NCBI GenBank assembly: GCA_018816555.1
Contig: JAHIVT010000017.1
Location: 1 to 43,208 of the forward strand
Origin: Pseudomonadota bacterium
GTDB lineage: Bacteria > Desulfobacterota > Desulfobulbia > Desulfobulbales > SURF-16
Length of the DNA: 43,208 bases
Direction: 5' to 3'
This document shows positions 1 to 43,208 of this stretch, in pieces. Position 1 is the first letter of the stretch. Every line of letters begins with the position of its first letter. The translations under genes and the position numbers were made by a program. Below the pieces are notes generated by a model. The model was not told where the DNA came from, ran no database searches, and was given only the letters and a program-made list of their open reading frames with translations.

Positions 1-79
1 ATGCTGAGCCTCTAATAATGAAAAACTCCGCCCTGCATGAGGGATAGAGCCAGGGCAGACAACATATTGGGAGAGAAAA

Positions 80-2131
80 ATGAATAAGAAGGTCACCCTT
101 TCGCTTATCTTTATATCGCTTTGCTGTTTCTTCATGCCCCTTTTTACCACCTCTTCCTGGGCTGTGTCGGACAGGATGAATTATCAGGGCAAACTGACCG
201 ACTCCGGCGGGGTTCCCCTGGATGGCAGCTATATTATGCGATTCAACCTCTTTGATGCGGAAAGCGGCGGCAGCCAGCTGTGGAATGCCCCTGACGGAGA
301 AATCCATAAACCCGTCATTGTTACCGGCGGCATCTACAATATCGAGCTGGGCTCGATTGAACCGTTAAGCAGTAAGATATTTTCCCTGGATGATGTGTGG
401 CTTGAGGTATCCATTTATAACGAAGACACATCATCCTGGGAAACCCTTATTCCCCGGCAGCGGGTCACCTCCACCGCCTACTCCTTCCAATCGGCCCAGG
501 CGGCTGATGCCGACACCCTGGAAGGTATGACCTCGGCTGATTTTGCCCTGGTGAATCATGATCATGACGCCGACTATGTCAATGAAGGGCAGAGCAACTC
601 CATCACCTCCGCCATGATCGTTAACGGCTCGATTCTGGCCAGCGACCTTGCAGACGGCACAGCCCTAGCGGAAATCCTTGATGACGACGGCACAGGCTCA
701 ACCCTTGATGCCGATTTCCTTGACGGCTATTCCGCCGGCTCCTTCACCTTATTGTCCCAGGATTACGGCCGCTATAAGATAGCGACAGATCTTTATGAGG
801 GAGCCACTACCCTGTCCGACAAATACGTCAATGAAGGCCAGGCCAACTCCGTCACCGGCAGCATGATCCTTGACAGCACCATCACCGCCGCCGATCTGGC
901 CGCCGACTCCGTCTATGCCAGCGAGATTGCCGCCAATGCGGTCGGGGCAAGCGAGATTGCTGCCAATGCGGTCGGTACCAGCGAAATCAACTTTCCCCTT
1001 GACTATATCGGCAGCGATGCCAACGGCGGTCTGGTGGCGATGACCAACACGGCAGCCGGTTCGGTGAGCAACTATCCCGCCGCGCTCTATGGCGGCACAA
1101 ATGGAGCTGCAGGCTCCTATAATGTTTTCGGCGTCCTGGGCACCGCTCCGGCCCTCGGCACCGCCAATGAAGCCATGTTGCTGCTGCCTTATGCCCCCAT
1201 CGCCGTTGGAGGGGCCGCCCAGGATGGTTATGGCGTGGTCGGGACCTCAACCAGTCACTACCATGCAGGCGTTTATGCGGAAGCCACCAGGGGCTATGGA
1301 CTTTATGCCAGACACACGGACCCTTCCTATACCGCACCGGCTGTTTACGGCAAAAATGAAGGATCAGGCATCGGTGTTCTCGGTGACTCTGCATCCGGCA
1401 CCAATGCAGGCGTTATGGGACGAACCACCTCCAGCACCGGCATCGGCGTCAGGGGCCAGGGGGCTATTTCCACAAACTACGGTGAACTGGGGAAAAACGG
1501 TATCGGCGTCGAGGCCCAGGGCAGTCTTTATGCGGGTAAATTTCTTGGTGATGTCATTGTCTATTACGGCGCTAACCTTGTCGCCCAGATGGATGTCAAT
1601 GATTACAGCCTGCACATGTATGATTCCACCGGCACCCAGACCATCGAGCTTGACTCCGATTATAACGGCAACGGCCGGGTGATAACCCAGGAATTACAGA
1701 TCACCGGCGGCAGCGATCTCTCCGAGCAGTTCGACGTCAATAGCCTGGATTTTAAAATCCAGCCGGGCATGGTGGTCAGCATCGACCCGGACAAACCCGG
1801 CAAACTCACAATCAGCTCAGAACCTTATGACAACAAGGTTGCGGGAATCATCAGCGGAGCAGGAGGCATCAAAACAGGCATGATGATGGGCCAGAAAGGT
1901 ACCGAGGCAGACGGAGCCCATCCCATTGCCTTAACCGGCAGGGTTTACTGCTATGTCGATACCGCAAACGGCCCCGTTGAGCCGGGTGATCTGCTGACCA
2001 CATCCGCCACCCCCGGCTATGCCATGAAGGTTACCGATCACAGCAAAGCACAGGGAGCAATAATCGGCAAGGCCATGACTCCGTTGAAAGAAGGCCAGGG
2101 ACTGGTGCTTGCGCTTGTCACTTTGCAATAA
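80..2131 (+). CDS. Secreted fibre-like repeat protein of unknown function
   Basis: This is a 683-residue exported protein. The first ~28 residues are a signal peptide (lysines, hydrophobic core, cleavage near SSWA). A ~100-residue N-terminal domain with the motif MNYQGKLTDSGG follows; I know that motif from the start of large deltaproteobacterial surface proteins. The middle carries imperfect repeats: YVNEGQ-NS-T--MI occurs twice (about residues 168 and 254) and SEIAANAVG recurs in tandem near residue 280. Glycine- and alanine-rich segments come next, such as GVYAEATRGYGLYARH. The C-terminal ~140 residues (from LSEQFDV) look like a compact cap ending in GLVLALVTLQ. The pattern suggests a trimeric fibre or stalk with a cap, but no enzymatic motif is visible. 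GGGAGAG lies just before the ATG. The protease gene starts 12 bases downstream, so the two are probably co-transcribed. Function is unknown. Confidence 0.8.
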   Translation: MNKKVTLSLIFISLCCFFMPLFTTSSWAVSDRMNYQGKLTDSGGVPLDGSYIMRFNLFDAESGGSQLWNAPDGEIHKPVIVTGGIYNIELGSIEPLSSKIFSLDDVWLEVSIYNEDTSSWETLIPRQRVTSTAYSFQSAQAADADTLEGMTSADFALVNHDHDADYVNEGQSNSITSAMIVNGSILASDLADGTALAEILDDDGTGSTLDADFLDGYSAGSFTLLSQDYGRYKIATDLYEGATTLSDKYVNEGQANSVTGSMILDSTITAADLAADSVYASEIAANAVGASEIAANAVGTSEINFPLDYIGSDANGGLVAMTNTAAGSVSNYPAALYGGTNGAAGSYNVFGVLGTAPALGTANEAMLLLPYAPIAVGGAAQDGYGVVGTSTSHYHAGVYAEATRGYGLYARHTDPSYTAPAVYGKNEGSGIGVLGDSASGTNAGVMGRTTSSTGIGVRGQGAISTNYGELGKNGIGVEAQGSLYAGKFLGDVIVYYGANLVAQMDVNDYSLHMYDSTGTQTIELDSDYNGNGRVITQELQITGGSDLSEQFDVNSLDFKIQPGMVVSIDPDKPGKLTISSEPYDNKVAGIISGAGGIKTGMMMGQKGTEADGAHPIALTGRVYCYVDTANGPVEPGDLLTTSATPGYAMKVTDHSKAQGAIIGKAMTPLKEGQGLVLALVTLQ

Positions 2132-2142
2132 GGAGGCAGACC

Positions 2143-3765
2143 ATGAAAAAATTCATCTGCCAATTACTGGCAATTCCTCTTCTTTTATCAGCTACAGCGT
2201 GGTCGGGTTTTGCCGCAGAGGAGTATGCGCCACAGCTCTTTACCGAAGCAGCCGCGACCCATCAGGCAGAAAATGCCCAAGTCAAGGCCGGCGTTGAAAA
2301 AAGGATGCGATACACCGGCATCGATTTCAGTCTTCTGCTGGCACCGGGTCAACTCAAAAAAGGGCAAGCCATCGATTTCACCTTGGCCCCCAAAAAAGGC
2401 CAGTCGCAGCAGGTCACCAAATTTGAGCTGAAACTCTTTGACGATGTCAAATACATCCTGGTGCTTGAGCGGGCGGCAAACGAATCGCCTGACGGCACGA
2501 CCATAACCTGGTACGGCTCTCTGGAGGGCGAGATAGACAGCAAGGTCATCCTGGTCAGCTCCGACGGGGTCCTTTCCGGCAACATCACCCTGGCCGATGG
2601 TCAATCATTTCAGATCAGATACCGGGGAAATGGCATCCACGTCATCCGGGAAATCGACCAGAGCAAATATGGCGCAGAACTTGAACCGGTTGAGCAGAAA
2701 AAGCCGGATCCTGCCGACCCAAACGAGGCAATGGATGCGCTGGACACGTCCACCTCGTATGACACCAATGGTGACGACCCCGACTCGTCCCAATATGACG
2801 AAACCGGGTCCACCATCGATGTCATGGTGGTCTATACCCCTGCCACCCGGATTGCCAACGGCGGGACCACGGGCACCAACACCCTGATTGACCTGGCGGT
2901 GGCCGAAACCAACACCGGTTACGGAAACAGCAGTGTGGTCCAGCGGGTCAACCTGGTGCATCGCCAGGAGGTGACCTACACGGAATCGACTGCACCGAAC
3001 TCGAATAGTACCATTGTTTTCGATGATGCCCTGGATGCCCTGGAGGGAACCAGCGACGGGGAAATAGACAACGTCCATACCCTGCGCAACGATTACTCGG
3101 CCGACATTGTTTCCCTCTTTGTCCATGATCCTGTAACCGGCTGGTGCGGCAAGAGCAATATCATGGATACCGAATCCCACACCTTTGAAAACCAGGCCTT
3201 TAATGTGGTTGACTGGGACTGTGCCACCGGCTATTACTCTTTTGCCCATGAAATGGGGCATAACATGGGCTCCCGCCATGACCGCGCCCATGACAGCTCG
3301 GATGGCGTCTTTTCCTACAGCCACGGGTACCAGGATCCGGAAGGGGATTTTCGCACCATCATGGCCTATGACTGCCCCGGCGGCTGCGACCGCGTTAACC
3401 ACTGGTCCAATGTCAACATTGACTATGTGGTTGGCGCGACAAACTACGGGCCCACCGGCGTTATCTACACCGCAACCAATTCCGCCGCCAACTGGCGTTC
3501 ATTAAACTATACCCGGGACACGGTTGCCAACTGGCGGCCTCGCTGGATCTATGTCAGCTCTACCTTTGCCGGAACGGAATGGGGCTTAAGCGCCAACCCT
3601 TTCAACACCATCAGCGAAGGAGTAAACCACATAGGCCAGTTCGCCACGGATCCGCGTCTCTACGTCGCCCCGGGCACCTATACAGGTGCGGGCAATGAAC
3701 CGATAACCATTTCAAAACCGATGACTATTTACAACTGGGGAACCGGCTCAATAATCATTCAATAG
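2143..3765 (+). CDS. Secreted metzincin zinc metalloprotease (reprolysin-like, M12B type)
   Basis: This is a predicted secreted zinc endopeptidase of 540 residues. An N-terminal signal peptide (residues 1-24, cleavage after GFAA) is followed by a ~170-residue pro-like region. The catalytic domain starts near residue 225 (IDVMVVYTPATR). The metzincin zinc site HEMGHNMGSRHD is at residues 369-380: three histidines, the general-base Glu370 and the HD ending typical of reprolysins. The Met-turn methionine (TIMAYD) is at about 407. After NWRPRW the C-terminus (~475-540) enters what looks like the first rung of a right-handed beta-helix (LYVAPGTY, then PITISKPMTIYN) and stops. A strong AAGGAGG sits ahead of the ATG. 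It follows the fibre-like gene by 12 bases, suggesting one exported two-protein unit. Substrate is unknown. Confidence 0.88.
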   Translation: MKKFICQLLAIPLLLSATAWSGFAAEEYAPQLFTEAAATHQAENAQVKAGVEKRMRYTGIDFSLLLAPGQLKKGQAIDFTLAPKKGQSQQVTKFELKLFDDVKYILVLERAANESPDGTTITWYGSLEGEIDSKVILVSSDGVLSGNITLADGQSFQIRYRGNGIHVIREIDQSKYGAELEPVEQKKPDPADPNEAMDALDTSTSYDTNGDDPDSSQYDETGSTIDVMVVYTPATRIANGGTTGTNTLIDLAVAETNTGYGNSSVVQRVNLVHRQEVTYTESTAPNSNSTIVFDDALDALEGTSDGEIDNVHTLRNDYSADIVSLFVHDPVTGWCGKSNIMDTESHTFENQAFNVVDWDCATGYYSFAHEMGHNMGSRHDRAHDSSDGVFSYSHGYQDPEGDFRTIMAYDCPGGCDRVNHWSNVNIDYVVGATNYGPTGVIYTATNSAANWRSLNYTRDTVANWRPRWIYVSSTFAGTEWGLSANPFNTISEGVNHIGQFATDPRLYVAPGTYTGAGNEPITISKPMTIYNWGTGSIIIQ

Positions 3766-3783
3766 GAATCAAAGGAAACACGG

Positions 3784-3860
3784 GCAAATCTTTAACTTTG
3801 GCAGAGTCATCCAGAGCCAAGGTTAAAGATTTGCATTCAGCCAAGGGAAGTTGCCTTGGC
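3784..3860. terminator. Two adjacent hairpins between convergent genes, possible bidirectional terminator
   Basis: Bases 3784-3802 pair with 3816-3834 over 19 positions with one C/T difference, leaving a 13-base loop. Directly after, GCCAAGG (3840-3846) pairs with CCTTGGC (3854-3860). GCCAAGG also occurs in the 3' arm of the first hairpin (3816-3822), so the two structures could exchange partners. The site lies between the ends of the protease gene and recD, where a bidirectional terminator is expected. No T-run follows either stem, so the role is inferred from position and pairing. Confidence 0.45.
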
Positions 3861-3880
3861 AATAAATCATTAAAACACTT

Positions 3881-5599
3881 TCACCCCTCACCCAGCGCCC
3901 GCACCAGACCGGATTTGCGGCTGGTGCGCATGCTCACCGCCTGGGTAAAGATATCTTTTGCTCCCCAGATCTCCACGGACCGCACCGCTCTGGTTATGCC
4001 GGTATAAAGAAGCTCCCGGCTGAGCACAGGTGATGGTTCACCAGGCAGGATCAGAACCACGTGGTCAAACTCCGAGCCCTGGCTTTTGTGCACGGTCAGG
4101 CTAAAGGCTGTCTCATGCTCCGGCAGCCTGGCGGGCAGCAGTTTCCGCACCCCGTTTTCCCCTGAAAAAAAGACCCGCAGCTCGTCATCCGCCTGCGGAT
4201 CGGGCAGGATTAGTCCGGTATCACCATTATAGAGCTGCAGGCCGTAATGATTGCGGCTGACCATGATCGGCCGGCCATGAAAGTACAGAGCGTCCCGGGG
4301 GGCAAGGAGTTCGGAGGCCAGCTGGTTGATGCCCTCCACTCCGAATGGACCACGCCGCAGGGCGGCAAGCACGGCGAATTCACCCATGCGCTGCAGGGCC
4401 TCTGTAGGGGATGCGGCATGCATGATCCGGTTATGATGCTGAGCAATCTTATCAACGATCCGTTGCTGATAACCGCTGACATCCCCGTCAATATCCAGCC
4501 AGTGCACATCTTCGTAGCCATCATCCTGTAGAACGGCTAAAGCGCCTGCTCCATCGCCGTCGTTCACCGCCCGGCTGAGTTTGCCGATGCCGCTCCGGCT
4601 GGCAAAGCGGTAACTTTTTCGCAGTTCCGCAAGGACATGGAACAGACCGCCGTCCCGCAGCCCCTGGCAGATATCCCCCAGCACCGCCCCCGGCTGCACC
4701 GAGGACAGTTGGTTGCGGTCGCCGAGCAGGATGAGAGTGCAGTCGGCGGGAAGAGCGGTCATGAGCCATGCCATGAGCGGCAGATCCACCATGGAGGCCT
4801 CGTCCACCACCACAAGACGGGCAGGCAAAAGGTTTTTACCGTCATATCTCCTGCCCTTCTGCGTAATCCCCAGCAGACGATGAAGCGTTACCGCGGTTTC
4901 AGGAATCGCGGCCTTCAGCTCAGGGGCACAGTCCAGACCCATCTTGGCATGCCTGATGGCTTCCTGCAGGCGGGCGGCCGCCTTGCCCGTCGGGGCGGCA
5001 AGAAAAATCCGGCCCGCCGCATCATCCCCGCTTAACTGCAGATACAGGGCAAGGATGCGGGCCACCGTGGTGGTCTTGCCTGTTCCCGGACCACCGCTGA
5101 TCACGCAGAAACGGTTGGCAAGGGCCTTGCGGGCTGCCTCTTTCTGCCAGTCCGGCTCATCGTCTTCCGTCCCGGCCGCCCAGGGAAACAGGCGGCTAAG
5201 ATCTTTCTCCAGTATCTCAGCATCATATTTCTGCGGTTCCAGCCTGCTGTGCGCCAGGATACAATCAGCCACCTCCCTTTCATACTGCCAGTAACGCTGC
5301 AGATAGAGAAAAGGCGGATCAATAATAAGCGGTTGCCACTCCCCGGGTGCACCCACCACGCCGCATTTTCTGAGCCCGTCAACCCAATAACCCAGCTCAG
5401 GACAGATAACCTCCTGCCCTTCGGCCAGCAAAACCCCGCGCCCGGCAAACTCCTCCAGATCAAGACAGATATGCCCTTGGGCCATCTGCCTGGTGACAAG
5501 CCGGGCGGCCAGGGCAAGTTCCGGCCCGGGATGCCCGCTAAGACGCAGCATAAAATCGGCAAAATGGCTCTCAAGCGATGAAAAATTCGTAGTTTTCAT
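3881..5599 (-). CDS. recD: Exodeoxyribonuclease V alpha subunit RecD
   Basis: This is the fast 5'-3' helicase subunit (superfamily 1B) of RecBCD, which processes double-strand breaks and degrades linear foreign DNA. At 572 residues it is close to family length. Visible motifs are Walker A GGPGTGKTT (residues 169-177), APTGKAA (202-208), Walker B VVVDEASM (263-270), GDRNQL (293-298) and, near the C-terminus, LTVHKSQGSEFDHV followed by LLYTGITRA. The ~140-residue N-terminal domain is the RecB-interacting part in known structures. The ATG overlaps the recB stop as ATGA, so translation of the two is probably coupled. No motif looks damaged. Confidence 0.96.
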   Translation of the reverse strand: MKTTNFSSLESHFADFMLRLSGHPGPELALAARLVTRQMAQGHICLDLEEFAGRGVLLAEGQEVICPELGYWVDGLRKCGVVGAPGEWQPLIIDPPFLYLQRYWQYEREVADCILAHSRLEPQKYDAEILEKDLSRLFPWAAGTEDDEPDWQKEAARKALANRFCVISGGPGTGKTTTVARILALYLQLSGDDAAGRIFLAAPTGKAAARLQEAIRHAKMGLDCAPELKAAIPETAVTLHRLLGITQKGRRYDGKNLLPARLVVVDEASMVDLPLMAWLMTALPADCTLILLGDRNQLSSVQPGAVLGDICQGLRDGGLFHVLAELRKSYRFASRSGIGKLSRAVNDGDGAGALAVLQDDGYEDVHWLDIDGDVSGYQQRIVDKIAQHHNRIMHAASPTEALQRMGEFAVLAALRRGPFGVEGINQLASELLAPRDALYFHGRPIMVSRNHYGLQLYNGDTGLILPDPQADDELRVFFSGENGVRKLLPARLPEHETAFSLTVHKSQGSEFDHVVLILPGEPSPVLSRELLYTGITRAVRSVEIWGAKDIFTQAVSMRTSRKSGLVRALGEG

Positions 5600-8500
5600 C
5601 CCGCCACCAGCACTTGGCCCAGTTGCTCGACAAGGCGGGCATCAGGGCGATCATGATAGATGCCGTATGACGGGCCATGCTCGAGACTGACACCCCGCAG
5701 AAAAATATAAAACAGGCCGCCGAAATGATCCTCATAGCGGTAGTCGGCAATACGTCCGGCCAGATAGTGATGCAGGGCCACGGTGTAAAGCAGATACTGC
5801 AGGGTATAGCGCTCTTGGAGCATCACCTCCTGCAGCCTGTCCCGGCGGTAATCGGGGGGTGTAAATCCCAGGTGGTTGGATTTCCAGTCCACCAGATAAA
5901 ACCGATTGTCATGGGAGAAAACAAGATCAATAAAACCTTTGAGAAAACCGTTGCCCACGGAAAATTCCAGACTGGTCGCCGCGGCTTCAGGAAAACCCTG
6001 CCCGCGCAGAATATCCTTGACCCTGGCGGCGGACACCGCGGCCAGGGGGAAACAGAATTCAAGCTCGTTGAGCCTCTGCTCCCGGGTGATGTCCTGCAGA
6101 ACCAGATCCTGTCGATCCGGCAACAGCGGTGTGGCCAGCACATTAGCCACCATGGTCATGACGGCGTCCTGCCATTTTGCCTCAAAGCCGTGCTGGGCAA
6201 GTTTTCTGGCGATCAGCTGCCGCACCGTATCCGGCTCCTTTTCCAACAGGGGAAAATCAAGGTGCTCAAAGACGTCATGCATGAAGGTGCCCGGCGCAGC
6301 CCCCCGGGGAAAGGCAAAGATCGAGGAGTCATCATTCACCTGCCCGCCCGCTTCCTCCCGGAAGACAAAGGACTCGCCCAACCGGCCATGACTGGTAATG
6401 GCCGAAAAACTTGTCACCTGCATGGCACCGATCTCCCCGGTGAATGTCCGGCAGATCAAGCCCGTCGGCGTTTCGGCCGCTCTCTGCCTGGCTGCATGCA
6501 GGTCATCGGCGCGACGGACAAGCTCTATACTGCCGTCTGCGAGGCTGATGATGCCTGCAAGTTCGTCGGCCAGCTCCTGATCGGATAATTTCTTAAAGCG
6601 TTTCTTGAGTGCGGCAAAATCATCCCGGCCATGCAGGAGCCAGGCTAGGGCCGAACTCTCCGCCCCGTTAAAGCTTCCCCACACCAGATAGCAGCGATGC
6701 ACGGCACGGGTCAGCGCCACATACAGCAGCCGCATATTTTCGGCCAGCTCCTCCTGCCGGGCCAACTCCTTGTGTATCTCCATATCATCAGAGCCCATAT
6801 CCATAGCCGGCCTGTGATCGCCCGTGGGCAGATGAAAAGACACGATGTCCCTGATTGCCCTTGCCCCGCCCCAGCAAAAGGGGCAGAAAACAATGGGATA
6901 CTGCAGGCCCTTGGAGCGATGAATAGTGACAATCTGTACCCTCTCGGCGTCGCTTTCCAGCCGCAGCTGGTGTTCCTCGACATTTTGCCCGTCAGCCATC
7001 TTCTCGGCCAGCCAGGCAAGAAGGGCCGCGGGTGATGCCTTGTACTGCCGCTCATAGCCGTGCAGCACCTCGCCCAGGTGGAGGACATTAGTCAGGCGCC
7101 TTTCACCGTCAACAAAGCGGAGCTGCTGTACCCTGACATGGTGGCTATCCAGCAGCAACCGGAACATGGCCATAACCCCCTTTTCCTGCCAGCAGCGCTG
7201 ATAGGAGAGAAAGGAGGCAAACCAGTTGCTCCACGCCTTTTCATCCTGCTCCAGCGCCGCAAGAACAGCGCATGTCCCACCAAGCATATCCGTTGCCAGG
7301 GCGGAACGGATATTTTTTTCGTTTCCCGGTTCCGCCACAGCAGACAGCACCCGGAGAACCTCGCCGGCCTCCCGGCTGGCAAACAGATCCTCCATGCTCT
7401 GCTGCACGGCGGGAACGCCAACCTGATAAAGAGCCTGCTGCACCTGGCGGGCCTCCCTGTTTTCCCGTACCAGAACGGCTATGTCCCTGGGACCAAGAGG
7501 CCTGTCACCAATGAGAGCCTCCCCCCTGCCGCCCAGATCAAGCAGCCGTCTGATCTCAACCGCCAGGGAGGCAAGAATCCTTTTTTCCGCCACCTCCTTG
7601 GGCATGGCACCATGCTCACCAACACCTCTCATCATCTGCCAGAGCTGGAGCGGCGGCTCCTGCTTGTGCAGAATGGTGAAGGACTTGCTCTGTTTTCCGG
7701 CGGCGGGCGATACCGGCTGAAAGGCAATCCGGCTGTAGACAAAAGGGTTGTCGGCGGAGGAAAACAGGGCATTAACCGCCTTGATCAGGGCCGGCTCGGA
7801 ACGGTAATTTTCCGCCAGTTCAAAACTGGAAGGTACATCTCTGATGGCCTCCAGGTAGGTGAAGATATCAGCCCCCCGGAAACTGTAGATCGCCTGCTTG
7901 GGGTCACCGATGATGAAGAGCAGGTTTTCCGCGGCACACTGGTAAAGGGTGGAGAAAATTTCGTACTGAACCGGGTCGGTATCCTGGAACTCGTCAATGA
8001 GCGCCGCCGGAAACCGGCCAAGAATCTGGCGGATCAGCATCTCCCGGCTGCGCCCATGCAGGGCCTGCTGCAGTTTCCGCAGCAGGTCGTCATAGGCAAA
8101 AAGATTTTTTTCCATCTTGCGCCGCTCGAACTCCGCCAACCCATAACGGCCGGCCTCCTGGCGCAGGGCAATCAGCCCCTGATTGAAAAGCTCGGTTAAC
8201 TGGTCGTGCAGAACACAGACATGCCGGCACAGATCAAAGAAGGGATGCAGCGGCGTGCTGCAGCTCTTCTTGGTCGCCTTTGTCAGGCTGTCCGCGGAAA
8301 ATTTGGCCAAGTTCTCGTAAAGCTCGCCGTGATAGGCAGGCTGAGCCCGGCAGAAATCATCCATTTCATCCAGCCAGACCGGGATACTGTCAGGCTTATA
8401 GGAATTACGGTTCAGATCCGTGCTCTCCAGAAGCAGGCTGCTCACCTCGACCCGAACCCGCGGCCAGGTTTGGTAAAGCTCATCAAGTGACCGGGAGATA

Positions 8501-9144
8501 TCCTGCTCTGCCTCTTCAACCACCCTGCCCGAGGCGATGTCGGCGAGAACGGAACTGTCCACTTCAGGAAGGAACAGCAGGCCGGGCCGCACCTTTTTGA
8601 GAAACAGAAAGAGATTGTCCGGCAGCACCTTTTGGCGGACGAATGCAATAAAGGAAGCGGGAAACCTGTCCATCTGCAGACGCCAGAAATCTGCGGCGAT
8701 CTCATGGAGGATATCATCCACATCAGGCACCAGCTCGGTGTCAAACAGCGCTCCGCTTTCCAGGGAATTCTCTTTCAACATCCGCTGGCAGAAGGCATGA
8801 ATGGTAAAAATAGCCGCCTCGTCAAAGTCCTGCAGCGCGCAGAGCAGACGCCTTGCTGCCTGGTCATGGTCCCCCATCTTTGTCAGCAGGCTCTGCTGGA
8901 AATCATCCTGCCCTTTCCCCGAGACAAAGGCCTGCAGACAACTGCTGATCATCTGCCGCACGCGCAGCCGCAGATCTTCCGTGGCCGCCTTGGTATAGGT
9001 CACCACCAGAATATGGCGGACATCGAGCTCTCTTTCCAGCAGCAGACGCACAAACAGGGCTGAGATGGTGAATGTTTTGCCCGTTCCGGCACTGGCCTCA
9101 ATGAGATGGACGCCGGACAGAGGATAATCGATCAATGCCGGCAT
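5596..9144 (-). CDS. recB: Exodeoxyribonuclease V beta subunit RecB (helicase-nuclease)
   Basis: This 1182-residue protein has the length and architecture of RecB: an N-terminal UvrD-type 3'-5' helicase and a C-terminal nuclease that cuts both strands. Walker A is EASAGTGKT (16-24), Walker B is ALIDEFQDTDPVQ, GDPKQAIYSFRGAD is motif III, and VQIVTIHRSKGLQYPIV together with LLYVALTRA covers motifs V-VI. The nuclease domain carries GFIDLVF and then YLVDWKSNHLG; its two aspartates and lysine are the expected metal-binding and catalytic set, so the nuclease appears intact. A downstream Q-Y pair (YTLQYLLY) also fits the family. recD overlaps its stop codon. Its usual partner recC lies 8 kb away in the same orientation beyond other genes. 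Confidence 0.96.
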   Translation of the reverse strand: MPALIDYPLSGVHLIEASAGTGKTFTISALFVRLLLERELDVRHILVVTYTKAATEDLRLRVRQMISSCLQAFVSGKGQDDFQQSLLTKMGDHDQAARRLLCALQDFDEAAIFTIHAFCQRMLKENSLESGALFDTELVPDVDDILHEIAADFWRLQMDRFPASFIAFVRQKVLPDNLFLFLKKVRPGLLFLPEVDSSVLADIASGRVVEEAEQDISRSLDELYQTWPRVRVEVSSLLLESTDLNRNSYKPDSIPVWLDEMDDFCRAQPAYHGELYENLAKFSADSLTKATKKSCSTPLHPFFDLCRHVCVLHDQLTELFNQGLIALRQEAGRYGLAEFERRKMEKNLFAYDDLLRKLQQALHGRSREMLIRQILGRFPAALIDEFQDTDPVQYEIFSTLYQCAAENLLFIIGDPKQAIYSFRGADIFTYLEAIRDVPSSFELAENYRSEPALIKAVNALFSSADNPFVYSRIAFQPVSPAAGKQSKSFTILHKQEPPLQLWQMMRGVGEHGAMPKEVAEKRILASLAVEIRRLLDLGGRGEALIGDRPLGPRDIAVLVRENREARQVQQALYQVGVPAVQQSMEDLFASREAGEVLRVLSAVAEPGNEKNIRSALATDMLGGTCAVLAALEQDEKAWSNWFASFLSYQRCWQEKGVMAMFRLLLDSHHVRVQQLRFVDGERRLTNVLHLGEVLHGYERQYKASPAALLAWLAEKMADGQNVEEHQLRLESDAERVQIVTIHRSKGLQYPIVFCPFCWGGARAIRDIVSFHLPTGDHRPAMDMGSDDMEIHKELARQEELAENMRLLYVALTRAVHRCYLVWGSFNGAESSALAWLLHGRDDFAALKKRFKKLSDQELADELAGIISLADGSIELVRRADDLHAARQRAAETPTGLICRTFTGEIGAMQVTSFSAITSHGRLGESFVFREEAGGQVNDDSSIFAFPRGAAPGTFMHDVFEHLDFPLLEKEPDTVRQLIARKLAQHGFEAKWQDAVMTMVANVLATPLLPDRQDLVLQDITREQRLNELEFCFPLAAVSAARVKDILRGQGFPEAAATSLEFSVGNGFLKGFIDLVFSHDNRFYLVDWKSNHLGFTPPDYRRDRLQEVMLQERYTLQYLLYTVALHHYLAGRIADYRYEDHFGGLFYIFLRGVSLEHGPSYGIYHDRPDARLVEQLGQVLVAG

Positions 9145-9357
9145 TGATTTCCGTTCATTTTACCCATGGAATTTTTCTGATAATAGCGCCTGAAATCTGC
9201 AGGGTATCTTGATATGTTTTCCTTGCCTTGTCCACCATTTTCCTCATCAATTCACATCAATTGCGTCCATCTCCCGCTCGGTTTCAACCTTGTTTCCGCA
9301 TGCTGTTCCCAGCAGGTTTCCTGCCACTTTTACTTCTTTACCTCATCAGGCATAAAT

Positions 9358-11913
9358 ATGTATACTGAATCGTTTTCACTCAAAACAAAATACAGGGGGA
9401 CAATTTTGAACTGGCTGTTTCCTTCCATCATTGCCTCATTATGCGGCACGATTATTCTGACCGCCACCTATTTCTATCTCTACTCCATTGACAGAAACCG
9501 CTCTCTGGCCATCTGGGGAGCGGGCTGGGGTGTCTATGCCCTCAGGTTCATCTTCATGCTGCTGTTCATCTCCGAGCCTTTCGGCAACTACCACTCCCCT
9601 CTTCTTATCGCCAATCAGCTTGCCGTGTTCGTCAGCGGCATGATCCTCCTCTGGGGGACATTCACCTTTTTCGGCATCAGAATGCCGCGATTCTGGCTGC
9701 CTATTTCCTGTCTCATTGTGCCCTGGATTATCTGGAGTGGCTCAGCCGGCCTCCCTTTTCTCTTGGTCAGTCTGCCCACCTATTGTTTCCTCGGCGCCGT
9801 CTACCTGTGGACCGGGATCGTTTTTCTGAAAAACCTGAAAACAACAGGCACGAGCAGAGAGATAACCGGCTGGGCCTTTATTATCTGGGGGATTCACAAG
9901 GCGGACTATCCTTTTTTGCGGCCTGTCATCTGGTTTGCCCCGTGGGGATACATGCTCGGCGCGATCCTTGAAATCGTTGTTGCCATCGGCATGCTGCTCA
10001 TTTACTTCCAGACCACCAGAGAGGCTCTGTCTAAAAGTGAACAGCGTTACGCAAAAGCCCAGAAGGCAGCCAATATCGGCAGCTGGGAGCTTGATGTGCA
10101 CCATGACCAGCTCAGCTTTTCCGCACAGGTGGCTCCCATTTTCGGACTGGCCGGACATCCTCCAATCACCACTTTTTCCTCATTTTCAGAGTGTATTCAC
10201 CCCGAAGACCGCAACTTGGTCACCACCGGCTTTCAAGCCGCAATCAATGACAACAAAGAACTCAACCTGGAGCACAGGATTATCTGGCCGGACGGCTCGG
10301 TGCACTGGATCGCGGAATCAGGGGATGTGCTGCGTGATGACACCGGCAAGGCCGTCAGCGTCACCGGCATCATGCTCGACATTACGGAACGCAAAATAGC
10401 CGCGAACCAGACCCAGAAAGCTTTTGAACAGTTCCAGACCATCACCGACAGTCTGGATGCCTTTGTCTATGTTGCGGATATGGATAATTATGAACTGTTA
10501 TTCCTGAACAAATACGGTCGGGAAATATTCGGGGAAGTGGTCGGAAAAAAATGCTGGGAAGTTCTGCAGAAAGGACAGACAGGACCCTGCCCGTTCTGCA
10601 CCAATGACAGACTGTTTGATCCTGACGGCAGCCCGGCGGAACCCTATGTCTGGGAGCTTTGCAATACTGTTGATCAACAGTGGTATGAATGCCGGGATCA
10701 GGCGATCAAATGGCCTGACGGCCGCACAGTACGAATGGAAATTGCCACCGACATCACGGCAAGAAAAAGGCTTGAAGAAGAGCTCTTTCAGGCGAGGAAA
10801 ATGGAGGCAATCGGCACCCTGGCAGGCGGTATTGCCCATGATTTCAACAATATTCTTACCGCTATCCTCGGCTATGCCGAGTTGGCCAAGACCGATATCG
10901 CCAACGAGAAGCAAACCCGGGAGGATCTGGATGAGGTGATCATCGGCACCAAGCGCGCCAGGGATCTGATCAAACAGATTCTCACCTTCTGCCGCAAAAG
11001 CACACACCAGCTTGAACCTCTTGCCCCTTACCTGATCATCAAGGAGTCCCTCAAACTGCTGCGCTCGTCCCAGCCGAGCAGCATGGAAATCAGACCGAAT
11101 ATTGATGCAGGCTGCGGCAAGATTCTGGCAGATCCCACCAAAATACAGCAGATATTAGTCAACCTCTGCACCAATGCCCGGCAGGCCATGGAAAATGAAC
11201 AGGGGCTACTGACCGTCAGCCTGCTCCGCCAGGAACTGACTGATGATGAAGTCGGACCGGGGATGTCCGCCGGACCGTTTATTGAACTCATGGTAGCTGA
11301 TACCGGGCATGGCATGGACAAGGAAACGGAGAAGCGCATTTTTGAGCCTTTCTTCACCACCAAAGGGATAAGGAACACAGGCATGGGGCTGGCCATGGTG
11401 CATGGTATTGTGCAGGACTACCATGGGATGATCAAGGTTGACAGTGAAGTCGGCAAAGGGACCGTTTTCCGTATCTATTTCCCTGCCATCACGGAAAATA
11501 AAGCCGAAGAAAAAGACAAAGCGCAACAGCAGCTGCCGATACCAGGAGGTAATGAACACATACTGGTGGTTGATGACGAGAGCGTCATTGTCCGTATGCT
11601 GAAGACGACACTTGAAAAGCTCGGCTATCGGGTAACGGGGAAAACAAGCAGCCTGGAGGCCCTGGAGGAGTTTCGCTCCACCCCCGGCAACTTTGATCTC
11701 ATCATCACGGACCAGACAATGCCGGCTCTGTCCGGCACGGGACTGGCGCAGGAGGCTCTGCAAATTCGCCCGGCCATGCCGATCATCCTCTGCATCGGCT
11801 ATAACTCACTGATTTCCGAGGAAGATGTCAAAAAGATGGGCATCAGGGCTTTTGCCATGAAGCCGCTTGACAGCATAAAACTCGCCCGGCTCATCCGTGA
11901 TGCTCTGGATTGA
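9358..11913 (+). CDS. Membrane hybrid sensor histidine kinase (multi-TM, two PAS, HisKA, HATPase, receiver)
   Basis: This two-component hybrid kinase has 851 residues from the ATG at 9358. An in-frame ATG at 9214 would add 48 Cys/Phe-rich residues that look untranslated, so I prefer 9358. About seven hydrophobic helices fill residues 15-215. PAS 1 follows (ending SVTGIMLDITERK), then PAS 2 containing GPCPFC (ending EIATDITARKRLEEEL). The HisKA box GGIAHDFNNIL has the phospho-histidine at about 494. The ATPase has the N-box NLCTNARQAM, G1 DTGHGMD and G2 GMGLAMVHG. The C-terminal receiver has VVDDE and acceptor Asp785 (LIITDQTMP). Oddity: the conserved Thr/Ser of the receiver's fourth strand is Ile813 (ILCIGYN where ILCTGYS is usual). 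It is divergent from recB. Signal and output partner are unknown; the HDOD gene downstream is a candidate neighbour in function. Confidence 0.92.
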   Translation: MYTESFSLKTKYRGTILNWLFPSIIASLCGTIILTATYFYLYSIDRNRSLAIWGAGWGVYALRFIFMLLFISEPFGNYHSPLLIANQLAVFVSGMILLWGTFTFFGIRMPRFWLPISCLIVPWIIWSGSAGLPFLLVSLPTYCFLGAVYLWTGIVFLKNLKTTGTSREITGWAFIIWGIHKADYPFLRPVIWFAPWGYMLGAILEIVVAIGMLLIYFQTTREALSKSEQRYAKAQKAANIGSWELDVHHDQLSFSAQVAPIFGLAGHPPITTFSSFSECIHPEDRNLVTTGFQAAINDNKELNLEHRIIWPDGSVHWIAESGDVLRDDTGKAVSVTGIMLDITERKIAANQTQKAFEQFQTITDSLDAFVYVADMDNYELLFLNKYGREIFGEVVGKKCWEVLQKGQTGPCPFCTNDRLFDPDGSPAEPYVWELCNTVDQQWYECRDQAIKWPDGRTVRMEIATDITARKRLEEELFQARKMEAIGTLAGGIAHDFNNILTAILGYAELAKTDIANEKQTREDLDEVIIGTKRARDLIKQILTFCRKSTHQLEPLAPYLIIKESLKLLRSSQPSSMEIRPNIDAGCGKILADPTKIQQILVNLCTNARQAMENEQGLLTVSLLRQELTDDEVGPGMSAGPFIELMVADTGHGMDKETEKRIFEPFFTTKGIRNTGMGLAMVHGIVQDYHGMIKVDSEVGKGTVFRIYFPAITENKAEEKDKAQQQLPIPGGNEHILVVDDESVIVRMLKTTLEKLGYRVTGKTSSLEALEEFRSTPGNFDLIITDQTMPALSGTGLAQEALQIRPAMPIILCIGYNSLISEEDVKKMGIRAFAMKPLDSIKLARLIRDALD

Positions 11914-12195
11914 TCCGGGACAGCATAAAACTTGGACCAGCACCACCTGGAAAAAAGATTTCGCCAGCCACAGAGGTGAGAGGGCCCCTCAGCCTCACCT
12001 GCAACAAATTTGCATCATTTACCATAATGACTTAATTTATTTTCATCTCCGCGCTGTAAATGCCGGCCATTGTCCACCCAAACAACCTTTACCGCTTTGG
12101 CGGTTTAACGGCGATTATCCCCTAACCTTTTAAGATTTAACACAAATACTAATCCTGTTTTCTTACGCAGCAGAGATTCTCAAAACTCCCATAAA
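11914..12195. other. Intergenic region without a gene
   Basis: The 360 bases between the kinase and the next gene hold no convincing coding frame. Two small stems are visible: AGGTGAG (11974-11980) with CTCACCT (11994-12000), and ACCGC (12091-12095) with GCGGT (12100-12104) around a TTTG loop. Neither is followed by a T-run. The second half is A+T-rich and leads into the sigma-54-like promoter listed next. Confidence 0.4.
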
Positions 12196-12211
12196 TGGCG
12201 TAATTTTTGCA
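12196..12211 (+). promoter_or_regulatory. Sigma-54-type (-24/-12) promoter candidate
   Basis: TGGCGTAATTTTTGCA fits the RpoN consensus TGGCAC-N5-TTGCA at the key positions: GG (12197-12198) and GC (12209-12210) are separated by exactly ten bases. It lies 62 bases upstream of the 116-residue protein, with GGGAGGA just before that start codon, so a start site near 12222 would leave a plausible leader. If real, the small protein and the HDOD protein would need an enhancer-binding activator. None is encoded in this window. Confidence 0.5.
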
Positions 12212-12273
12212 TTATTTGCCCATCATGCTACCCACGAATATCCTTCGTCCAGTCTGTTCAGGGAGGACAAAAC

Positions 12274-12624
12274 ATGAAAAATGACGTCAAGCAGGACCTG
12301 CAATCCGAGGTGCTCATCAGCTGCCTTGATGTCCTTTGCCGGGCCAATGCCACAGTTTTTGAAAGCGATCCAAAACTTGCTGCGGATATCACCCAGGCCA
12401 TTGAGGCCCTGTCAAATGCGCTTCAAAATGATGATCTTCCGGCACCTGTCAATACCGCGCAAACGAATGTGCAGGCAAACACTACTATGCACTACAACGA
12501 ACGCCCGCTCGAGCCAGCGGATTATCTCAAAAAAAATATTGTTCCCGAATATTTCCCTGCTGATGACTCAGTGGTCGATGTACTCACCAATGAAGTCATT
12601 CGCAAACCATCCTCCAGGAAATAA
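12274..12624 (+). CDS. Small conserved-looking protein of unknown function
   Basis: This is a 116-residue soluble acidic protein with no signal peptide or membrane segment. The first ~55 residues look helical (VLISCLDVLCRANATVFES, then ADITQAIEALSNALQ). A Pro/Thr/Asn-rich linker follows, then a tail with YLKKNIVPEYFPADDSVVDVLTNEVIRKP. I do not recognise the family. GGGAGGA precedes the ATG at good spacing. The HDOD gene begins three bases after its stop, so the two form a unit under the sigma-54-like promoter. The HDOD association suggests a role in regulation or signalling, but nothing in the protein itself shows this. Confidence 0.7.
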   Translation: MKNDVKQDLQSEVLISCLDVLCRANATVFESDPKLAADITQAIEALSNALQNDDLPAPVNTAQTNVQANTTMHYNERPLEPADYLKKNIVPEYFPADDSVVDVLTNEVIRKPSSRK

Positions 12625-12627
12625 GCA

Positions 12628-13569
12628 ATGGATAGCATATCGGCCAGTACATTTTCCCCGACAACAACACCCACTCTGTCGCATAATAAAAACAGCCACA
12701 GGATAGAGAAAGTCATGAATGTTGAAAAAAAATATATCGCAGATGTGGACAGACTGATTCCCCGACCGGATATTGCCTTAGAAGTTCTGTGTCTGGCGCA
12801 GGACTCGAGCAGCTCTGTTGCCGAGCTGGCAAAAAAGATTGAACATGACCCGAACATGACGGCCAATATGCTGAGAATGGCCAACTCCTCCTATTTCGGC
12901 CATATGCAGGAAATCACTTCGCTCAAAGACATCATCGTTCGCCTTGGCCTCGATATGGTGAAAATACTTGCCATCACCAGCGCCTCGGCAGGCATACTGA
13001 CTTCTCCCCAGCAGGCTTATGATCTCGAACCCCGTGCACTGTGGAACCACTCCCATGCCTGTGCTGTTCTGGCAGAAATTATTGCCAGATATGCCAACCT
13101 GGATAATCATTACACCATCTACACGGCAGCGCTTCTCCATGATATCGGCAAGGTAGTATTGAATAAACCCTTGCTTTCCGCCTGTGCCGCAAAGAAGACC
13201 GATAAAAAATTTTCCTCAATCCTTGAGCTGGAACGCTTCATGCTGCAGACCGATCATGCCCGGGTTGGTGCGGCGCTGCTGGCAGCATGGGGATTGCCGG
13301 AGAGCATTACCATTCCCGTGGCCCGCCATCACTCCGGGGGGGGCATTAAGCCGAACCGTCTTGATGTCAAGATTATCTCCCTTGCCAATTTCCTGGTTGA
13401 AAGCATCGGCATCCGCTCTCTGATGCCGGAAGACTTCCATTTCGATGTGGATGAATTTCTCCGGCAAAACCAGGAATCGCCCGATTTTTCCAGTTTCAGT
13501 GCCAACATGGCCAGCATCATGGAAGAATTCTTCACCCGTTTTACCGGAGCCGATCTGATTCTCGCCTAA
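12628..13569 (+). CDS. HDOD domain signalling protein
   Basis: This 313-residue protein is mostly one HDOD domain, an HD-related fold found in bacterial signalling proteins and usually without proven hydrolase activity. The domain starts near residue 38 (DVDRLIPRPDIALEVL). It includes HDPNMTANMLRMANSSYFG and SLKDIIVRLGLDMVK, continues through ALWNHSHACAVLAEIIAR, and has the HD signature LLHDIGKVVL, then PVARHHSGG. The first 29 residues are Ser/Thr-rich and poorly ordered. A second ATG at 12715 could be the start, but AGGA lies about eight bases before 12628. It is three bases downstream of the 116-residue gene and convergent with the DUF748 gene. No output domain is attached. In other bacteria HDOD proteins affect motility and second-messenger pathways; its role here is unknown. 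Confidence 0.88.
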   Translation: MDSISASTFSPTTTPTLSHNKNSHRIEKVMNVEKKYIADVDRLIPRPDIALEVLCLAQDSSSSVAELAKKIEHDPNMTANMLRMANSSYFGHMQEITSLKDIIVRLGLDMVKILAITSASAGILTSPQQAYDLEPRALWNHSHACAVLAEIIARYANLDNHYTIYTAALLHDIGKVVLNKPLLSACAAKKTDKKFSSILELERFMLQTDHARVGAALLAAWGLPESITIPVARHHSGGGIKPNRLDVKIISLANFLVESIGIRSLMPEDFHFDVDEFLRQNQESPDFSSFSANMASIMEEFFTRFTGADLILA

Positions 13570-13606
13570 AACATCTGCCCGGCGGGAGATCAGGGCCGTA
13601 ACGCCT

Positions 13607-16600
13607 TCATTTTACGGCAATCTCAACCCGCATCCCCAGCTGCCCGCCGGCACCCGGTTTCGGTTCAATGAGAAAAATTCTTTCCGGCTCAACCGGCCCC
13701 TTTTCTATAAGCACATCCCGTACGGTTCCTGCCCGTTCCATTGCCAGATTGCGCAGATCATTGTCCGTGATGACAATGTGATCATAAAGAAGCTTTTCCA
13801 TCTCCCCAGGGGGGATATCCTTCAGCATTCCGAGAAAATTCGTGGGCCGCTCAAAATCAGCAGCCTTATAGGCCTTTTTCAGATAGCGGTCATATTCATC
13901 GGCGGTGATCTCGATGGCATCCACCTCAGACACCGCCGCCTCTTTTCTGGCCAGATCCTTCATCTTCTGCACCTTGAGCAGCCGGTCAAAACGAATCTGC
14001 GTCAAGGCTTTGCCATCTTCCGCCGCATCTACCCGCCCGGTGAGGTCCACCTTGATAGCGGGCCGGTCATAAAGAGCCTTGGCAAATTTCACCAGTACCT
14101 CCATCGCCTCCGGACTAATCCGGGCCTGCCCCGCGGCAAACTGTACATACTGCTCCTCACCGCCACCTTCAAAAATGGCACCGAGCAGGGAGAACGGCGA
14201 GGTTGCCGCCTTGATGATGAGGTTATAGAGGATCTTGAAAACCACCCCGGCCACGCTGAATTCGGGGTCATCGAGCTTCCCTGATACCGGGATGTTCAGA
14301 TCAATTTCACCCTTACGGTTTTTCAAGAGAGATATAGCCAGCTGCACCGGCAGATTGGCCGCGGTTTCATTTTTCACGTAATCGCCCAGGGTAACCTGAT
14401 CGATGAAGGCCTTGTTGTCCGAGGTAAGCTTTTTGCCTTGGATAAGGTAGTGCAAATTGAGGCTCAGCTTGCCCTTGGTCAGCGGATAGCCGATAAACTT
14501 AATCGCATAGGGGCTCACCGGGCTCAACTCGATATCACTGAATTCCGCGGTGACATCGGTGTAAAACTCCTGCCAGGGATGGATGGAACCGGTCACCTTC
14601 ACCGGCGAATGCTGATCAAGCTTTGCGGTGATATTGACCTCGGCCGATACATCCTTGCCGGAGGAAAGTCCTTTGATGCTGCCATCTATCTGCTGCAGGG
14701 TGGTGTTGAACTGCGGGGCCACACTGCGGTCGGCAAAATCGACCCGGCAGTTTGCCAGCCGCACCAGTTTAATTTCCACCTCAGCCTGCTTTCCCTCTGG
14801 TGCCGGAGCCCCATGCGGCTCTGCCTGACCGGCTTCCTGGCCGGCCTCCTGACGGACGATGGTGTTCAGGTTCAGCACGCCTTCCGGGTTCCTCAATACA
14901 AAAGCGGATAAACCGTTAAAGATAATTTCCTCGGCCTTGATGCGCATGGGGCTGGTCTGCACATCGAGTTTTTTCACCTCGACATCATGCCAGCTCAGCA
15001 GCTTCTCCGCCTGCTTGGCATCAAGGCAGGCAAACCCTCGGCTGCCCACCTCACCCTGGAAGGTGACGGCAACCTCGCCGCCTTCCGGTTTGTCCAGGGT
15101 CATCTTCCCCTTGACCGCTCCCTGGCCGTCGACCATGATGATGTTGAGCTTGGGTTCCACATAGGGCTGCACGGACTTGAGCGGCAGATCGGCCAGGTCG
15201 AGATCAAGCCGCAGGGCCAGGGGCGAAAGGCCTGCCTCGCCCTGCACCTTCACCTTGCCGGTTTTATTGAGCAGCAGGTCAAGATCGACAGCACATTCCT
15301 CACCCGGGCGGGTCGTCACATTCTCTACCGCCAGATGCAGCTGGTTCATGGTCAGCACCACCGGCTCCTCCGGCACCTGGTCAGTGAAGGTTACCTCGTA
15401 CTCGGCAAAATCCACCGCCTTGACCACTACCGACCAGGCAGGTGGCGGGGCAGCCGCATCATCCTTTTTCCCCTCTTCCGTGGCTGTCTTTTCTCCCGGG
15501 GGAGCGGAGACCAGGAAATCCTGCAGATTGATGGTGCCGTCCTTGCGCCGGGTAAGCGGGATAACCGCTCCTTTGCTTGCGCACCTGCCCACCAGCACTG
15601 TCCTGTCCTTGATATTGACCTCAGCCTCGCTGACGGCAAAATCCGGAACCACCACCTTACCTGCGCCGTCCGGTCCGGTCATGCTGAAACCACCGAGTTC
15701 AACACCAAGACCCGAAATAAGCAAGATGCTGTCAGTGCCGGTATAGTCAATATGGGCGGCCGCCTTGACCTTGTCCGCCGCGAGTTGGGCCCGCAGGGCA
15801 TTTTCATAATAGGGGCGGTACTTGCCGAGCTGCACATTCTCCAAACCAACATCAGCCGCCACCTTCAAGGGATCGAGTGAAAAACTGCCGCCGACGCTGA
15901 CCTGCTCCCCGCTTTCACTGGTGACTGCCAGATTATAGCCGGCAGACTTGTCCGGGGCAGTGCTGAAGTCTTTCACCTGGAGACTAACCGGCTGCAGGGT
16001 GGTCTCCAGGGGGCCTGACACCGTGCGGTCGGTAAAATGAATGGTGGCCGCCGCAAGCTCCATGGCCTCCACCTCCAGCAGCAAGGGGCGGGAAGATGAT
16101 GCTGGAGCAGCAGCCTTGCTCTCAGCCCCTGATGGCGATGACGGGGTCACAAGGCCCGCAAGATTGATTTGGCCGTCCTCCCCCCGCTGCACGAAAAGCT
16201 CGGGTTCTTTCCAGAAAATTTTCGTCAGGTGAAACTCTTTGCGCAGGATATGGGCCCGCTCAATATCCACCGTCAGTTCGGGAAAGGAAAGCAGCGACTG
16301 CTCCTGGCGGTCAACCACCTTTATCTCCCTCAGGCTGGCCTTGCCTTGGATATTGATCGCCGGGTTTCCGTCCTCATGTTGCATAAAGGAGAGGGAGAGA
16401 TCCAAATCAAGTCGGCCGTTCTTGATGGTAAAATTGAGATTGTCGGGCAGATAGGCCAGATAGCCGGTGAGATCGATATCGGCAAAGTTGACGTTGATCT
16501 CCGATTCCCTTGAGGTGTGAAAGGGCTTGCTTTCGCCGAGCATGCTGATTGGCGTGCCGTTAATCACCGCCTCAAAGGCGGGTTTGGTGAAAATTTCAAC

Positions 16601-17197
16601 CTCATAGGGAAGATCGGAGATAAATGGCAGGGCAATATGCAGGTCCGTGATGTGATGGCTCACATCCTCCACCTTGTCCTCAAAGTCGATTTTGCCGCCG
16701 GAGAGATCAATATTGTTAATGGAAAAAAGCAGCGGCGCCGCCTTTTCCTCTTCTTTTTTCTCTGCTTTCTCCGCCCCACCATTACCTGAGGATAGATCGG
16801 AAAAGTTAAAACTTTTATCCTTGTTCAGGATGATTTTGGAATAGGGGTTGGTCAAAGCAAAGGATTTGACAATAATGGCGCGCTTAAAAAGAGACACCCA
16901 CTGCAGATTCACCTGCAGGCTGTCAAAGGAGACAAAAGGCTCCTTGCCGCCCGGGTCCTGGATGTTAAAACCGTTAACCGCCGCCTGCAGGGTGTAGGGA
17001 TTAATTTTCACCTCCTGCACCGTGGTCTGCCGGTGCAGGGTCAGGCTCAGCTTCTTCTCGAGCTGACTGCGGACAATGGCCGGCAATATCCAGAAACCAA
17101 AAATGGTGTAAAAAAGCAGGTAACAGCCCACAATAATACTCCAGCGCTGTAAACGGGACAGACTTTTCCACCTTTGCCACAGTTTCTGCTCAGCCAT
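13607..17197 (-). CDS. DUF748 / AsmA-like large envelope protein
   Basis: This is a 1196-residue inner-membrane-anchored protein expected to extend through the periplasm. One N-terminal transmembrane helix (about residues 20-42, IIVGCYLLFYTIFGFWILPA) is followed by the DUF748 start (LEKKLSLTLHRQTTVQEV). Long beta-rich AsmA-like repeats then run the length, with low-complexity Ala/Pro/Lys linkers near 145, 365 and 570. The last ~200 residues hold an OmpA-like stretch (ISPEAMEVLVKFAKAL ... VDLTGRVD). AsmA-like proteins are linked to outer-membrane lipid transport and homeostasis; the exact role is inferred. Three ATGs follow AAGGAGG; I choose the third (17197) for spacing. The start overlaps the end of recC, so the two are translationally linked despite unrelated functions. 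Confidence 0.88.
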   Translation of the reverse strand: MAEQKLWQRWKSLSRLQRWSIIVGCYLLFYTIFGFWILPAIVRSQLEKKLSLTLHRQTTVQEVKINPYTLQAAVNGFNIQDPGGKEPFVSFDSLQVNLQWVSLFKRAIIVKSFALTNPYSKIILNKDKSFNFSDLSSGNGGAEKAEKKEEEKAAPLLFSINNIDLSGGKIDFEDKVEDVSHHITDLHIALPFISDLPYEVEIFTKPAFEAVINGTPISMLGESKPFHTSRESEINVNFADIDLTGYLAYLPDNLNFTIKNGRLDLDLSLSFMQHEDGNPAINIQGKASLREIKVVDRQEQSLLSFPELTVDIERAHILRKEFHLTKIFWKEPELFVQRGEDGQINLAGLVTPSSPSGAESKAAAPASSSRPLLLEVEAMELAAATIHFTDRTVSGPLETTLQPVSLQVKDFSTAPDKSAGYNLAVTSESGEQVSVGGSFSLDPLKVAADVGLENVQLGKYRPYYENALRAQLAADKVKAAAHIDYTGTDSILLISGLGVELGGFSMTGPDGAGKVVVPDFAVSEAEVNIKDRTVLVGRCASKGAVIPLTRRKDGTINLQDFLVSAPPGEKTATEEGKKDDAAAPPPAWSVVVKAVDFAEYEVTFTDQVPEEPVVLTMNQLHLAVENVTTRPGEECAVDLDLLLNKTGKVKVQGEAGLSPLALRLDLDLADLPLKSVQPYVEPKLNIIMVDGQGAVKGKMTLDKPEGGEVAVTFQGEVGSRGFACLDAKQAEKLLSWHDVEVKKLDVQTSPMRIKAEEIIFNGLSAFVLRNPEGVLNLNTIVRQEAGQEAGQAEPHGAPAPEGKQAEVEIKLVRLANCRVDFADRSVAPQFNTTLQQIDGSIKGLSSGKDVSAEVNITAKLDQHSPVKVTGSIHPWQEFYTDVTAEFSDIELSPVSPYAIKFIGYPLTKGKLSLNLHYLIQGKKLTSDNKAFIDQVTLGDYVKNETAANLPVQLAISLLKNRKGEIDLNIPVSGKLDDPEFSVAGVVFKILYNLIIKAATSPFSLLGAIFEGGGEEQYVQFAAGQARISPEAMEVLVKFAKALYDRPAIKVDLTGRVDAAEDGKALTQIRFDRLLKVQKMKDLARKEAAVSEVDAIEITADEYDRYLKKAYKAADFERPTNFLGMLKDIPPGEMEKLLYDHIVITDNDLRNLAMERAGTVRDVLIEKGPVEPERIFLIEPKPGAGGQLGMRVEIAVK

Positions 17198-20100
17198 CAT
17201 CATCCTCCTTCATATGTGCCAAAACAGGAGAAAAAATTCGTATCGCCATCTCCGTAAACCTATAATCCAGCGGTTCCACACCATTCTGGTAACGAAATCC
17301 CAGATAAGGGTCGTCACCCTCGCCCGTGCTGCCGTAGCGGCCATGCCAGGCGGCATTGGCCTCTTTTATCCCCCTGTCCGCTTTCCCCTGGCAGGCATAC
17401 AGGGCAAATTGGTAGGATGTTTCACTCATAAAAGGCAGCGGCTCCTGCTGCCCCTGCAGGAAGAGAGTCAAAAGCTGCTCCAGCAGTTGCCGGGCTTCCT
17501 GCACCGGCCGGAAGACAACGGTCTGGTCTCTGGCCACCACCACTGTTTTAATCGGTAACTCCGACGGCAGGGCATGCAGGATCAGATGGGTGATCCAGGC
17601 CCGCAGCAGATCCCTGCCCTTCAGCCTAGCAGGACGGGCGTGGAGAACGCCCTGCTTCGTCAAATTGTCGATGCGGCCGCAGAGCAGAAAATCCTGTACC
17701 CTGATGCGGAAAAGAGCCGGTTCAACCGCTGGGGCAAGGTGTGCCTCCAGCAGGCCATAAAATTCTCCTACCTCATCACGTAATTCGCGCACCGCGATTT
17801 CGCCGACCTTGCCATGGGGAAGCAGGCCCCGGGCCTTCCACAACCGTGCCTGACCTTCAGTATTATTCTTTTGCACCAGAAGATCAAGCAGTTCCGTCTC
17901 CAGCAGGTAACGGTCAAGCCCCTCCAGCGAGAACGGTTCATTATCATCAATCAGCTCGTCCGGCCCCGACAGCTCAACCCCGAGCCTGTGCCGGCAGAAA
18001 AAACGCACCGGATGGACAAAAAAATCGACAAAGTCTTTCAGTTCAATCTCTTTTCCCAAATTCTCCGGGGCCAGCAACGGAAGCCCCTGCCAAAAGCCCG
18101 CGCCGGCATCGCTTCCGGCAGCAAGCCGCCTGGCGGCATGCAAATTTTCCCCCGAATAGCTGAATAGATGGCTGACCAGCTGGAAATAGGCAGGGTGAAA
18201 TGGCTGCAGCCTGTGTCTGATGACAAAGCCGGCTGCTTCAACCCGGCCCTCCCCCGGCGGGCAGACAGCGGCCAGATAGTCAAGCAGCTCGCTGACCAGC
18301 ACCGATGGCGGCTGGACGGTATCGTCCCGTACCGACTGGCCCACATAACTGATGTAAAGCTGCTGTCGCGCAGAAAGGAGAGCCTCGAGGAAGAGATAAC
18401 GATCATCATGGCGCGGACTGCGGTCACCCCGTCTGGGAGAGCGGCCCATCAGGTCAAAACTCAGGGTAAAATGGGGGCGGGGAAAATCGCCGTCATTCAT
18501 GCCGAGCAGACAGACGATTTTAAAGGGGATGGCCCGCATGGGCAGCAGGGAACAGAAGGTGACTCCACCGCTCAAAAAACCGTGGGCGGATTTTTCCACC
18601 CGCAACCGCTGATGCAGCCAGCTTCTGATCACCTTGAGGTCAAGCACCTCGCCAAAACCCGTTTCCTCCTGAATTTCCCCCATGCTCTGCAGCGCCGTTC
18701 TCAGACCTGGCATGTCACCTTCCTGCTCGCTGTCCACGACCAGGCAGTCATCAACCAGGGTCTGCAGCATCTCGCCCCACTCGGACAGCTGCCGTTTGCC
18801 GGGCAGACGTGACAACCAGGCAAAAAGCACCTCAACCGCATCAAGCAATCGACCGAGCAGATCGGCCTCGCCGCCATCCATGGGACCATGGGGAAGAATG
18901 CCGGCAAACAGCTCATTACCATTCGCCATGGCGTAGCCCAGCAACAGTCGGTCAAGGCCTGCCCGCCAGGTATTTTCATCATAAGCCGGCAGACCGAGTT
19001 CCTCCTTCTGGCGGCCATCCCGTCCCCAGCGGATGCCGACCTCATTTACCCACTCCCTGATGCGCTCGAAGTCCGCCGTACTCAAAGCAAATCTCCTGCA
19101 GACCAGAGGGTTGCCCAGCAAATTGATAATGTCCCGGGCCGCATAACGGCCTCCTGCCAGCTCAAGCAGGGCAAAAAAGGCATCCAGCAGCAGGCTTTCG
19201 GCCCCGGCGCTTTTGTCAGCCAGGGAAAAGGGCATGAAATGGGGATGATCACGGTCAAGGCCGAAAACCGCCTGTATCAGGGGGCTGTAAGTCTCGATGT
19301 CCGGGGCCATGACAATGATATCCCCCGCCCTGAGCAACGGGTCAGAGTCAAACAGGTCCAGCAGATGGTCCTGCAGCACCTCCACCTCGCGCATGGGGCT
19401 GTGGCAGGAATGGATGACCACGGAATGGTCCGCCTCGCTGTGCTCGCAACTGCTCAGCTCAAGGATATCACGCTGGATGGAGGCCAGCAGGCCGGTGTCT
19501 TCCGGCGGTTCGAACAGATCCTCTTCCAGACAGTCCCGCTCCTGCAGCAGCACCAGGAAATCCCGGGCAATATGGCCCATGGAGGCAAGCAGGGCATTGC
19601 CGGACTCCAGATAAAGCTCATCAGCCCCCTTTCCTGCCCGCACCTGCCGGCGGGAGATATCCTTTTCCGGCATAATGTCCCCCCACCAGTGCCGGCAGGG
19701 ATTCATGAAAAAGAGATTGACCGGAATGCGGTTGGACAGGGCGTCAAAAACCTCCAGATGAAAAGGCGGCAGGCTTGAGATCCCGAACAGGGTGATCCGA
19801 CTGGGCAGATCAGCAGGGGCTCCTTCCTGCATCCCCCGGAGAAAACGCGCAAGCATTTCGCCCCGGTGCATTAGTCCGTACCGGGCCGTGAATTTCCGCC
19901 ACAGCAGGGCCTGCCAGCCGCCTTCCTCGCTGCCGCTTTCCCAGGCGGCAATCAGGTCAGGGCGATAGATAATGTATTGATCAAAGAGATCGGCAAGCTG
20001 ACCCGCCAGCTGAAACCGTTTCAACGGATCGGCAAGATAAGAGGCGAGGTGGTGGAAAAGGGGTTCGCCTTTGAGTTCCGCCAGCAGTTCCATGAGCTGC

Positions 20101-20375
20101 CAGCCAGCCCGCTCCCGTTCGTAGGCCGGTTGCTCACTCTCCGCCAGCACCCTGCGGAAGATGTCCGCCACCAGCTTATTGGGAAAGGGGAAGAGGCCAT
20201 TGGCCCACACGGAGAGCTGCCTGGCAAGTTCCATGGAAAGCCAGACCGCCATGCCGCGGCTCTGCACGACGACAGTCTCGGCCTCAAGGGGCGGCAGCGG
20301 GTCCTGCCTGAATATTTCCCCACACTGCCGGGCGAGGATCTCCAGACGGTTACTGGTGAAGAGATGGATGGCCAT
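17190..20375 (-). CDS. recC: Exodeoxyribonuclease V gamma subunit RecC
   Basis: This 1061-residue protein has the length and order of RecC, the scaffold of RecBCD that contains an inactive helicase core and recognises Chi in enterobacteria. Recognisable stretches are the start (MAIHLFTSNRLEILA), VVVQSRGMAVWLSMELA, NGLFPFPNKLVADIFR, VIHSCHSPMREVEVLQDHLL, DIIVMAPDIETYSPLIQAVF, RAIPFKIVCLLGMNDGDFPR, and a RecB-like nuclease-fold remnant toward the C-terminus (LKDFVDFFVHPVRFFCRHRL). It is not adjacent to recB-recD. Instead its 3' end overlaps the DUF748 gene by a few bases. No frameshift is seen, and with recB and recD it should give a complete enzyme. Confidence 0.93.
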   Translation of the reverse strand: MAIHLFTSNRLEILARQCGEIFRQDPLPPLEAETVVVQSRGMAVWLSMELARQLSVWANGLFPFPNKLVADIFRRVLAESEQPAYERERAGWQLMELLAELKGEPLFHHLASYLADPLKRFQLAGQLADLFDQYIIYRPDLIAAWESGSEEGGWQALLWRKFTARYGLMHRGEMLARFLRGMQEGAPADLPSRITLFGISSLPPFHLEVFDALSNRIPVNLFFMNPCRHWWGDIMPEKDISRRQVRAGKGADELYLESGNALLASMGHIARDFLVLLQERDCLEEDLFEPPEDTGLLASIQRDILELSSCEHSEADHSVVIHSCHSPMREVEVLQDHLLDLFDSDPLLRAGDIIVMAPDIETYSPLIQAVFGLDRDHPHFMPFSLADKSAGAESLLLDAFFALLELAGGRYAARDIINLLGNPLVCRRFALSTADFERIREWVNEVGIRWGRDGRQKEELGLPAYDENTWRAGLDRLLLGYAMANGNELFAGILPHGPMDGGEADLLGRLLDAVEVLFAWLSRLPGKRQLSEWGEMLQTLVDDCLVVDSEQEGDMPGLRTALQSMGEIQEETGFGEVLDLKVIRSWLHQRLRVEKSAHGFLSGGVTFCSLLPMRAIPFKIVCLLGMNDGDFPRPHFTLSFDLMGRSPRRGDRSPRHDDRYLFLEALLSARQQLYISYVGQSVRDDTVQPPSVLVSELLDYLAAVCPPGEGRVEAAGFVIRHRLQPFHPAYFQLVSHLFSYSGENLHAARRLAAGSDAGAGFWQGLPLLAPENLGKEIELKDFVDFFVHPVRFFCRHRLGVELSGPDELIDDNEPFSLEGLDRYLLETELLDLLVQKNNTEGQARLWKARGLLPHGKVGEIAVRELRDEVGEFYGLLEAHLAPAVEPALFRIRVQDFLLCGRIDNLTKQGVLHARPARLKGRDLLRAWITHLILHALPSELPIKTVVVARDQTVVFRPVQEARQLLEQLLTLFLQGQQEPLPFMSETSYQFALYACQGKADRGIKEANAAWHGRYGSTGEGDDPYLGFRYQNGVEPLDYRFTEMAIRIFSPVLAHMKEDDDG

Positions 20376-20502
20376 ATACTATCTTTACTCCAAGTCCCTG
20401 AAGGTGCAAGAAAAACCTTTGCGTCTTTGCCCGCTTGCGTTTATTGTCTGGGCAAATATGGGCTATGAATATGAAGATAAAATTGATAGTTTCGTAACAA
20501 CT

Positions 20503-20605
20503 GAAAATTTACCACAGAGGGCGCAGAGCCCAAGAGCTAACTGACTTTAAGAAAAAATATTTCTCTGTGATCTCTGTGATCTCTGTGGTGAAAAAAGACT
20601 TTTGA
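20503..20605 (+). repeat. Dispersed ~105-bp repeat, copy A (MITE-like)
   Basis: This stretch matches 42555-42661 on the opposite strand over its full length with scattered differences. Its ends are near-inverted: TTTACCACAGAG at the left and CTCTGTGGTG at the right. A central CTCTGTGATCTCTGTG duplication is present only here. The terminal symmetry and two copies suggest a small non-coding dispersed element. No coding capacity is seen. It fills most of the gap between the recC start and the 532-residue gene. Confidence 0.7.
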
Positions 20606-20642
20606 CGATTTCATCCATCAAAGTTTATTTCGGACAATAACC

Positions 20643-22241
20643 ATGCGCACCTGTGTAACCCCCCAAGGCGACTTTCTTTACTGCATCCATGAACCTGCTT
20701 ACGCGGTGAAAAATCTCCGCGAAAGCGACCTGATCGAAAGCCTCGGCACCTGTGACGGCAGGGAGTATCTCAACAACCGGAACTTCCCGCCTGCTGATGT
20801 CATTGAGGAGACAGCCGACCGGGTGTATGAGATTCCCAATGTCTTCCCCTTCAAGGGTACCACCTTTATCAACTCCCCCTGGGCGGACGCCACGGCAAAA
20901 GACCCGCTGCGTATCAAACTGCAGGCACCAGCCAGCACATCATTTTCGCAAAACGTCAGCACCTGGCTTGCCGGCAAGGATGAGAGCAGTATGAACGGCC
21001 TCTTCAACTGCCTGCCGGAATCGGTCCTCCTTGCCCTGGCCACCACCTCCACCGACCCGGATGACCTTGTCCGGCTGGCAAAAATCAGCTGCGAATTTCT
21101 CACTGACAGCAACGACACCCCGTCCGGCCTCATCTACAGCCGGGACCCGCAGGGCAGAACCCGGGCCGGGATAAAAAACCATCCTCTCTTTGAAGCGGTG
21201 GCCAACAATCCCTGCCTGCCCGAGCCCTACAAACAGGCCATGGTGCTGCGGCCCGGCGCCCAGGGCGGCAGTGAAATCGTCGGCGAATGGGCCGAGGCAG
21301 ATCACCACGTCTTTGAATATCTGCGCCGTAATTCTTACATCCCCTGGGGGCACTATGCCGCCAACATGGCCAATGATGCCCTGCGTTATGATATCAACAG
21401 GCTGTCCCTGGCCGACATGACCGGCCTGCGTCATCTCTACTATCAGCGCACCTATGTGCGTATGGCGGCTGACCTCGGCATGGAGGTGCAGAGCGGCAGA
21501 AAGAGCCTGACCGCAGGCGAGCTTGAATCGCTACGCCGGGAAATCTGCCGCCGGCTCGACCAGGAGGCGCGTCCTCCCTTCTTTGACTGCACTTTGTGGG
21601 GCTGGAACTACGGCTTTGACTTTGCCCCCAGCCATTACCGGCTCAATGCCTCCCACCAGCAGATCCACCAGCAGTTTGCCCTGCTGCCGGCAGCGGTCAC
21701 GGCGCTCAAGGCCGGCACAAAGACTGACGAATTTCTCCCCTCCTACGGCTGTGGTGATCTGGTGGCCGACTGTGTGCGCGCCTATGCCGATAAACACGGC
21801 CGCTCCCTTTTCGTTGATCTCATCTCCTGCATCCGCAACAACCGGCGCATGGACGGGACCAAGGGAGAGGAATCCCTTGTTGTCTTTGAGGACGATGAGG
21901 TGATGCTCTTTGCGCCCAAGGCCCAGACTTCCCAGTGGGAGCTGCAGCTTGTGACGCTCAGGCCGGTGGGCAATATCCTGGAGGCGGACGAGGCCATGCG
22001 CCGCTCCCTGGACGGGGCAATGCACACGGCCATGCAGGTGCTCGGCGGCCTGGGCCTGCGCATGGCAAACATTATCGAGTATGCCAAACGCTTCACGGAC
22101 AAATCCGATCAGCGGCTCCTCTACAGTTTTCTGCCGAAATTGCCCGTGTCTCCCGGCGCCTTCAGTGAAGCCCAGCTGCGCTGGATCATGGGCCATTATC
22201 CGGAAGATTTCGCCATTGCCTGCCGAAGCAGACTGCCCTGA
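20643..22241 (+). CDS. Conserved-looking 532-residue protein of unknown function
   Basis: This is a soluble 532-residue protein with no signal peptide. I do not recognise a named family with confidence. Features: an N-terminal part with repeated Cys and aromatics (MRTCVTPQGDFLYCIHEP), a helical middle (DDLVRLAKISCEFL; YQRTYVRMAADLGMEV), and a strongly patterned C-terminus (SQWELQLVTLRPVGNILEAD, then GGLGLRMANIIEYAKRF, DQRLLYSFLPKLP and SPGAFSEAQLRWIMGHYPEDF). The WELQLV and dense charged-aromatic blocks vaguely recall HIT/GalT-type nucleotidyl-transferase folds, but no HxHxH triad is visible, so I do not assign that. No clear Shine-Dalgarno precedes the ATG. GC-rich codon use matches the chromosome rather than the A+T-rich island just downstream, so it is probably the last core gene before it. 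Confidence 0.75.
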   Translation: MRTCVTPQGDFLYCIHEPAYAVKNLRESDLIESLGTCDGREYLNNRNFPPADVIEETADRVYEIPNVFPFKGTTFINSPWADATAKDPLRIKLQAPASTSFSQNVSTWLAGKDESSMNGLFNCLPESVLLALATTSTDPDDLVRLAKISCEFLTDSNDTPSGLIYSRDPQGRTRAGIKNHPLFEAVANNPCLPEPYKQAMVLRPGAQGGSEIVGEWAEADHHVFEYLRRNSYIPWGHYAANMANDALRYDINRLSLADMTGLRHLYYQRTYVRMAADLGMEVQSGRKSLTAGELESLRREICRRLDQEARPPFFDCTLWGWNYGFDFAPSHYRLNASHQQIHQQFALLPAAVTALKAGTKTDEFLPSYGCGDLVADCVRAYADKHGRSLFVDLISCIRNNRRMDGTKGEESLVVFEDDEVMLFAPKAQTSQWELQLVTLRPVGNILEADEAMRRSLDGAMHTAMQVLGGLGLRMANIIEYAKRFTDKSDQRLLYSFLPKLPVSPGAFSEAQLRWIMGHYPEDFAIACRSRLP

Positions 22242-22301
22242 GCAATTCGGCCAGGCGGCGGTCAGACCGACGGAGCTGGCGCGACGGTTTACGAAACGGG
22301 G

Positions 22302-22460
22302 AAGAAGACCATCAATGCGCTAATTACGAAACTGGAGGTGACCGGTGAAGCCACCAAGCATATCTCAACAGCCTTCTGCGATAGACATTCGGATATTCTC
22401 TGGAGCAAGCTGGCCGGCATGTGGGACGTTCTCATTTACGACTATATGGGAGCTGAATGA
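22302..22460 (+). pseudogene. Decayed HepT-like (DUF86) toxin fragment
   Basis: The frame reads KKTINALITKLEVTGEATKH and then ends LAGMWDVLIYDYMGAE before a TGA. This is the conserved C-terminal core of HepT/DUF86 toxins (usually NLE-IGEA-KH ... GMRDVLIHDYFG). Three kinds of damage show. There is no start codon or N-terminal half. The C-terminal helix after DYMGAE is gone. Both catalytic residues of the RX4HXY motif are changed (Arg to Trp, His to Tyr). HepT normally pairs with an MNT nucleotidyltransferase antitoxin, and none is visible nearby. I read it as a dead toxin-antitoxin relic at the left edge of the accessory island. Confidence 0.75.
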
Positions 22461-22525
22461 AAACAGCTGGGAAGACAGTTAAATAAAGGCTGGCGAAGAT
22501 CAAACCGTTAATGGACCGGTTAGTT

Positions 22526-22554
22526 CCTGGAAATAAGTAAGCTGTCCCTGGAAC
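22526..22554 (+). repeat. Short interspersed repeat, copy 1 (AAATAAGTAAGCTGTCCC type)
   Basis: The core GGAAATAAGTAAGCTGTCCC followed by TGGAAC is shared, with changes, by copies at 24722-24743 and 25156-25186, all in the same orientation. I have a general recollection of similar short sequences beside REP-associated transposase genes in deltaproteobacteria. Copies 1 and 2 bracket the ATPase/DUF4276 pair. Confidence 0.5.
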
Positions 22555-22670
22555 AACGGGAACGTGAAAATCACCGGTTTATCCGACGCATTTTTTTGTT
22601 GGAAATCTGTACATAATTCTCCTGAATTCTCGTCAAATAAATCAGTGGCTTTACCCCCCCGCTCGTTCGA

Positions 22671-23348
22671 TCAACTATTCAGGTTTTCGAGTAGTGACAC
22701 CCACGCATTGAAATGATGACATTTTGACCTTATCTGCTGCAGCCCGATATGTTCAGCAATTATTGGACCTGCCGAAGGTTTTTCTCCTTCATAAAAAGGT
22801 AGGTATTTAATAATCCGCTTTGAAGGGGCGGTTTTAGGGTTATCGTTAATGAGCTCCGGATTCGTGACTCCAGAGACATCCTGTTTTAATTTATTGAGTT
22901 GGCTGTTGTGGTCAATATAATAGTGATGGAATTTGTCGAGATCTGAAAAAAGCATTGCTTCATATTCATGAAGCTGCAAATATGGGATAAAGCGAGGAGA
23001 TGCTATATCAGCTCTGAGTTTCTCTTCAATTACTTCAATTTTCTTATAGGGATCAAATTGTTGTTTTGCTTCTTCGAAGCCGGGAAAATCATTAGGCAAC
23101 CTGTAAAAGTCAAACATGGTCGTAAACCGTGCATCGTCCCCTTTATCTTCCTTCATCCACAATTCAATATCTTTTTGGGCCTTAAGATAAGAAATCATCC
23201 CGCCTCGGAATATTCTGCCACGTTTTCTTCCGGTTTCTACACGTCGTGCACTGACAAAGACATTGAAGAGGCCTAAATGCGGCCCGAGTATTTTATTAAC
23301 AAATGTTTCTTCCGTTTGTCCTTCGACAATAATATTGAGGCGTATCAT
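22671..23348 (-). CDS. DUF4276 family protein (TOPRIM-like), partner of the adjacent ATPase
   Basis: This 225-residue protein starts at the ATG at 23348; an upstream in-frame ATG at 23384 lies inside the ATPase gene. The start RLNIIVEGQTEETFVNKIL is the DUF4276 signature, with a glutamate placed like the TOPRIM motif-I Glu. LQLHEYEAMLFSDLDKF in the middle supplies further acidic residues, and PSKRIIKYLPFYEGEKPSAG comes near the end. TOPRIM-like folds cut or rejoin nucleic acid, so a metal-dependent nuclease is a fair guess, not shown. The ATG overlaps the ATPase stop as TAATG, so the pair is translationally coupled. Codon use is A+T-rich compared with flanking core genes. ATPase plus small TOPRIM-like partner is a common layout for anti-phage modules. 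Confidence 0.82.
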   Translation of the reverse strand: MIRLNIIVEGQTEETFVNKILGPHLGLFNVFVSARRVETGRKRGRIFRGGMISYLKAQKDIELWMKEDKGDDARFTTMFDFYRLPNDFPGFEEAKQQFDPYKKIEVIEEKLRADIASPRFIPYLQLHEYEAMLFSDLDKFHHYYIDHNSQLNKLKQDVSGVTNPELINDNPKTAPSKRIIKYLPFYEGEKPSAGPIIAEHIGLQQIRSKCHHFNAWVSLLENLNS

Positions 23349-24457
23349 TAAGCCGGCCTCCCACCAAGAACGTTCTTCTCCCACAACTCACTCATTGTGT
23401 ATTCCTCAAGCCATTCATGAAGTACAGTGAGTTCTGGTCGGCGGAATACCGATTGGCCATCTTTTCTATCAACCACGATAATGTCTTGTGGCTCTAGTTC
23501 ATCTACCAAGTTAGCTGATTGTGTTGAAATCAATAATTGTGATCTTTCAGAAGCACTTTTCAACAATCCTGCAAGAACGGTAATCGCATAAGGATGCAAT
23601 CCAAGCTCAGGTTCATCTATGATGACCATAGAAGGAAGCATAGGTTGCAAAAGCAGGGTTACGATTGCCATCATCCGTAACGTCCCATCCGAAAGCTGAT
23701 GTGGGCCGAAAAGCATATCGGAATTCTTTTCTTTCCAATTCAGTATGACATTCTTATCGCGTGGGATTAGAACGAAATCATCAAAAAAAGGAGCACAAAG
23801 TCTTATAGTCTCAACAATTCGCTGATAATATTCTTTTTTATGTTCTCTCATTTGGTAAAGAAATGGGGCAAGATTACCCGCATTAGCTTTTAAGAAATAA
23901 GAGTCATCAACATATTTTGATTGTTTGATTTGAGCATTAGAGGAAGTATCGTGGAATTGAAATACCTGCCAATCACGCATCATAGTACGAATAACACTGG
24001 CAGTTTTTGTGGCTGTCGTCTCAGCCCTTCCTTCTGATTGGGCAATCATTCCCGATTCCTTATGCCCGGCACCTAGAGAAATTACTGGCCCCTCAGTTGC
24101 TTTTCCTTTCTTTGAATATTGTATTTCCTCGTCAGCAAAGATGAGTGTATCCCCTGCCGCGTGGATAAGACGCATGTGGTAGCGATTGAAACCCCTATCG
24201 GTCTCGAAGTTAATAGTGGATGACAGTTGAGGTGTAATTTTTGCGCCATAACACAAAACGCTATTTGCTCCCCCCTGTTCACCAATATGTAGTTGCAAGG
24301 CGCCGGATTCGAGAAAGTTAAGTAAGCGAAAAAAGCCAATAAGGTTTGATTTTCCTGCGCCGTTAGCTCCTATCAATACGTTCAGTTGCCGCAGCTCAAG
24401 CTCCATGTGACGAATTGACTTAAAGCCATCTATTGTAAAATTCTTTATTCGATTCAT
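23348..24457 (-). CDS. AAA family ATPase (ABC/SMC-like, AAA_21 type)
   Basis: This 369-residue ATPase has an ABC/SMC-like head. It begins MNRIKNFTIDGFKSIRHMEL, the usual start of this class. Walker A is GANGAGKSN (30-38), the signature motif is QLSDGT (254-259), and Walker B is MVIIDEPELGLHP (277-289) with the catalytic Glu and switch His288. STQSANLVDEL (D-loop side) follows. There is no coiled-coil arm and no TOPRIM domain of its own, unlike single-chain OLD nucleases. The next gene (DUF4276) may supply it. GAGGTG lies ahead of the ATG. By analogy to OLD, PARIS and AbiL-type systems the pair may sense phage and trigger nuclease attack; this is inference. Confidence 0.88.
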   Translation of the reverse strand: MNRIKNFTIDGFKSIRHMELELRQLNVLIGANGAGKSNLIGFFRLLNFLESGALQLHIGEQGGANSVLCYGAKITPQLSSTINFETDRGFNRYHMRLIHAAGDTLIFADEEIQYSKKGKATEGPVISLGAGHKESGMIAQSEGRAETTATKTASVIRTMMRDWQVFQFHDTSSNAQIKQSKYVDDSYFLKANAGNLAPFLYQMREHKKEYYQRIVETIRLCAPFFDDFVLIPRDKNVILNWKEKNSDMLFGPHQLSDGTLRMMAIVTLLLQPMLPSMVIIDEPELGLHPYAITVLAGLLKSASERSQLLISTQSANLVDELEPQDIIVVDRKDGQSVFRRPELTVLHEWLEEYTMSELWEKNVLGGRPA

Positions 24458-24591
24458 GGGTTACACCTCAAAAAAAACATCAAACAGCAGCCATGTGACT
24501 ATTTTTTCTTGCCAAGACAATTTTGCACGAATTAATACTTTACTGGATATCATCCAAAATGGAAGAATAACCAGTTTCTGGAGAACTCCGA

Positions 24592-24729
24592 ATGCTCTCT
24601 ATCCCAGCTGCATTACAGGCAAGTTACGAGGCGTATCTGCGGGCCGGAGAAATCCCGAAAACCGTTCACAGAGAATTAAGGGGACATCCATCCCTATTAC
24701 GGACCAATCAGTCTTTAAGACATGAATAA
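24592..24729 (+). pseudogene. Possible N-terminal remnant of a tyrosine recombinase
   Basis: A 45-codon frame with GGAG ahead of its ATG begins MLSIPAALQASYEAYLRAGE. This resembles the first residues of integron-type tyrosine recombinases (IP--L---YE-YL----IP). After about 22 residues the similarity stops and the frame runs into short repeat sequence. The catalytic domain is absent. The match is short, so the call is weak. The surrounding 24458-24806 region has no other gene. Confidence 0.25.
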
Positions 24730-24743
24730 GCTGCCCCCGGAAC
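24722..24743 (+). repeat. Short interspersed repeat, copy 2
   Basis: ATGAATAAGCTGCCCCCGGA followed by AC is a shortened relative of the repeat at 22526-22554, same orientation. It lies upstream of the ATPase start, so copies 1 and 2 flank the two-gene module. A short CCAGAACTACC duplication follows directly. Confidence 0.4.
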
Positions 24744-24806
24744 TACCCAGAACTACCCCAGAACTTTCATAGCCGAATACGATGGAGAGGTGAGCGATGT
24801 GTTCAG

Positions 24807-25133
24807 CTAATCATATGCTTCTAATCCAGCCTTCATGGCACCTTCAATAGTACCATCAACATGATGTTCGCCGGGGAAAAACCATTCATCTGGGTCATAT
24901 CGGCCAGAGCTGTATTTATAAATTGCAAACTCCCAGAGGTCCATTTCGCCAGTGTACTCAAGACGACAGATTTGTCCTGTCGTTCCAAAATTATCTCTAT
25001 CGAGATACAAAAATTCCCCCTTGATGCGAGCAACGTAGCGTCTCCCACTATCAGCGAGCACACTTTTATTGAACTGATCCACTATCCGCTCAACTTCTTC
25101 TTTCACCTTTTTCGGTATTGATTTTGATGACAT
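24807..25133 (-). CDS. Small protein of unknown function
   Basis: This 108-residue acidic soluble protein has GGAGATGAG ahead of its ATG. A helical N-terminus (KKVKEEVERIVDQFNKSV) precedes a beta-rich part with many aromatics (RRYVARIKGEFLYLDRDNFG, then MDLWEFAIYKYSSGRYDPDEW). The C-terminus contains PGEHHVDGTIEGAMKAGLEA. I do not recognise a named family. It is transcribed in the same direction as the ATPase/DUF4276 pair but separated from it by ~350 bases of remnant sequence. It sits inside the A+T-rich island, so it is likely accessory; possibly an immunity or cargo gene, but no motif supports a function. Confidence 0.65.
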   Translation of the reverse strand: MSSKSIPKKVKEEVERIVDQFNKSVLADSGRRYVARIKGEFLYLDRDNFGTTGQICRLEYTGEMDLWEFAIYKYSSGRYDPDEWFFPGEHHVDGTIEGAMKAGLEAYD

Positions 25134-25155
25134 CTCATCTCCATTGCCTATTATT

Positions 25156-25186
25156 CCTTGGAAATAAGTAAGTTCTCCCCCACAAC
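25156..25186 (+). repeat. Short interspersed repeat, copy 3
   Basis: TTGGAAATAAGTAAGTTCTC followed by CCCCAC matches copy 1 closely through its first half. It lies just upstream of the 108-residue gene, so that gene is bracketed by copies 2 and 3. Confidence 0.45.
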
Positions 25187-25210
25187 GACGCCTTACTTGC
25201 GTTAATCCAT

Positions 25211-25564
25211 TCAGCGACGTCTTTTGACAGCCAGCCCTTGCGATTTTTCAAGTTCCGCTTTCCGCAGTTGGAGCAACTGTAATTTCTTTTTTAGCTCGTT
25301 GATTTCCTTTTTGATTTGTCGCAGTTCCGTTTGAGCCTTGACAGAGGATACATGCTCGGGCCCCAATTCCTCTGACATGCAGGCCTCCAGTTGCCGTCGT
25401 AGAATTCGCAGGTACGGGTTGCCCCAGATTGCCCCCTCGCGAAACTCGAGTTTCCCAGCGTTGATCCCTTGAATAATGAAGTCGCGGCTGACGCCGTATT
25501 CCTTTTGCGCAGTGACATCACTCAAGGTTGCGCCTTTCCGATTCCATTCGCCGTATTCCGCCAT
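25211..25564 (-). CDS. Small protein with HTH/excisionase-like N-terminus and coiled-coil C-terminus
   Basis: This is a 117-residue basic protein. Residues ~12-55 (ATLSDVTAQKEYGVSRDFI, then IQGINAGKLEFREGAIWGNP) look like a MerR/excisionase-type winged helix that recognises DNA. Residues ~75-110 (LRQIKKEINELKKKLQLLQL) form a strong coiled coil, and the end is Arg-rich (VKRRR). I do not know a named family. Such proteins often sit in mobile or defence islands as DNA-binding factors; this one closes the right side of the A+T-rich island. No strong Shine-Dalgarno precedes the ATG. Confidence 0.65.
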   Translation of the reverse strand: MAEYGEWNRKGATLSDVTAQKEYGVSRDFIIQGINAGKLEFREGAIWGNPYLRILRRQLEACMSEELGPEHVSSVKAQTELRQIKKEINELKKKLQLLQLRKAELEKSQGLAVKRRR

Positions 25565-25738
25565 AATTCATCTTTGCGCATCGAACTTGATATGAAGTGT
25601 TTTTCATGCATATCCGTCTTGCTGCAAATAGCATCATTTTTTCTATTATACCGGGGATATCAAGATGTCAACGGCAAAAGAAAAAGGGGGACAATGCCGG
25701 AAATACATTGATCACCATTTCCTTTCCCCAAAAAATGA

Positions 25739-25767
25739 TTACTGATTTTTTTTCAATCGGGTATAGT
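25739..25767 (+). promoter_or_regulatory. Sigma-70-type promoter candidate for trpBA
   Basis: TTACTG (25739-25744) and TATAGT (25762-25767) are separated by 17 bases, close to the housekeeping consensus. A start near 25774 would give a leader of about 55 bases before trpB. The leader shows no obvious Trp-codon leader peptide, so attenuation is not supported. Confidence 0.4.
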
Positions 25768-25828
25768 ATTTCTCTTTAAAATTCTTTAATTCATAACCCT
25801 TAGCGGCAAACCTTGAACACCTAACCTT

Positions 25829-27073
25829 ATGAACCACAAAGCAATGAACAAACCAGGATATTACGGAGAATGGGGCGGCGCCTTCATTCCCGAAGTGCTG
25901 TACCAAACCTTCTGCGAACTCAATGAGGCCTTTCAAAAGGCCAAGGCCGACCCCGCCTTCTGGCAGGAATACGTCAGCCTGATGAGCACCTACTCCTGCC
26001 GTCCCACGCCATTGACCCATGCGGAGAATCTCTCCCGGCATTTCGGCGGGGCGCAGATCTTCATCAAACGGGAAGACCTCAACCACACCGGCGCCCACAA
26101 GGCCAACAATGTCATGGGCCAGGGCCTGCTGGTGAAAAAGATGGGCAAAAAGCGGGTCATTGCCGAGACCGGGGCCGGCCAGCACGGGGTGGCCACGGCC
26201 ACCATGGCGGCCAAATTCGGCTTTGCCTGCACCATCTACATGGGTGAAGAGGATGTGATGCGCCAGCGGCCCAATGTCTTCTGGATGGAAAAACTCGGCG
26301 CCACGGTGGTGCCGGTCACCTCGGGCTCCAAGACCTTGAAGGACGCCATCAACGAGGCCTTCCGCGACTGGGTGACCCGCATGGATGATACCCATTACGT
26401 CATGGGCACCGTCTGCGGCCCCCATCCCTTTCCGGAAATGGTGGCCTGGTTCCAGTCCATCATCGGCCGGGAGGCCTGCGGGCAGATCAAGCAGCAGTTC
26501 GGCAGGCAGCCCAGCAGGGTTTACGCCTGTGTCGGCGGCGGCTCCAACGCCATGGGTATTTTCCAGGGTTTTCTCGACAACCCGGCGGTGGAACTGGTGG
26601 GGGTGGAGGCAGGAGGCAAGGGCCTTGACAGCGGCCGGCACGCCTCACGCCTGGCAGCCAAGGATGGTTCCCCCGGAGTGGCCCAGGGCTACAAGAGCAT
26701 GTTTCTGCAGAACAGTGACGGCCAGATGATGGATACCCACTCGGTGGCGGCCGGCCTCGACTATGTCGGCGTCTCCCCCATTCTCGCCGATCTCTGGCAA
26801 AAAAAGCTGGTGCGCTTTGCCGCGGCGACGGATGCGGAGGTCATGGCAGCCCTTGATCTCACCATGAAAAAGGAGGGCCTCATCCCGGCCCTGGAATCGA
26901 CCCACGCCTTTGTCCAGGCCTTCAAGGAGGCAGGCGACCTGGGTCGTGACGAGGCCATCATCATCAACATGTCCGGCAGGGGCGACAAGGACATCTTCAC
27001 CATTGCCCATGCCTTTAACGATCCGTCCTGGAAAGAATTTATCAAAAAGAAAGGAATTGAATATGGAGCTTAA
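25829..27073 (+). CDS. trpB: Tryptophan synthase beta subunit TrpB
   Basis: This pyridoxal-phosphate enzyme joins indole and serine to make tryptophan. At 414 residues it has family length. The PLP lysine is K91 in DLNHTGAHKANN. AETGAGQHGVATAT carries the catalytic Glu region, and VGGGSNAMGIF is the phosphate-binding loop. It starts MNHKAMNKPGYYGEWGGAF, typical for TrpB1; a second ATG at 25844 is possible. No strong Shine-Dalgarno is seen. trpA starts inside its last codons (27063), giving an 11-base overlap. No other trp genes are in the window, so the rest of the pathway must be encoded elsewhere. Confidence 0.97.
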   Translation: MNHKAMNKPGYYGEWGGAFIPEVLYQTFCELNEAFQKAKADPAFWQEYVSLMSTYSCRPTPLTHAENLSRHFGGAQIFIKREDLNHTGAHKANNVMGQGLLVKKMGKKRVIAETGAGQHGVATATMAAKFGFACTIYMGEEDVMRQRPNVFWMEKLGATVVPVTSGSKTLKDAINEAFRDWVTRMDDTHYVMGTVCGPHPFPEMVAWFQSIIGREACGQIKQQFGRQPSRVYACVGGGSNAMGIFQGFLDNPAVELVGVEAGGKGLDSGRHASRLAAKDGSPGVAQGYKSMFLQNSDGQMMDTHSVAAGLDYVGVSPILADLWQKKLVRFAAATDAEVMAALDLTMKKEGLIPALESTHAFVQAFKEAGDLGRDEAIIINMSGRGDKDIFTIAHAFNDPSWKEFIKKKGIEYGA

Positions 27074-27833
27074 CAGTCAGATCAAAACAGCGCTGGCTGA
27101 TCCGGACAAAAAGATTCTGCTCATGACACATATTGTGCTGGGCTATCCTTCCCTGGAAACCAACCGCCAGGTCATTGAGCAGATGGTGGCAAACGGGGTG
27201 GATCTCATCGAGATGCAGATCCCCTTTTCCGAGCCCATGGCCGACGGGCCGGTGATTGTCAAGGCCAATCAGGAGGCGATCGAGCACGGCATCACCGTGC
27301 GCCGCTGTGTTGATTTTGCCAGGGAGATGACCGCGACCCATGCCATTCCCTTTCTCTTCATGACCTACTACAACATTATTTTCAAATTCGGGGTGGAGGA
27401 GTTTTTCCGGGAAGCGAAGGAAATCGGCATCAGGGGCTTTATCATTCCGGACCTGCCGCCCGAGGAGGGAGAGGATTTTTTTGCCCTGAGCCGCAGATAT
27501 GGTATTGCCGCGATCCTGATCTATGCCCCGACCTCAACTCCCGAGCGGATGCGGGAGCTGGCCCGCTACAGCAGAGGTTTTATCTACTGCGCGGCCCGCA
27601 AAGGCGTGACCGGCAAACAGACGGACTTTGACGCAAGCTTTAACGACTACATGCGCACCTGCCGGGCCAATACCGATCTGCCGCTGGCTGTGGGATTTGG
27701 CATCAGCAGCAAGGAGGATGTGGATTATCTCACCGGCAAGGCCGACATTGCCGTCATCGGCACCAGGACCATCAACCTTGTTGAAGAACAGGGCGTTGCT
27801 GCGGTCGGCCCCTTTATCGCCGGTTTACGATGA
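27063..27833 (+). CDS. trpA: Tryptophan synthase alpha subunit TrpA
   Basis: TrpA cleaves indole-3-glycerol phosphate and channels indole to TrpB. This copy has 256 residues from the ATG at 27063, inside the end of trpB. The catalytic Glu is in DLIEMQIPFSEPMADGP, with the second catalytic Asp in ADGP. Later blocks are GFIIPDLPPEE, ARKGVTG and VGFGISSKEDV. The sequence has SEP where many TrpA have SDP, a mild change outside the catalytic pair. It is convergent with glgC, with a perfect palindrome between them. Confidence 0.95.
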   Translation: MELNSQIKTALADPDKKILLMTHIVLGYPSLETNRQVIEQMVANGVDLIEMQIPFSEPMADGPVIVKANQEAIEHGITVRRCVDFAREMTATHAIPFLFMTYYNIIFKFGVEEFFREAKEIGIRGFIIPDLPPEEGEDFFALSRRYGIAAILIYAPTSTPERMRELARYSRGFIYCAARKGVTGKQTDFDASFNDYMRTCRANTDLPLAVGFGISSKEDVDYLTGKADIAVIGTRTINLVEEQGVAAVGPFIAGLR

Positions 27834-27852
27834 TGTTTGGGGCGACCACGTA

Positions 27853-27874
27853 GGGGCGGTTCGCGAACCGCCCC
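27853..27874. terminator. Perfect 22-bp palindrome between convergent trpA and glgC
   Basis: GGGGCGGTTCG is followed directly by its exact reverse complement, giving 11-bp arms with no loop bases left over. It lies in the 89-base gap between two convergent gene ends. No T-run follows. Similar GGGGCGGTTCGCGAACC-type palindromes are dispersed repeats in many bacterial genomes, so it may be a repeat that also serves as a two-way terminator. Confidence 0.5.
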
Positions 27875-27922
27875 CACATCCCCTTATGCCTCATGCCTTG
27901 TGCCTTTTCACATTACAACCCA

Positions 27923-29203
27923 TTACACGTCAACAACCCCAACAGCTTCGCCGGTCTTCACATGCAGGCTCGGATATTCTTCAGCCCGAGTCAGGGGCGC
28001 AATGATGCAGTTGCGGCCAATGACCGCGTTGGCCGGAACCTCGGCGTCCTTGCCCACCAGGGTGATACCCATATACAGATGTTTGGCAAAATTTTTGTTC
28101 GGCGTGGTTTTATCCTCCCCGTGGCCGATAATGGCCCCACCCCCTACCCGAACCCGTTTGTCCAGGATGGCCAGATCAAGCACTGCCCCCTTGTCGACAA
28201 AACAGTCGTGAAACAGAATTGAATCGCGCACGCTGGCGCCGGCCCCCACCCGCACCCCTGGGCTGAGCACGGAATTGACCACCTCGCCCTCTATGACGCA
28301 GCCGGCCGCGATCATGGAATTCTTCACCTTGGAGCCGGCGGCAAAACGGGCAGGCGGCCTGTCGGCGATGTCCGCCACCCCCGCCTCCACATTTGGCCGG
28401 ATGCCCCAGTCCTCCGGGGCAATGCCGGAATCCTCGCGGATAATGTCCATATTCGACTCCCAGTAGGCCTGCACGGTGCCCACGTCACGCCAGTAGCCGT
28501 GGAAGGGATAGGCAAAGACATTATCCTGCTCAATGGCCCTGGGGATGAGATGCATGCCGAAATCAACCTCCTCGCGGTTTTCCGTCAGCATATGCAACAG
28601 ATACTCGGTATCAAAGACATAAATACCCATGGAGGCAAGGTTGGTGCGCGGCTTCTTGGGCTTCTCCTCCCATTCGACAATGCGGCCCTCATCATTGGTG
28701 ATACCGGCGCCGAACTGATGGATCTCGCTTTCCGGCACCACCATCATGCCGATGGTGACATCCGCCTGCTTGCGGCGGTGGAAGTTGATCATGTCATCAA
28801 AATCCATACGATAGATATGATCGCCGGACAACAGCAGAATCTCTTTGGAAGGGTGGGCCTTGATGAAATCGATGTTCTGGCGCACCGCATCCGCCGTGCC
28901 CTTATACCAGTCCGAGTCCTTTGCGCCGGTACGGGGCGGCAGGATCTTCACCCCCCTGCTGCGTCCGGTGAAATCCCAGGCCTCGCCGGTGCCGATATGC
29001 TTCATCAGCGACAGGGGCTTGTACTGAGTCAGCACCCCGACCTGGGTAAAGCCGGAATTCATCACATTGCTCAGACTGAAGTCGATGATGCGATAAATGC
29101 CGCCAAAGGGCACGGCCGGTTTCGCCCTGGTCTGTACGAGATTATTCAACCGGCTGCCCACGCCTCCTGCCAGAATCAGCACTAAGGTGTTTTCTTTTCT
29201 CAT
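27923..29203 (-). CDS. glgC: Glucose-1-phosphate adenylyltransferase (catalytic-type GlgC)
   Basis: This enzyme makes ADP-glucose from glucose-1-phosphate and ATP, the committed step of bacterial glycogen synthesis. At 426 residues it has family length. The N-terminal nucleotide-binding loop is intact (LILAGGVGSRLNNL, then RAKPAVPFGG). Further blocks are WYKGTADAVRQN, LLSGDHIYRMDF (metal/substrate Asp), EEKPKKPRTNLASMGIYVF and a C-terminal left-handed beta-helix rich in hexapeptides. Its ATG overlaps the stop of the upstream paralogue as ATGA, so both are made from one message, probably for one mixed tetramer. No glgA or glgB is in the window. Confidence 0.93.
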   Translation of the reverse strand: MRKENTLVLILAGGVGSRLNNLVQTRAKPAVPFGGIYRIIDFSLSNVMNSGFTQVGVLTQYKPLSLMKHIGTGEAWDFTGRSRGVKILPPRTGAKDSDWYKGTADAVRQNIDFIKAHPSKEILLLSGDHIYRMDFDDMINFHRRKQADVTIGMMVVPESEIHQFGAGITNDEGRIVEWEEKPKKPRTNLASMGIYVFDTEYLLHMLTENREEVDFGMHLIPRAIEQDNVFAYPFHGYWRDVGTVQAYWESNMDIIREDSGIAPEDWGIRPNVEAGVADIADRPPARFAAGSKVKNSMIAAGCVIEGEVVNSVLSPGVRVGAGASVRDSILFHDCFVDKGAVLDLAILDKRVRVGGGAIIGHGEDKTTPNKNFAKHLYMGITLVGKDAEVPANAVIGRNCIIAPLTRAEEYPSLHVKTGEAVGVVDV

Positions 29204-30459
29204 CGCACGATCTCCCCTGCTTTGATTTCCCGTAAAAGCTTGTCAGCACTCAGAGCGGGATAAATGGTGCAGTCGGAGCCGATCAGCGCCCTATCCGGGA
29301 TGAAATTGTTCCAGCCGAGCACTGTCACCTCCTTGTCCCTGGCAGGCCCGGCCGCGCCGATACTCACCTCGTTGCCGATGGTCACATTGACGTCGCTGAT
29401 CACCTTTTCAAGTCTTGCATCCCGGCCCACCACATTATCAAAAAAGAGGACCGAATCCCTGACCACCGCGCCTTTCTTCACATGGGCCCCGGGAAAGAGG
29501 ATGGAGCGTTCCACCGTGCCCTCAACAATACAGCCGTTATAGACCAGACTGTCCTGGATGACCGCATCACTCCCCACCTTCAGGGGCTGGCAGTCGCGGA
29601 TGCCGCGGTGGTCGAGATTGGTGCGCAGCCCCCACTTTTCCATGTCTATTTTCGGCGACGGACCCAACAGGTCCATATTGGTCTGCCAATACTCCTCAAT
29701 GGTGCGGGAATACCCCCAGTAGCCCTTGAACTTGAAACCGTAAACCTTGCGCTGCTCATACATCATGCGCGGGATGATATTGCGGCCGAACTCAAAGGAT
29801 TCATCCTCCCGGGCATTGACCGTCAGCATCTCAAGCAGCACCTTGGGCTTGAAGCAGAAGACCGTCAACGATGCCCAGTTGAATTTCGGTCGGTCTGGTT
29901 TTTCCTTGTACTGCAGAATCCGACCGCCCAGCTCGCCGTCCTCGTTGTCGATGTCCGCCACCCCGAAGCGATGGGCCTTCTCCATGGGCACCTGCAGGCA
30001 GGCAATGGTCAGATCGGCATCCTTCTGGCGGTGGTAATCAATCACCTCCTGGTAATCCATATGATAGACATGGTCGCCGGACAGGATCAGCACCTCCTGG
30101 GGATCGTGATACTGGATGAAATCCATGTTCTGAAAAACGGCATCGGCTGATCCCTTGTACCAGGAGGTATTGCCGTAGCCGGTGGACGGCGGCAGGATGG
30201 AGACCCCCCGGTGTTTGCCGATCATATCCCAGGCCGCGCCGATACCGATGTGGTTGATCAGGGAATAACTGCGGTACTGACTGAGAATGGCAACCCGCTC
30301 AAGCCCGGCCTGCATGAGGTTGCTCAGGGAGAAATCAATGATGCGGGCAAATCCGCCGAATGGCACGGCTGATTTGGGCCGGTAACAGGTCAGGACATTG
30401 AGTTCGTCAACCCTGCCCCCTGCAAGGATCATCGCCAGTGTTTTTGGTTTGCATTTCAT
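29200..30459 (-). CDS. GlgC/GlgD-like paralogue with altered nucleotide-binding loop
   Basis: This 419-residue protein is homologous along its length to ADP-glucose pyrophosphorylase: AVPFGGFARIIDFSLSN, then SWYKGSADAVFQNMDFI, ILSGDHVYHMDYQ, YKEKPDRPKFNWAS and a C-terminal beta-helix. The phosphate loop differs: LAGGRVDELNVLTCYRPKS replaces the usual LAGG-GSRL-PL---RAKPA. The Gly-X-Arg part is lost and the AKPA lysine context is changed. Such loops mark regulatory, weakly catalytic subunits (GlgD, plant large subunits) in known families, so I infer a regulatory partner for the downstream GlgC. It is first in the pair; a 9-bp periodic repeat starts 8 bases before its ATG. Confidence 0.85.
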   Translation of the reverse strand: MKCKPKTLAMILAGGRVDELNVLTCYRPKSAVPFGGFARIIDFSLSNLMQAGLERVAILSQYRSYSLINHIGIGAAWDMIGKHRGVSILPPSTGYGNTSWYKGSADAVFQNMDFIQYHDPQEVLILSGDHVYHMDYQEVIDYHRQKDADLTIACLQVPMEKAHRFGVADIDNEDGELGGRILQYKEKPDRPKFNWASLTVFCFKPKVLLEMLTVNAREDESFEFGRNIIPRMMYEQRKVYGFKFKGYWGYSRTIEEYWQTNMDLLGPSPKIDMEKWGLRTNLDHRGIRDCQPLKVGSDAVIQDSLVYNGCIVEGTVERSILFPGAHVKKGAVVRDSVLFFDNVVGRDARLEKVISDVNVTIGNEVSIGAAGPARDKEVTVLGWNNFIPDRALIGSDCTIYPALSADKLLREIKAGEIVR

Positions 30460-30466
30460 AGGATTG

Positions 30467-30710
30467 GTCTCGCTGGTCTTACTAGTCTAAACTTGTCTTA
30501 TTGGTCCGATTAGTCCGATTAGTCTTGCTGGTCTTATTAGTCCTATTTGTCCTGCTGGTCGGCTGATGGCCGCTCCAGTCTGACTGGTCTCATTCGTCAG
30601 GCACCAAAAGAAAACCTACCACATCTTTTTGATCAATACGACCAAAAAATCACTAAGACCTGCGGGAGTTTGACCAGCCGGACCAGGGATACGAATAAGA
30701 CCAGTTGGAC
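30467..30710. repeat. 9-bp phased degenerate repeat with oppositely oriented second arm
   Basis: GTC recurs at 30467, 30476, 30485, 30495, 30504, 30513, 30522, 30531, 30540, 30549 and 30558, then at 30578, 30587 and 30596. Spacing is almost always exactly nine within units like TTGGTCCGA or TAGTCTTGC. After a ~40-base unrepeated stretch the complement GAC/ACC appears in the same rhythm (30640, 30657, 30672, 30681, 30699, 30708). The element fills the gap between the paralogue of GlgC and the DHH gene. The two arms could fold on each other in many registers. No coding role is evident. Confidence 0.8.
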
Positions 30711-30714
30711 TACT

Positions 30715-31770
30715 CTACAGATGCTTGCTTGTCAGTTTTCTCAAGGTTTTTGTGTTAAAATCCTGGTCTGGTTTGGCCAGATTCTTCAGCGGCACCTCGG
30801 CCCTGGCTGATTCCCGATGGCCCCCGGCCGCACCGATCTGGCCGAAGGTCTTGCCGGCAAGAATACCGGCATTTTTCTTGTAGCCGTCGCAGCGGAAGAT
30901 GACCACCAGCTTTTCCCCATGGATGCCTGAGACAAAAACCCAGGAAACATCATGCACCCGTTTGAAGAAATCAGCAATAATCACCAGGATATCAGGGGTC
31001 CGCACCCTGCCCACATGGGCATAAAGCCGGTGTTTGCTGATACGCATTTCAGAAAAGGCGGTTTTAAAATAATTGAGTTCCGACTTTCTCAGCTCGCTCA
31101 GTTCAATTTTCCGCACCAGATTCTGGTTGGCGATGTTAAATAGATACCGGAAGGAAATGGCATCGGCAAGCTGGGCTTTTTTCTCAAAATTCTGGGTATC
31201 GACCTTGATGGCATAAAAAAGAGCGGTGGCCAGGGCCACGGAAGGCTTCATCTCCGCAGCGCGCAGGTATTCCACCATCATGGAAGCTACCGCGCCGTAC
31301 TCGGGCCTGATATCAACATAATTGGCCTGCCATCCCTGGGTGACGGGATGGTGATCTATCACCGCACAGTACTTGATATCCTCGAATCCGGGATTGTGAC
31401 AGGGCTGGGAGTCAATAATGATGTATTTGGTAAACTTGTCGGATTTGAAGGATTTCATACGTTCGGCGGGAATCTTCAGCAGCTCCAGCATGGACAGGTT
31501 GGCGAGCCTTCTGATCTCATTGAGATAGCCGATGGTAACGTTTTTCACCCGATAACGAAGCAGCCGTTTGACAGCCAGAGCGCTGGCCAAAGAATCCGGG
31601 TCAGCACTGATAACAGCCAGCACCTCATCTTCTTTTTCAAATATATTCCAGAACTCTTGTAGTCTTTCTTTTGCCGTCTTCTTGGGCAAACAGTTGCGCT
31701 TTCTTCTGGACGCAGCAACAGAGGGCTTTTCACTCTTCAATATTATCACCGTAGGGGATTTCCCCGTCAT
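30715..31770 (-). CDS. DHH/DHHA1 family phosphoesterase (NrnA/RecJ-like), with divergent motif I
   Basis: This 351-residue protein has the two-domain layout of DHH phosphoesterases that hydrolyse short oligonucleotides or cyclic dinucleotides. The DHH motif is VIDHHP, with the metal Asp set in VISADPDSLASAL and IIIDSQPCHNPGF. The DHHA1 domain ends with IGAAGGHRESARAEVPL, the GGH motif that binds substrate. Oddity: motif I usually starts with His (HDNPDPD); here that position is Val (VISADPD), so one metal ligand is missing. The ~50 residues before the domain are basic. It could be an NrnA-type nanoRNase or a related enzyme with altered metal use. Confidence 0.85.
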   Translation of the reverse strand: MTGKSPTVIILKSEKPSVAASRRKRNCLPKKTAKERLQEFWNIFEKEDEVLAVISADPDSLASALAVKRLLRYRVKNVTIGYLNEIRRLANLSMLELLKIPAERMKSFKSDKFTKYIIIDSQPCHNPGFEDIKYCAVIDHHPVTQGWQANYVDIRPEYGAVASMMVEYLRAAEMKPSVALATALFYAIKVDTQNFEKKAQLADAISFRYLFNIANQNLVRKIELSELRKSELNYFKTAFSEMRISKHRLYAHVGRVRTPDILVIIADFFKRVHDVSWVFVSGIHGEKLVVIFRCDGYKKNAGILAGKTFGQIGAAGGHRESARAEVPLKNLAKPDQDFNTKTLRKLTSKHL

Positions 31771-31898
31771 GCTTACTCGAATTCAAAACGCAGGTTTACT
31801 TTGTACCATAACACCTTTGCTGGTTGCAAGCAGTTCCGCTGATAATATTACCTATAAAAAACGGCGGGTAACGGTCTTTTTGCCTCTTTTTGAGCCAT

Positions 31899-31928
31899 GC
31901 AAACGCCATGGCAGGGTTTGCACTTTTT
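31899..31928 (+). terminator. Hairpin followed by T-run, weak terminator candidate
   Basis: GCAAAC (31899-31904) pairs with GTTTGC (31916-31921) around an internal GCCATGGC, and ACTTTTTT follows. The shape fits an intrinsic terminator reading rightward, but no plus-strand gene ends just upstream. It lies in the 239-base gap between the DHH start and the MOSC end, which otherwise shows no gene. Confidence 0.25.
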
Positions 31929-32009
31929 TGCTGATTCTCTTATTTTCCATGCCGGATCATGATGCGGAATGCCGTGAAAAAATTTCCTCATCTGTCGGGC
32001 GGCAGGAAT

Positions 32010-32486
32010 TCAGCTTTTCGGTTGACCATAGTCAATCTCTATCGCATCATCTTCCGTCACTGTTCCGCCCTGCAGAATTTCAATAAAAATACCTTCTCGC
32101 GGCATGATGCAATCCCCCACCGTATGAAAAATCTGACAATGGGCATGACATTTCTTGCCTATCTGGGTGACCCGCCCGATTACGGAACTGCCCAGTCTCA
32201 TCAGAGAGCCCACCGGCAGTTTGACCAGATCGATGCCTTCGGTGACAATATTTTCCCCGAAATCACCATGGGTAACCGAGGCCCCCTTGGCCAGCATGGT
32301 TGCATGGGACTCCTTGGCCAGCAGACTCACCTGGCGATGCCATTTGCCGGCATGGGCGTCACCCTCTATGCCGAAACCGGCCACCAGGGTGATTTGTTGC
32401 ACTGGTTTCTTTGCCGTGCCCTTAGCGGCACTGGTGCACACATTCACAACTCTGCCATATTTATTATTTTTTTCGCTTGCCATCAT
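32010..32486 (-). CDS. MOSC domain protein
   Basis: This is a 158-residue protein from the ATG at 32486; AAGAGGAA lies just before it, and a longer frame upstream has no such site. It is a stand-alone MOSC domain, the sulfur-carrier fold found at the C-terminus of Moco sulfurases and in molybdenum-enzyme partners. Signature stretches are GFGIEGDAHAGKWHRQVSLL, GDFGENIVTEGIDL and IGKKCHAHC followed by VGDCIMPREGIF. The last Cys corresponds to the persulfide-carrying Cys of the family. No molybdenum enzyme is nearby. It is divergent from the methyltransferase across a 484-base gap. Confidence 0.9.
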   Translation of the reverse strand: MMASEKNNKYGRVVNVCTSAAKGTAKKPVQQITLVAGFGIEGDAHAGKWHRQVSLLAKESHATMLAKGASVTHGDFGENIVTEGIDLVKLPVGSLMRLGSSVIGRVTQIGKKCHAHCQIFHTVGDCIMPREGIFIEILQGGTVTEDDAIEIDYGQPKS

Positions 32487-32970
32487 AATTTCCTCTTCTT
32501 TAACTATGTCATGGATGAACAGTACAGGTTTCGACCATGAACAAAGTACCACAATGTGCTATTAAATTTCCAGCAATTTTTCTCGCCCGGACAGAAAAAA
32601 ATAGGGGTAACAGACTGAATCATCAGAAGAATCAACCCTGAACTTTACAAAATCAATGGTGCGGGTACCAGCCTCGTTCCGGAAAAATTGCAAATCTCCC
32701 AGTTCCTTATTTTTCCGGTAATTTTTCTGCACGATTTCCTGACAACGCCGTTGATACCGCTGGAGTTGATACTTACATTCCTCGAAAAATCAGACTAAAT
32801 GAAGGGAACACGGCTTCCCGAGGAAAATCAGACAAAAAAACTAGACCAAAGATGATGTCGGCAAAAAAATTACCAAGAGGCGGAGAACAGATGAACAGAT
32901 CCGGGCACCCCAGACCTTCCACCAGGCGTGTTGCCATGGCTGAGGCAAAAATTCCCCATGGAGGGAGCAA
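32487..32970. other. 484-base divergent intergenic region without a gene
   Basis: This lies between the MOSC gene (minus) and the methyltransferase (plus), so it must hold both promoters. No coding frame is convincing. Visible structure: a small hairpin GGGAA (32804-32808)/TTCCC (32815-32819) flanked by two near-identical GAAAATCAGAC stretches (about 32784-32795 and 32822-32833). I looked for molybdenum-cofactor, SAM and SAH riboswitch cores and saw none. Confidence 0.4.
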
Positions 32971-33777
32971 ATGAAGCACGCATACGTCCATGGATACGAC
33001 CCAAGAGAAAACATACGCCTGCAGGACCAGGCCTCCACCCTGGTGGAATTATTGCACTCCGACACCTTTTATCCGGCCGGTTGTCAGGTCCTTGAGGCCG
33101 GCTGCGGGGTTGGTTCCCAGACCATCACCCTGGCCGCCAACAGTCCGGATGCCCAGTTTACTTCAATTGACATCTCAGCCGCCTCTGTTGCTGAAGCAAG
33201 ACAGCGGATAGAGTCGGCCGGGCACGCCAATGTCCATTTTCAGCAGGGAGACATCTTTCATCTCCCTTTCAAAGCGGAGTCATTCGACCATATATTTGTC
33301 TGTTTCGTGCTGGAGCATCTGTCCAACCCGGTGGAAGCCCTCAGCACGCTGAAGAAATTCATCAGACCCGGCGGCACGGTGACCGTTATTGAAGGAGATC
33401 ACGGCTCAGCCTATTTTCACCCGGACAGCGCCACCGCCCGGCAGGCCATCCAATGCCAGGTTGAGCTGCAGAAGCGAAGCGGCGGCAATGCCATGATCGG
33501 CAGAGAGCTGTATCCCCTGCTCTGCCAAGCGGAATTTGCCAAGGTCCGGGTGTCTCCCCGCATGGTCTATGTTGATGCCGGCAAGCCGGAACTCGTGGAC
33601 GGCTTTACCAGAAAAACCTTCACGGCCATGATCGAGGGTGTGCGCCCTTCCGCCCTGGCCGCGGGCATTATCGATCAAGCCGCCTTTGACCAAGGAATAC
33701 GGGATCTATACAGAACAGCTGAAACAGATGGAGTTTTCTGCTATACCTTCTTTAAGGCTGTGGCGGAAAACCAATAA
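32971..33777 (+). CDS. SAM-dependent class I methyltransferase
   Basis: This 268-residue soluble enzyme transfers a methyl group from S-adenosylmethionine to an unknown acceptor. Motif I (SAM loop) is VLEAGCGVGSQTITLA at residues ~40-55, the acidic motif II is FTSIDISAASVAEA, and GDIFHLPF precedes the post-I strand HIFVCFVLEHLSNP; RPGGTVTVIEGDHG is motif III. This is the Methyltransf_11/25 layout. The C-terminal ~100 residues are not typical of a known substrate class. GGAGGGAG sits at ideal spacing before the ATG. A 7-bp hairpin overlaps its stop codon (33777-33800). The HNH gene follows in the same direction after 77 bases. Confidence 0.9.
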   Translation: MKHAYVHGYDPRENIRLQDQASTLVELLHSDTFYPAGCQVLEAGCGVGSQTITLAANSPDAQFTSIDISAASVAEARQRIESAGHANVHFQQGDIFHLPFKAESFDHIFVCFVLEHLSNPVEALSTLKKFIRPGGTVTVIEGDHGSAYFHPDSATARQAIQCQVELQKRSGGNAMIGRELYPLLCQAEFAKVRVSPRMVYVDAGKPELVDGFTRKTFTAMIEGVRPSALAAGIIDQAAFDQGIRDLYRTAETDGVFCYTFFKAVAENQ

Positions 33778-33800
33778 GAGCTTGTTCGCAAATAAGCTCT
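33777..33800 (+). terminator. Hairpin overlapping the methyltransferase stop codon
   Basis: AGAGCTT (33777-33783) and AAGCTCT (33794-33800) form a perfect 7-bp stem with a 10-base loop, beginning at the last base of the TAA. No T-run follows, so termination is only possible. Confidence 0.3.
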
Positions 33801-33854
33801 GAGAAAATACCGGATTGCCGGGGCAGGCACCGGTCAAATCAAAGAGTGAGACAT

Positions 33855-34238
33855 ATGGCACAGGGAAAAGCACCAACAGACAAGGATAAAATGGGCCAGC
33901 TTATTGCCGAGGCCAGGCGGAGCTTTGATGAACGGGAAAAGACTTACCGAGAGAAGGCGCTCAAGATGTTCCCCTGGATCTGCGGGCGCTGCGGCCGGGA
34001 ATTCAGCGGCAAAAAGCTGAAGGACCTCACCGTGCACCACAAGGACCATAATCACGATAACAACCCGCCCGACGGCAGCAACTGGGAACTGTTGTGCCTC
34101 TACTGCCATGACAATGAGCATAGCCGGAATGCCGTGGCCGAATCATACGGTGAATTAAAACCGGGCGGCAAACAGGAATCCTTTACCTCCCACAACCCCT
34201 TTGCCGGGCTGCAGGATCTGCTGAAAAAGAAAAAATAA
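33855..34238 (+). CDS. YajD-like HNH nuclease family protein
   Basis: This 127-residue protein starts at the ATG at 33855; a GTG at 33846 is in frame but less likely, because AAAGAGTGAG then serves as ribosome site. The HNH/zinc core is CGRCGREFSGKKL, then LTVHHKDHNHDNNPPDG, SNWELLCLYCHDNEHS: two CxxC pairs hold a structural zinc and HH...N...H is the nuclease signature. It matches the YajD family, whose cellular role is unsettled. An Lys-rich tail ends the protein. No phage genes surround it, so a housekeeping role is likelier than a homing nuclease. Confidence 0.88.
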   Translation: MAQGKAPTDKDKMGQLIAEARRSFDEREKTYREKALKMFPWICGRCGREFSGKKLKDLTVHHKDHNHDNNPPDGSNWELLCLYCHDNEHSRNAVAESYGELKPGGKQESFTSHNPFAGLQDLLKKKK

Positions 34239-34413
34239 CCGCGCCGCAGAGAAAAATTCCAGGTCCGCAACGCTACCACGCCATCGCCGTAGCCCGCGCC
34301 CGCCAAGAGTTGTTGTATCATTGCCGATCTGCTGTTATAAAAGGGAACTTCGGGGCCCCGGCTCATTGCCGAGGATTGGCAGAGAAAAGGCAATTATCGG
34401 CATCCCTGGGGCA

Positions 34414-34439
34414 AGGAAGAGGAACAATCCGCTCTTCCT
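34414..34439 (+). other. Hairpin upstream of the LysE-type gene
   Basis: AGGAAGAG (34414-34421) pairs perfectly with CTCTTCCT (34432-34439) around a 10-base loop, 27 bases before the exporter ATG. It could act as a leader structure or an upstream terminator. The remaining 34239-34413 holds no gene. Confidence 0.3.
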
Positions 34440-34466
34440 CGGCAACAAAATCAATCAGGAAAAAAC

Positions 34467-35090
34467 ATGGACATATCACATTTGGCCTATTTTCTCGGGG
34501 CATCCATCCTGCTCACCATTGCCCCGGGGCCGGATAATGTTTTCGTGGTGACCCAGGGAATTTCCCGGGGCAGGAAAGCTGCCGTTTTAACGGCCATCGG
34601 CATGTGCAGCGGTATCAGCGTCCACACCACCGCCGCGGCCCTTGGCATCTCGGCCATATTTTATTCATCCGCCGTGGCCTTCAGTGTGGTCAAATTCGCC
34701 GGGGCGGCCTACCTGCTCTTCCTGGCCTGGAAAACGATCCGGGAGCACAGAGAAATCGACCTGCACGGCAATGGCCGGCAACTATCCGGTTTTGCCCTGT
34801 TTAAGCGGGGTTTTATCATGAACGTGCTTAATCCGAAAGTGGCGCTCTTTTTTCTCGCCTTCCTGCCCCAGTTCGTCTCTCCCGGGTCCGGCAATGTCGC
34901 GCTGGAGATGATCATCCTCGGCCTGATCTTCATGGCCCAGGGGATGATTATTTTTATTACCATCGGCCTGCTATCCGGTGCCATCGGCAATTATTTTCTT
35001 AAAAAACCGATAGTATCAAGGATTTTTTCCTGGCTCACGGCCGGAATCTTTGCCACCTTGGGCATCCGCCTGGCCCTGGCTCAGAAATGA
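34467..35090 (+). CDS. LysE/RhtB family amino-acid exporter
   Basis: This 207-residue inner-membrane protein has about six helices and exports amino acids or related metabolites. The family start LTIAPGPDNVFVVTQGISRG is clear, followed by GMCSGISVHTTAAALGISAI, VKFAGAAYLLFLAWKTIRE and GFIMNVLNPKVALFFLAFLP; the last is the second conserved Asn-Pro block. Substrate cannot be read from sequence. CAGGAAAA precedes the ATG. The HEAT-repeat gene follows in the same direction after 35 bases. Confidence 0.92.
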   Translation: MDISHLAYFLGASILLTIAPGPDNVFVVTQGISRGRKAAVLTAIGMCSGISVHTTAAALGISAIFYSSAVAFSVVKFAGAAYLLFLAWKTIREHREIDLHGNGRQLSGFALFKRGFIMNVLNPKVALFFLAFLPQFVSPGSGNVALEMIILGLIFMAQGMIIFITIGLLSGAIGNYFLKKPIVSRIFSWLTAGIFATLGIRLALAQK

Positions 35091-35125
35091 TCAGATCACT
35101 GCAAATAAAAAAAGAGGAATACCAT

Positions 35126-36235
35126 ATGAAATGTCTTGTTAAATCAATTCTGACTGCAGTTTTGCTTCTTCTCTTTTCTGTCGGGGTTTCAGCGGCAAAA
35201 GAAAACCCGGTTATCAGGGATCTCGAACTGATCATTTCCCAGGGGAAACCGGCGACATTTGCCCAATTCGATGCGATCAAAAACAACATCGAAAAAAATC
35301 CCAGAGAAATCCTCCCGTTGCTCCTGGAAAAGGCAAATGCCCCGGACCTGACCGATGAGAACATGGCGGTTTACATCTGGGCTCTGGGCATGACCAGGGA
35401 ACAGGAGGCCGTTGATGCCATCATCAGGTTAACCCAGGACAAAAAAAATGAAATGCTGCAGAAAAATGCCTGCAGATCCCTGGCCATGATCGGCGGCGAC
35501 AAGTCGGCGGAATATCTTTTCCGCAGGCTGCAGCAGACCTCGGAAACCATGGCCAGGTATTATCTGCTTGATCTCCTCGCCCAGCTGAAATACCAGCCGG
35601 CACTGCCGGCCGCCATTGAAATCCTGCAGCAGGACCCGAAAAGTCTTTACTGGCAGTCGGTTTTCATCTTCGGCAAATACGGGGATGCGGCGGTTCCTTT
35701 TTTACTCGGCAAAATCAACGACAGCAACCAGAATGTCCGGGCCAACGCCGTCATGGTCCTCGGACAATGGCTGATACCGGAGGAAGCCCTCGGACCCTTG
35801 AAAAAGCAATTTCAGGTTGAGAGCGACCCGAATATCCGCGCCCTGATTCTCAGTTCCCTGGAAAGGATCAACAGCAATGCGGATGATATCAGAATTTTTT
35901 CCGAGGAGGTCCTGAAAACGGAAAAAGATGAGAAGGTGACCCAGTTTGCCTTTGAAACGATCAGCAATTTCGAGGAGATGAAGAACCATATCACCGCGTT
36001 CAAGGCAAACAAGAAAGACGACCGACCCGGTTTCGAGTCAGCTTACAAAGAGATCTATGATTCCCTCGGTAAAACAGGGGATTATCAGCTGCTTGCCGCG
36101 GCAAGCACCAGAGCTGATGAAGCAAGATTGCAAAAACTCAAAGAGGTCATCCTGCAGAAAAATGAGAACGAATGTTTCCATGACTACCAGAAAGTAAACG
36201 ACGTCATCATGTTAAACAGACTGAGCGGATCGTAA
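35126..36235 (+). CDS. Secreted HEAT-repeat protein
   Basis: This is a 369-residue exported protein from the ATG at 35126, which follows AAGAGGA at good spacing; an earlier in-frame ATG (35087) overlaps the exporter gene and lacks a site. Residues 1-22 form a signal peptide (MKCLVKSILTAVLLLLFSVG, cut after SAA). The rest is all-helical with HEAT/PBS-lyase repeats, for example EAVDAIIRLTQDKKNEMLQK, then SLAMIGGDKSAEYLF and FGKYGDAAVPFLLGKI, NVRANAVMVLGQWLIPEEAL. HEAT arrays are protein-binding scaffolds; the partner is unknown. It is convergent with the PFK2-like gene, three bases apart. Confidence 0.82.
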   Translation: MKCLVKSILTAVLLLLFSVGVSAAKENPVIRDLELIISQGKPATFAQFDAIKNNIEKNPREILPLLLEKANAPDLTDENMAVYIWALGMTREQEAVDAIIRLTQDKKNEMLQKNACRSLAMIGGDKSAEYLFRRLQQTSETMARYYLLDLLAQLKYQPALPAAIEILQQDPKSLYWQSVFIFGKYGDAAVPFLLGKINDSNQNVRANAVMVLGQWLIPEEALGPLKKQFQVESDPNIRALILSSLERINSNADDIRIFSEEVLKTEKDEKVTQFAFETISNFEEMKNHITAFKANKKDDRPGFESAYKEIYDSLGKTGDYQLLAAASTRADEARLQKLKEVILQKNENECFHDYQKVNDVIMLNRLSGS

Positions 36236-36238
36236 CCA

Positions 36239-37462
36239 CTACCCGGCCTTCTGCACATACGGCTTCAATTCGAAATGTTTCTTGTAGGGGTCGATCTGCA
36301 GGTGATAATACCGGTGCTGCGGCATATAGATATAAGGGACCTCTTCCTTGGGGCGGAAAACGAAATCCGATAAAATCATGCGGTTCACTGCACGATGGCC
36401 GACAATCATGATGTTGTCATTGTAATTATTGAGGTAGAAGATCTTCTGCAGCCCGCGGTGCACCCGTTTTTCCATGGTGGCATAGCCCTCTCCCGAGGGA
36501 TAGACGTACCCGAATTTATTGCGGTTCCTGGCATTGGCCACATGGGGTATCTGCCGGCGGATTTCCTGATAGGTCATGCCTTCGCAGAGTCCGGCATGGA
36601 TCTCGTTGAATTCCGGCAGGGCGATGATTGAGCAGTCCTTCTGTTTTGCGGCAATGGGTGCGGCCGTCTGCAGGGTCCGCTTATGGTTGCTGGTAAAGAT
36701 GACAGGAAGGGGCACATCGGCGAAATGCTCGGCCAGAGCCCCGGCCTGGGCCAGACCTTTTTCCGTCAGATCCGAATCCCCGCCGATGCGGTCTTCCAGG
36801 TTGAAATAGGTTTCTCCGTGGCGCACCAGAAAGAGATTTCTGACGATCCGGGTGGTAATGATATCGCGGATCCGGTCATAATAGGGAACCACATCGGAAA
36901 TCTGCTCCTGCAGGATACAGCCCTCAAAGGAATCGACCAGGAGACGGTTGCGCTCCTCATGCAAGGGTTCGTAAATACTTTCGTAATGGGAAATACGCTT
37001 GTAAAAGCTGTCAAACGCCTCTGCCGGAGTAAGATGGCTGAACTCCGTCAATGTGGCTTTGTGCTCCAGGTAGGCCTCATTGGCCTCTTCATCCACATTG
37101 ACGCATTCAATAAAAAACAACGGCAGCCCGTTAAAAGTTTCCTCAATCATCCTGCGCCGGTAACGGGTCACATTACCGGCGTCAATAATGGCCACTTCCC
37201 CGCCATTTCCCAGAAAGGAATGGGCAAGGCCCAGGTTGATGCGAGCGCACTTCTCCCGCAGCTCCAGCCCTTTCGGGTTATGGGGAGAAAAAAAATCCGG
37301 GGAAGAGGTATTTTCCTGGGAAAGCTTACGGCGCAGCTCACCGTTGTTGAATATCTCCACCCGCACATCATCATACTCAAGGGTGCGGGCGATTTTCCAG
37401 GCCATGGTGGATTTGCCCCGGGCCGGCAGGCCGACCATGGCGATTACCAGTTTCTCTTTCAT
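36239..37462 (-). CDS. 6-phosphofructo-2-kinase/fructose-2,6-bisphosphatase-like bifunctional protein
   Basis: This 407-residue protein joins two domains in the eukaryotic PFKFB order. The N-terminal P-loop kinase has MVGLPARGKST (9-19), FNNGELRRKL (the substrate-sugar loop), a Ser/Pro-rich stretch, and AIIDAGNVTRYRR (Walker-B-like, Asn and Thr conserved). The C-terminal histidine phosphatase begins LFLVRHGETYFNLEDRIGGD, with the phospho-His in RHGE; NEIHAGLCEGMTY holds the acid Glu and IMIVGHRAVNRM the second His. It would make and break fructose-2,6-bisphosphate, a signal regulating glycolysis in eukaryotes. Bacterial members are rare but I recall one studied from a Desulfovibrio. Both active sites look intact. 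Function here is inferred. Confidence 0.9.
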   Translation of the reverse strand: MKEKLVIAMVGLPARGKSTMAWKIARTLEYDDVRVEIFNNGELRRKLSQENTSSPDFFSPHNPKGLELREKCARINLGLAHSFLGNGGEVAIIDAGNVTRYRRRMIEETFNGLPLFFIECVNVDEEANEAYLEHKATLTEFSHLTPAEAFDSFYKRISHYESIYEPLHEERNRLLVDSFEGCILQEQISDVVPYYDRIRDIITTRIVRNLFLVRHGETYFNLEDRIGGDSDLTEKGLAQAGALAEHFADVPLPVIFTSNHKRTLQTAAPIAAKQKDCSIIALPEFNEIHAGLCEGMTYQEIRRQIPHVANARNRNKFGYVYPSGEGYATMEKRVHRGLQKIFYLNNYNDNIMIVGHRAVNRMILSDFVFRPKEEVPYIYMPQHRYYHLQIDPYKKHFELKPYVQKAG

Positions 37463-38124
37463 AGAACAGCACCTCCCCTTGACCGAAAATTGATGCAGCA
37501 GAGCCTGGGATGCGGGTGCTCCTGGCTGCGGGTATGGCTGTGGGCGGGTTTTCCTGTGGTCATGATCGGCTCTCCCAAGTCAAATTAATATCTGCTCACC
37601 ACTCGTTTCCAGCCAGTCAGGAAGTGCATTCTATCTGCTGGGAAATTAAGCATAAGGTTGACAGTTTACGGTTGACAGTTGACAGTTGGCAGTCGAAGGA
37701 AATTCTCTTGTAAGATTTTGCTATGAGGAAACCGTAAACTGCAAACCGGCAACTGTAAACTCATCACAGCGGACCTGATTAATATCGCTGAATTTCGATG
37801 ATAATCATAAAATTTAGAACTCCTGAGGTCATAACGTAATTTCAACAAATTATTCACCACTCCGGATTCTGGCCTGTTATCAGTTTGAGTGTCTGAAATA
37901 CTTGAAGTACTTAAAGGGCCTAAAGTTAAGTCATAGCGTTTTTCTCTCTTTCTTGGCAAGAATTTAATCACCACCACTCCGGAACGGAATGGCCATGTGG
38001 AGGCAAAACGATAAATTCCCCAAAAAAAATCTTCCGCTGGTGGAAAACATGTATTATGGAAAGTCAAGGGGGCACTACCTCACAACTCTTTTCTTCCCTG
38101 ACATTTTTTAAAGCAAAAACAGTA
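37463..38124. other. 660-base intergenic region with GTTGACAGTT repeats
   Basis: This gap has no convincing gene. A cluster near its middle carries GTTGACAGTT-type units (37657-37693), and an opposite-oriented arm with AACCGTAAACTG (37730-37741) exactly complements CAGTTTACGGTT (37662-37673). The element resembles short dispersed repeats seen in many bacteria. The right half is A+T-rich and may hold the promoter of the selenoprotein candidate. Confidence 0.45.
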
Positions 38125-38472
38125 ATGGGCACGGACCAGCGCACAGCAATCATGATCAGCAGGCAGGCCATGGAGTTTATTACCGCAAACGGCGGTCACG
38201 CAACTCTCTATCTGGTGCTCCGTCCTGCCGTTGACGGCTGATGAATCAAAGTACCAACCCCGGCGGTCCGCCTGGGGAAACCAAACAAACGTACCCTGAC
38301 TGAATACGTACAGATTACGGTGGATCCTGTCATGATCTGGCACCCTGGGGATATCGAAGCCGATCAGCAGGACGGGTTGATTGAGATAACCATGACGAAA
38401 TTTCTTTTATTCAAAAATCTGTCGGTAAAGGGTGCCAGGGCAAAACTCCCTGATAAAAAGAATCAGCGCTGA
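38125..38472 (+). CDS. Probable HesB-like CC/Se-motif selenoprotein with tandem selenocysteine (UGA-UGA)
   Basis: One frame runs from the ATG at 38125 (38056 and 38152 are alternatives) through two consecutive TGA codons at 38239-38244, then 75 more sense codons to a TGA at 38470-38472, giving 115 residues. Before the pair: ISRQAMEFITANGGHATLYL, then VLRPAVDG. After it: IKVPTPAVRLGKP, then VMIWHPGDIEADQQDGLIEI and KFLLFKNLSVKG. Both halves read as one HesB/IscA-like small protein; related proteins carry CC or Cys/Sec at the Gly-adjacent pair (I recall an NCBI family named CC/Se motif family (seleno)protein). A hairpin placed like a bacterial SECIS follows the pair. Alternative: a pseudogene with two stops, but an intact downstream frame argues against it. 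Standard gene callers would end it at 38241. Confidence 0.75.
38258..38277 (+). promoter_or_regulatory. Candidate bacterial SECIS hairpin
   Basis: CCCC (38258-38261) pairs with GGGG (38274-38277) and GGCG (38262-38265) with CGCC (38269-38272), with a bulged U at 38273 and apex GUC, so the top reads GGUC. The E. coli fdhF SECIS also has a GGUC apex and a bulged U, though there the bulge is on the 5' side. The apex lies 21-24 bases after the second UGA, inside the usual spacing. The element is within the reading frame, as required in bacteria. Confidence 0.65.
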
Positions 38473-38537
38473 CAAGATCCGGGGCCTGCCCCTTGGCCGG
38501 CAACGCCCAATGGGCAGAATAGAATCAATCCCGCACA

Positions 38538-39845
38538 ATGACCAGAGAAAATATTCCTGATAGGCCGAGTACCGCGGATGCCAGAACGGTGCAGTCCGCC
38601 CTGGACATCCTGGACAGCGACAGGAAAAAGAACCGCCTGGCCCGGCTCATGCCCTTTCTCGGTCCAGCCTTCATTGCCAGTGTCGCCTATATTGATCCCG
38701 GCAATTTCGCCACCAACATTCAGGCCGGGGCCGAATTCGGCTACATGCTCCTCTGGGTCATCGTGGCCAGCAACCTCATGGCCATGCTGATTCAGACCAT
38801 GTCCGCCAAACTCGGCATTGCCACGGGCATGAACCTGGCGGAACACTGCCGCGCCCATTTTCCACGGCCCGTGGTCATCGGTCTGTGGATCATGATGGAA
38901 CTGGTGGCCATGGCCACGGATCTGGCGGAATTCCTGGGTGCCGCCCTGGGCTTCAACCTCCTGTTCGGCGTGCCGTTGCTGGTCGGCGCCATTCTCACGG
39001 CCATCGCCTCACTTGTCATTCTCGGCCTGGAGCGCTATGGATTCCGCTCCTTGGAGGCGGTCATCACCGCCATGGTAGGGGTGATTGCCCTGTGCTATCT
39101 GCTGGAGACTATTATCGACAAACCAGAGTGGCACCAGGTGCTGTATCATTCTTTCGTTCCGCAGTTTTCCGGGGCGGAGAGCGTGATCCTCGCCTCGGGC
39201 ATACTCGGCGCCACCGTCATGCCTCATGCCATATTCCTGCATTCGGCACTGACCCAGGGTCGTATCGTAGTCAGGGACAGTGTCCGGCTGCGCAAACTGT
39301 ACCGTTACGAAATCGCCGATGTCTTCATCGCCATGGGCATTGCCAGCTTTGTCAACGCGGCCATGCTGATCATGGCCGCGGCAACCTTCTACAAAACAGG
39401 CCTCACCCACATCGCCACCATCGAGGAGGCCTACCGGACCCTGGAACCCCTGCTGGGCACCGGGGCAAAATGGTTTTTCGGTCTTTCCCTGCTGGTTGCC
39501 GGCCTGTCGTCATCCACGGTGGGCACCAGCGCCGGTCAGGTGATCATGCAGGGTTTTCTCAAGCGGCACATTCCGGTCTGGATACGACGCATGGTCACCA
39601 TGGCCCCGTCCATCCTGGTTATCGGTGCAGGCCTTGACCCCACCCGCACCCTGGTTATGAGCCAGGTGGTGCTGAGTTTCGGCCTGCCCTTTGCCATTGT
39701 GCCCCTGGTGATGTTCACCCGGCGCAGCGACATCATGGGTGAACTGGTGAACAGGGCGGCAACCACGGTTTTATCCGCCATAATCGCGGCGATCATTATT
39801 GCTCTCAACATCTACCTTTTGTATCAAATACTCTTTAGCGGGTGA
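38538..39845 (+). CDS. mntH: Nramp family divalent metal transporter (MntH-like)
   Basis: This 435-residue inner-membrane proton-coupled importer takes up Mn2+ or Fe2+, with ~11 helices. The first-helix metal motif is IDPGNFATNIQAGAEFGY (Asp and Asn are ligands), and the sixth-helix motif is ATVMPHAIFLHSAL (Met and His). GLSSSTVGTSAGQVIMQGFL is the conserved cytoplasmic loop. The N-terminal ~30 residues are an extra charged tail (DILDSDRKKNRLARLMPFLG). Four bases separate its stop from the universal stress protein gene, so they form a unit. No Mn or Fe regulator box was recognised upstream. The metal preference is inferred from family. Confidence 0.93.
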   Translation: MTRENIPDRPSTADARTVQSALDILDSDRKKNRLARLMPFLGPAFIASVAYIDPGNFATNIQAGAEFGYMLLWVIVASNLMAMLIQTMSAKLGIATGMNLAEHCRAHFPRPVVIGLWIMMELVAMATDLAEFLGAALGFNLLFGVPLLVGAILTAIASLVILGLERYGFRSLEAVITAMVGVIALCYLLETIIDKPEWHQVLYHSFVPQFSGAESVILASGILGATVMPHAIFLHSALTQGRIVVRDSVRLRKLYRYEIADVFIAMGIASFVNAAMLIMAAATFYKTGLTHIATIEEAYRTLEPLLGTGAKWFFGLSLLVAGLSSSTVGTSAGQVIMQGFLKRHIPVWIRRMVTMAPSILVIGAGLDPTRTLVMSQVVLSFGLPFAIVPLVMFTRRSDIMGELVNRAATTVLSAIIAAIIIALNIYLLYQILFSG

Positions 39846-39849
39846 CGGC

Positions 39850-40773
39850 ATGTTCAAGCATATCCTTGTCCCATTGGACGGTTCCCTTTTGGCAGAAGCG
39901 GCCCTGCCGGCTGCACGTTTTCTGGCCGATAAACTGCGCGCCATGGTCACCCTGCTCCATGTCATAGAAAAAAATCCCCCAAAGGAGGTGCACGGACAGC
40001 CCCATCTGAGCAGCAGCGGACAGTCGAAAGAGTATCTGCGCGGCATTCGGCGGAACATATTTGCCGACAACGACCGGGTGAAATGCCATGTCCATGAAAC
40101 CGCGGTCAATGATGTGGCTGCAAGCATTGTCTCCCACCACAGCGAATTTGATCATGACCTGATCGTCATGTGCTCCCATGGCCGGGGACGCGCCCTGCAT
40201 CTCATACTGGGCAGCATCGCCCAGAAAGTCATTGCCCTGGGCCCGATCCCGGTTCTCATTACCCATCCCGATGAGAAACAAAATCCCCGCCCTTTTACCT
40301 GCGACGCCATCCTCGTGCCGCTGGACGGAGAGAAAGAACATGAAATCGCCCTGCCGTTTTCCGCCGGCCTGACCCGGGCCTGCGGCGCAACTCTGCACCT
40401 GGTGCATGTGGTCCCGGACTTTAACTCCCTGTCCGGGCCAAAGACGGTAACCAGCAGATTTCTGCCCGGCACCACCACGAAAATACTGGAGATTGCCGCC
40501 CAGGATGGTGCGGAGTATCTGCGCGAAAAACAGGACTGGCTGAATAAACAGGGGATCACTTCAAGCGTGCATGTGCTGCGGGGAGATCCGGCCGACGTCA
40601 TCGCCGCTATCCCGGCCCAATCCCCCATCGATCTCATTGCCCTGGCCACCCATGGAAAATCCGGCATGGAGGCCTTCTGGGCCGGAAGTGTCGCCCATAA
40701 AGTCTGCAGTCAGAGCAAAACGCCGCTTCTGCTGGTTCCGGCAGCAAAGACGGAGCCCTCCGCGCCAGGGTGA
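39850..40773 (+). CDS. Tandem-domain universal stress protein (UspA family)
   Basis: This 307-residue cytosolic protein has two UspA domains. The first begins MFKHILVPLDGSLLAEAALP and ends near PVLITHPD; its ATP-loop reads MCSHGRGRALHLILGSIAQK (G-2X-G-9X-G(S/T) type). The second begins CDAILVPLDGEKEHEIALPF and has ATHGKSGMEAFWAGSVAHK. Both loops keep the glycines and serine, so nucleotide binding is likely. The ATG at 39850 is four bases after mntH and the GTGACGGC junction suggests coupling. Usp proteins fused by operon to transporters often modulate them; that link is inferred. Confidence 0.93.
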   Translation: MFKHILVPLDGSLLAEAALPAARFLADKLRAMVTLLHVIEKNPPKEVHGQPHLSSSGQSKEYLRGIRRNIFADNDRVKCHVHETAVNDVAASIVSHHSEFDHDLIVMCSHGRGRALHLILGSIAQKVIALGPIPVLITHPDEKQNPRPFTCDAILVPLDGEKEHEIALPFSAGLTRACGATLHLVHVVPDFNSLSGPKTVTSRFLPGTTTKILEIAAQDGAEYLREKQDWLNKQGITSSVHVLRGDPADVIAAIPAQSPIDLIALATHGKSGMEAFWAGSVAHKVCSQSKTPLLLVPAAKTEPSAPG

Positions 40774-41095
40774 GCAACCGGCAGCATCGCACGAAAACAT
40801 GGGGTTGAAAAAAATGGCGGTTGATCTGCTAAACCGCTATCATGATCCGGAACATGGACTTGACCAAGAATGAGAGAGTTGAGACAGCAGAAATTGCTCA
40901 CATCACATACAATGAACAGATATACGCTTTCCATCATGGCCTTATGGCTTATGCCTGTTCCTGGGCTATGGAATTGCCGCCTGCGCAGGACTTGTTATGA
41001 TTTGGGCCGGCAGCATCGTGCCGATCTGCATGTATTGCAATAATATCCGGGACCTGCCTGACGACAGGAATAAAAAAGCGGCACACGGAGAACTG
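40774..41095. other. 320-base intergenic region with a possible signalling-protein remnant
   Basis: No full gene is convincing here. From 40997 an in-frame stretch reads GSIVPICMYCNNIRD, resembling the G-LPIC--CK-IRDD tail found after PAS or receiver domains in deltaproteobacterial signalling proteins. It is in frame with the next CDS, so either that protein starts at 40997 or this is a leftover of an older gene. Confidence 0.35.
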
Positions 41096-41308
41096 ATGAA
41101 AAAGATCTGCGAGATATGCAATGGCTCCGGCCAGTTAAGCTCATTCAAGGGGGTGAGCAGATTCCTGCTCTCCTGGGAAGAATGCCCGGAGTGCGCCGGG
41201 CTGGGATACCTCATTGCCCTGGATGGGGATAGCGAGGCACAGGCAGAAAAGCAGGACCATGACGACAATGGCAAAGCAAAAAAGAACTGCCGCAGAGGCA
41301 GGACTTGA
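41096..41308 (+). CDS. Small two-CxxC zinc-ribbon-like protein
   Basis: This 70-residue protein has CGGAGAACTG before the ATG at 41096. Two CxxC pairs, CEICNGSGQL and CPECAGLGYL, resemble half of the DnaJ-type zinc centre (CxxCxGxG) and would bind one zinc or support a redox pair. The tail is acidic then basic (DDNGKAKKNCRRGR). An in-frame upstream ATG (40997) would add a third CxxC (PICMYC). Function is unknown; DnaJ-like ribbons act as protein-binding or disulfide modules. The alkaline phosphatase gene begins 35 bases downstream. Confidence 0.6.
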   Translation: MKKICEICNGSGQLSSFKGVSRFLLSWEECPECAGLGYLIALDGDSEAQAEKQDHDDNGKAKKNCRRGRT

Positions 41309-41343
41309 GCTGGCCGCCCGATCAACTGAGACAGGTTCCACCC

Positions 41344-42525
41344 ATGATCCGTCGTAAAAAATCTTCCATTTTCCTCACGATCCTCGCCCTGCTGCTGGTT
41401 CTGGCCGCGGCCGGTTGCTTGCCGCAGGATCCGGCAACCGGCGCCACTTCCGGAGTCAGAAACATCATCCTCTTTATCGGCGACGGCATGGGCCAGGCCC
41501 AGCGCCAGGCCGCCCTCTGGGCTGCTGTGGATGATGACGGCCTGCTGGCCATGGATGATATGCCGGCGGCCGGACTTCTCCATACGGCAGCGGCCGACAG
41601 TGATGTCACCGACTCCGCTGCAGCGGCAACTGCCATGGCAAGCGGCGTCAAGACCAATGTCGGCGTCATCGGACTTGACGCGGGACTTGCGCCGGTGGCC
41701 ACTATTCTGGAAAAGGCCGGATCTCGGGGAAAACTGACCGGGCTGGTGACAACCACCCCTATCACGGATGCCACCCCTGCCGCCTTTGCCGCCCACGTCC
41801 GTGACAGAAAACTTTTTGCGGAAATTGCCGTCCAGCTGCTGAACGCCAAGGTTGATGTCATGCTGGGCGGCGGCGAGGATACCTTGCTGCCGGTTTCGGA
41901 GACCGGCTGTGATGAAAAATACAGGGAACGCAACGCCGGGAGAAATACCTTCAGGAGGGCGTCCAACCAGGGCACCACCTGGGTCTGTGATGCCAAGGCC
42001 CTGGCAGCGGTTGATCCGGCCTCGACCACGCGGCTCGTCGGCCTCTTTGCCGACCAGGGCATGACCCGTCCTTTTTCTCCCTCCCTGGCCGACATGACCC
42101 AAAGGGCCATCGACATCCTGGCCAGGGGGCCGAACGGCTTTTTCCTCATGGTGGAAGCCGGCCAGATCGACTGGGCCGCGCATACCAATGACGCGGAGCA
42201 TGTCATTGCCGACACCATCGGTCTGGACCGGGCGGTAAAAATCGCCAGACAATATGCCGCCGCAAACAATGACACCCTGATCATCGTCACAGCCGACCAC
42301 GAGACCGGGGGCATGGCGCTCTCCCATCTGCCCATGGGATTAAACGGGGAAGACGGTCCCTTTCCCATGGCAGGTGGCGGAACATTTTATGTCAACTGGT
42401 CCACCAGACAACATACCCCGACCGATGTGCCGGTCACCGCCATGGGCCCGGGAGCGCAACAGCTGAACGGCGTCCACGACAACACCTTTGTTTATAAGGT
42501 CATGGAGAAGGCGCTCGGCAAATAA
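41344..42525 (+). CDS. Lipoprotein alkaline phosphatase (PhoA family)
   Basis: This 393-residue phosphomonoesterase would be anchored on the periplasmic side by lipid. Lipobox LAAAGC places the modified Cys at residue 25 after a hydrophobic helix. NIILFIGDGMGQ holds the first metal Asp, DVTDSAAAATAMASG the nucleophilic Ser, VEAGQIDWAAHTND the second metal cluster and VTADHETGGM the third. It keeps the metal and nucleophile set, so it should be active. No pho box was recognised. It releases phosphate from organic esters; phosphate starvation control is probable but not shown. Confidence 0.93.
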   Translation: MIRRKKSSIFLTILALLLVLAAAGCLPQDPATGATSGVRNIILFIGDGMGQAQRQAALWAAVDDDGLLAMDDMPAAGLLHTAAADSDVTDSAAAATAMASGVKTNVGVIGLDAGLAPVATILEKAGSRGKLTGLVTTTPITDATPAAFAAHVRDRKLFAEIAVQLLNAKVDVMLGGGEDTLLPVSETGCDEKYRERNAGRNTFRRASNQGTTWVCDAKALAAVDPASTTRLVGLFADQGMTRPFSPSLADMTQRAIDILARGPNGFFLMVEAGQIDWAAHTNDAEHVIADTIGLDRAVKIARQYAAANNDTLIIVTADHETGGMALSHLPMGLNGEDGPFPMAGGGTFYVNWSTRQHTPTDVPVTAMGPGAQQLNGVHDNTFVYKVMEKALGK

Positions 42526-42554
42526 CACAGTGACCAATAATCTTGAAGACTTCG

Positions 42555-42661
42555 CAAAAAGTCTTTTTTTTCACCACAGAGCACACTGGGATCACAGAGA
42601 AATATTTTTTATTGCAGCAGTTAGCTCTGTGGGCTCCGTGCTTTCCGTGGTAAATTTTCAT
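42555..42661 (-). repeat. Dispersed ~105-bp repeat, copy B (MITE-like)
   Basis: This is the reverse-complement counterpart of 20503-20605, with TTTACCACGGAAAGCACGG at one end and CTCTGTGGTGAAAAAAAAG at the other when read on the minus strand. The central duplication seen in copy A is replaced here by CCCAGTGTG. It lies in the gap between the alkaline phosphatase and the dehydrogenase remnant. Confidence 0.7.
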
Positions 42662-42699
42662 TTTTTATGAATCCATCAGTTTTACCCAAAAGGAAAACC

Positions 42700-43068
42700 A
42701 TGCAAGGCTTGGCAGAACAGGTAGTGATCGTTACCGGCGGCGCCCAGGGCATCGGCCGGGGAATTGCCTCGTATCTTCTGGACAGGAATGTCTCGGTGGT
42801 CATCGCCGATAAGGATGTCGAGGCAGGCCAGGAATGGGCGGCGGAATGCAACAAGCCGGAAAGACTTCTTTTCGTGGAAACCGATGTTACTGACGAGTCA
42901 TCGATCAAGTCCTGCATTGCCGCGGCAATCAACCGTTTCCAGCGCATCAATGCCCTGGTCAACAACGCAGGCATCGCCGACCCGGGCCGCAGCCCCATCG
43001 AAGAAACCTCGCTTGCCCGCTGGCAGCAGATCATCGGCACAAATCTCACCGGCTCCTTTCTCTTTGCC
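42700..43068 (+). pseudogene. Short-chain dehydrogenase/reductase, interrupted after ~123 residues
   Basis: The ATG at 42700 follows AAAAGGA. The frame is a clean SDR N-terminus: VVIVTGGAQGIGRGIASYLL (cofactor loop), VVIADKD, ETDVTDESS, ALVNNAGIADPGR and TNLTGSFLFA. At about 43068 the frame turns into WSLEFRNTMRGRCKKNQ and a stop at 43140, none of it SDR. The catalytic Ser-Tyr-Lys part is missing, so the protein cannot be active as it stands. The break looks like an insertion; the rest may continue beyond the window. Confidence 0.82.
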
Positions 43069-43208
43069 TGGAGTTTAGAGTTTCGCAACACAATGCGCGG
43101 GAGGTGTAAAAAAAATCAAATAATCGAAAAAAATTATTGACATAGCAGCGGAAATCGGAGCCGCGTCTTCCAAGGCAAAATTGCTCAGAGGTACTTTTCA
43201 ACTCAGCA
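43069..43208. other. Foreign sequence after the dehydrogenase break, to window end
   Basis: From 43069 the sequence no longer codes for SDR and is A+T-richer. It contains GGGAGGTG (43099-43106) and a TTGACA at 43136. It may be the edge of an insertion element, but no transposase frame or terminal inverted repeat is visible in the 140 bases present. Confidence 0.4.

Follow-up and report, generated by a model that had tools for sequence, protein, structure and literature searches.

Does a bacterial gene with two consecutive in-frame TGA codons end at that point, or is it translated through both of them? The window, that is, the whole stretch of 43,208 nt that we analysed, is one contig (C34) of a 4.93-Mb assembly that is 97% complete, and a sequence-only reading of it had proposed that the gene at 38125–38472 encodes a HesB-like protein with two adjacent selenocysteine (Sec, U) residues. 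We observed or computed the conservation of both codons, a hairpin downstream of them, the Sec machinery and the predicted fold, and we consider it probable (roughly 0.82) that the gene encodes a 115-residue selenoprotein with a HesB/IscA-like fold, in which both adjacent UGAs are read as Sec via one hairpin.

A reading frame across two adjacent TGA codons

The gene and its elements are located as follows.

38125..38472, + strand: predicted selenoprotein gene of family NF041239 with Sec39-Sec40, 115 aa plus TGA stop (basis: frame, model match and relatives)
38239..38241, + strand: first in-frame UGA, predicted Sec39; the aligned column is UGA in 31/35 family genes
38242..38244, + strand: second in-frame UGA, predicted Sec40; UGA in 9/9 UU/CU genes
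38258..38277, + strand: SECIS-like hairpin CCCCGGCG-GUC-CGCC(U)GGGG, apical loop at 38266–38268

The frame opens with an ATG at 38125 and runs through 38 codons, the TGA TGA pair and 75 sense codons to a TGA stop at 38470–38472. With TGA translated as U, the product reads MGTDQRTAIMISRQAMEFITANGGHATLYLVLRPAVDG-UU-IKVPTPAVRLGKPNKRTLTEYVQITVDPVMIWHPGDIEADQQDGLIEITMTKFLLFKNLSVKGARAKLPDKKNQR, followed by the terminal TGA, and the local motif around the pair is UUIKVP. The coordinates and counts given by the sequence-only reading (115 residues, a TGA pair, 75 codons after it) proved correct when we re-read the frame, and the frame continues past the pair, as claimed, with family-like sequence on both sides, eight relatives aligning across it. 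As to the concern that gene finders would lose most of the gene, standard callers halt at the first of two such codons and readily miss genes of this type. As a check for genome-wide recoding of UGA, 9 of 19 long ORFs chosen from the window terminate in TGA, a weak check because the ORF ends were called with that same code.

Family assignment and distribution

The protein matches the NF041239 model, “CC/Se motif family (seleno)protein” (Moor_selen_rel), over residues 8–103 with 43.5 bits (cut-off 40, E 2.4e-11), a score obtained with C placed at both TGAs; in a six-frame genome search reading through stops the score was 37.9 bits, below the cut-off of 40. In that type of search the window gene is the sole family match in its genome at E 0.01. 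The model also matches all members of our 24-member set, which is circular for those members that were fetched with it. U39-U40 aligns with the UC, CC and CU of relatives, that is, with the CC motif that defines the family, and the gene has two in-frame TGA codons where the family description has one Sec per protein. The number of Sec residues is descriptive and lies outside the model criteria, and the two-Sec form is a variant within NF041239. The label “HesB-like” is apt for the predicted fold (see below) and not for the family, which is NF041239 and not that of the classical HesB-like selenoproteins (TIGR01911).

Up to E 1, no Pfam family matched the window protein, and searching with the 24-member set gave only two matches, each to a single member, with E values of 0.05 or worse. 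When the 24-row profile was searched against PDB sequences, the sole matches were three adenosylhomocysteinase sequences (E 1.2), which we take as chance. No relatives of the window protein were found on plasmids or in viral contigs.

A scan of genome contigs with the single protein recovered two relatives, both from the same genus as the window, and nine matches were found among 193 related genomes, the window's own included. Profile searches matched 11 of 257 genomes in the class, 5 of 395 in an even draw from the phylum, 2 of 42 in the class of G383 and 17 of 63 in the class of G422, and the NF041239 model matched 13 of the 395 genomes in the phylum draw; these search sets overlap. All distinct genes from these searches, 35 in total, were read. 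One genome of the window's own genus, G004, had no match to the gene.

Conservation of the TGA pair among relatives

All nine matching genes from the 193 genomes align across the TGA pair, the eight relatives being 38–94% identical to the window protein. The sequence-only reading had named two outcomes that would speak against it at this point, a lack of homologues aligning across the pair and ordinary stops with decay after 38241; we found aligned homologues and a frame that is conserved in them after the pair. The nine aligned genes share 17 invariant columns, 12 of which follow the pair. The codons are TGA TGA in the window and in G001, G002, G005, G010, G011, G018 and G090, and TGT TGA in G003. 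At the DNA level, a single copy of TGATGA-N12-ACCCCNGCGGTNCG is present in each of 8 genomes out of the 193 and is absent from the other 185, and the reversed control pattern was found in none of them. The in-frame TGATGA is thereby kept in eight genomes across four genera and two families, at protein identities down to 38%.

Across the 35 family genes, the pair is UU in 8, CU in 1, UC in 5 (G232, G189, G383, G658 and one of two genes in G422), CC in 2 (L041 and L082), SI in 1 (L042) and U followed by another residue (A, G, R, K or S) in 18. The first place is UGA in 31 genes, Cys in 3 (G003, L041 and L082) and Ser in 1 (L042). UGA at the second place is confined to the UU/CU clade, where it is found in 9/9 genes; four neighbouring UC genes have Cys there, and elsewhere mostly other residues occur. 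All of the CC, UC, CU and UU forms that one would look for under Sec/Cys exchange were recovered, the CU form in a frame-broken copy. The expectation that relatives carry adjacent cysteines at this spot was borne out insofar as C-C exists, but such genes are rare (C-C in 2/35, U-C in 5/35). In the CU gene (L009, G003:C124:396-656), the frame is broken upstream by a 7-bp tandem duplication, which may reflect gene decay or an error in assembly, and this gene therefore gives little support for exchange at the second place.

In an unrooted 24-row tree, in which U was coded as C in every row and the Sec/Cys difference therefore had no effect on tree shape, the eight UU rows and the single CU row cluster together (98/93), adjoined by four UC genes with a TPAVR block, and these 13 genes are split from the rest at 100/100. 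The block, TPAVRxG(K/Q)P, is present in the UU clade and, among the genes read, otherwise only in the CU gene (as PAVRTGKP) and in the four UC genes. No Cys-Cys form of this TPAVR clade was found across 1,578 genomes, repeats counted again. The simplest reading is a single UC to UU change, which takes one base (TGC or TGT to TGA), followed by retention over four genera.

We compared selection on the two parts of the frame, leaving G010, G018 and G090 out of both the dN/dS and the synonymous distance estimates. For the window gene and its closest relative, dN/dS was 0.06 after the pair (9.0 synonymous and 2.0 nonsynonymous changes) and 0.35 before it. The corresponding values were 0.23 and 0.42 against G005, 0.63 (the least favourable figure) and 0.20 against G002, and 0.26 and 0.23 against G011, the part after the pair being the less constrained one in two of the four comparisons. 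Synonymous distances to G005, G002 and G011 were about 0.6–2.1.

A conserved hairpin and the selenocysteine machinery

In bacteria, each Sec insertion requires a SelB complex held on a hairpin near the UGA. In the window, the apical loop of the SECIS-like hairpin starts 24 nt past the first UGA and 21 nt past the second. The relatives' consensus 3′ of the pair, (A/G)(C/T)CCC(T/G)GCGGTNCG(C/T)N, folds as CCC-x-UGCG-GUN-CGCA-x-GGG. Across 11 distinct rows, representing 12 genes with G658 left out, all seven pairs are standard in every row (77/77 pair cells); one pair covaries, from U-A to G-C or G-U, and four of the seven are invariant. Only 2 of 500 shuffles reached the observed percentage paired and 2 of 500 the covariation score, and 321 of 500 reached the observed number of double-changed pairs and 52 of 500 the pair types; slid controls were 16–56% paired. 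For the Ala encoded at the stem and loop edge, 13/13 genes use GCG, which accounts for 19/95 of the other Ala codons in the same genes.

The hairpin lies within the limits given for bacterial SECIS elements (bSECIS) in a 2026 review: a loop of 3–9 nt, a stem of 4–16 bp, a G in the first two loop places, a spacing of 16–37 nt and a minimum free energy of −7.5 or lower (PMC13188914). It has a loop of three (GUC), eight pairs, spacings of 24 and 21 nt and an energy of −12.2 or −13.3 kcal/mol in two computations. In a bSECIS scan that excluded G658, seven of the eight UU genes passed for both UGAs, and G090 failed on energy. However, the rule alone proves little, because 71 of 300 random window TGAs also pass it (16 of these 71 at −13.3 or lower, as against −12.2 for the window gene), and the argument is the conservation of the hairpin. 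The stability of the window hairpin is not clearly higher than that of shuffles (z −1.09). Rfam has no family matching the window at the gathering score, and two matches near the gene under relaxed limits, on the other strand, were at chance level. The corresponding hairpin loop is 36 nt away from the UGA in the UC genes of G189 and G383, and the UU clade is without four codons in this stretch; in the UC gene of G232 the scan favoured a different hairpin, at 24 nt. Where the sequence-only reading had suggested that a SECIS element be predicted, 3′ of the pair, there is a conserved SECIS-like hairpin within published limits.

It had likewise suggested a search for the Sec genes, and regarded a genome without selB and selC as telling against Sec. 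The window genome encodes selB (371.6 bits, on C131), tRNA-Sec (71.5 bits, on C14) and selD (379.7 bits, on C145). Over a sample of 10 genomes, the nine with the gene and the gene-less G004 from the same genus, tRNA-Sec and selD exceeded their cut-offs in 10/10, each selD having its own in-frame TGA, and selB did so in 9/10. In G002, which is 88% complete, selB was seen only as a C-terminal piece near a contig end, along with matches resembling other GTPases.

Predicted fold and possible function

An AlphaFold2 model built from the 24-row alignment has a pLDDT of 87.8 and a pTM of 0.79. Foldseek against the PDB placed SufA/IscA chains in rows 1–6 (best E 1.9e-3, TM 0.48), followed in rows 7–9 by HI1723, an ODPA-YNER model and AQ_1857. 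With VIA-align, the best matches were SufA (Z 8.3, 93 residues, 3.0 Å), a mercury derivative of IscA (Z 8.2, 84 residues, 2.7 Å), IscA (7.7) and DsrR (7.3); VIA-align itself cautions that models without a clear match typically have best Z values of 7 to 8. Z was at least 4.3 for ten entries. The titles of six name IscA, SufA or an Fe-S biosynthesis protein, and we take the remaining four (DsrR, YneR, AQ_1857 and HI1723) to be HesB-type. The next row has Z 2.2, and by this gap the HesB/IscA fold stands out. We conclude that the modelled fold of the window protein is of the HesB/IscA type, in line with the earlier suggestion (SufA Z 8.3).

In the model, three of the 11 predicted secondary-structure elements fall in the first 38 residues, and U39-U40 lies in a loop between the strands 25–34 and 42–50. 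By hhalign, U39 falls on the Sec of HesB-like selenoproteins (2.1% probability) and on Cys35 of IscA (4.8%); neither alignment is significant, so these equivalences are no more than suggestive. Cys is absent from the window protein, and the predicted Sec pair provides its only chalcogen residues besides Met. Without any Cys, the protein is not an IscA-type carrier, and without further Sec the pair would be its sole soft, redox-active site. A vicinal diselenol could chelate a soft metal or metalloid; alternatively, it could undergo redox cycling via a diselenide. Binding of a soft metal or metalloid and service as a one-site redox relay appear equally plausible roles, each at slightly less than even odds. 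Most uncharacterised selenoproteins are considered likely redox proteins, and several are linked to metals, according to the review (PMC13188914).

Decoding of the TGA pair

Under double decoding, SelB with GTP and Sec-tRNA(Sec) would bind the hairpin at 38258–38277 and deliver Sec at the first UGA, and a second SelB complex would bind the same hairpin one codon later and deliver the second Sec, the spacings of 24 and 21 nt both being inside the accepted range. The double insertion and the sharing of one SECIS, like the function, are what the sequences suggest. U39-U40 would then sit in the loop that follows the first long strand, at the position of IscA Cys35 or the HesB-like Sec according to the weak alignment, and the resulting site would be a vicinal diselenol/diselenide. 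We hold more tentatively, and would sooner doubt than accept, a stronger version: that in this clade Sec-Sec is an obligate unit, a vicinal diselenolate/diselenide centre carried by an IscA-like fold and capable of chemistry that single-Sec relatives cannot perform, and that the hairpin was moved nearer (from 36 to 24 and 21 nt) and drives two successive SelB deliveries. If both UGAs are decoded in this manner, two consecutive UGAs with one hairpin would amount to a natural, conserved test of the speed of SelB recharging and the exactness of spacing, and a small modelled protein with two adjacent selenols as its sole soft ligands would present an unusual metal or redox site.

Only one of the UGAs might encode Sec, the other being passed by near-cognate readthrough (e.g., as Trp) or decoded inefficiently, so that the main product would be a single-Sec protein or a mixture. 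In 18 of the 35 family genes U is followed by A, G, R, K or S, and the second place is thus tolerant in the wider family. Nevertheless, the second codon is TGA throughout the nine-gene UU/CU clade and encodes Cys in the four nearest outgroup genes, and at the synonymous distances measured one would expect TGA to have been replaced if this residue were freely tolerated, which makes this alternative unlikely. Less likely still is that the tandem UGA acts as a selenium-sensitive terminator, with a peptide of 38–39 residues as the main product and the downstream frame translated only at high selenium. Two consecutive stops should indeed end translation efficiently without selenium, but 12 of the 17 invariant columns follow the pair, dN/dS is lowest after it in the closest comparison, and a 38-residue product would contain only 3 of the 11 predicted secondary-structure elements.

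That the gene is a pseudogene or the pair a sequencing error, TGATGA being a nonsense mutation, is highly improbable given the identical TGATGA in eight genome assemblies and the conserved frame after it, even though the frame-broken copy in G003 indicates that loss may occur and G004, from the same genus, has no match. Ribosome bypass or frameshifting over UGAUGA, for which we found nothing beyond the structured RNA downstream, has a similarly negligible probability, as the reading frame does not change across the pair and these columns hold Sec or Cys in family members. Decoding of both UGAs as Sec is the reading that we prefer.

Relationship to known selenoproteins

The A-type carriers IscA and SufA share the predicted fold with the window protein (SufA Z 8.3, IscA Z 8.2). 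They have three conserved Cys residues (C35, C99 and C101), with the C-terminal Cys pair in a CGC motif; this three-Cys site is absent here, where the window protein contains no Cys and the alignment no conserved C-terminal Cys. The algal PDI_e is a eukaryotic thioredoxin-type PDI with a SECIS outside the coding region, whereas the hairpin described here lies in the coding frame. PDI_e has two adjacent Sec in a GUGUU motif and is called the first Sec-Sec case by its authors (PMC7539508). The view of tandem Sec as rare accordingly needs qualification by this precedent, although no bacterial Sec-Sec protein was found in the open-licence literature that we searched. MbdU (NF045648), a metal-binding double selenoprotein, is also prokaryotic with two Sec but has CU as its listed motif, a comparison by table description only (PMC13188914). 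Two tandem UGA codons are also the subject of a paper on an Ebola virus gene, where they lie in an overlapping frame (PMC11510084).

NF041239 itself is tabulated with one Sec, and no row has UU as listed motif within the tabulated part of the review (PMC13188914). Window gene and family share the model match and Sec at the first motif place (31/35 members), and differ in the two adjacent Sec predicted here; moreover, among the genes read, members outside the UU/CU genes and the four UC genes lack the TPAVRxG(K/Q)P block of the UU clade. As the family is named with a single Sec and the one Sec-Sec precedent that we found is algal, we regard the UU form as a new form of a known family. With the HesB-like selenoproteins (TIGR01911), the window protein shares the predicted HesB/IscA fold and a Sec at the aligned loop (in an alignment that is not significant). 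The motif listed for that family in the table portion of the review is UxGP (PMC13188914), which the window protein does not contain, having UUIKVP instead. In the window genome, TIGR01911 had matches at E 0.001 on contigs C95 and C14, and none on C34, the contig of the window gene. A HesB-like selenoprotein gene with one in-frame TGA and the motif GGUAGPSLGLALDEP, below the TIGR01911 cut-off, was noted in this genome at G000:C95:40124-40339.

Genomic neighbourhood

Two genes flank the selenoprotein gene.

36239–37462, − strand: 6-phosphofructo-2-kinase and histidine phosphatase domains in one gene, upstream of and divergent from the selenoprotein gene
38538–39845: Nramp metal transporter gene, following the selenoprotein gene

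The combination of 6-phosphofructo-2-kinase and histidine phosphatase in one gene is unusual in bacteria. By eye, from short end sequences, the same kinase/phosphatase-type gene lies upstream in G001, G002, G003, G005 and G011. The Nramp gene also follows in G001 and G003 (by eye), and none was present within the examined flanks of G002, G005 or the genomes beyond the genus; confined to the window and two close relatives, it carries little weight as a clue to function. No conserved partner gene was found in the flanks compared. The Nramp gene of G001 (L001 3428–3817) is apparently shortened, judged by eye.

At G422:C1:1308219-1308761 (L044, L061), a U-A member of the CC/Se family directly adjoins a HesB-type selenoprotein gene on the same strand. 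A motif scan of the window plus the short-flanked loci found a HesB-type selenoprotein motif beside a family gene at 1 of 35 loci.

Elsewhere in the window, two open frames on the − strand, at 40966–42327 (453 aa) and 25739–26641 (300 aa), have no Pfam match at E 1e-5, and each of them may be open by chance. Upstream of the selenoprotein gene, the intergenic region contains, at 37656–37747, an inverted repeat with 18-nt arms that are 89% complementary, overlapped by a 19-nt direct repeat.
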